Under the pieces are notes generated by a model. That model saw only the letters and a program-made list of their open reading frames with translations. It searched no databases and was not told the DNA's origin. Both the position numbers and the translations under genes were made by a program. DNA of 32,165 nucleotides. Origin: an uncultured Lachnospiraceae bacterium (lineage in GTDB: Bacteria; Bacillota; Clostridia; Lachnospirales; Lachnospiraceae). Location of the stretch: NCBI GenBank assembly GCA_900318375.1, contig ONKG01000023.1:1-32165 (forward strand). Reading direction: 5' to 3'. Positions within the stretch are counted from its first letter, which is position 1. Each line of letters starts with the position of its first letter. This document shows positions 1 to 32,165 of the stretch, piece by piece.

Positions 1-79
1 ATATGAAGGGCTTTTCCACCTGAATTCCACTAACTTGTAGCTTGAAACGTGAGAAATATAGGCTTTTATATAGTCTCAC

Positions 80-2383
80 CTATTGGGAAAGTTTTAATTG
101 ATAATGATACGTTTCATAGATGTTTTGCCAACCTCCTTCTGCTATCATCTTCTTCCAAATATATCTTGATAAATCAAGTTTCTTTGCTCGCAGATACCTT
201 TTTAAATTATCAATCGAATAATCTACATCAATTCCTGTTCGATAGCCTGTATCCTTTTCAACTTTGTTCACTTTGATATCCCCCAGCGCACCGTTGGCTT
301 TAAGGAAATCTGCCCATTTCTTCATCTCCTCCACATGTAATTTGCTATAATTGCTCGACAACTCATATTTCTTATGAATTCGTTCCACAAAACGGAATCC
401 CGTCTCTTCAAATAAAGGACTATCCAAATAGCATTCACTGATTCTCTTCCATACGAACGACGATTTCTTCTGGCTAAAGACTTCTATAATATTATAATCA
501 TTCCAAGGTACTTCTTCTGTTTTGTGATTCTCCAGAAATGTCAATATTTGTTTTGCTATTATCACAGCATCTCGTTTTTTTGTATTTACTAAGTCCAGTA
601 AATACTGCTCCATCTGAGTAATTTCATTTTTATATTTATATTCCTGCAGTTCCTCGCTGGTGAAAGTTTTTGTACCCAGCAATGATAAAAACTGCTTTGC
701 CGCATTTTTTTCATATAAACTCTTTTTGACAAGCAGTATTTCCTTAGGTGCCTCAATGCCATTCTCTTCAAAGTATGTGTCTGCTCCACAAACAAATGCA
801 TTATCGCTGGTTTTAACAATTTTCAGACACTTTATTGCCTGAATTTGCTGCTCAAGTTCAATATACTGTACTCCTTTTTTTACTTCATAACTGGATTTCC
901 GATATTTTTTGTAAAATGTAGATTCTCCATATTTTTTGTATTCTTGCAATTTTTCCGCCTGTTGTCTCATAGACTCATATCCCTTAAATAAAAAGGCATA
1001 TATTTCAGACAACTGGACATCTCTTTTTCTTTGCAAAAACATCATTAACTGTGTTTCCGATATTTTAGTCATTTGTATCAGTACTTTTTCTGAAGTGAGT
1101 TCTTTTATATTCAAAGACTTCAGGAATTTATAAGCCCGAGTATTAACAGGATAATTTTTCACAAAACACAGCTGATTATTCTGATATAAAGATCGAATAT
1201 CTGCCTGAGTAAAAACTCTGTCAACCACACTCTTAGATGACATTATCCCATTATCGACAGTTACATTTCTGCCTTCTGTCATAGTTGGCAGGATTTTCCT
1301 GTCTTTAAAAGTCTTCCTAATAGCCTCTACTAAAGGCTCATAAAAAAAAGGAATTCTTTCCTCTTCTATAGGGAGATTCTCAAGAAAACTCTCTGACATT
1401 AATCCTTTGTCACATATCTCAGATAAGGCATGTTTCATCAACAAAGAAATTTGTCTTAACAGCTCGCCGTTTGATGCATCGCTTTTATTTACCGTATCTC
1501 TGGAAGGTGTACACCCAAAAGGTGCATTAATATAAAACCGTAAATTCGACTTTTCATTCTTAGCTATGAATTTTATGTAGACTTTGTCCGTTCCCGAAGC
1601 AAAATCGAGCCTTCTTTCTTTGTCAGAGACCTGCATAGGAAAAGCAATATCCACCTGTACGCTCTTCCCATTCAGTAACGTATTCCTTGAAAAACGCATC
1701 CAGGAGTCTTTTTTCTGTACGTATTTCCCGTTTTTAAGAAGCTGACATGTTGTAATATATCCATCTGTTTCTTTTAAGACGGTATATAATGTTTTTCCTC
1801 CTAAGTTGTATTCAAGCTTATTAATATTGTTCAGGAACAATAATGTAGATGTCTCAACTTCTTTTAGCCCCTGTTTGATTTTTTGTTTGGCGTCACTTGG
1901 CGTTATTTTGGGACTATTATATGGGAAATGAAACTCAGTCCAGCCTTTTTCCCTGTTATCCAGATCTGGTATCATAACCGGAAGCAAAAGCTGCTGTATT
2001 TCAAAACACACTGTATCACAGTAAATTGAGGGAGTATCGGTAAAGGCATAAACGGACTTAAATCCTATTCCAAATTTCCCCGCCTGAACAAAATTCTCTC
2101 TTTTTGTTGATTTCGCTATATTGGTAATCGCATCCACATCATCTGAATCAAATAACTTTGATCCATTGTGACGAAACACAAGCATTTTATTCCTGATTTC
2201 AAAATATACAGTATCGGCACAGGCATCTTCTGCATTTTGAAGAAGCTCATAAATAAAATGCGCTTCTTCCGGATAGATTTCAGATACAAGTTCCTTTATT
2301 CCGGGATATACACTTGATTCAACAACCCCTTTTCTGTCCTTCTGAATTTCTTCAATCTGCTCTAAGAATGCACTTTTATTCAT
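80..2383 (-). CDS. Sacsin-like HATPase protein, possibly truncated
   Basis: The N-terminus is a GHKL ATPase domain of the sacsin type. It has an N-box (ELLQNAEDA, residues 46-54), the RHNG motif (71-74) that replaces the usual DxGxG, and a glycine-rich lid (GKFGIGFKSVY, 102-112). The remaining ~600 residues are not recognised. Such proteins bind ATP and occur in bacterial accessory and defence loci; a defence role here is inference only. The ATG is preceded by GAGGCGGTGA, and a dyad GATATT-A-AATATC lies at 2405-2417 close upstream. The gene is visibly more AT-rich than its neighbours, which suggests transfer. Oddity: it ends with TAG at 80-82 at 767 residues, short for a sacsin-like protein, yet the same frame stays open and protein-like to the window edge. 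A nonsense truncation is therefore possible. Confidence 0.8.
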   Translation of the reverse strand: MNKSAFLEQIEEIQKDRKGVVESSVYPGIKELVSEIYPEEAHFIYELLQNAEDACADTVYFEIRNKMLVFRHNGSKLFDSDDVDAITNIAKSTKRENFVQAGKFGIGFKSVYAFTDTPSIYCDTVCFEIQQLLLPVMIPDLDNREKGWTEFHFPYNSPKITPSDAKQKIKQGLKEVETSTLLFLNNINKLEYNLGGKTLYTVLKETDGYITTCQLLKNGKYVQKKDSWMRFSRNTLLNGKSVQVDIAFPMQVSDKERRLDFASGTDKVYIKFIAKNEKSNLRFYINAPFGCTPSRDTVNKSDASNGELLRQISLLMKHALSEICDKGLMSESFLENLPIEEERIPFFYEPLVEAIRKTFKDRKILPTMTEGRNVTVDNGIMSSKSVVDRVFTQADIRSLYQNNQLCFVKNYPVNTRAYKFLKSLNIKELTSEKVLIQMTKISETQLMMFLQRKRDVQLSEIYAFLFKGYESMRQQAEKLQEYKKYGESTFYKKYRKSSYEVKKGVQYIELEQQIQAIKCLKIVKTSDNAFVCGADTYFEENGIEAPKEILLVKKSLYEKNAAKQFLSLLGTKTFTSEELQEYKYKNEITQMEQYLLDLVNTKKRDAVIIAKQILTFLENHKTEEVPWNDYNIIEVFSQKKSSFVWKRISECYLDSPLFEETGFRFVERIHKKYELSSNYSKLHVEEMKKWADFLKANGALGDIKVNKVEKDTGYRTGIDVDYSIDNLKRYLRAKKLDLSRYIWKKMIAEGGWQNIYETYHYQLKLSQ

Positions 2384-2606
2384 ATTTCACCGCCTCTTTT
2401 TCTCGATATTAAATATCCTTAACAGTGGATTCTTAGAATTCTTCTTGCTAATCCGGACAGGTAAGTTGGTACGAAATCACTCCAAGGATTATAACTATTA
2501 TTATGGGAAGTCCTCAGCCATTTATTTTACTGGCTGCAGGCAGATAGTATTAATTAACATGTAACCGTAGCCTGACCAAAGAGCGTAATGATATTTTTCA
2601 CACAAT

Positions 2607-2981
2607 TTAGTGTATGTGATTTAATAATGCGTTGATTCGTTCTACAGGAAATACATCGGGAATAATCTCAATTCGGTACCTGCTCTTTGGAAGCTCCTTC
2701 ATTCCGGTAATAGACATGTACAGTTCAACTGCCTTTTCATCAACAGTAATGATGCCTCCGCCTGCCCAGTGCCTGTCTTCACCGTTTTTCTTTACTCCTG
2801 AAATCCAGTACTCTTCCTGTGTTTCGACATCGATATAATTACTGTATTCCCCGCGGTGTCTCTGGAAGGCATGGTCATTGAAGTAGACCATCTTTCCGGA
2901 ATGGGATTCTTTTACAAAACCAATCCATGCCGGACCATTGTCGTTCCAGCCAGTTTTCAGTTCTATATATCTGAGTTCCAT
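2607..2981 (-). CDS. Small conserved hypothetical protein (124 aa)
   Basis: This is a compact soluble protein with no signal peptide or membrane segment. It is rich in Trp, Tyr and Gly (ELKTGWNDNGPAWIG near the N-terminus, then EEYWISGVKKNGEDRHWAGGG). I recall similar short proteins in Clostridia and Bacilli, some carrying an implausible enzyme name in databases. No catalytic motif is visible, so I assign no function. The ATG is preceded by GAGAG. It sits 95 bp downstream of the HNH nuclease gene. A degenerate copy of its first ~18 codons lies at 5584-5640, beyond the DUF6155-like gene, so two relatives of this gene once bracketed the HNH/DUF6155 pair. Confidence 0.75.
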   Translation of the reverse strand: MELRYIELKTGWNDNGPAWIGFVKESHSGKMVYFNDHAFQRHRGEYSNYIDVETQEEYWISGVKKNGEDRHWAGGGIITVDEKAVELYMSITGMKELPKSRYRIEIIPDVFPVERINALLNHIH

Positions 2982-3076
2982 GATTACTCTCGATTCATTT
3001 TCCTTCTTTATAGACTTTTCTTCAGTGAGAGAATCTGTTCCTTTTTATTGTGTCCTCTCAAATCACCGGATACTGT

Positions 3077-4240
3077 TCAAAAATCCCACACTTCATATCC
3101 CTGCCGTCTCGCCGAGTCATATACCGGCTGCATGTTCTTCTGCAGGATATTGTAAAAAATCTCTCTGGAATTGCCTTTCCGGTAAAGTTCCTGTCCTGCC
3201 CAGATGGAGTGCAGGTTATCCCGATAACAAGCTTCAAAGCGCTTATGGATTTCCGGCTTTTCATGGATGTAACCGTAAAGGATATACTGGTTCGATGCAA
3301 AGCGCTCAAAGAATGGATTCCAGCGGGGAAGGCGGTTGCTCTTGGAGGAATTCAGGGAAGAGTCCATGGGCATAAGGTTCCAGAGCTCATCATTCATCAC
3401 GAAAGACCAGGGGACAAAATGATCTACATCATATTCTCCCTGCTGGATCTTCTCGTTTGTAAAGACATCCCGAATCTCCGTCAAATCCAGGATTCCTTTC
3501 CAGAGGTTTCTGACCTTCCCCAGCTTGCGTATCTTTTCGTCCATGGGAGCCAGCTTATAGACCAGTCCGGGTACCTCAGGATTATTGTTCTGTAGCCATT
3601 TGACCTTTTCATACTGAATCCATCCGAGGATCGACACGGTATTATCTTTGATCATTTCAATCCAGTCGGGATGAAAAATCACCTGTTTTTTCAGCTTACT
3701 GCTGTCTCCCAGAATATAAGGGAGAGGCATGACCTGCTCATTGATTTTCCTGATATAAGCTGTCATCCTTACAATACTGCCCCAGTCTGCTGTCTCTCCT
3801 GTTTTCAGGAAGAATCCGGCTAGCGCACGGTAAGGAACCATGTTTGTGAGCTGTTCCTTGTACTTCTTCAGTTCCGGATTGTATTTGGCAATTTCGTTTT
3901 TGATTTCCACACGGGAAGCATTTGCAGGGAGACTGCTCAACTCACTCAGCAGTAAAATTGCCCGCTCCAGACCGTCTCCGACACTCCCGTCACTTTTCAA
4001 ACCACTCAGATGAACATGAAATTCGCGCACAGAATACCAGGCATTGGCGATCATCTCGTCAATGATGGCATCAAATGTGGTTTCTGTGATATTTTCCGAG
4101 ATCAGCCGCACGATGGCTTCTAGCCAATAGAACTTATAACAATACGAAGGATCCTTCATCATCTGGGAGAAGGCCTCGATGTCGAGGGTGTTATAATAGC
4201 GGCCGTCGATTTGAAGAGGATAATGTGTTGCATCTTTCAT
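3077..4240 (-). CDS. HNH endonuclease domain protein
   Basis: The 387-residue protein ends in a beta-beta-alpha metal (HNH) nuclease module. The motif DVDHFVPW gives D273 and catalytic H274, followed by N283 or N288 and by N297 in SLNSSKSNRLP. This spacing fits the Cas9/HNH_4-like class. The N-terminal ~250 residues are mostly helical and unrecognised, and would presumably give target recognition. The family cleaves DNA, often in restriction or mobile-element contexts; the substrate here is unknown. The ATG has only a weak AAG-type ribosome site. The gene lies 31 bp downstream of the DUF6155-like gene, so the two are probably co-transcribed. No methyltransferase or Cas partner is nearby. Confidence 0.85.
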   Translation of the reverse strand: MKDATHYPLQIDGRYYNTLDIEAFSQMMKDPSYCYKFYWLEAIVRLISENITETTFDAIIDEMIANAWYSVREFHVHLSGLKSDGSVGDGLERAILLLSELSSLPANASRVEIKNEIAKYNPELKKYKEQLTNMVPYRALAGFFLKTGETADWGSIVRMTAYIRKINEQVMPLPYILGDSSKLKKQVIFHPDWIEMIKDNTVSILGWIQYEKVKWLQNNNPEVPGLVYKLAPMDEKIRKLGKVRNLWKGILDLTEIRDVFTNEKIQQGEYDVDHFVPWSFVMNDELWNLMPMDSSLNSSKSNRLPRWNPFFERFASNQYILYGYIHEKPEIHKRFEACYRDNLHSIWAGQELYRKGNSREIFYNILQKNMQPVYDSARRQGYEVWDF

Positions 4241-4271
4241 AGTTATATTCTTATAAAGATTCTTTGGAATC

Positions 4272-5510
4272 CTACAGTTTCGTGATAATCTGCTTCCTTC
4301 TCTTTGCAGCAGTATAAATATCCTTCATCTGTTTCTTCACTCCTGAACCGAGAAAAACATTCATGGTTCCTAGCAGTCCGTCTGTGATAATGACACCTTT
4401 GAACGGCAGCAGGGTCGCATCGATCATGACCGGAAGGGAATGATAATAATACATTTCCTCAAAGCTGGACTTGATTCCACGAACCTGATAGACACTTTCA
4501 TCATCCAGTGAAATAAGGATTCCCCCGTTCTTCAGATTTCGCTCCAGAACAAAACGTCCGCTGATGCAGCGCTCCCAGCTTTTTAGGATTGCCTGATGTT
4601 CCAGCGGGAGGTCGGAGCCATGTGCCGCAAGGTACTCTCCAATCAGGGAGGTATCACTCCATGCGGCTTCCGCAATCTCTTTGACAGTGCCCGGATCCAG
4701 GCTCTTTTTTGCACTCAGATTCTTTAACTTATTGATGTGCAATTTCCCGTTTACAAAATCCAGGAAAGGGAAGAATATCTGATAAAAAAGATCTCCATCC
4801 TCCGGAGGCAGAACATCCGCTGAATCCGTGATGAGGGCAGGCTCCGGGATGGCAGGTTCCTGCGATGTGTCCGAAGGTGCGGACAATGAAAATCTTTCAG
4901 CTGCTTCAATTACAGCCGCTTCCTTTCCCGCTTCACTCGCGCTGTGCCTCCACCGGATCGTGCAATAAGTATCATTCATACTCCTGTGAAAGCCGGCCTC
5001 TCCCAGGCCAAAATCCCTTCCTATTTCAGCAAGCCGATCCTCAAACCTCAAAGCAAGTTTGTTTCCAAGCTCCGGATCCTCAATGGCATTCATATCCTTT
5101 GCCACAGACTGGAACATGCGCTCTACACCGCTGTAGAGACTGGAAGGAATACCACGATAATGCTCTATGATTTCCATTCCATTTTCGATATAAGCAAGCT
5201 TCAGTTCCAGGACACTCGCAATCCCGGGACAAGCTTTCTCAAAATCTTCTATCACTGCCTTAGCAGCAGGAAGTCCTAACCGAGCCTTCCCTTTTTTGGT
5301 AAAAAAACAATCATGAAGCCGGTCTATTGCATCGTCAAGGAGAGCTTCCTCAAACTCATTCCCGGCAAAACGAACATTGAGATAGTTCGCTGCATCCGGA
5401 CACGATTTATAGATTCCTTCCAAAAGAGCAGACAGATCTTCCTTTGTACAGCCTTTCAGTTCTTTCCTCATTTGTGCTGCCGTTAGTTTCCTGACTTTGA
5501 TTCCTGCCAC
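4272..5510 (-). CDS. DUF6155-like N-terminus fused to an unrecognised C-terminal domain
   Basis: Residues 1-150 match my recollection of DUF6155: helical, with a KELKGCTKEDLSALL-type start, the FFTKKGKARLG segment, then a VLELKLAYIENG helix. A Ser/Ala/Pro/Asp-rich linker (about 205-235) joins this to a second domain (about 237-412). That domain has NKLKNLSAKK and a beta-rich end containing LPVMIDATLLPFKGVIITDGLL, which resembles the C-terminal part of some SEC-C-associated proteins but lacks a zinc motif. No catalytic residues are evident. GTG is chosen as the start because AGGAG lies 5 bp upstream. The gene is upstream of the HNH nuclease by 31 bp, so it could be a regulator or partner of that enzyme (inference). 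Confidence 0.7.
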   Translation of the reverse strand: MAGIKVRKLTAAQMRKELKGCTKEDLSALLEGIYKSCPDAANYLNVRFAGNEFEEALLDDAIDRLHDCFFTKKGKARLGLPAAKAVIEDFEKACPGIASVLELKLAYIENGMEIIEHYRGIPSSLYSGVERMFQSVAKDMNAIEDPELGNKLALRFEDRLAEIGRDFGLGEAGFHRSMNDTYCTIRWRHSASEAGKEAAVIEAAERFSLSAPSDTSQEPAIPEPALITDSADVLPPEDGDLFYQIFFPFLDFVNGKLHINKLKNLSAKKSLDPGTVKEIAEAAWSDTSLIGEYLAAHGSDLPLEHQAILKSWERCISGRFVLERNLKNGGILISLDDESVYQVRGIKSSFEEMYYYHSLPVMIDATLLPFKGVIITDGLLGTMNVFLGSGVKKQMKDIYTAAKRRKQIITKL

Positions 5511-5583
5511 TTAAACTCCTCTCTCGCACAAATGGCGAAAAACTTTTTTCTTAAAGCTTACTGCTCTGTCCTGCAAAACCTTT

Positions 5584-5640
5584 CTATGCCGGTCTGCTAT
5601 CCTTCCAACCTGTTTTCAGTTCAGTGTATTTGAGTTTATT
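5584..5640 (-). pseudogene. 5' remnant of a paralogue of the gene at 2607-2981
   Basis: Minus-strand translation reads NKLKYTELKTGWKDSRPA and then TAG. Over 13 residues this matches the start of the 124-aa protein (ELRYIELKTGWND) at about nine positions. There is no start codon in the expected place, and the frame stops after 18 codons. It is best read as the decayed 5' end of a second copy. It lies in the 158-bp gap between the patatin and DUF6155-like genes; the rest of that gap shows nothing recognisable. Confidence 0.6.
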
Positions 5641-5668
5641 AGTCCAATTTTAGTGCTGTCTAATCAAG

Positions 5669-6613
5669 TCATAAACCGGCTTCCTTTTGTGCTGTAGAAG
5701 ATCCATCCAGATAGCTCCTCAGGGAATCCAGTCTGCTCAGGGTATCATTGTAGCCGAGCCAATACAGGTCCCCGAGTTTATTCATGTCCCTTTCCAGACG
5801 ACCGACAGTTACTTTTTGAGAGGGGGCGATCACAAAGATCCTCCCCTGCTCTTCTAGCTTCAGAATCTCCTCACACTGGTGATTATAGGCGCGGCTGCTG
5901 TTGGCAAGGCGGCGGGCAAATTCCGGATATCTGTGGTATGCCTGAAACCTGTGCCTTCTCTTCGAAATCTTTTTGCGGTACTCCGGCTCCCGCGTACGGA
6001 CCACCACGATTTTTTCATAGCCTTCGTGGAGTGCCCATCTGTAAGGAATCCTGCAGCTGCAGCCGCCATCCAGGCAGGGCCTTCCGTCCACATAGACCAT
6101 AGGGGAGATGTAAGGCATGGAGGCCGAAGCCTTGATAGCACTGAAAATATCTCTGCATTTTCCCTTCTCGAAATAAGCCGTTTTTCCTGTCGTGCAGTCC
6201 GTGGCAACCGCCACAAAACGCCTTTGGGGAGAAAAGAAGGTTTTTTCATCGAAAGGCTCTATTGCGTTATAGTCATTGAAAAGAAAGTCCATCCGGATCG
6301 GACTGTGAGCGTGGGCGAGCGCGCCGCGTCCCACATAGTCCGTGTAATGCCTGTAGGTGAGATTGGCCCTTGCCGACCTTCCGATCTGCCCTGCAGCATA
6401 GTTGAAGCCTGCAAGCGCTCCGGCACTGGTGCCGATCGTGCAGGCAAAGTTGAGGTTATTTTCCATAAGAGCATCCAGGACGCCCTGGTTGTACAGTCCC
6501 CGGAAGGCACCGCCCTCCACGACAATGCAGCCGGGTGTAATCGATTTATCTGCATGTCCGTAAGGAATTTTGCTGAGTTCTCTGTAAGTCTTGATTGTAT
6601 GTTCTTTATTCAC
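5669..6613 (-). CDS. Patatin-like phospholipase family protein
   Basis: A serine acyl hydrolase with the Ser-Asp dyad of the patatin/RssA family. The oxyanion-hole loop is GGAFRGLY (34-41), the nucleophile S63 sits in GTSAG (61-65), and D182 is in the DGG motif. Family members hydrolyse phospholipids or other acyl esters. The 314-residue length is typical for the bacterial YjjU-like group. There is no signal peptide, so it should be cytoplasmic. The GTG start follows the TAA of the DUF503 gene with no gap, which suggests translational coupling. It ends a compact unit with the DUF503 protein and the lipoprotein; the physiological substrate is unknown. Confidence 0.9.
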   Translation of the reverse strand: MNKEHTIKTYRELSKIPYGHADKSITPGCIVVEGGAFRGLYNQGVLDALMENNLNFACTIGTSAGALAGFNYAAGQIGRSARANLTYRHYTDYVGRGALAHAHSPIRMDFLFNDYNAIEPFDEKTFFSPQRRFVAVATDCTTGKTAYFEKGKCRDIFSAIKASASMPYISPMVYVDGRPCLDGGCSCRIPYRWALHEGYEKIVVVRTREPEYRKKISKRRHRFQAYHRYPEFARRLANSSRAYNHQCEEILKLEEQGRIFVIAPSQKVTVGRLERDMNKLGDLYWLGYNDTLSRLDSLRSYLDGSSTAQKEAGL

Positions 6614-6895
6614 TTATCGAATTTCCCGTTCTTCATCTATGATTTCCGCATCCATATTCTCCTCCACAAAGAGGGAAATATCTTCCATCAGGCTGTCCGC
6701 CATAGCATTATGCGGAACAATGGCCGCAACACCAATCACGATGATATGATACGTGTCCTGCTCATCAATCTCCGCGGCCGATACATGATATCGGTTCCGG
6801 AGTTTCGCGATGAGGCTCTTTACTATACTTCGTTTTTCTTTAAGGCTGTGGACCCAGGGGGCGTAAAGCCTGAAAGTCATGGCTGCTATTCTCAT
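6614..6895 (-). CDS. DUF503 (YlxP-like) protein
   Basis: The 93-residue protein has the family hallmarks: a beta strand followed by HSLKEKRSIVKSLIAKLRNRY (residues about 16-36), then an alternating strand/helix pattern with an acidic C-terminus. Length equals the family norm. YlxP-like proteins are usually found near translation genes such as rbfA and are proposed to assist ribosome function, but the biochemical role is unsettled. Here that context is absent. Its ATG overlaps the stop of the upstream lipoprotein gene by 4 bp and its stop abuts the patatin start, so the three form one transcription unit. Confidence 0.88.
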   Translation of the reverse strand: MRIAAMTFRLYAPWVHSLKEKRSIVKSLIAKLRNRYHVSAAEIDEQDTYHIIVIGVAAIVPHNAMADSLMEDISLFVEENMDAEIIDEEREIR

Positions 6896-7803
6896 TTTTC
6901 ACCAATATCAAATACAAAGACTTCATGGATTTCTTCGTTATAACCGTCATAAAATCCTTTTGGCATGCCGAGCACAATGCGGGCGCCGCGGTTATAGAGG
7001 AGCAGAAAGCGATTGTTGTCCCCATCAAAACTCAGTCCCTCGATCTCTCCCTGCCTGGTCACCTCGTCAAATGTTTTTTCGAGGATCACCTTACCGGTCG
7101 ATTTATCTTCGCTGATTTCAATCCGATACATGTGGTCCGGCTCATCCGCATCTGCGTCACCATCGTCACAAGTCACATAAAGGTTTCCGCCATAATAAGC
7201 AACACCCTGGATCCACCCGGGCGCGGGATCCATGCGCAGCCTGCCTTTGTAGTCGCCGTTTTTCAAATTATACATGTAAAGATACTCGCTGGATTCATCA
7301 TCGATCCATGAGCACATATAAACAGTTTCGGAATCAGGATCAACAGCGATCCCTGAGCATTCACCCTGACCTGTGTCCGCCCGAAAGGGGAATACCCTCT
7401 TGAGCTCCAGCGTATCCCCGTCATAGACAGCAACCTGTATGTTCTTCCCTTCTCCATCCATAAAATACTCAACGCCCAGGTACAGTTCATTCTGCCAGAC
7501 GTCAATGTCACCGATATGATTGACCTCAAGATCAAAGCTGTCAAAAGGGGCTGTGTTTTCAGCCACCACATTCCAGTCCCGGTCGTATTTCGTCAGGGTG
7601 GTCGAGCCGCTGACCCAAAAATAATCATCCTCTACACAGATTCCCTGCCGCCCGTTCACCTGATAAATATCTTTTAGAGTATAGGCATGGCCGGGAACCC
7701 CCGTTTCCTCTGAACCTTGTTTTTTCCCGCATCCGCACACACTGATACCTGCCGCAAGGATGAGAAGGAAAACAAGTACTTTTGACTTCACAGTATGGAC
7801 CAT
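6892..7803 (-). CDS. Secreted lipoprotein with predicted beta-propeller fold
   Basis: The N-terminus is a lipoprotein signal: a VKSK basic patch, a hydrophobic core (VLVFLLILAAGISV), then a Cys-Gly-Cys lipobox at about residues 23-25. The mature part has repeated strand patterns with phrases such as GICVEDDYFWVSG, GDIDVWQNELYLGVEY, GIAVDPDSETVYMCSW and EIEGLSFDGDNNRFLLLY. These are typical of YncE/NHL/SdiA-regulated-type propellers. It is probably anchored outside the membrane; the ligand is unknown. Acidic loops (DDGDADADEPD) might bind metal. AAGGAG lies 8 bp before the ATG. It is the first gene of the unit with DUF503 and patatin. Confidence 0.82.
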   Translation of the reverse strand: MVHTVKSKVLVFLLILAAGISVCGCGKKQGSEETGVPGHAYTLKDIYQVNGRQGICVEDDYFWVSGSTTLTKYDRDWNVVAENTAPFDSFDLEVNHIGDIDVWQNELYLGVEYFMDGEGKNIQVAVYDGDTLELKRVFPFRADTGQGECSGIAVDPDSETVYMCSWIDDESSEYLYMYNLKNGDYKGRLRMDPAPGWIQGVAYYGGNLYVTCDDGDADADEPDHMYRIEISEDKSTGKVILEKTFDEVTRQGEIEGLSFDGDNNRFLLLYNRGARIVLGMPKGFYDGYNEEIHEVFVFDIGEK

Positions 7804-7883
7804 ATTCCGGACTCCTTGTCACATTATTTCGAGGACAGACACAAAAGGACCGCCCCCATGGCTGAACCATGGCTGTCATAATC

Positions 7884-8777
7884 TCATGTTCTGCCATATC
7901 TCCTTAGTATCCTCTGCACGGAAGAAAGATAAGAAACTCCGAACAAATTCAAATGGTTCAGCAGATGGTAAAGGTTGTATATATCTTTCCTGTCCTGATA
8001 TCCGGCTTCTATCTTTGCGTCCGCAAAGTAACTGTCATAAAAGGCCGTGGAAAAGCCTCCAAAGAGTTCAGTCATGGCAAGGTCTGCTTCGGGATGGCCA
8101 TAGTAGGCTGCCGGATCAATGATCCATGCCCTGCCGTCACTGCCGGTCATGACATTGCCTGCCCAGAGATCTCCGTGGATGAGAGAAGGCGCTTTTGGTT
8201 CAATCAGATACTGGTCCAGATGCTCCAACATGGAATCTGCCAGTTTCCTGTCTCTCTGGTCCAGCCATCTTTCTGCAGCTTTAAGCTGAGGACGCAGCCT
8301 GTAGTCCCGGAAGAAGGGAATCCATTGATCTGTCCAGGTATTTTTCTGTCTCCGGGAACCGATGAAATTGTCGGCCCCGAAGCCGAAGCCGTCTCCTTCT
8401 TTTCCGGCAGGCACAGGGGCGCTGTGCATGGCATAGAGCTCTGCACCCAGACGCTCCCAGTAATCGCGGTTCTTTTTGCCCGGTATCACAAATTCCTGCA
8501 GGAGAAAGGAAAAACCTTGCGGATCCGTACCTATACCCAGGACTTTGACTGTACCGATGACACCGGTGCCCGCGATTGCATGGAGACCGGCCTCCTCTGC
8601 CTCAAATGATGGAAGGAGATTGGGCGCATTGGATTTCATAAAAAGGCTTGTGCCGTCATCCAGGGTGAGGCGGTATGCCTCATTGATATCGCCGCCGAAG
8701 ACAGGACTTTTACCTGTAATGATTCTCTGCTGACCGCAGATAGACCGGACGGCCTCTGCGAGGGATATGTATTTCAT
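7884..8777 (-). CDS. Fructosamine kinase family protein
   Basis: This is a protein-kinase-fold small-molecule kinase. It has a glycine-containing N-lobe (FGGDINEAYRL), K48 in SLFMKSN, E59, the catalytic loop HGDLWAGN (201-208) with D203 and N208, and the metal-binding D221 in IIDPAAYYGHPEADLAMTELFGGF. These match the fructosamine-3-kinase/ketosamine-3-kinase family, which phosphorylates sugar adducts on amines so that they fall off (deglycation). The length of 297 is normal. The ATG is preceded by AAAAGGA at a rather long distance. It lies 80 bp upstream of the lipoprotein gene and may be separately transcribed. Substrate is not deducible. Confidence 0.9.
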   Translation of the reverse strand: MKYISLAEAVRSICGQQRIITGKSPVFGGDINEAYRLTLDDGTSLFMKSNAPNLLPSFEAEEAGLHAIAGTGVIGTVKVLGIGTDPQGFSFLLQEFVIPGKKNRDYWERLGAELYAMHSAPVPAGKEGDGFGFGADNFIGSRRQKNTWTDQWIPFFRDYRLRPQLKAAERWLDQRDRKLADSMLEHLDQYLIEPKAPSLIHGDLWAGNVMTGSDGRAWIIDPAAYYGHPEADLAMTELFGGFSTAFYDSYFADAKIEAGYQDRKDIYNLYHLLNHLNLFGVSYLSSVQRILRRYGRT

Positions 8778-8792
8778 AGGAATGACATCCTT

Positions 8793-9246
8793 TTAAAATG
8801 TGATAAGAAAAACGCCTGCTTCTCCGGCATCATCGCTAACAAGGTATACATTGCATGTCTCGTGCACACTTTCATCCTCGGTAGAAAAAATATCCACTGT
8901 TACTCTCAATCCATTCATTTTAATAAGAGCCTTGGAGTATGGAAATTCATTATTAAAATACCCATTCTTCATTTTGTATTTCACTGGTATGACGAAGCGT
9001 ATCATCCTGATTATATGTATATTCAGTTATTGAACCGTCATTCCAGATTTCCTTAGAAACTCTATATACAGAACCCACAGAATCATCTTTCGTATTTCCT
9101 GTGGATTCTTCTGTCTATTCTTCACTTACAGAATTGATCTTGTCGGATTCCCCCTTGTCTAATGGATTAAATCCGGCAAAAGAACAGGCAGATAGGCAGA
9201 TGCAAAAAAACGGAACACTAATTATTGATAATATTTTTTTGAACAT
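8793..9246 (-). pseudogene. Broken copy of the small lipoprotein gene at 10140-10415
   Basis: From an ATG at 9244-9246 the frame encodes a signal peptide almost identical to the other copy (MFKKILSIISVPFFCICLSAC). About 43 codons in, CAG of the other copy is TAG here (9115-9117), a simple C-to-T nonsense change. Downstream the same frame continues with recognisable homology (YTYNQDDTLRHTSE) to TAA near 8953. A protein-like C-terminal segment (NNEFPYSKALIKMNGLRVTV to VFLITF, stop at 8793) then continues in another frame, so a frameshift is likely as well. The region 8793-9005 is open on its own (70 codons), but the homology argues that it is the tail of this dead gene. Confidence 0.75.
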
Positions 9247-9298
9247 CACATGCTCCCTTCAATTTCTGCACAAAAATCAATGCTGTCAAGTAGAGTTC
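9006..9298. repeat. Direct repeat copy 1 flanking the phzF-like gene
   Basis: This segment repeats at 10184-10467. The last 138 bp (9161-9298 against 10330-10467) differ at only a handful of positions by eye and cover the lipoprotein upstream region and signal-peptide codons. The rest is more diverged and contains indels. Homology stops abruptly at both ends. The PhzF-family gene lies wholly between the two copies. Confidence 0.85.
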
Positions 9299-9327
9299 CT
9301 AAGATATTGCAGCTATCCCATGGATCC

Positions 9328-10113
9328 TCAAGGCAATTCGACTGCAATCTCGGAGATTGCGACCAGTACAGCTTGTCCGCTGATGGCGATTCTTCCGTTT
9401 CCAAGCATCTCGCAGTGCAGGTAACCTCCCCGTTTGGAGGCCTGATAAGCATAGATTTGTGATTTGCCGAGTTTCCTTGACCAGTAATCCGCAATCTGGC
9501 AGTGGGCTGCGCCGCAGACAGGATCCTCCGCAATGGAAAGCTTGGGACAGAAACTCCTTGAAACGCAGTCGGTTTCCTTTCCAGCAGCCGTTACGTTCTG
9601 AATGCGGCCTTCGATTTCCATGAGTAGTGCCTGATCAGGCTGCATGGACCGCACCTGGTCTTCTGTCTCAAATACACAGACCAGATCCAACCCAAGCACG
9701 GCTTTGGATGGGCGGACTCCAAAGGCCTGCTCCATCTTGTCCGTGACTGGGATCTCCTTTAATTCATAGGTCGGGAAGTCCATCTCATAGAAACTTCCTT
9801 TTTTCTTAACCGTAAGGACACCGGAGAGAGTGTTAAATCGTACCGTATCGCTGTCCGGCTCGTAATAATTCAGGATTACAAAGGACGAGGCCAGTGTCGC
9901 GTGTCCGCACAGTTCCACCTCTGTTCCGGGGGTGAACCAGCGCAGATGATAGCCTGCCTCTTCTTTGACGATAAAAGCCGTCTCGGAAAGATTGTTTTCC
10001 ATGGCCAGCTTCATCATGGATTCTTCCGACGGCCAGCTTTCCATCACGCACACAGCTGCCGGATTTCCGGAAAAGGGCTTGTTTGAAAACGCATCAACAA
10101 TATACTGCTTCAT
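9328..10113 (-). CDS. PhzF family isomerase/epimerase-like protein
   Basis: A two-lobed PhzF-fold protein. It shows the N-terminal VDAFSNKPFSGNPAAV motif, the catalytic glutamate E44 in NLSETAFI, FTPGTEVELCGHAT (60-73) and the second-half motif EDPVCGAAH (196-204). PhzF enzymes isomerise small hydroxylated or amino-acid substrates; outside phenazine producers the substrate is usually unknown, and no phenazine genes are present. I start at ATG 10113 (MKQYIVDAF) rather than seven codons upstream because AAGGAG lies about 6 bp before it. The resulting length is 261. It lies between direct repeats carrying a lipoprotein gene, so it may have moved or been duplicated with them. Confidence 0.92.
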   Translation of the reverse strand: MKQYIVDAFSNKPFSGNPAAVCVMESWPSEESMMKLAMENNLSETAFIVKEEAGYHLRWFTPGTEVELCGHATLASSFVILNYYEPDSDTVRFNTLSGVLTVKKKGSFYEMDFPTYELKEIPVTDKMEQAFGVRPSKAVLGLDLVCVFETEDQVRSMQPDQALLMEIEGRIQNVTAAGKETDCVSRSFCPKLSIAEDPVCGAAHCQIADYWSRKLGKSQIYAYQASKRGGYLHCEMLGNGRIAISGQAVLVAISEIAVELP

Positions 10114-10139
10114 GGACTTCTCCTTTTTTGTCATAGTCT

Positions 10140-10415
10140 CTATTTATGCGCAGTGCACACATACAATGAACACGGCGTCAGGTCCTGATTATATGTATAT
10201 TCAATTATTGTATTGTCATCCCAAAGTTCTTTAGTAATTCGATAAACGGGACTAGCTTTAGAAGGCTCAGGGGATTCTTCTGTCTGTTCTTCACTCCAAG
10301 AATTGTCATAATCTGATTTTTCTGTTCCTAATGGATTAAATCCGGCAAAAGAACAGGCAGATAGGCAGATGCAAAAAAACGGAACACTTATTATTGATAA
10401 TATTTTTTTGAACAT
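10140..10415 (-). CDS. Small lipoprotein, 3' end replaced
   Basis: The signal peptide (FKKILSIISVPFFCICLSAC) ends in a lipobox with Cys at about residue 20. It is followed by a Ser/Glu/Pro-rich spacer and VYRITKELWDDNTIIEYTYNQD. After that point, similarity to the paralogue at 8793-9246 ends and the frame closes with an unrelated 14-residue tail rich in Cys. It is thus probably a 5' fragment of the ancestral gene that still has signals: AAGGA about 8 bp before the ATG. It may be expressed as a ~91-residue lipoprotein or be non-functional. Function is unknown. The phzF-like gene starts 27 bp downstream. Confidence 0.55.
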   Translation of the reverse strand: MFKKILSIISVPFFCICLSACSFAGFNPLGTEKSDYDNSWSEEQTEESPEPSKASPVYRITKELWDDNTIIEYTYNQDLTPCSLYVCTAHK

Positions 10416-10467
10416 CACATGCTTCCTTCAATTTCTTAACAAAAAACAATGCTGTCAAGTAGAGTTC
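10184..10467. repeat. Direct repeat copy 2 flanking the phzF-like gene
   Basis: Partner of 9006-9298, about 1.17 kb away in the same orientation. It contains the 5' part of the lipoprotein gene and about 50 bp of upstream DNA, including a conserved CTTGACA on the minus strand that could be a -35 element. The partner on the other side of phzF keeps the full-length but mutated gene. Confidence 0.85.
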
Positions 10468-10607
10468 GCCCTTTTTTTCTTTACGCAGAGTGAAGGACAC
10501 TTATTCATTTCCAAAGGCAATCTTATGTCTTCTTTATACTATTATTCTATCTATCACTCATCTTATGCTCTATGAATAATGCAAGAGAAGTCATGATATA
10601 TTTTCCA

Positions 10608-11399
10608 CTATAAATATCCCAGAATCTCACCGATCCGGTCATGAAAGACTATGTCTGCCTTGCCTTCCATCCTGGTCTTCCCTTTATTAATGATGATCAG
10701 ATAATTTCCATGGTACATATGGGCCAGTTGTGCCGCAGAGCCCACCTCCAAAGAGGTTCCTCCGATGATCAGGCAGTCGGCGCGGTTGATCAGGTCAATG
10801 GCGCCCTGATAGGCTTTTTCAGGGAGGAATTCCCCGTAGAGGGTGACATCAGGGCGAACCAGTTTCCCGCAGACGGGACATCTCGGAATTGTATCGGGGC
10901 TCTCAAAAATGAAATCTTCATCGTACTCCCTGCCGCAGGAAACACAGTGATTTGAGCGTATCGTCCCGTGGATCTCATAGACATTTTTGCTGCCGGCTTT
11001 CTGGTGCAGGCCATCGATATTCTGTGTGATCACACCCTCGAGCCTGCCTGTGCGCTCGAGCTCCGCCAGCTTGTAGTGGGCGGTGTTGGGCTCTGCCCCG
11101 CGGGCATCCAGGTTTTTTCGATAGTAGGAAAAGAACACTTCCGGCTTCTTGTGAAGGCAGTCATAGCTCAGCAGATACTCCGGTTTATATTTGGCAAAAC
11201 TTTTCTCTTTCTTTCGGTAGAGGCCGTTTTTGCTGCGGAAATCCGGGATCCCGCTCTCAGTCGATACTCCTGCTCCGCCAAGAAAAGCGACATGGCGGCA
11301 GGAAGCCAGGATCTCCCCGAAGGCATCGAGTTTCTGCTCATGCGTCATGCGGTTGAAGTAATTGTGCTTTTCCTTTTCCGAGCTGAATTCGGTTCTCAT
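10608..11399 (-). CDS. cobB: Sirtuin NAD-dependent protein deacylase
   Basis: A Sir2-family enzyme that removes acyl groups from lysines using NAD, releasing nicotinamide and O-acyl-ADP-ribose. All core motifs are present: GAGVSTESGIPDFRS (42-56), TQNIDGLH (125-132), the general base H144 in EIHG, and a zinc site of C152, C155, C174 and C177. GTSLEV lies at 214-219. The 263-residue length is standard. The ATG follows AGAGG. It is the last gene of the module with Nudix, PnuC and NMN adenylyltransferase, which supply or process its cosubstrate and products. A gap of about 160 bp with tandem repeats separates it from the Nudix gene, so it may also have its own transcript. Confidence 0.95.
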   Translation of the reverse strand: MRTEFSSEKEKHNYFNRMTHEQKLDAFGEILASCRHVAFLGGAGVSTESGIPDFRSKNGLYRKKEKSFAKYKPEYLLSYDCLHKKPEVFFSYYRKNLDARGAEPNTAHYKLAELERTGRLEGVITQNIDGLHQKAGSKNVYEIHGTIRSNHCVSCGREYDEDFIFESPDTIPRCPVCGKLVRPDVTLYGEFLPEKAYQGAIDLINRADCLIIGGTSLEVGSAAQLAHMYHGNYLIIINKGKTRMEGKADIVFHDRIGEILGYL

Positions 11400-11479
11400 T
11401 TTTTCCTCTGCTTAATCCAGTCCTATTCTCATCATGTGCCTGATTCAGTTCTCTTCTTAGACTCCTTAGATTCTGGTTC

Positions 11480-11562
11480 ATTCAGTACGCATTCCATACT
11501 CTGATTTATTCGATTCGCACTTCATACTCTGGTCATTCGGTCCGCATTTAATTCTCTGGTTT
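11480..11562. repeat. 28-bp tandem repeat ending at the Nudix stop codon
   Basis: Three degenerate units of 28, 27 and 28 bp (11480-11507, 11508-11534, 11535-11562) share the pattern ATTC-N5-CGCA-N7-CTCTGGTTT. A more decayed part may extend leftwards to about 11430. The last unit overlaps the Nudix TAA at 11561-11563. No function is evident. Confidence 0.75.
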
Positions 11563-11986
11563 AGCGGCGGGTCGGCAGCGGATACATCATGGCAATGTTG
11601 ATGATATGAGCAATATTCTGCTCTCCCGCAAAGCGTTCTCTGTCGGTGTAGTCTTCGCTGAGCGGCAGCCAGAGGAGAGGGTTTGTCTCCTCGCGCAGCT
11701 CGACGTCTTCGTCCAGCCTGCCGACATAAATCTCCAGGATGAAATCCTGATGGTAATAGGTCAGGTCCATCAGCCGGTACAGGCAGATGTGCTGACGGCT
11801 GATGCCGGTTTCCTCCTGCAGTTCACGGTAGGCAGCTGCTTCCGAAGTCTCTCCGGGCTCCACCTTGCCGCCGACGAAATTGAGCCTGCCTTTGAAGGGT
11901 TCTTTTTTTCGTTTGCAGAAGAGGACCTTGTCCTTTTCCCTGTTAAAGACCACGATGCAGTTCATGACCTTTTCCGGTTTTTTCAT
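11561..11986 (-). CDS. Nudix hydrolase
   Basis: The Nudix box is intact: GGKVEPGETSEAAAYRELQEETGI (residues 39-62), fitting GX5EX7REUXEEXGU. It should cleave a nucleoside diphosphate linked to another moiety. The short 141-residue form and N-terminus (NCIVVFNREKDKVLFCKRKK) resemble MutT/8-oxo-dGTPase-like members. Its position between pnuC and the sirtuin makes ADP-ribose, an O-acyl-ADP-ribose or an NAD breakdown product a plausible substrate (inference). I choose ATG 11986 because GGAG lies 5 bp upstream; a GTG two codons earlier would sit on top of that site. Confidence 0.93.
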   Translation of the reverse strand: MKKPEKVMNCIVVFNREKDKVLFCKRKKEPFKGRLNFVGGKVEPGETSEAAAYRELQEETGISRQHICLYRLMDLTYYHQDFILEIYVGRLDEDVELREETNPLLWLPLSEDYTDRERFAGEQNIAHIINIAMMYPLPTRR

Positions 11987-12043
11987 GCACACTCCTCATG
12001 GAAATACAGTTTCAAACCTGACCATCTCGATTTGTTAATCTGT

Positions 12044-12802
12044 TTATTCGTTTTCCAGATTTCTTGTACTGTTGAGTCTGGTCCAGTTGACGAGGCCTAT
12101 AACGGCCATAATCAGGTAAATAGATCTCTTGGTCAGATAGACGGCATCAAAATGGGCTATGTACATACCGACAGATACAATATCCGTGATGATCCACCAG
12201 ACATATTGTTCCCGATAACGCAGGAGTTCGAGGATCGTTGCAATGATTCCGATGCTGAGTGTAAAGGCATCAAACCAGGCTACTTCTCCTCCAATACGGA
12301 CCAGAATCATATGATAAACCAGAGCGCTGCCAACTACGATTGCCGCACAAGCGGCATTTTTGCCTGCTGTCAGATGTTTTGCTTTTGTCTTCCGGGTAAT
12401 CTGCCGGTCACGGTGTTTTGCCCAGTAATACCAGGAGATAAAGTTCATGGGAATATAGAACAGAATCTCCAGGGCGGCTGTTCCCCAGATATGCCAATAA
12501 ACCAGATAGATTGCGTAAACAACAGTATTGACTGTAGCAAAAAGGAAATTGCTGATATTGGCTTTTGCTGTAAAAAAGATACAGATGACACCGCAGACTG
12601 CACTGATGAAATTAATGACTGTCAGCCATGCAGGATTCCCGTCTGCCGCTCCCGTTGTAAAACCGAGAACCATGGCACGGGCAGCGATTATAATCATGAC
12701 CGCGCCCATCAGATACTCATACCACTTTAGTTCCTGAAAACTTTTTTTCAGGTTTTCTGCCCTGTTTAACTTTTCTGTTTTCAATTGTTGCTCCGTATTC
12801 AT
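12044..12802 (-). CDS. pnuC: PnuC nicotinamide riboside transporter
   Basis: A membrane protein of about 252 residues with seven or so hydrophobic segments and the PnuC signature region (NISNFLFATVNTVVYAIYLVYWHIWG, then EILFYIPMNFISWYYWAKHR). The C-terminal half repeats the pattern (REQYVWWIITDIVSVGMYI). PnuC proteins move nicotinamide riboside across the cytoplasmic membrane by facilitated diffusion, with intracellular phosphorylation trapping the substrate. ATG 12802 is preferred to an upstream TTG, which has no ribosome site; the site for the ATG is itself weak (AAAGAAG). It lies directly downstream of the NMN adenylyltransferase gene (72 bp), matching a salvage role. No nicotinamide riboside kinase gene is visible in the window. 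Confidence 0.95.
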   Translation of the reverse strand: MNTEQQLKTEKLNRAENLKKSFQELKWYEYLMGAVMIIIAARAMVLGFTTGAADGNPAWLTVINFISAVCGVICIFFTAKANISNFLFATVNTVVYAIYLVYWHIWGTAALEILFYIPMNFISWYYWAKHRDRQITRKTKAKHLTAGKNAACAAIVVGSALVYHMILVRIGGEVAWFDAFTLSIGIIATILELLRYREQYVWWIITDIVSVGMYIAHFDAVYLTKRSIYLIMAVIGLVNWTRLNSTRNLENE

Positions 12803-12874
12803 CTTCTTTGCCCGTCTCAAAGGATTTTATATCTTCACATGATTCTCAGTAATCAGAAGATGCTTTATTTCTTT

Positions 12875-13378
12875 TTAAGTAATCCATTTCGTCCTGTCAT
12901 TTTCTGCCGTCATTGCACGGATCTGCGTTCCGCTGATCGGGTAATGGATTCTCCGAATATCTACAAGGCGATGAACTGCTTCAGGATATGCCCTGCTGAA
13001 ATAATCCCCGTAGCTCTCTTCACTGCTATACACAGCATCGAGCCGGTTTCCCAACAGTTTCCTGACAAGAGGAGTTTCCGCTTCCCAGTCTTCCGATCCG
13101 TCCGGTTTACGCAATGAAGAAATATCAATGACAGAGGGGATGACATTTGCAGTCCGGGATGCGTCCCTGCAGATTTTTCTCATCTGCAGAATCCTCTGCT
13201 CTGCGGACAGCCAGTCTTCGGGGTAATCCTGCAGAATCTGCTCTTCGTCCGCGCCTCCCAGAAACAGAATGACATAGACGGTTTCACATTCCTGTGCAGC
13301 TGTTTCCACACAAAACCTGTGACCTTTATGAAAGGGCAGGAATTTCCCGCCATACATTCCGATTTTGTATTGTTTCAT
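12875..13378 (-). CDS. NadR-type nicotinamide-nucleotide adenylyltransferase
   Basis: A single-domain nucleotidyltransferase of 167 residues. The ATP-binding motif is GMYGGKFLPFHKGH (7-20) with H17-x-x-H20, and the second motif is PISGTQIR (147-154). The stretch DAVYSSEESYGDYFSR (114-129) is characteristic of the adenylyltransferase domain of NadR, which makes NAD from NMN and ATP. The helix-turn-helix and the nicotinamide riboside kinase domain of full NadR are absent. Start codon ATG; no clear Shine-Dalgarno site is visible, so translation may depend on coupling to the radical SAM gene 39 bp upstream. Confidence 0.9.
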   Translation of the reverse strand: MKQYKIGMYGGKFLPFHKGHRFCVETAAQECETVYVILFLGGADEEQILQDYPEDWLSAEQRILQMRKICRDASRTANVIPSVIDISSLRKPDGSEDWEAETPLVRKLLGNRLDAVYSSEESYGDYFSRAYPEAVHRLVDIRRIHYPISGTQIRAMTAENDRTKWIT

Positions 13379-13417
13379 TTTTTAAGGAATATCATCATTT
13401 TTAATATGACTTGCTTT

Positions 13418-14326
13418 CTACTTGGCAGGATTGATTGTTCTTCCCCCGAATCCGGCAAGGAGTTCATTATTGGCTGAGTAAACCAACTGTCTTACATAGG
13501 GAACAGAAGATTGACCAGGGACACGATAATAAAAACGCACCCATCCTAATGCGGACAGGTAATCCCCGCTGGAGCAGGAGCAACAATCGTGATCATGGAA
13601 TCTGTTCCAGATCCGGAAACGTTCATCTTCTTCCGGATACAGACCGGCCGGATTGGCAAACTGCTCTCTGCAGTATTCATTAGCTGGAATCAGACCGATA
13701 AAAGACACATTTTGCACTCCGGTCTGACCCGCCATTTCAAGATAATCCGCAATCCCGTCGAGTGAGTGGACGCCGTCTTTTTGCAGTATACAGTTTAAAA
13801 CCACCTTTCCCGGTTCTTGAATCTCTTTCAGCAGATTCTTCAGTTCCTGCCGGGAAGGGGTCCGAGCTCCCATCAACTGCCTGTTCTCAGCATCGTCCAC
13901 TCTGTGCCTGCTGATATGAATACTGTACAGATGATTCTGTGCCTTCAGGGAAAAAAGTCTTTCCAGTATAATTCCACTGGTCGCCAGATCTATTTCCACT
14001 TCCGATCCCATGATATCGTAGGTGGTCTGGATTGCTTCATCCAACAGGTCTGGAAAAAGCAAGGGTTCTCCGCCTGTAAAGGACACCCCGCACACATAGT
14101 CTCTGACCATCCGCAAAGTCTTCTCAAAAGCTGCAGCAGAAATCGTATTTCCACCGACTTTCTTCCCCGGATTTACGCAGAATGGACACGAACATGGGCA
14201 CATGTCTGTCAGATTCACATACAGCCATAATTTACCATCTGTTTTAGGTTCATAGGGTTGACCGTCCAGCGCACAGTAATAGTCCTTTATGAAGAGGGAA
14301 TCCCCTCCGATCTGTATCGTTTTCAT
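13418..14326 (-). CDS. Radical SAM enzyme of unknown substrate
   Basis: The 4Fe-4S/SAM motif CX3CX2C is present (C43, C47, C50 in MCPCSCPFC, with an extra Cys at 45), followed by GGEP (85-88) and later TIM-barrel strands. Near the C-terminus is a Cys cluster (HDCCSCSSGDY, about 252-262) that might bind an auxiliary cluster, although a full SPASM pattern is not visible. Length about 302. I do not recognise the subfamily. It lies immediately upstream of the NMN adenylyltransferase and PnuC genes and downstream of a 95-aa gene with a strong ribosome site. A role in modifying a peptide, a nucleotide or NAD-related metabolite is conceivable but unproven. ATG 14326 is preferred over a GTG two codons upstream. 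Confidence 0.88.
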   Translation of the reverse strand: MKTIQIGGDSLFIKDYYCALDGQPYEPKTDGKLWLYVNLTDMCPCSCPFCVNPGKKVGGNTISAAAFEKTLRMVRDYVCGVSFTGGEPLLFPDLLDEAIQTTYDIMGSEVEIDLATSGIILERLFSLKAQNHLYSIHISRHRVDDAENRQLMGARTPSRQELKNLLKEIQEPGKVVLNCILQKDGVHSLDGIADYLEMAGQTGVQNVSFIGLIPANEYCREQFANPAGLYPEEDERFRIWNRFHDHDCCSCSSGDYLSALGWVRFYYRVPGQSSVPYVRQLVYSANNELLAGFGGRTINPAK

Positions 14327-14365
14327 ATTCACTCAAAATTATTAGATGTCTCTTTCTCCCGCCTT

Positions 14366-14653
14366 TCAGCAGTGAGGATAACAAACCTGCTCCAGGCGCT
14401 TTCTTTTATGCATATTTTCTTCATATTCACCGGGTCTGCCTGTGAATTCATCCGCATGTTGAATCAAATACTGCAGTCGAGCCTCAGCTCCCATCATCAA
14501 TCTCATGGTAATCCCATCAGCCATACCGCTTCCTTTAGCCAGAGCAATAATTGCAGCTAATGAAGTCTTCACCAGACCTACAGAATAAGGATTCAACGGA
14601 TCCACCATTGTGAGAAGCTGCTGGAGATAACTCAGAAAATTATTTTTAGACAT
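14366..14653 (-). CDS. Unrecognised 95-aa protein upstream of the radical SAM gene
   Basis: I do not recognise this protein. It is helical (SYLQQLLTMVDPLN, then a small-residue helix SLAAIIALAKGSGMADG) and ends in a charged segment with a Cys-rich tip (EQVCYPHC). It has no signal peptide. A strong AGAGGAG precedes the ATG, so it is very likely expressed. It lies 39 bp upstream of the radical SAM gene and 67 bp downstream of the DUF2225-like gene, inside the putative NAD operon. Small proteins next to radical SAM enzymes may be substrates or partners; the two C-terminal cysteines make that worth testing, but there is no direct evidence. Confidence 0.7.
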   Translation of the reverse strand: MSKNNFLSYLQQLLTMVDPLNPYSVGLVKTSLAAIIALAKGSGMADGITMRLMMGAEARLQYLIQHADEFTGRPGEYEENMHKRKRLEQVCYPHC

Positions 14654-14720
14654 TTAGTTCTCCTCTCGTTTGAAACACATTCCTCTATGATTAGTATTCG
14701 ATTAGTATTCTGTAGAAGAA

Positions 14721-15371
14721 TCATCGACCGCCTGTTGCATCCGACACACGGTAGCAATCTGCATCTCTTTCTTTCGCCTTTTTGATCTGAAAGTCCAGAA
14801 TCTGGTTCAGGAGATCATCGTAAAAACGGACAGACGCATACTGATCGACCAGTTCATCGAACAGTCCTGCCCTCCTCATCAAATCCGCTTTCATCAGCTG
14901 GAGATTGTTCTTTTGCTGATGACCGCTCTCAATCAGCTTGTCTGCCAAAGATATTGCAATCTTTCTGCAGCGCTTTGCATTCTCAACATCCTGTTTGTCA
15001 TCACATGCCCAGGCGGCATGTAAAACAGCAAAAAACGCATCCTCATCCTCCCTGCCCTGCAAACAGATCAGATAGTACTTGTAAAATCTCTTTGCCAGAT
15101 CAGATGCAAAAAATAGGCCGTCACATGTCTGATATTGTTCTGACCGAAGCCACCTTTTTGACACACGGCGTTTATCCGAGATTCTTCCTGAAATATACCC
15201 GCACTTGGGACATTCCTGTATCCATGAGTGCATTGTGCTCCTCTGCATCTCCGCCGGCCGCAGATCCAGATCCGGTCCTCCGCCAAATGTATTTGTGCTC
15301 GCAAGCACGTTGTATTCATTGACTGCATGGCAGATCGCGCATGTAACTTTCTCTTGCATAAACGTCGTCAT
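14721..15371 (-). CDS. DUF2225-like zinc-ribbon protein
   Basis: Two CxxC pairs near the N-terminus (C11/C14 and C54/C57, in VTCAICHAVNEY and QECPKCGYIS) form a predicted zinc ribbon, as in DUF2225. The rest is helical with a TPR-like feel (residues about 80-205). Function of the family is unknown. I choose ATG 15371 (MTTFMQEKV) because an AGGAG lies 10 bp upstream and the residues before it derive from a tandem-repeat leader; ATG 15359 is an alternative. The gene lies in the middle of the DUF434 to sirtuin set, all on one strand with short gaps except the 215-bp leader upstream of it. Confidence 0.7.
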   Translation of the reverse strand: MTTFMQEKVTCAICHAVNEYNVLASTNTFGGGPDLDLRPAEMQRSTMHSWIQECPKCGYISGRISDKRRVSKRWLRSEQYQTCDGLFFASDLAKRFYKYYLICLQGREDEDAFFAVLHAAWACDDKQDVENAKRCRKIAISLADKLIESGHQQKNNLQLMKADLMRRAGLFDELVDQYASVRFYDDLLNQILDFQIKKAKERDADCYRVSDATGGR

Positions 15372-15418
15372 GGCAATTCGTTCTCCTATCAAGATTCTTC
15401 CAATGCTTTTCCGTATTC

Positions 15419-15478
15419 GTACAGGATTCATTTGTACATGATTTATTCACACATGATTTATTCGTACAGGATTCATAC
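15419..15478. repeat. 15-bp tandem repeat in the leader of the DUF2225-like gene
   Basis: Four consecutive 15-bp units (15419-15433, 15434-15448, 15449-15463, 15464-15478) follow the pattern GTACAGGATTCATTT with a few changes. On the minus strand one frame reads a pentapeptide repeat Ser-Cys-(Thr/Val)-Asn-(Lys/Glu), but no convincing gene contains it. It lies about 48 bp upstream of the chosen start of the downstream gene. Confidence 0.8.
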
Positions 15479-15512
15479 ATGTACAGGGCTTCCACATTCA
15501 GCATGGCTCTTA

Positions 15513-15542
15513 TTCCCGGGGATTTCTGTCGTTACCCGGGAA
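15513..15542. other. 8-bp-stem hairpin between DUF434 and DUF2225-like genes
   Basis: TTCCCGGG (15513-15520) and CCCGGGAA (15535-15542) can pair around a 14-nt loop. On the transcribed (minus) strand no U-tract follows, so it is not a standard intrinsic terminator. It could be a processing or stability element separating the two genes. Confidence 0.5.
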
Positions 15543-15586
15543 AAAGCACCCAACCCTTTCGTTTATATATGACTGGAACCAACTGA

Positions 15587-16294
15587 CTATACATATACCT
15601 GAAGTGCTTCTTTTTGCTTACGCTTCAGGCATTCCGCTGTCAGATTGACCCAGCTTATGCAATGGTCCAGGATGATGGAATCCGAAGTGATCACAAACTC
15701 TTTGTCATACAACTCACGGTCAACTTCCCTGAGAATCTGAATATCAAGTGCATAGGGGTATTTCTCGCCGATTTCCGCTATGCAGGTCTTCAGGCGCCCT
15801 GAGTTGGATACAGGCTGGTCGAGCAGTATATTGACTCTGCTGACTCCCACCTCCTGCAACAGTTCAAACAGTATGCGGATGGCGTCCTCTGTCTCCGTAA
15901 TCAACCGGTAAGTACCGCGGAGCGCCGCCAGATCCCGGATTGTTCCATCCATGCAGGAAAATAGAATGGAATCGCTGAGCAGAACTTCCAGGGTGATGAT
16001 TGTATTGAAACCGTCGATCCAGACCTCCCTGCCGGACATCGTTTGTGCTGTCATTGCAACCTGCTTCTTTTGTCTGTTCTCGATCTGCGCCTGCGTGGCA
16101 ACGCAGCGCATAATGGCAAGACGCTGGCGCTCCGAGAGCAGATAGTGATTTCCGACAAAGGTCGTGGACTGTTTCAGATCATACCCTTCATTAATGAGGT
16201 AGCAGACATGGCGGGCGGCAGTCCGCATTATTTCCAGTGCCTGCGGTGAGAAGTTCTTCACATCCTCCGGCACAAAACCTCGCTTTGCATCCAT
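15587..16294 (-). CDS. DUF434/DUF5616-like protein, possible NYN/PIN-type nuclease
   Basis: Residues about 15-70 fit DUF434: FSPQALEIMRTAARHVCYLINEGY and a VGNHYLLSERQRLAIMR segment. Residues 90-210 form an alternating strand/helix domain with acidic clusters: VWIDGFN (D94, N97), D116, LLDQPVSNSGRL (D159) and ITSDSIILD (203-210). That layout resembles NYN/PIN-like RNases, but this is my structural inference, and the family has no settled function. ATG with AGGAG 8 bp upstream. It appears to be the first gene of the putative NAD module, with an AT-rich stretch upstream (16415-16495) that probably holds the promoter. Confidence 0.75.
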   Translation of the reverse strand: MDAKRGFVPEDVKNFSPQALEIMRTAARHVCYLINEGYDLKQSTTFVGNHYLLSERQRLAIMRCVATQAQIENRQKKQVAMTAQTMSGREVWIDGFNTIITLEVLLSDSILFSCMDGTIRDLAALRGTYRLITETEDAIRILFELLQEVGVSRVNILLDQPVSNSGRLKTCIAEIGEKYPYALDIQILREVDRELYDKEFVITSDSIILDHCISWVNLTAECLKRKQKEALQVYV

Positions 16295-16360
16295 GGTGGT
16301 ATCTCCTGAAGAGGGGCTGCGTCAAATGCAAGCTCACATCATTTGAGGGGAAAGCCTGCT

Positions 16361-16413
16361 GAAAAGGGACGGGCAGGCAGAGGACTCACTCTGTCTATAC
16401 CGTCCCCTTTTGG
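16361..16413. terminator. GGGACGG hairpin between methyltransferase and DUF434 genes
   Basis: AAAAGGGACGG (about 16362-16373) can pair with CCGTCCCCTTTT (about 16400-16411), leaving a loop of about 26 nt. On the minus strand the 3' arm ends in CCCTTTTC, giving a short U-run, so it could terminate the methyltransferase transcript. The GGGACGG core recurs at 23200 and 26724-26864, so it may also be a dispersed REP-like element. Confidence 0.45.
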
Positions 16414-16495
16414 TCCGTCAGCCTTTTCCAAAATGACAATTCTTATTATGATATTATGCCATATTTGTCCAGGAATTAACATAACAAGATTGTAC

Positions 16496-17092
16496 TTAAT
16501 CGTTTGCTCTGAGCAGTACATTCAGCCATTTTTCGTCTTCTCTCCCCGGCCTTGCATCGCCGGTGATTCCTGTGCGGATCACTTCCAGTCCGCCGACTTC
16601 ATCAAGAATGGCCTGTAGGCTTTCCTCTGTGCGGTCTGTGAAATATCTGCCGTTCCGCATTCCTTCGAATGTGCCGTACTTGAAGGAGATATATATAATA
16701 CCGCCGGTTTTCACAGCTTTTTTCATTCGTGCGATGATGTCAGGCAGCTCTTTAGATGGGACATGCAGAATCGATGCACAGGCGAAGATCCCGTCATAAC
16801 GGTCTGTCTCATCCAGTTCGGAGAACAGCATCTTTTTTACCGGGATTCCTGCATTCTGGGCAGCCGCTTTCACCATCTCTTCCGAGCCGTCACAGGCCTC
16901 GACCTGATATCCTTTTTGCAGAAAATACCGGCTGTCACGTCCCGAGCCGCAGCCGAAGTCCAGAATCAGAGAGTCGGGAGGAAGCTGAGAAAGGAAGCTG
17001 TCCTGGATATCTGAAAACTCAACATCCAAGGTGTCCGATGTGAATCGGTGGGCGTTGGTGTTGTAATATGAAAGTGTCTTTTTTGTATCCAT
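16496..17092 (-). CDS. Class I SAM-dependent methyltransferase
   Basis: A Rossmann-fold methyltransferase of 198 residues. Motif I is ILDFGCGSGRDS (43-54), the acidic residue after strand 2 lies in VEACDGSEEMV, and the strand-4 motif is YDGIFACASILHV. The layout resembles the TehB/Methyltransf_25 group that acts on small molecules. Substrate unknown. An AAGGAT lies just before the ATG. Upstream DNA (17093-17160) is AT-rich and has ACGATT and AATCGT in inverted orientation, a possible operator. It is not tightly linked to a neighbour: 200 bp separate it from DUF434. Confidence 0.88.
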   Translation of the reverse strand: MDTKKTLSYYNTNAHRFTSDTLDVEFSDIQDSFLSQLPPDSLILDFGCGSGRDSRYFLQKGYQVEACDGSEEMVKAAAQNAGIPVKKMLFSELDETDRYDGIFACASILHVPSKELPDIIARMKKAVKTGGIIYISFKYGTFEGMRNGRYFTDRTEESLQAILDEVGGLEVIRTGITGDARPGREDEKWLNVLLRAND

Positions 17093-17489
17093 ATCCTTAT
17101 AGATAAAAATTCTCTATTTACGATTTAACAATAATCAATCGTTAACAAGAATGACAAATCTGTAATTAAAAAGGGCCAGTCGGCTTTTTGGGGACATAAA
17201 TTTCATTCGTCATTTTCATCTGTCTTCTTGCAACAAGCCGCTTTCTAATGATTATAGCTCATCAATAATCTTTTGAACTGCATATGGTTTCGCGTACTTA
17301 ATAAAACCATCACTTACAAATAGTTTACCCTTCTCTTTCGGCTCAACACACATAGCTGGATAAATCACAAGCCAATTATTTTCTCCTTAAAGATTAGTCA
17401 AAATATATGCGTGTTATATGTACAAAGACTCCTTAACGTCAAATCATTTTTTTCCATCTGCCTTCATTCAACTCTGGATGGATACCGTC
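17093..17489. other. 397-bp gap without an intact gene
   Basis: The right part (17405-17489) shows nothing recognisable. The centre holds a 44-codon gene remnant (17252-17386). The left part (17093-17170) is AT-rich, with the inverted ACGATT/AATCGT pair, and probably contains the methyltransferase promoter. No RNA gene was recognised. Confidence 0.6.
17252..17386 (-). pseudogene. C-terminal remnant of an unidentified gene
   Basis: An open minus-strand frame of 44 codons after an in-frame TAA encodes a plausible protein end: ENNWLVIYPAMCVEPK, then GKLFVSDGFIKYAKPYA and VQKIIDEL before TAA. It has no usable start or ribosome site, and the composition is more AT-rich than its neighbours. It looks like the tail of a gene whose 5' part was lost. 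I do not recognise the family. Confidence 0.45.
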
Positions 17490-18335
17490 TCACAGCCCCA
17501 ACTTAGTCATAATCTGCTCCGGCGTGACCTTCTGGTGTGTCAGGTACATACGGACAATCTGCTCTGCCAGTTCCGGGTCGATCCTGCGTCTGGCGGCGAT
17601 CTCATCTACTGTTCTCTCGCGGTCCAGGTCTTCGCAGACCCTGCGGATTATGTCTGTGGTAACAGCTCTTTTATAGGCATGGCTTGATTGAAAGGGTCTC
17701 CCCTGATTGCTCTGTTCGGTGCTCTGTCCGGAGCTTTGTCCGGAGCCTGAGCTCACTCCCAGTGTTGTCCGCAGGACACTCTTCATATCCTGTCCGCCCC
17801 TTGCGCCACCTTTTCCGTTGGGTACTTCATGGGGAATGTCGATCCTTTCGACGAAGATTCCCTCTGCCATCTCCGGAGCCAGGATGTCTTCTTTTGCCCT
17901 TTCATCACCCTGGTCTTCTTTGTCTGTCAGGGTCAGGATGGCCATGGTGATCTCCTGGTTGAACCTGCGGGGACCGCAGCTGCCGGGGTTGAGGAAGACG
18001 GCGTCTCCGTCTCTGGCGCAGGAATAGCGGTGGCTGTGGCCGTAGATGACCAGGTCCGCCTTGTGGTCCTGCGGGATGTTGCGCTTGATATGGGTCATGC
18101 AGACAGTGCGCCCGAAGAGGTCGAAGGTGAGGACCTGGGGCAGGCAGGACGCCCAGTCCCCTCTGTCGTTATTGCCCCGCACGATGTAGAGGGGTTTCAG
18201 CTCTTCCAGGCGGTCCAGGATGTCGAGTGTGGAGATATCGCCTGCATGGACGATGACCTCGCAGGTCCTGATGATCTCGACCACCTCAGGGCGAAGGAGA
18301 TTATGCGTATCGGAAATCACAGCGATTCGGTGCAT
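17490..18335 (-). CDS. YfcE/MJ0936-type metallophosphoesterase with extra C-terminal domain
   Basis: Residues 1-150 form a calcineurin-like phosphoesterase with a dinuclear metal site: SDTHN (D9, H11), GD at 32-33 (D33), GNND (54-57), H82 and GHSH (99-102). Relatives are phosphodiesterases of about 160-180 residues. Here ~130 residues are added: a linker ending in four-residue SGQS/TEQS repeats (12-bp DNA repeat, 17709-17744), then a helical region (about 222-281, RRVCEDLDRERTVDEIAARR to TKLGL) that resembles a small winged-helix or HTH domain. GGGAGG precedes the ATG by about 8 bp. It is the last gene of the ABC transporter/DUF3990 operon, 19 bp after DUF3990. Confidence 0.88.
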   Translation of the reverse strand: MHRIAVISDTHNLLRPEVVEIIRTCEVIVHAGDISTLDILDRLEELKPLYIVRGNNDRGDWASCLPQVLTFDLFGRTVCMTHIKRNIPQDHKADLVIYGHSHRYSCARDGDAVFLNPGSCGPRRFNQEITMAILTLTDKEDQGDERAKEDILAPEMAEGIFVERIDIPHEVPNGKGGARGGQDMKSVLRTTLGVSSGSGQSSGQSTEQSNQGRPFQSSHAYKRAVTTDIIRRVCEDLDRERTVDEIAARRRIDPELAEQIVRMYLTHQKVTPEQIMTKLGL

Positions 18336-18354
18336 TTTTACTACCTCCCGGGTG

Positions 18355-18894
18355 TCAGCCTTTAGGATCGCTTAGTTTTTGCATGTAGATCGCGAACTGT
18401 TCCTGGTATTCTGATTCCTCTTTTCTGACAAGATCTCTGTAGTAGGAATCGTCAATAGCCTTCTGAGCCCCGGTCCATCTCAACTGCTGTAAAGCCTGCA
18501 TACTCTTTACTGCTGTCTGCGTAAATACAGGACCGATCTGCAGCAGAGCAAGGGCATCTTCCGCTTTCAAGAATCCGCTGCTGATGATCCCCAGGGTATC
18601 ATAGAGAGTGTCATTTGCGACAGGTCCGATCACAATATCCGCTGTCAGAGTATCTTCAGAACGCCGGTTTCTGGAAATATAGTCAAACCAGGCTCTTTCC
18701 CTGGAAAAACTTATGACATTTAAGCCGGTAAGATCCAGCTCATATTCATTCACCACATATCCTTTATATGCCCACCTGCAGGCGAATTCCCTGTCAGGTG
18801 TGAGATAGAATCCCTGACCGAAATCAGCGTTTTTTCTTCCCCGGTGTAGATCCGGCTTCCTGATTTCCTCTTTTCCAGCATGGTAAAGCTTCAT
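18355..18894 (-). CDS. DUF3990 protein, ADP-ribosyltransferase-like fold
   Basis: The start LYHAGKEEIRKPDLHRGRKNADFGQGFYLTPDREFACRWA is the DUF3990 signature: a Tyr-His pair, then an FGxGFYLT motif and a conserved A-x-x-W-A. The family is placed in the ADP-ribosyltransferase clan, so it may transfer ADP-ribose from NAD to a target, or be a catalytically changed relative. The EDTLTADIVIGPVANDT segment follows, typical of the family. Many DUF3990 genes sit beside DUF3791 genes; none is visible here. AAAGGGGG lies before the ATG, which is 12 bp after the ABC ATPase stop. Toxin, defence or regulatory roles are all possible. Confidence 0.85.
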   Translation of the reverse strand: MKLYHAGKEEIRKPDLHRGRKNADFGQGFYLTPDREFACRWAYKGYVVNEYELDLTGLNVISFSRERAWFDYISRNRRSEDTLTADIVIGPVANDTLYDTLGIISSGFLKAEDALALLQIGPVFTQTAVKSMQALQQLRWTGAQKAIDDSYYRDLVRKEESEYQEQFAIYMQKLSDPKG

Positions 18895-18906
18895 AGTGCC
18901 CCCTTT

Positions 18907-20157
18907 CTACAGGATCCTGAAAACAACCGTGTCCTCTCCCTCGTCGGGAAGGCGTCTCAGCACGTTTTCGAGAATGGCTGCAGATGCGGCCTCCATGGAG
19001 TCCGCTTTGGCCCTGGAGGATTCTGCGGCTTCCATGGCGTTCGCTTTGGCCTTGGAGGTTTCTGCGGCTTTGGAACTTTTTGCAGATTCCGCGTCCTGGG
19101 CAGCGGGGCTGCCCTTGCTGCTCCTGCGTTCTGCAGGGATATTTTTCAGGAGGTCCTCCAGGAGTTTTTTCCCTTCGGGGAAGTCGGAGCAGTCGATCAT
19201 GAGTTTCCGCTCTGTCCCTTCTTCACCGGCAAAGAGGGTGAGGTTGAAGGCGCCTTTTCCCGCGCTTTCAATGGCTGGGAGCAGGAAGGCCACAGCCAGC
19301 TCTTCGACGGCCAGCTGGCAGTTCATTGCCTGGCGCCTGCCGAGGAACTGGTCCTTGCAGAACTTTTCCAGGGAGCCCGTCATGCCGTGGAAGTCCCGGC
19401 TGGCTGGGGACAGGGTATAGGTCCAGCTGCGGATACGGAAGATAAAGTTCCGTGTGCCTTCCCGCAGGGGATTCTCGAAAATCTGCTCCGGACTGCCCTC
19501 TTCGTAAATCTCTCCGTCCTGCATGAAAAATACGCAGTCGGAGACGTGTCTTGCCAGGCGCATTTCGTGGGTAACCAGCAGCATGGTGAGTCCGGTGCCT
19601 GCCAGGTCGCGGATGACGGAGAGGACCTCGGATACCATGGTGGGGTCCAGGGCGCTGGTGGGCTCGTCAAAGAGCAGGATCTGAGGGTGCATGGCCAGAG
19701 CTCTGGCGATGGCGACGCGCTGTTTCTGGCCTCCTGACAGCTCATCCGGATACTGGCGGGCCTTGTCCGCAAGGCCGACTCTCTCCAGCTGTTTCATGGC
19801 CTCCTCATAGGCTTCCCGGGCAGATCTGCCCAGAAGGCTCTGCTGGGGGAGCATGATGTTTTCCACCGCCATTTTGTGGGGAAAGAGGTTGAAGGACTGA
19901 AAGACCATTCCCATGATCCGACGCAGTTTCGCCAGATCGGCGCCGGGGGCACAGACGTCTGTACCGTCCACGATGATCTGGCCGGAGGTCGGAGTCTCCA
20001 GGCGGTTGATGCAGCGGAGCAGGGTCGATTTGCCGGTACCGGATGGACCGATGATGCTGATCACTTCGCCTGCTTCGATGTCCGCGTTCACACTTTTGAG
20101 AGGAATGACATCCGGTGAATATTCTTTTCTGAGATTTCTAATCTGGATCAGGCTCAT
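18907..20157 (-). CDS. Amino-acid-type ABC ATPase with fused HATPase-like C-terminal domain
   Basis: Residues 1-243 are a polar-amino-acid ABC ATPase (GlnQ/HisP type): Walker A GPSGTGKST (37-45), Q-loop Q87, signature LSGGQ (140-144), Walker B LLFDEP (161-166) and H197. Typical members end near 245 residues; this one has 416. The extension (about 247-416) contains RQAMNCQLAVEELAVAFLLP, which resembles the N-box helix of RsbW/histidine-kinase-type ATPase domains with the key Asn missing. It then has two strands, a low-complexity Ala/Ser/Lys insert with 13-residue repeats (366-391), and a terminal ENVLRRLP...VVFRIL strand. Related ATPases with a similar tail exist in Lachnospiraceae from memory. 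The start overlaps the permease stop by 4 bp. Confidence 0.9.
   Translation of the reverse strand: MSLIQIRNLRKEYSPDVIPLKSVNADIEAGEVISIIGPSGTGKSTLLRCINRLETPTSGQIIVDGTDVCAPGADLAKLRRIMGMVFQSFNLFPHKMAVENIMLPQQSLLGRSAREAYEEAMKQLERVGLADKARQYPDELSGGQKQRVAIARALAMHPQILLFDEPTSALDPTMVSEVLSVIRDLAGTGLTMLLVTHEMRLARHVSDCVFFMQDGEIYEEGSPEQIFENPLREGTRNFIFRIRSWTYTLSPASRDFHGMTGSLEKFCKDQFLGRRQAMNCQLAVEELAVAFLLPAIESAGKGAFNLTLFAGEEGTERKLMIDCSDFPEGKKLLEDLLKNIPAERRSSKGSPAAQDAESAKSSKAAETSKAKANAMEAAESSRAKADSMEAASAAILENVLRRLPDEGEDTVVFRIL
18985..19062. repeat. 39-bp coding tandem repeat in the ABC ATPase
   Basis: Two adjacent 39-bp units encode ETSKAKANAMEAA (residues 366-378) and ESSRAKADSMEAA (379-391). Shorter Ala/Ser/Lys-rich fragments on each side suggest older units. 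The repeat forms an insert in the C-terminal domain and keeps the frame. Confidence 0.8.
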
Positions 20158-21737
20158 GCGTCCACCCCCTTGATCTTTCTTTCCTCACGTTTGTGTGCGT
20201 AGTATTTTTGCAAAAGATCCTGTCCTTTTTCCAGGCATCGGATCAGGACAAAATACAGAAGGGCGATCGCCATCAGGGGGAAGAATGCCTCCAGAGTCCT
20301 GCCGCGGATCAGATCGCCGACGCGGGTGAGTTCCAGGACCGAGATATAGCCCGCAACACTGGTTTCTTTTACGAGGGCGACAAACTGAGCCACGAGGAGG
20401 GGCTGGATGATGCGGCGGGTCTGCGGGATGATGATCTCACGGAAGGCGCGGGCTTCGGTGTAACCCAGGGCGAGGGCGGCTTCGCGCTGTCCGGGATCCA
20501 CGGATTCGAGGGTATTCCAGATCACACCGAAGGCGCGGGAGGCAAAGAGCAGGGTAAAGCCGACGATCGCCACGAAGATCGCGGGGAAGGTTGTTTTTCC
20601 GAAAACAATGTAGTACAGGACCATGAGGATGACGACAGCCGGGATCCCGGACATCAGGCTCCTGTAGACCGCGATCACCCGGTTAGCCACGGGGTTGTCG
20701 CTATAGCGCAGGAAAATAAGGGCGAATGCAAGGATAAGCCCGAACAGGCCGGAGAAGGCAGACATCACAATAGTGGTGAACAATCCGTCGATCACCATCT
20801 TGTAACGGTTTTCTTTGATAAAGGTCCGGTAAAAACTGCCCTTGAGGCTGCTCAGTATGCCGGCGTCTGCCTCCACCGCGGCGGCGGAGCGGACGATGAG
20901 GATATAGGCGGCGGGGTAATACTCGATAAAGTCCACCAGCTCTTTTCGCTCTTTGGATACCACAATGGACCCTGTTCCGATCTCCGCCTTACCGGATTCG
21001 ATCGTGGGCATGACGGAGGAAAACTCCATTCCGGTGATATCGACATGTACATCCAGTTCCTTTGCCATCAGCAGGATGACCTCGATATCAAATCCGAGGA
21101 TCTGGCCGTTTTGCCCGCGGTAGCTCATGGGCATCTGTGTGTCGCAGGCTGCGACACGGACCGTTCCGTTGCTCCCCGGCCAGTCCTGTTCGGGGAGTGT
21201 TTTTATGCTCTCGTCCGCGCCGGTCCATTTTTTAAACAGCTCCTGGAGGGTCTCCTTGGGAATCTTGTCGTAGGCCTCCTGCCATTTCGCGCGCTCTTTG
21301 CTGTTCTTTTTAAAGGCGAAGCCGTATGTAGTATCTCCGAGGGGCTGCGGGAAGATGGCGATCGAGTTGTCCAGGTTGACCGACAGAGAGCCCACTGCGT
21401 CATTCATGAAATAGGCGTCAATTTTCCCCGCCTTCAGCGCCGCCATCATGTCCGGCCCGGAGCTGAAATACAAAAACTCCTTCAGTCCCGGGATCTTGCT
21501 TCTGATCAGCTCCTCAAAAGGAGCGCCGGAGTTGAGTCCGATCGTCTTGCCGTTCAAATCTTCAAAATCTGTGTACTGGGGCTCCGCGGCCTCCGCGGTC
21601 ACGAACATGCCGGGCATACCATACTTGCTTTGCCTGCGCGGAGCCGGGGTGGACAATGCAGACACAGCAGACACTGTGATCAGCAGACACAGGGCTCCCA
21701 ACAGGGCAGACAGGGTCTTTTTGCTCAGTTTTTTCAT
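20154..21737 (-). CDS. Fused substrate-binding and permease protein of an amino-acid ABC transporter
   Basis: After a signal/anchor segment (residues 1-27) come two substrate-binding stretches. Residues 55-177 (LNGKTIGLNSG, MMAALKAGKIDAYF) look like the C-terminal lobe of an SBP_bac_3 domain. Residues 191-283 (VRVAACDTQMPMSY, GFDIEVILLMAKEL, SGKAEIGTGSIVVSKERKELVDF) look like the N-terminal lobe. The permease (about 317-517) has five or so membrane helices and the EAA loop EAALALGYTEARAFREIIIPQ (419-439). It should import a polar amino acid or similar solute with the downstream ATPase. I start at ATG 21737 (MKKLSKK) with AAGGG upstream; the longer frame upstream has no signal. Confidence 0.93.
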   Translation of the reverse strand: MKKLSKKTLSALLGALCLLITVSAVSALSTPAPRRQSKYGMPGMFVTAEAAEPQYTDFEDLNGKTIGLNSGAPFEELIRSKIPGLKEFLYFSSGPDMMAALKAGKIDAYFMNDAVGSLSVNLDNSIAIFPQPLGDTTYGFAFKKNSKERAKWQEAYDKIPKETLQELFKKWTGADESIKTLPEQDWPGSNGTVRVAACDTQMPMSYRGQNGQILGFDIEVILLMAKELDVHVDITGMEFSSVMPTIESGKAEIGTGSIVVSKERKELVDFIEYYPAAYILIVRSAAAVEADAGILSSLKGSFYRTFIKENRYKMVIDGLFTTIVMSAFSGLFGLILAFALIFLRYSDNPVANRVIAVYRSLMSGIPAVVILMVLYYIVFGKTTFPAIFVAIVGFTLLFASRAFGVIWNTLESVDPGQREAALALGYTEARAFREIIIPQTRRIIQPLLVAQFVALVKETSVAGYISVLELTRVGDLIRGRTLEAFFPLMAIALLYFVLIRCLEKGQDLLQKYYAHKREERKIKGVDA

Positions 21738-21874
21738 TTTCAATCCCTTTTTGAATCTCTTGTGCATTTGCTTACAGCAGCGGCCTGAGGTCACCCCTGC
21801 CGCAGAAAAGACAGGCGGCATAGCGAAAGGAATAGCGAAAATAAGGAGTCAGGGGGCGCCCATGCGGAAAAACT

Positions 21875-21964
21875 ATTCAGGCCGTTCAGGCTATTCAGAC
21901 AATTCAGGCTGTTCAGGCGATTCAGGCTGTTCAGGCTGTTCAGGTTATTCAGGCTGTTCAGGAG
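21875..21964. repeat. 9-bp tandem repeat, about ten units
   Basis: Ten consecutive 9-bp units of the form (A/G)TTCAGG(C)NN run without gaps and overlap the stop codon of the aldo-keto reductase gene (21958-21960). The remaining gap to the ABC transporter start shows nothing recognisable. Slipped-strand mispairing is the probable origin; length may vary between strains. Confidence 0.9.
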
Positions 21965-22992
21965 ACGGAAATCTCGCCTGCCAGGACTTTCTTGTAGTCC
22001 TCGTAGTTTTTGCGCAGAAGTTCAGGGATGTTCAATTCGTAGGGACAGGTCTTCATGCACTTGCCGCAGTCGATGCATTCCTCGATCTGCTTCATATTGG
22101 CCTGCCACTCTTGGGACAGCCAGTTTTTCGAGGGGGCGCGACGCAGGAGCAGGCTCATGCGATTGCAGTTGTTGATCTTTATGCCGACCGTGCAGGGCAT
22201 GCAGTAACCGCAGCCGCGGCAGAAATTGCCGCTCAGCTCCCGGTGCTCTTTTGCAATAAATTCTTTCATTTCGGGGGTGAGCCCGGGCGTATTGTCCATG
22301 TAGGAGAGCCACTCGTCCAGTTCTCTCTCCCGCTGGATGCCCCAGATGGGAATGATGTCGTACTGACTCACGAAAGCCATGGCGGCATCGGACCGGGTAA
22401 TCAGGCCGCCCGCGAGTGCCTTCATGCAGATAAAGCCCATGCCAGCTGCCAGACATTCCTGCATCATGGCGGTTTCCTTGTCCATGCTGAGGTAGCTATA
22501 GGGGTACTGCAGGGTCTCGTAGAGTCCGCTTCTGATGACTTCTTTGGCCACTTCCAGCTTGTGGGCAGTGGCGCCGATGTGGCGGATCCTGCCCCGGGCT
22601 TTGGCTTCCAGAAGACATTCATACATGCCGGTCCCGTCACCGGGCTTATAGCACTGCTGCACATTGTGGAGCTGATAGATGTCGATATAGTCGGTCTTGA
22701 GCAGCTTTAAGGAAGTCTCCAGATCCTTCCAGAATACTTCGGGGGTCTTTGCGTGGGTCTTGGAAGTGATGACGATCTCTTCGCGGTTGACAAAACCAGC
22801 GCCGAAGGCTTCGCCCAGCTTCTCCTCGCTGTCGGAATAGCCCCTTGCTGTGTCAAAAAAGCGCATTCCTCCGCTGTAGGCTTTTCGCAGGATCCTGACT
22901 GCTTCCTCCTTGGGAACGCGCTGGATGGGAAGGGCACCAAAGCCGTTCTGGGGAACAACGATGCCGGTTTTTCCTAATTTTATCTGTTTCAT
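21958..22992 (-). CDS. Aldo-keto reductase with C-terminal 4Fe-4S ferredoxin domain
   Basis: The N-terminal TIM barrel has the AKR catalytic set: D and Y in FFDTARGYSDSEE, K in VITSKTH, and H in DIYQLHNV. The C-terminal ~90 residues carry cysteine motifs CRGCGYCMPC and CIDCGKCMKTCPYEL, the pattern of the ferredoxin-fused AKR group common in anaerobes. It probably reduces a carbonyl substrate with electrons passed through iron-sulfur clusters; substrate unknown. I start at ATG 22992 (MKQIKLGKTG) because GGAGG lies 4 bp upstream; the longer frame adds 25 atypical residues. The resulting length is 344. It has no close partner gene. Confidence 0.93.
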   Translation of the reverse strand: MKQIKLGKTGIVVPQNGFGALPIQRVPKEEAVRILRKAYSGGMRFFDTARGYSDSEEKLGEAFGAGFVNREEIVITSKTHAKTPEVFWKDLETSLKLLKTDYIDIYQLHNVQQCYKPGDGTGMYECLLEAKARGRIRHIGATAHKLEVAKEVIRSGLYETLQYPYSYLSMDKETAMMQECLAAGMGFICMKALAGGLITRSDAAMAFVSQYDIIPIWGIQRERELDEWLSYMDNTPGLTPEMKEFIAKEHRELSGNFCRGCGYCMPCTVGIKINNCNRMSLLLRRAPSKNWLSQEWQANMKQIEECIDCGKCMKTCPYELNIPELLRKNYEDYKKVLAGEISVS

Positions 22993-23164
22993 GAAACCTC
23001 CATTCTGCTGTATCTGCCCCGGGGCAGCATGCGCGGTAATCTGTTTCTTTTTTTCAAAAGTAAACATTTCGACAGTTTAATGTTCATTAATCACTGTTCT
23101 TCCTGCTGAATGCGGCTCATGATGTTGCTGAACAGTCTTTTTGGCATCTGATGCGGCATTGATC

Positions 23165-23212
23165 AAGCGGGGGACTGGTCCCGCTCTCTCGTCAGAACCG
23201 TCCCCGGCGACT
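23165..23212. repeat. GGGAC-type inverted-repeat fragment
   Basis: GGGAC-TG-GTCCC at 23171-23182 is followed by GAACCGTCCCC at 23195-23205. The same GGGACGGTTC core appears in the tandem array at 26724-26823 and the hairpin at 16361-16413. It looks like a decayed REP/MITE-type unit in the gap between the SDR and aldo-keto reductase genes. Confidence 0.45.
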
Positions 23213-23244
23213 CACTGCTACTCATGTGCCCCAGCCAGTGTTCC

Positions 23245-24027
23245 TTATTTTCCTGCCTTTTTGACCTGCAGGAGGTAGTTGACTCTGGTGGAGAGGTGTT
23301 CTCCCATGAGGCTGGAGGCTTTGACGACCACGGGCATCTTTCTGCCGGGGATGACGATCATCTTTCCCTTGAGGGCGCCGTCCACGCCTTCTTTCGCCAC
23401 TTGTGCGACTCCGATCTGTTTCCCGGAGACAGTGACGCCGGAGTTTTTGTTGAAGGCGGTGTCCGTGGGGCCCGGGCAGAGGCAGCTGACTTTGACGGGG
23501 CTCTTCGCCCGGCGAAGTTCCTCGTGGATGGCCTCGGTCAGACGGACCACGTAGTTTTTGGAGGCGTAGTAACTGGAAAAGGTGGGGCCGGACATAAAGC
23601 CCGCGCAGGATCCGACGTTCATGAGAACGCCGTGGCCGTTTTCCGCCATGTCGCGCAGAAAGAGCTTGCTGAGGATATGGACTGCAGTGACGTTGAGGTC
23701 GATCAGGTCCAGTTCCCTGTCCAGGTCTGTCTCCAGAAAGAGGCCGTAGACACCCATGCCTGCATTATTGGCGACAAATTCAATGTTTTCCTTTCCCGCC
23801 CGGGCACAGGCCTCCTCGTAAAGCCGGAAGCATTCTTCCCTCTTTGACAGGTCCGCAGGGATCACCAGGACGTCCCGTTCAGGAAAGCATTTTGCAAGGC
23901 TTTTGCGAAGCTTTTCCAGTTTCTCTTCGCTGCGCGCCGTCAGGATCAGGTCATATCCCAGAAGTGCGAGATATTTGGCTATCTCTTTGCCGATTCCGGC
24001 GCTGGCGCCGGTCACAAGTGCATACAT
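23245..24027 (-). CDS. SDR family NAD(P)-dependent oxidoreductase
   Basis: A classical short-chain dehydrogenase/reductase of 260 residues. The cofactor loop is TGASAGIG (6-13), NNAG is at 87-90, and the catalytic triad is S140, Y153 and K157 (SSYYASK). An Arg in TARSEEK after strand 2 favours NADPH. The sequence resembles the DltE/YqjQ-like group of unknown substrate. GGAGG lies 6 bp before the ATG. It stands between the aldo-keto reductase and GNAT-Nudix genes without overlap, so shared function cannot be claimed. Confidence 0.94.
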   Translation of the reverse strand: MYALVTGASAGIGKEIAKYLALLGYDLILTARSEEKLEKLRKSLAKCFPERDVLVIPADLSKREECFRLYEEACARAGKENIEFVANNAGMGVYGLFLETDLDRELDLIDLNVTAVHILSKLFLRDMAENGHGVLMNVGSCAGFMSGPTFSSYYASKNYVVRLTEAIHEELRRAKSPVKVSCLCPGPTDTAFNKNSGVTVSGKQIGVAQVAKEGVDGALKGKMIVIPGRKMPVVVKASSLMGEHLSTRVNYLLQVKKAGK

Positions 24028-24105
24028 AGTTTTCCTCCTGTGCCGCCATGGGGGGCGGAAAAACTCTTCATCCCTTCGTTCATTCCATGTCTTTCTCCGC
24101 AGGGA

Positions 24106-25254
24106 TCAGCGCTCGTCGATTTCAATAATGTGCTCCGCGTGTTCAGGCAGGCTCCTGAGCCTGGCCGCGATGGACTCGGGCACGATGTAGTAAGAGCCGG
24201 TCTCCTCGAGGGGGACCCAGACAAGCTCCTCCGCGACCCCTCTCGCGGTGACGGAATGGCATTCGAGATGCTCGAGGGCGGGGCTGTCCTTCATGAGGTA
24301 ATAGACGCCAAGTTCGTGGATATGTGTGCCCGTGACCTTGCCGTCAAAAAACTGTTCCTGGAAGAAGAGGAAGCGGTCGATCTCCAGGTCGACTCCGATC
24401 TCCTCCCGGACTTCGCGTATGACAGTCTCCTCAGTGGTCTCGTTGAAGTGCACTCTCCCGCCGACGGTGTAATAATAGGGTTCCTCTTCGTTGTGCATCA
24501 AAAGGAGTTTTCCGTCGCGAATGATGATGGCTCCGACGCGGAAATTGAAGGTGCCCCGGCTCATACGAAAGGTCAGATCCGTATGGGCAGAAGCAGTTTT
24601 TCCGCTTTCGTCTCTATTTTCAATTCTGTTCCTTATTGCGCTTCCGTCTTGATTCCCGCATCCGTCTCTTTTCTCGCTTCTGTCCTTTTTTTGACTGTCT
24701 TCCGGAAATCTGTACTCGTAATTCAGTTTGTCATAGACCTTATCCCCGACTTTGAGGCCGGCGGGTTCTGTGGAGGCCAGCTGCATGCCGGCTTTCTCCA
24801 TGGCCTTTGCGGACCCGATATTGGGAGCGGCACACCAGGCCTTGATGCAGGGGATTTTTTCCACCCTGGAAAGGTAGCGTAGGACCGCAAGAAGAGATTC
24901 TCCGGCAATGCCCTTTCCCCACAGGCCGCGTCTTACGCTGATGCCCACCTCAATGGTTCCGGCCTTAGGATCATACTCATAGGCACCGATCGTTCCGGCA
25001 AAAGACGCCCCCGGCAAATTCTCCGGCTTCTCTTTCAACTCGATCACCCATCCATAAAAAAAGGGCTTGTCATAGGAATCAATGAATTCGCTGACTGAGG
25101 CAGCTGCCATGCCGGGCGTCGCATAAGGATTCCAGCCGGAGTATTCAAACATCTTCTCGTCTGTTCCGAAATATTGGTGGAGAAGAGGTGCATCTTCTGA
25201 CCGGTACCTGCGAAGACGCAGGCGGCCCGTCTCAAGTTCCCTTGTACCGTTCAT
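24106..25254 (-). CDS. GNAT acetyltransferase-Nudix hydrolase fusion
   Basis: Residues 1-180 are a RimJ/RimL-type GNAT domain: LETGRLRLRRYRSEDAPLL at the start and the acetyl-CoA loop RRGLWGKGIAGES (108-120), then NIGSAKAMEKAGM. Residues 235-382 are a Nudix domain with an intact box GGRVHFNETTEETVIREVREEIGV (265-288). A polar linker (about 185-225) rich in Lys, Arg, Asp, Gly and Asn joins them. Each domain family is common on its own; together they suggest linked detoxification or modification of a small molecule, which is unproven. AAAGGA lies rather far before the ATG. No neighbour overlaps. Confidence 0.93.
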   Translation of the reverse strand: MNGTRELETGRLRLRRYRSEDAPLLHQYFGTDEKMFEYSGWNPYATPGMAAASVSEFIDSYDKPFFYGWVIELKEKPENLPGASFAGTIGAYEYDPKAGTIEVGISVRRGLWGKGIAGESLLAVLRYLSRVEKIPCIKAWCAAPNIGSAKAMEKAGMQLASTEPAGLKVGDKVYDKLNYEYRFPEDSQKKDRSEKRDGCGNQDGSAIRNRIENRDESGKTASAHTDLTFRMSRGTFNFRVGAIIIRDGKLLLMHNEEEPYYYTVGGRVHFNETTEETVIREVREEIGVDLEIDRFLFFQEQFFDGKVTGTHIHELGVYYLMKDSPALEHLECHSVTARGVAEELVWVPLEETGSYYIVPESIAARLRSLPEHAEHIIEIDER

Positions 25255-25334
25255 ATAGCTGCTTTGTCCTTTCAGCGGTGACAGAGTTTTTTACGCATTT
25301 TTTACGTTTTTACGCTCTATTTACGAATCTCTAT

Positions 25335-26042
25335 TTACGAATAAAGAAGGGATTGCGGATTTCCCTGCAGGATGCTGTCAATATAGCTGCGATCATAGGT
25401 CCGGTACATATATTCGACACCGGAAGTGTAGAGGGGCGGCCGGCGCTTCACGCCATGGGCATCGGAGCCGACAAAATCGACGAGCCGGTTGGCGAGCAGG
25501 CCTCTGACCTGGTCTCGGATCCGGGCATAAGATTCTTTTTTGACACTGTAGACATTGACCTGAATCGGGATGCCCTCCTCATGGAGCCTGCGGGCTGTCT
25601 CTATATCTACGTTCTGATAGCGCTCTGCATGGGCGATGATGGGAATATAGCCCGCCTCCTGCAGCCGGTGCAGGCAGTAGATGACCGCTTTTCTGGCAAC
25701 ATTTGGAAAAAACTCCGCCAGCACATAGCGGGTGCCGTTCATGGTCGGATAGGTCCCGTTTCCCAGCAGGTGAATGATCTCGTCCATATCGCTCTCATAG
25801 CAGAGAATCTCACAGCCAATCCCTACCTGAACGGGAATACCCTGGTCAGATACGGCCTGCCTGAGTCTTGAAAACTCTTTGATGACTTTTTTATGTCCGT
25901 AATCATACGCGCTGCTGTGGGGTGTGGCGATGACCGCCGTAATCCCCTGTTCAGAAGCAGCGCGCAGCATCTGCAGTGATTCTTCTATTGTGTCCGGTCC
26001 GTCATCAACATCCGGAATAACATGAATATGAACGTCTATCAT
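25335..26042 (-). CDS. CpsB/YwqE-type PHP-family tyrosine phosphatase
   Basis: A PHP-fold metal-dependent phosphoesterase of 235 residues. Metal ligands are visible as HIH (5-7) with VDDGP, ATPHSS, GCEI, IIAHAERY and GSDAHG. The sequence matches the CpsB/Wzh/YwqE group, which dephosphorylates tyrosine kinases controlling capsule or exopolysaccharide synthesis. No capsule gene or BY-kinase lies in the window, so the target is elsewhere or different. AAAGGAT precedes the ATG. A second, more distant PHP protein lies at 26893-27702, on the other side of the rhomboid gene. Confidence 0.9.
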   Translation of the reverse strand: MIDVHIHVIPDVDDGPDTIEESLQMLRAASEQGITAVIATPHSSAYDYGHKKVIKEFSRLRQAVSDQGIPVQVGIGCEILCYESDMDEIIHLLGNGTYPTMNGTRYVLAEFFPNVARKAVIYCLHRLQEAGYIPIIAHAERYQNVDIETARRLHEEGIPIQVNVYSVKKESYARIRDQVRGLLANRLVDFVGSDAHGVKRRPPLYTSGVEYMYRTYDRSYIDSILQGNPQSLLYS

Positions 26043-26110
26043 TGGTATCCTTTCCTGCCCGCAATGCCGGCAGTTCCCAAAAATCAGGTCTGATCCGAAG
26101 TGTTACCAGG

Positions 26111-26692
26111 TCAATACCTCTTTTTTTTCATATTCAGGGCGTAGCCTGCGACAGCGCCCACCAGTCCGCCGATAATGTGCGACAGGTTCGAAACATTGTC
26201 CTTTACAAAGAGACCTTCCATAACCTGCTGTCCGATGAAAACAACCGCCACCAGAATGAAAGTGAGAGGGATCTCGCCCTTTCTGAAGTTGGCGAAAGAA
26301 GTCAGAAGAATAAAGGCAAACACCACGCCGCTGGCCCCGCACAGAGCACTCCCCGGGAACAGGATAAAGTTCACCAGTCCCGTGATCAGGGCTGTTACCA
26401 CGATGACTTTCAGAATCTTCTCGGAAGAGTACTTCTCCTCCAGCATGGGGCCCAGCAGCAGTATATAGGAAATGTTTCCGACATAATGCTGCCAGCCGCT
26501 GTGGCCCAGCACATGCGTAAAAAGGCGCAGATAAGTAAGCGGCGACAAGAGCGACGAGCGATAGGTCATGAACAAGGTCTGCGTGCTCGCCCCGCCGGTC
26601 ACAATGCCCAGCAGCAGCGCCGCAAAGGCAAGGAATACAAAAGTCAGCGTCACCGGCGCGTTAAAAGTGATTTTCAGCTTGATATTCTTCAT
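26111..26692 (-). CDS. Rhomboid-family intramembrane serine protease
   Basis: About six hydrophobic segments and the catalytic dyad: S121 in GASG (119-122) and H172 in SHIIGG. An HYVGN motif (H69, N73) in the second helix completes the oxyanion region. Length 193 matches compact bacterial rhomboids, which cut transmembrane helices of other proteins within the membrane. Substrates are unknown. Start ATG with AGGA upstream. A 200-bp repeat-rich spacer separates it from the upstream PHP gene. Confidence 0.93.
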   Translation of the reverse strand: MKNIKLKITFNAPVTLTFVFLAFAALLLGIVTGGASTQTLFMTYRSSLLSPLTYLRLFTHVLGHSGWQHYVGNISYILLLGPMLEEKYSSEKILKVIVVTALITGLVNFILFPGSALCGASGVVFAFILLTSFANFRKGEIPLTFILVAVVFIGQQVMEGLFVKDNVSNLSHIIGGLVGAVAGYALNMKKKRY

Positions 26693-26723
26693 TATTCCTA
26701 ATTTTCAATAATAGTCTTGCTGC

Positions 26724-26823
26724 GGGACACCGAGGACGGTCCCGGGACTTCAGGGACGGTTCCGGGACTCAAAGGACGCTTCTGAGACACCAGGGACGGT
26801 CCTGGAACCCAAAGGACGATTCT
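26724..26823. repeat. Five 20-bp tandem GGGACGG units
   Basis: Units start at 26724, 26744, 26764, 26784 and 26804, each exactly 20 bp, with the pattern GGGAC(A/T)CCA-GGGACGGTTCC and scattered changes. There are no spacers, so it is not CRISPR. It fills the gap between the rhomboid and PHP phosphatase genes together with the hairpins at 26828-26864. Confidence 0.88.
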
Positions 26824-26827
26824 TGCT

Positions 26828-26864
26828 GTCCCATTTCGGGAAATGGGACGGTCAGACCCGTCCC
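26828..26864. other. Two overlapping, mutually exclusive hairpins
   Basis: GTCCCATTTC (26828-26837) pairs perfectly with GAAATGGGAC (26840-26849). The same GGGACGG (26845-26851) can instead pair with CCGTCCC (26858-26864). Only one structure can form at a time. No clear U-tract follows on the minus strand. They lie just beyond the stop of the PHP phosphatase and may be terminator, attenuator or repeat-element arms. Confidence 0.55.
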
Positions 26865-26892
26865 TCATGTCCCACCTCGTGTCCCACTCCGC

Positions 26893-27702
26893 TTACAGCG
26901 GCATGGTCATGAGCAGTCTTTCTCTGGGGATGCCGTAGAGCGCAAGCAGCCGGTCAGCCTTACGGACGACGTCAGGGTTGATGACATGCTGTGGGCGGTG
27001 GGCATCGGATCCATAGATTACAGTGTTCCCCTCCTGAGCCGCAATCCTCCAGAAAATCTTCGATGGATAGTTTCTGGTCTGGCGCACACCGAGGAGGTTG
27101 AATTCAAGGGGAATGCCGTACTCCCTGCAGAAGCGGCACATTTTCGTCATCTCTTCCACATAGAGTGCGGGATCTCCGCAATAATTGAGGAGGTCAGGAT
27201 GGGCGAAATAGAGAAATTTTCCGGTCTTCACAGCCTCAATGCACTGTCTGCAGTAAAGAAGCAGGTCTTCTTCTCCGTGTCCCGGTTTTCCATTGTAGGA
27301 GTCACCTTCATACTCATTGTGGATATAGTGCTGGCCCAGCAGAAGGTATTCGATCGGATAGGGCTCAATGAGTTCCAGCAGTCCTTCCCAGATCTCGGGA
27401 TAGTACTCCGCTTCAAGTCCCAGATGGATCTCTATGTCATCCCGGTACTCGTCGCGAAGGCGCAGGACCGTGTCAACATAATCCTCCAGCTGGGAGGGCA
27501 GCATCTTGTCCCTGGCTATATATCCATTCGGAAAGTAATAGGGCGTGTGGTCCGAAAAACCCAGAATCTGCAGACCGCCCGCAATCGCGTTCTCAATATA
27601 CTGCTTCTCCACTCCGAAGGCGTGATTGCAGCGCCATGTGTGCGTGTGGTAATTTGCGATCATCTTCGTATATTCAGTTTTTTCTATGCGATCTGTATTC
27701 AT
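26893..27702 (-). CDS. Histidinol-phosphatase-type PHP phosphoesterase
   Basis: A PHP-fold enzyme with metal-binding motifs NYHTHTWRCNHA, FSDHTPYYFP, LGLEAEYY, LGQHYIHNE, YFAHPDLLNY and YGSDAHRP. These match HisK/HisJ-type histidinol-phosphate phosphatases, which make L-histidinol in histidine synthesis. No his operon is nearby, so it could act on another phosphoester. Start choice is uncertain: I give ATG 27702; ATG 27663 (MIANYHTH) fits homologues well but has only a weak ribosome site, and the longest frame to 27798 has no support. Length about 269. Confidence 0.88.
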   Translation of the reverse strand: MNTDRIEKTEYTKMIANYHTHTWRCNHAFGVEKQYIENAIAGGLQILGFSDHTPYYFPNGYIARDKMLPSQLEDYVDTVLRLRDEYRDDIEIHLGLEAEYYPEIWEGLLELIEPYPIEYLLLGQHYIHNEYEGDSYNGKPGHGEEDLLLYCRQCIEAVKTGKFLYFAHPDLLNYCGDPALYVEEMTKMCRFCREYGIPLEFNLLGVRQTRNYPSKIFWRIAAQEGNTVIYGSDAHRPQHVINPDVVRKADRLLALYGIPRERLLMTMPL

Positions 27703-27876
27703 ACTTGTGATTATGACCTTCTGCTCGCAAACATGAATGGATAAGCTGCGTATGCTGTGTGCTTTAGATTTCTGAGGGCTGCACACAGAGGTGCGCACAG
27801 AGATTCACACAGAAGCGTTTTCGCGGAAGCGAAAACGGCAAAGGATCAGTAAATAATCCGACTATTTTACACTGTC

Positions 27877-28569
27877 TTACATCAGCTGCTCGAGGTATTC
27901 TCTCCTGGTATAAGGCATCCAGTGACCGTCAACGATGGTTTTGACGTCATAGCCGCGGACCTTTTCCCTGAGGTCAGCCATCTTGTAATCATCCATGAAC
28001 CAGGTGGGAAATTCGCCCAGCTGTGCGTCACCGACAAAGAGTATGCGGTCTTCAGGTACATAGACCAAAAGTGCATCCTCCGTGTGAGGAGACTCCGTAT
28101 AATCAAGTTCCACCGTGACGCCGCCAAGGTCCAGGGTGCGGTCTCCCTGCAGTTCTTCATCCGCAGGGACTACTTTGAGCGGAATGCCGCCGGCATATTC
28201 CCGGATGATGCAGGGATCACTCTTTAAAAACTTCCTGCCGTATCCGGGATCCTTTTCCAGACGTTCCGCAATCTCCCGAAGATGCACATTGGTCTCCGGA
28301 CGTGCCAGTGTCCTGCCGTGGACCGCATGCATGCCGTAGGTATGGTCCCAGTGCCAGTGCGTGATCACCGTCAGGTCAGGAAGGGGAAGTCCTTCTTTTT
28401 CCAGAGCATGATAGAATTCCTCCACGTGGGAGGATGAATGACCCGCGTCGATTGCAATCGACATCTGATTACCGCGCACATAGCCCAGGTTGGGTCTGTC
28501 TTTCGCAGATTCGAGAGGAAAGATCCACGTGTGCGCACCGAGCTGTTTCAAATGATTTTTTCCCGGCAT
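27877..28569 (-). CDS. MBL-fold metallo-hydrolase
   Basis: A metallo-beta-lactamase-fold protein of 230 residues. Zinc ligands are H71, H73, D75 and H76 in THWHWDH, H162 in SPHTEDA, D181 in FVGDAQLG and H216 in VDGHW. The family hydrolyses thioesters, lactones, phosphodiesters or related bonds; the substrate is not evident. GGAGG precedes the ATG by about 7 bp. It is separated from neighbours by about 90 bp on the upstream side and 174 bp on the downstream side, so it may be a single-gene transcript. Confidence 0.92.
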   Translation of the reverse strand: MPGKNHLKQLGAHTWIFPLESAKDRPNLGYVRGNQMSIAIDAGHSSSHVEEFYHALEKEGLPLPDLTVITHWHWDHTYGMHAVHGRTLARPETNVHLREIAERLEKDPGYGRKFLKSDPCIIREYAGGIPLKVVPADEELQGDRTLDLGGVTVELDYTESPHTEDALLVYVPEDRILFVGDAQLGEFPTWFMDDYKMADLREKVRGYDVKTIVDGHWMPYTRREYLEQLM

Positions 28570-28658
28570 TTATCCACCTCCGGTGTTTTTTTGAATAATC
28601 ATCATTTATTTACAAAAAGAAATTATATAAAGCGATTATCAAAAACGGGCTGAATGAA

Positions 28659-29468
28659 TTATTTGGCGGCATTGGCCCTCGTAGGCATTGTGGCGCCCAG
28701 CCAGGATCCGGTATTTGCAACGGGGCTCAGCATGACTCTTCCGGTCCCCCTGTAGACGTTGACCAGGCCTTCTCCGCTCATAGCAGAGCCAAGCAGGGTC
28801 TTCGTGGATCTCTCCACGGTAAACTGGAGACTGGAGGACCAGCAGACTGCCATATCGCCGTCAATCTTAATCTCGTCGTTTTGGAGATCTACCACTATCA
28901 GTTCTTCTTCCGGAACGTTGCTCTCGAGGGCAGCAACACCCTGTCCGGACAGAGTCAGGTTGAAAAGTCCTTCGTTTCCCAGGACTGCGGAAGAGAGTGT
29001 CTTGCGGGCTGTTACGCTCTGGCGGACAGTTCCGTCACAGGCATAGAACATGCCGTCTTCGACAGTGATGCCGGCACCCCACTGGGAGACATCGACCAGA
29101 ATGATATGTTTAAAGGTCGGCTCCAGAACCAGGATTCCCTGCCCTGTGTATTCTGGTTTGACTGCGGATTCTTTGGTGACAGCGCCCCTGAGGGCTTTCC
29201 CGAACAGATCTCCCACTCCTTTGACACCGCTGGACGCAGAGACATTTCCGGCCATCCACTGCATGGCACCCGCCTGCACGATTGCGGTATTATTGCCGGA
29301 CATGTTTATGACAAGCTGCCTGCGCCGCACGCCCATTTCGGACATAAAATAGTGCTCCATAGCATTCAGGGAGTTGATGCTTAAATCTCTGTCATACTCA
29401 AGAACTCCGAAATATCCAAGTCTCTTAATAATGTGCCTGTCCTTGTTTTCCAGATTATAGACCTTCAT
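28659..29468 (-). CDS. AIM24 family protein
   Basis: A beta-rich protein of 269 residues matching AIM24 (DUF124). It has repeated Gly-containing strand pairs such as QAGAMQWMAGNVSASSG, LSGQGVAALES and MSGEGLVNVYRGTGRVMLSP. The fold is related to the tryptophan-RNA-binding-attenuator-like superfamily; the bacterial function is unknown. There is no signal peptide. AAGGAGG lies 10 bp before the ATG. The upstream 230 bp is very T-rich on the plus strand and has two TTCGAA palindromes (about 29513-29533) and a TTGAAAA/TTTTCAA dyad near 29580, possible regulatory sites. Confidence 0.9.
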   Translation of the reverse strand: MKVYNLENKDRHIIKRLGYFGVLEYDRDLSINSLNAMEHYFMSEMGVRRRQLVINMSGNNTAIVQAGAMQWMAGNVSASSGVKGVGDLFGKALRGAVTKESAVKPEYTGQGILVLEPTFKHIILVDVSQWGAGITVEDGMFYACDGTVRQSVTARKTLSSAVLGNEGLFNLTLSGQGVAALESNVPEEELIVVDLQNDEIKIDGDMAVCWSSSLQFTVERSTKTLLGSAMSGEGLVNVYRGTGRVMLSPVANTGSWLGATMPTRANAAK

Positions 29469-29667
29469 TGGTCAGACTCCTCCTTGCCGGTATTTGCCTT
29501 TCGCTTTTACTATTCGAATATGTTTTTCGAATCTGTTCTTTATATTAGTTTTTATGTTTGTGCCTTTAGAATTTCTTTTTGAAAAATCTTTTCAATTTTT
29601 CTTTTTCGTTTTTGTTTACTTTTTTTATTTTGCTCTTTGAATTTTCGTAGGTCACAGGTCCGCCAGC

Positions 29668-29733
29668 CTGTGCAGGAGCTGCTGTTGATTGTTCAGTAAT
29701 TCACCGTTCCAGCAGTCTGTGCAGGAGCTGCTG
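29668..29733. repeat. 49-bp tandem duplication at the end of the AAA ATPase gene
   Basis: A 17-bp core (CTGTGCAGGAGCTGCTG) occurs at 29668-29684 and 29717-29733, 49 bp apart, with similar flanks. One copy encodes the last residues NNRQQLLHRLLER; the other lies just past the stop and in another frame reads LLNNQQQLLHRLADL before TGA at 29652-29654. Because 49 is not a multiple of three, the second copy is out of frame. Confidence 0.8.
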
Positions 29734-30420
29734 CCGATTATTCATAAATGTTGACATCACCTGATAGCTGTCGGTGTCCTCGTAGGCGCAGGGATGGATG
29801 GGGCCTTCATCGAAGGTCAGGATCTGCGCATCCGGGATGCCCAGAAGGATGGGCGAATGGGACGCTATGATAAACTGTGCGCCTGTGCGGGCACAGCGGT
29901 CGATCTCCATCAGAAGTGTCAGCTGCCGTTGGGGGGACAGAGCCGCCTCCGGCTCGTCGAGCAGGTATAGGCCGTTGGGACGGAATGTGTTCTGGACCAG
30001 CTGCAGGAAACTCTCCCCGTGTGATTTTTCATGATAATGCTGCGGGATTCCGCCGGGACCGCGGCTGTATTCATCTTCTTTTGTGGCGACATTATAAAAA
30101 CTCTCTGCACGCAAAAAATATCCCCACTCTGCCCTGCGGACGCCACGCACAAGGCGGATGGCGTCACACAGTTCCGAGTGCGAATCATAAGTTGAAAAAT
30201 TGTAATTTCTGGTGCCGCCTTCAGGATTGAAACCGCAGGCGACGGCAATTGCTTCGAGTAAAGTGGATTTTCCGCTGCCGTTTTCTCCCACGAAGAATGT
30301 GACCGGATTTGTCAGCCTGATGTGGTCCACGTTATGAATCGCTTCTATGCTGCGCAGATAGCTTTCTCTATCGATCCCATCCCAGCTGATGCGGATTTCC
30401 CGAATGTATAGGGGATTCAT
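29701..30420 (-). CDS. AAA/ABC-type ATPase (predicted ATP-binding protein)
   Basis: A RecF/ABC-like ATPase of 239 residues. Walker A is GENGSGKST (45-53), a signature-like motif is HGESFLQL (134-141), Walker B is LYLLDEPEAAL (151-161) and the switch His is in ASHSP (186-190). There is no membrane partner, so it is not a transporter; single-domain ATPases of this type occur in DNA-related and toxin or defence settings. The ATG is 11 bp after the XRE gene, so the two are one operon. The C-terminus may have been changed by a 49-bp duplication with a 1-nt shift: without it the protein would run 16 residues longer. Confidence 0.88.
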   Translation of the reverse strand: MNPLYIREIRISWDGIDRESYLRSIEAIHNVDHIRLTNPVTFFVGENGSGKSTLLEAIAVACGFNPEGGTRNYNFSTYDSHSELCDAIRLVRGVRRAEWGYFLRAESFYNVATKEDEYSRGPGGIPQHYHEKSHGESFLQLVQNTFRPNGLYLLDEPEAALSPQRQLTLLMEIDRCARTGAQFIIASHSPILLGIPDAQILTFDEGPIHPCAYEDTDSYQVMSTFMNNRQQLLHRLLER

Positions 30421-30431
30421 CCCTATGCCGG

Positions 30432-30710
30432 TCAGCCTTTATCTGTCTGCGCGGGTACGATCTGCAGTGTATATCCCATGGGTTCCAGGATCTTGAGAAT
30501 GCTGCTCAGCTGAGGAGAATGGACAGATTTCTCCATACGGGCAATCACGGGCTGTTTCACCTTACAGAGACGTCCCAGCTGTGCCTGTGAAAGTCCCTGC
30601 TCCTCACGAATTCTTACCATGTCTTTAATAATTGTCTTTTCCCGCTCAATTAGTAATTCCTGAAGTTCAGTCATGGTCAGTTCTTCTCTCATTTCTCTCC
30701 ACGTTGTCAT
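30432..30710 (-). CDS. higA: XRE-family HTH protein, HigA-like antitoxin
   Basis: A 92-residue protein with a Cro/C1-type helix-turn-helix at about 43-80 (LSQAQLGRLCKVKQPVIARMEKSVHSPQLSSILKIL), preceded by a helix and followed by a short strand (YTLQIVP). This order is typical of HigA antitoxins, which bind both the toxin and the operon promoter. AAGGAG lies about 7 bp before the ATG. The likely toxin gene (31257-31640) is upstream on the same strand, which is the usual HigB-HigA order, but 546 bp intervene. The AAA ATPase gene follows after 11 bp. Confidence 0.85.
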   Translation of the reverse strand: MTTWREMREELTMTELQELLIEREKTIIKDMVRIREEQGLSQAQLGRLCKVKQPVIARMEKSVHSPQLSSILKILEPMGYTLQIVPAQTDKG

Positions 30711-30918
30711 GTTTTTTCTCCTTGTAATTCATCTGCTTAAACAATAATCAGACCGTCCTGTTTGGTATGGTTATTCCGCAAGAATGATGAATCCATTCTG
30801 TCAGCAGTATGCTGTCAGCAGTATGCTGCCATTGTTTCCGGCTGCACCTGACAGAAGCATAACAGGCAGAAAAACAAACTCTGTCCGTAAGTATTACACT
30901 GAATCTGCTGTTTTATAT

Positions 30919-30947
30919 ATCATATCAAAATAAGTATAGTTTCTCAA
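30919..30947 (-). promoter_or_regulatory. Sigma-A-type promoter upstream of the HigA-like gene
   Basis: On the minus strand TTGAGA (30942-30947) and TATGAT (30919-30924) are separated by 17 bp, close to the TTGACA-N17-TATAAT consensus. It would give a leader of about 200 nt before the antitoxin ATG. It would allow the XRE-ATPase genes to be expressed without the toxin gene. Confidence 0.6.
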
Positions 30948-31077
30948 TATTTTTTGTGCAAACAATGCAAAAATATTTGACGAGAAATTATCCCTCGATT
31001 AGATACTTGTACAAAAATCGATCCTTAATGGATCCTTAATGGATACAATGGAGATAAAGGGGAAAGAAATGAGTGAC

Positions 31078-31187
31078 CGGCCGGTGCCGGTCAGGCTCTG
31101 AAGGCTCTTGTCAGTTCATGTTATCGGAAATCTTAAGCAGTTCATGAACACGGCCGGTGCCGGTCAGGCTCTGAAGGCTCTTGTCAG
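31078..31187. repeat. Two identical 37-bp direct repeats
   Basis: The 37-bp sequence starting CGGCCGGTGCCGGTCAGG is present at 31078-31114 and 31151-31187 with no difference seen. The spacing is 73 bp start to start. Its GC-rich start contains overlapping inverted CCGG motifs. The intervening 36 bp also contain two GCAGTTCATG/CAGTTCATG-like words, suggesting a duplicated 73-bp unit. Confidence 0.85.
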
Positions 31188-31256
31188 GTTTCTGCGGGTT
31201 GTGACGCCCATCCGCAAAGCCTGCGCGCAGGAAGCCGGTGAACGGCCATGAGCGGT

Positions 31257-31640
31257 TCAGGAAAACAGGCGGCTGTGTGCCTGAAGTTCCCGCACAGCCT
31301 GGTACATCTGAAGCAGGGGAACCCTGGTGGGGATTTTTTTCGTGATGTAATGGTGGAGGATCACGAAAGTAGCCTCATGACATTGTCCGTACAGGATAAC
31401 GCAGGCGCCTGTGCCCTTCCCGGAGGGCTCTTTTTTGAAGTCAGGGATACAGTGCATATAGATTGTGCCTTTCGAGTATCGGCAGACGGCTTGATCACCG
31501 GCAGAACCGTTTTCCGCCAGATAGTCGAGAAAAGCCGCCAGCTTGTAAAAACCGTCCTCCTGTCTTTCATACAGCAGACGCAGGAAGTCTCTCATGTCAC
31601 TTTTCCCATTTGGATTTTCATAGAATTGAATGTTATACAT
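31257..31640 (-). CDS. higB: HigB/RelE-type toxin (Gp49-like)
   Basis: A 127-residue protein of the phage-derived Gp49-like/HigB family. It starts with MYNIQFYENPNGKSDMRDFL, the typical EFYxxxNGKSPVxDFL motif, has a helical pair (LYERQEDGFYKLAAFLDYLAENG), and ends with FVILHHYITKKIPTRVPLLQMYQAVRELQ, matching the usual HYFxKKTxKTPxxE segment. Family members are ribosome-dependent mRNA nucleases neutralised by an XRE antitoxin. The Arg and Tyr/Lys pattern in the middle is somewhat divergent (CRYSKGTIYMHCIPDF). A strong AAAGGAGG lies before the ATG. The candidate antitoxin is 546 bp downstream. Confidence 0.8.
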   Translation of the reverse strand: MYNIQFYENPNGKSDMRDFLRLLYERQEDGFYKLAAFLDYLAENGSAGDQAVCRYSKGTIYMHCIPDFKKEPSGKGTGACVILYGQCHEATFVILHHYITKKIPTRVPLLQMYQAVRELQAHSRLFS

Positions 31641-31713
31641 GGCAACCTCCTTTCTGCGTGATCTAGATGTTTTTCAAATTCTTTTACGTTCGGACAGATC
31701 CGAATGATGTGGT

Positions 31714-31892
31714 CAGCCTCCTTTCTGCCTGTACTGATTCGAGTGATTCTTTCAGGCTCCTTCCGCTCTGAACGGGTTCGGGTGTTTTTTTCAGGCTCCT
31801 TCCGCTCCGGACCGATTCGGACGTTTTTTCAGGCGCCTTCCGCTCTGAACGGGTTCGGGTGTTTTTTTCAGGCGCCTTCCACTCTGAATCGG
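31714..31892. repeat. 38-39-bp tandem array upstream of the HigB-like gene
   Basis: Units begin at 31714 (degenerate), 31753, 31792, 31830 and 31869 with the pattern CAGGCTCCTTCCGCTCTGAA followed by CGGGTTCGGGTGTTTTTTT. On the transcribed strand each unit carries GGAAGGAG or GAAAGGAGG, which resembles the toxin's own ribosome site (GCAGAAAGGAGGTT, about 31643-31656). The array could have grown from the toxin leader. Confidence 0.85.
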
Positions 31893-32019
31893 GGCTGGTT
31901 TCCTTATTTGCACATATTTTATCAAAGCGCAAGTACAGAAATATTCCCCCTACACTCGAACATTCGTGCATCCTGCCGCAAGCCGGTATTCACGAGTATA
32001 TCATTCCGTCGGCTTTAGT

Positions 32020-32042
32020 ATTCCCACCGCAGCGGTGGGAAT
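32020..32042. other. Perfect 11-bp inverted repeat
   Basis: ATTCCCACCGC and GCGGTGGGAAT surround a single A. It could be an operator, a terminator stem without a T-run, or part of an element extending beyond the window. Confidence 0.5.
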
Positions 32043-32165
32043 GGCAAAGCATATTACAGGAAAAACGAGTCTTCTGTAGCTTGGGTGGGTGACTCTACTC
32101 CACCAATTAACAAATAACAATTGAAAAGCCATTGGCATTCCGCTATTGTGGTTGTTTGCGAAGAC

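Follow-up and report, generated by a model that had tools for sequence, protein, structure and literature searches.

Layout of the gene cluster

The window, a stretch of 32,165 nucleotides from an uncultured Lachnospiraceae bacterium, carries eight open reading frames on the minus strand between positions 16294 and 10608, all co-oriented and in the order given by the first-pass annotation of this DNA. The gaps between them measure 155, 67, 33, 39, 54, 51 and 161 bp in transcription order, and Pfam matches within the cluster were to DUF434 with DUF5616, radical SAM, CTP_transf_like, PnuC, NUDIX and SIR2. From the first gene to the last, the features are as follows.

15587..16294, minus strand: DUF434 and DUF5616 protein, probable native flank (PF18481 and PF04256 above cut-off)
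14721..15431, minus strand: DUF2225-like protein with a zinc ribbon by eye, probably travelling with the cassette (sub-threshold PF09986)
14366..14653, minus strand: p95, a small protein of 95 aa ending in cysteine (..QVCYPHC) and predicted to serve the radical SAM enzyme as substrate or partner (homologues beside rSAM genes)
13418..14332, minus strand: radical SAM enzyme (rSAM), founder of the family followed here (PF04055; invariant residues)
12875..13378, minus strand: NMNAT domain of the NadR type, without the kinase domain (9x6f, 8x7f, TIGR01526)
12044..12820, minus strand: PnuC, nicotinamide riboside transporter (TIGR01528, PF04973)
11561..11992, minus strand: Nudix hydrolase, probable native flank (PF00293)
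10608..11399, minus strand: SIR2/CobB-type NAD-dependent deacylase, probable native flank (NF001752)

PnuC (105.1 bits against TIGR01528, cut-off 42.45) and the SIR2/CobB-type deacylase (281.2 bits against NF001752, cut-off 221) scored above their family cut-offs. The 167-aa NMNAT protein reached 51 bits against TIGR01526, below the cut-off of 341, and its best solved-structure matches were 9x6f, a nicotinamide-nucleotide adenylyltransferase, and 8x7f, NadR. A nicotinamide riboside kinase had been reported missing, in agreement with our search of the host assembly (82% complete), where one full NadR query, covering the NadR-type kinase domain, found no ribosylnicotinamide kinase match at E 0.01. 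No such kinase was found in the window, so the genes recognised there do not account for a source of NMN; a kinase of a different type may exist.

All eight genes had been proposed to form a single module for acquiring and using NAD, a reading that agrees with their co-orientation and short gaps and yet is very improbable, because L034, from a different genome of the taxonomic family, has DUF434 and Nudix genes as direct neighbours with no cassette between them, GC and GC3 differ between flanks and cassette, and the flanks do not recur with the core. The eight genes do not make up one module: the core is p95, rSAM, NMNAT and PnuC, and the DUF434, Nudix and SIR2 genes are probably bystanders. 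In the window, the core genes and the rare DUF2225-like gene separate DUF434 from Nudix. The p95–rSAM–NMNAT–PnuC order, which is observed directly, is beyond chance because its parts recur together in other loci. What survives of the original proposal is that the rSAM and 95-aa genes travel with NAD-salvage genes elsewhere; the membership of the DUF434, DUF2225-like, Nudix and SIR2 genes does not.

DUF434 is present in 17 of 200 genomes of the taxonomic family, its own included. All 15 other DUF434 loci read were without the cassette, with p95, rSAM, NMNAT and PnuC in none of them, and on this co-occurrence (0/15) and the L034 arrangement we rejected DUF434 as a module member; the literature match examined for it was to DUF4343 instead. 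The DUF2225-like gene (GC 46.7%, GC3 48.9%) was unsupported as a conserved member, its own genome being the sole carrier among 61 at E 1e-10. Its label is weak and sub-threshold (16.3 bits against PF09986, cut-off 21), and the zinc ribbon was assigned by eye. For Nudix and SIR2, the core occurs elsewhere without these flanks, Nudix adjoins DUF434 in L034, and no second locus with SIR2 beside the cassette was found among the loci examined. The "possible nuclease" counted among the parts gained no evidence. The first-pass annotation overlooked what we take to be the main point: the rSAM gene has beside it one for a small protein whose last residue is cysteine.

A small cysteine-ended protein accompanies the radical SAM enzyme

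At the limits used, searches of Pfam, NCBIfam and PHROGs gave no family match for the 95-aa protein. Its gene has aggag upstream of the start, and comparison with the L174 homologue gave a dN/dS of 0.21 (dS saturated); the range across the four small-gene pairs compared was 0.16–0.56 (dS saturated in two). The same-genus genome G682 encodes two p95 homologues, one of 95 aa (42%) and one of 92 aa (32%), each adjoining a family rSAM gene, and all five of the small proteins detected in bacteria (window, L173, L174, L056 and L175) have cysteine as their last residue.

The rSAM family was followed in 35 loci from bacterial genomes, a Prevotella plasmid, huge phages and other viral contigs. Membership required a match along most of the rSAM ORF and, by eye, the common motifs; L180, whose match spans residues 34–211 only, was kept on its motifs, and L194, duplicate copies, L156 (partial match) and weaker search rows were excluded. 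A small gene on the same strand, encoding 55–215 aa ending in cysteine, sits right next to the rSAM gene in 28 of 35 family loci versus 1 of 91 other rSAM loci (12 + 79 among the matches listed, duplicates retained), these controls being placed outside the family by their weaker match rather than by a formal test. Such a gene lies one gene away in L056 and L175, giving 30/35 in total; the five loci without it are L037, L140, L164, L172 and L180. Under the first counting rule (same strand, ≤200 aa, within 1.4 kb) the figure was 23 of 28 loci, and across 28 family loci 4 of 318 other ORFs of 70–200 aa end in cysteine, a background that may still include small genes lying one gene off. Some loci are close relatives (L142/L144/L146/L038; L056/L175; L037/L140), and merging relatives by eye on the tree left 30 groups, with the Cys-ended gene in 26 and NAD genes in 12. 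The pairing of rSAM with a small Cys-ended protein is well supported, and no description of it was found in those parts of the literature that our search covered.

Cys-ended small genes occur in tandem in L195 and L199, with varied tails, resembling the arrangement of peptide precursors. Bacterial and phage small proteins have in common size, position and last residue only, and homology between the two sets was undetected (profile comparison probability 0.3%). A gene beside the L165 peptide had an ADP-ribosyltransferase-like look, for which Pfam gave no support.

Seven cysteines, those of a CX3CX2C motif together with C20, C181, C251 and C253, are invariant in all 34 full-length rSAM members aligned (L043, in which the gene is split over two frames, is omitted), as are S141 and H143. 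Judged from sequence, C20, C181, C251 and C253 probably hold a second iron–sulfur cluster. No RRE or SPASM/twitch domain was matched by Pfam in the window rSAM or L042 at E 0.1, a search that distant versions may escape; RRE or SPASM is not universal in radical SAM RiPP systems. Among the NCBIfam models listed, PqqE was best (TIGR02109, 53.2 bits, cut-off 381) and the rSAM scored under every cut-off. The rSAM might belong to the STM4011 family; two STM4012 neighbourhoods on plasmids listed no second radical SAM gene.

At the limits used, the rSAM was found in 1 of 250 and 1 of 397 genomes of the taxonomic family, 2 of 391 genomes of the class and 3 of 61 relatives, its own genome counted each time, and on these counts we rejected it as a common gene of the taxonomic family. 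An initial search of genomic and viral contigs with the window rSAM as sole query found no relative, an alignment of the window-type rSAM found none in viral contigs, and no family-carrying plasmid was found besides pE2-28.

NAD-salvage genes recur around the pair

A directly observed excess of NAD genes surrounds the pair: an NAD-salvage gene lies in 16 of 35 family loci (15/34 without the window) versus 1 of 91 controls, the E limit being 1e-4 for the controls and 28 of the family loci and 1e-5 for the seven later ones, with flanks reaching about 10 kb in family loci and 6 kb in controls. Nudix-only matches (window, L164) were not scored as NAD salvage. Two unrelated routes are represented, PnuC/NadR or NAMPT/NadM; the NAMPT route comes with NadM–Nudix, and in one case an NAD kinase and a macro-domain match of borderline score are also present. 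Shuffling on the tree showed neither route to be more clustered than random (132 and 137 of 500 shuffles were as low). L174, from the same genus as the window, carries PnuC, NadR, the p95 homologue and rSAM, and L056, L175 and several phages provide further cases, bearing out the association of the rSAM and small genes with NAD salvage. Because the same kind of pair occurs in huge phages beside other NAD-making genes, these data suggest a peptide-modifying system tied to NAD.

The pair might instead modify a peptide in a process unrelated to NAD, with phages and islands simply gathering NAD-salvage genes. We consider this unlikely but a genuine contender, since NAD-salvage genes are absent near 19 of 35 family loci and, in LR756501, PnuC and NAPRTase lie at 425–431 kb, far from the family rSAM genes (138 and 488 kb). 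The excess over control rSAM loci argues against it, as do the different NAD routes shown by separate branches and the PnuC and NadR genes that adjoin the pair in bacterial contigs too (L174 and L056).

Proposed function and alternatives

We tentatively propose, at a little short of even chances, that p95, rSAM, NMNAT and PnuC act as one module in which rSAM modifies the p95 tail and the product serves NAD/ADP-ribose chemistry. We infer that p95 is the substrate and that rSAM acts on its flexible C-terminal tail, most likely at or through the last cysteine. PnuC would import nicotinamide riboside, NMNAT would make NAD from NMN, and modified p95 would take part in NAD or ADP-ribose chemistry, perhaps as a cofactor carried on the peptide, an inhibitor or a scaffold. 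If this is right, huge phages and bacteria share a new class of pairing between a radical SAM enzyme and a peptide, marked by a conserved cysteine at the peptide's C-terminus, and peptide modification is connected with NAD metabolism via two unrelated salvage routes. Both partners are small, at about 95 and 300 residues.

Likeness to RiPP systems such as PqqE/PqqA and mycofactocin MftC/MftA lies in the small gene that adjoins the one for the radical SAM enzyme, the tandem small genes in two loci and PqqE as best NCBIfam model; unlike in those systems, there is no RRE/SPASM match, the conserved last residue is cysteine and NAD-salvage genes lie around the pair. The tyrosine modified in mycofactocin is the C-terminal one. 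According to PMC8326336, one rSAM of that pathway carries out the decarboxylation of a tyrosine and its linkage to valine.

It is also unlikely, on balance, that the substrate of rSAM is NAD, NMN or a different nucleotide, much as CTP is that of viperin, with the small protein as an electron or sulfur partner. Viperin and pVip, which act on nucleotides and not peptides, include the best named match of the family profile among solved structures (7n7i, 1.1e-12), with MoaA at 3.8e-10 and four unnamed radical SAM entries ranking between; PADLOC pVip models match the window rSAM at 40 bits, and the invariance of S141 and H143 and the nearby NAD genes also fit. However, the viperin-like matches span the core domain only, and the viperin model NF038283 (cut-off 180) gave the window 28.6 bits, far under the cut-off, which L042 (39.9), L174 (23.1) and L164 (36.7) also missed. 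The four additional invariant cysteines and the paired small protein set the family apart from viperin, and those cysteines and the tandem small genes with varied tails also speak against the nucleotide reading.

A more ambitious form of the peptide-modifying reading, which we regard as unlikely, is that the small Cys-ended protein provides a ribosomal scaffold for the assembly by rSAM of a new cofactor or NAD-derived compound, in a peptide-borne pathway common to huge phages and bacteria. Defences that deplete NAD, and the ways in which phages counter them, are under active study, and phages could in that case gain a form of NAD, or an NAD-protecting agent, that withstands such host defences.

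Very unlikely is a role in RNA modification, with the small protein serving the reaction of a split RlmN-like enzyme: RlmN-like genes lie near the pair in many phages (L039, L042, L137, L138, L139, L179, L192, L193, L195–L197; 3 kb off in L199; by eye in L043), that of L042 being RlmN-like by PDB match (7e-11) and NCBIfam (78 bits, cut-off 290), but the RlmN query found none in the PnuC/NadR phages L142, L144, L146, L148 and L178 or in bacteria L172–L175, and a HemN-like rSAM is present instead in L173 and plasmid L164. No HemN-like partner was found in viral contigs. The C-terminal motif of RlmN is ACGQL; a small ORF with ACGQL had no RlmN match in the PDB search.

Relation to known phage and ADP-ribose systems

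For the preferred reading of a peptide-modifying module tied to NAD, the closest phage counterparts are the NAMPT, NadM–Nudix and NadR genes and the NARP1/NARP2 pathways, whose salvage enzymes are the same as those in several phage loci here. NAD synthesis genes and salvage enzymes of jumbo phages are described in PMC7824862, and the term radical SAM is absent from the main text of PMC7824862 and PMC9503650. The gene table of Vibrio phage phi-pp2 gives different positions for NadM, NadR, PnuC and a moaA/nifB/pqqE family protein (PMC3468402). This last protein might be of the family followed here, but three family rSAMs had no match in Vibrio phages at E 1e-5. Systems centred on ADP-ribosylglycohydrolase, with Nudix and vWA genes, appear in section 3.8 of PMC9503650, a section with no radical SAM or Cys-ended protein, unlike our loci. 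Shared with those systems are the ADP-ribosylglycohydrolase genes of two loci: the L174 copy lies near a PARG/ADP-ribosylglycohydrolase gene, and the L164 copy near annotated ADP-ribosylglycohydrolase and NUDIX genes, both of which fit the proposed link to ADP-ribose chemistry. A further likeness is the VWA-like/MoxR-like gene pair of L056 and L175, labelled by eye.

Pairing of a radical SAM enzyme with a small Cys-terminated protein

The first-pass annotation had proposed that eight genes form a single operon for NAD salvage and use, and their order and strand were confirmed (minus strand, 16294 to 10608). Families were assigned to DUF434 with DUF5616, radical SAM, a CTP_transf_like domain of the NMNAT type, PnuC, Nudix and SIR2; the DUF2225 match was sub-threshold, and the 95-aa protein (p95), which ends in Cys, matched no family. 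Relatives of the radical SAM enzyme (rSAM) adjoining p95 define a family of 35 loci, window included, and position and statistics pair this enzyme with a small protein. An immediate, same-strand neighbour of 55–215 aa ending in Cys was present at 28 of 35 family loci versus 1 of the 91 radical SAM loci taken as controls, and at 30 when L056 and L175, each with one intervening gene, are counted. As background, a terminal Cys was seen in 4 of 318 other ORFs of 70–200 aa drawn from 28 family loci.

Each of the five small proteins found in bacteria terminates in Cys, whereas L172, the remaining bacterial locus of six, had no small gene. A genome of the host's genus carries two such loci, one ordered PnuC, full NadR, 95-aa p95 homologue (42% identical) and radical SAM gene, the other HemN-like radical SAM, 92-aa homologue (32%) and radical SAM gene. 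Phage small genes next to rSAM also encode a terminal Cys, often in a Gly/Ser-rich tail (D-P/G-C-x-x-G-G-x-x-x-x-C). In a comparison of 30 small proteins, 17 showed another Cys close to the C-terminal one, at a spacing of 5 to 14 intervening residues. Small genes had dN/dS of 0.16–0.56 (four pairs) versus 0.06–0.11 for the enzyme (three pairs), with dS saturated in several, which indicates that the small gene is under selection, albeit looser than that on the enzyme. No homology was detectable between the bacterial and phage small-protein sets and five family loci lack the gene, which together disfavour a single origin. Two Cys-ended small genes lie in tandem before rSAM at L195:4327-5018 and L199:7371-7836.

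Distribution and sequence of the enzyme family

The enzyme is rare among the host's relatives, occurring in 1 of 250 host-family and 2 of 391 host-class genomes and, in further samples, in 3 of 61 relatives and 1 of 397 host-family genomes (own genome counted in each). Relatives matching over most of the length occur in two same-genus genomes, in one host-class genome within a nearly identical cluster, on Prevotella plasmid pE2-28, in huge phages (LR756502, LR756501 and LR745206), in further viral contigs and, among the matches listed, in a Mageeibacillus assembly. In one viral contig (L043:5941-6865) the rSAM sequence is divided between two frames, although the small gene next to it is open.

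Seven cysteines are invariant across 34 aligned full-length members, CX3CX2C (C45, C49, C52) plus C20, C181, C251 and C253, as are S141 and H143; the four extra cysteines suggest an auxiliary cluster. Among the NCBIfam matches listed for four members (the best 25 for three of the four), no model reached its cut-off. The nearest named solved structures to the rSAM profile were viperin-like enzymes and then MoaA, separated by four entries without a functional name and matching the core domain only. The likeness to viperin favours a rival reading in which the enzyme modifies a nucleotide instead.

Other radical SAM genes also lie near the family. HemN-like genes adjoin rSAM at L173:2941-4263 and L164:9888-11171 (36% mutual identity); the former scored 135.8 bits over its length against the STM4012 model (cut-off 380). 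A split RlmN-like enzyme lies near the small-gene/rSAM pair at L039, L042, L043, L137, L138, L139, L179, L192, L193, L195, L196 and L197, as an N part of ~260 aa with a nearby ORF of 43–99 aa (≤60 aa in 8 of 11) bearing GAACGQL, the motif of the RlmN methyl-cysteine. At L137 the GAACGQL part is fused to rSAM; at L199 an N part lies 3 kb away and no GAACGQL ORF was found.

Association with NAD salvage

NAD-salvage genes were present at 16 of 35 family loci (15 of 34 once the window is set aside) versus 1 of 91 controls, by two routes, PnuC with NadR and NAMPT with NadM-Nudix.

NAD-salvage genes at family loci
PnuC and NadR: L174, L056, L175, L036, L038, L040, L142, L144, L146, L148
PnuC and NMNAT domain alone: window
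NadR, locus cut at that point: L178
NAMPT and NadM-Nudix: L039, L138, L179, L199

L179 additionally encodes NAD kinase, and a macro domain was matched there at a score just on the cut-off. Further genes for NAD or ADP-ribose chemistry lie near bacterial or plasmid copies of rSAM: PARG and ADP-ribosylglycohydrolase genes at L174 (same genus), a TIR protein gene at L172, and annotated ADP-ribosylglycohydrolase and NUDIX genes at L164 (plasmid). Across whole records, PnuC occurred in 9 of 18 carriers, the NAPRTase family in 8 of 19, and CTP_transf_like domains, some of which need not be NMNATs, in 13 of 19. NAD-linked loci occur in bacterial and viral branches alike; for the 16 NAD-linked rows of the tree, neither route can be explained by fewer than three changes, and shuffled labels often need no more.

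The proposed association with NAD-salvage genes is supported for rSAM and p95 by its enrichment over controls, but 19 of 35 family loci have no NAD-salvage gene nearby, which favours the rival view that the NAD genes are bystanders of the pair. As to substrate, reaction and purpose, we infer that rSAM would modify the C-terminal tail of p95, that the product would work in NAD or ADP-ribose chemistry, and that PnuC and NMNAT would supply NAD.

We rate the pair as of the radical SAM/peptide kind and its link to NAD as unusual. The portions of open-licence literature available contained no description of such a pairing, and RiPPs with NAD salvage, or NAD reconstitution with nicotinamide riboside, had no match there. 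A Vibrio phage gene table places radical SAM, PnuC and NadR genes separately (PMC3468402), and the term radical SAM is absent from the main text of two surveys of phage NAD systems (PMC7824862, PMC9503650).

At L058 (Elusimicrobiales), where the radical SAM ORFs were counted as control, a NAMPT-like gene lies beside them, as does a sequence partly matching NadM-Nudix; L174:11361-13879 encodes a McrC-type restriction component and a 465-aa protein of unknown function adjoining the PnuC-NadR-p95-rSAM cluster; and L172:6462-7850 encodes a TIR and FtsK-type protein directly upstream of rSAM.

Borders of the cassette

We read PnuC, NMNAT, rSAM, p95 and the DUF2225-like gene as a cassette set between native genes. 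DUF434, initially included in the module, was found through DUF5616 in 17 of 200 sampled host-family genomes (own genome counted; 16 above cut-off), and none of 15 other DUF434 loci, some on contigs ending near the gene, held radical SAM, p95, NMNAT or PnuC. At one of these, L034, DUF434 has Nudix directly after it (67% and 71% identity to the window proteins), versus a 3.6-kb interval in the window. Conservation of the DUF2225-like gene is not supported either, since none of the other genomes among the 61 searched yielded it. GC is 43–48% (GC3 40–51%) in the five genes between DUF434 and Nudix and 51–54% (61–72%) in DUF434, Nudix and SIR2; this contrast is only suggestive, because the window averages 48.5% GC and DUF3990, outside the cassette, is also low (46.5%, GC3 48.9%). 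Two archaeal DUF434 homologues (L060:4683-5348 and L090:2229-2894; 33% identical) lie beside a different radical SAM gene of ~480 aa.

The window covers contig 155 from end to end, in a 3.93-Mb assembly (193 contigs, 82% complete). Scanning the window yielded neither tRNAs nor, at gathering score, Rfam matches. The DUF3990 gene (18355-18894; PF13151, 121 bits), presumably ADP-ribosyltransferase-like, lies ~2 kb upstream of DUF434, and 24106-25254 encodes a GNAT acetyltransferase-Nudix fusion. A possible defence island at 80-5510 encodes a TmtA-like ATPase (PADLOC 3.5e-45) together with an HNH_4 protein and another, of 412 aa, that has no Pfam family.
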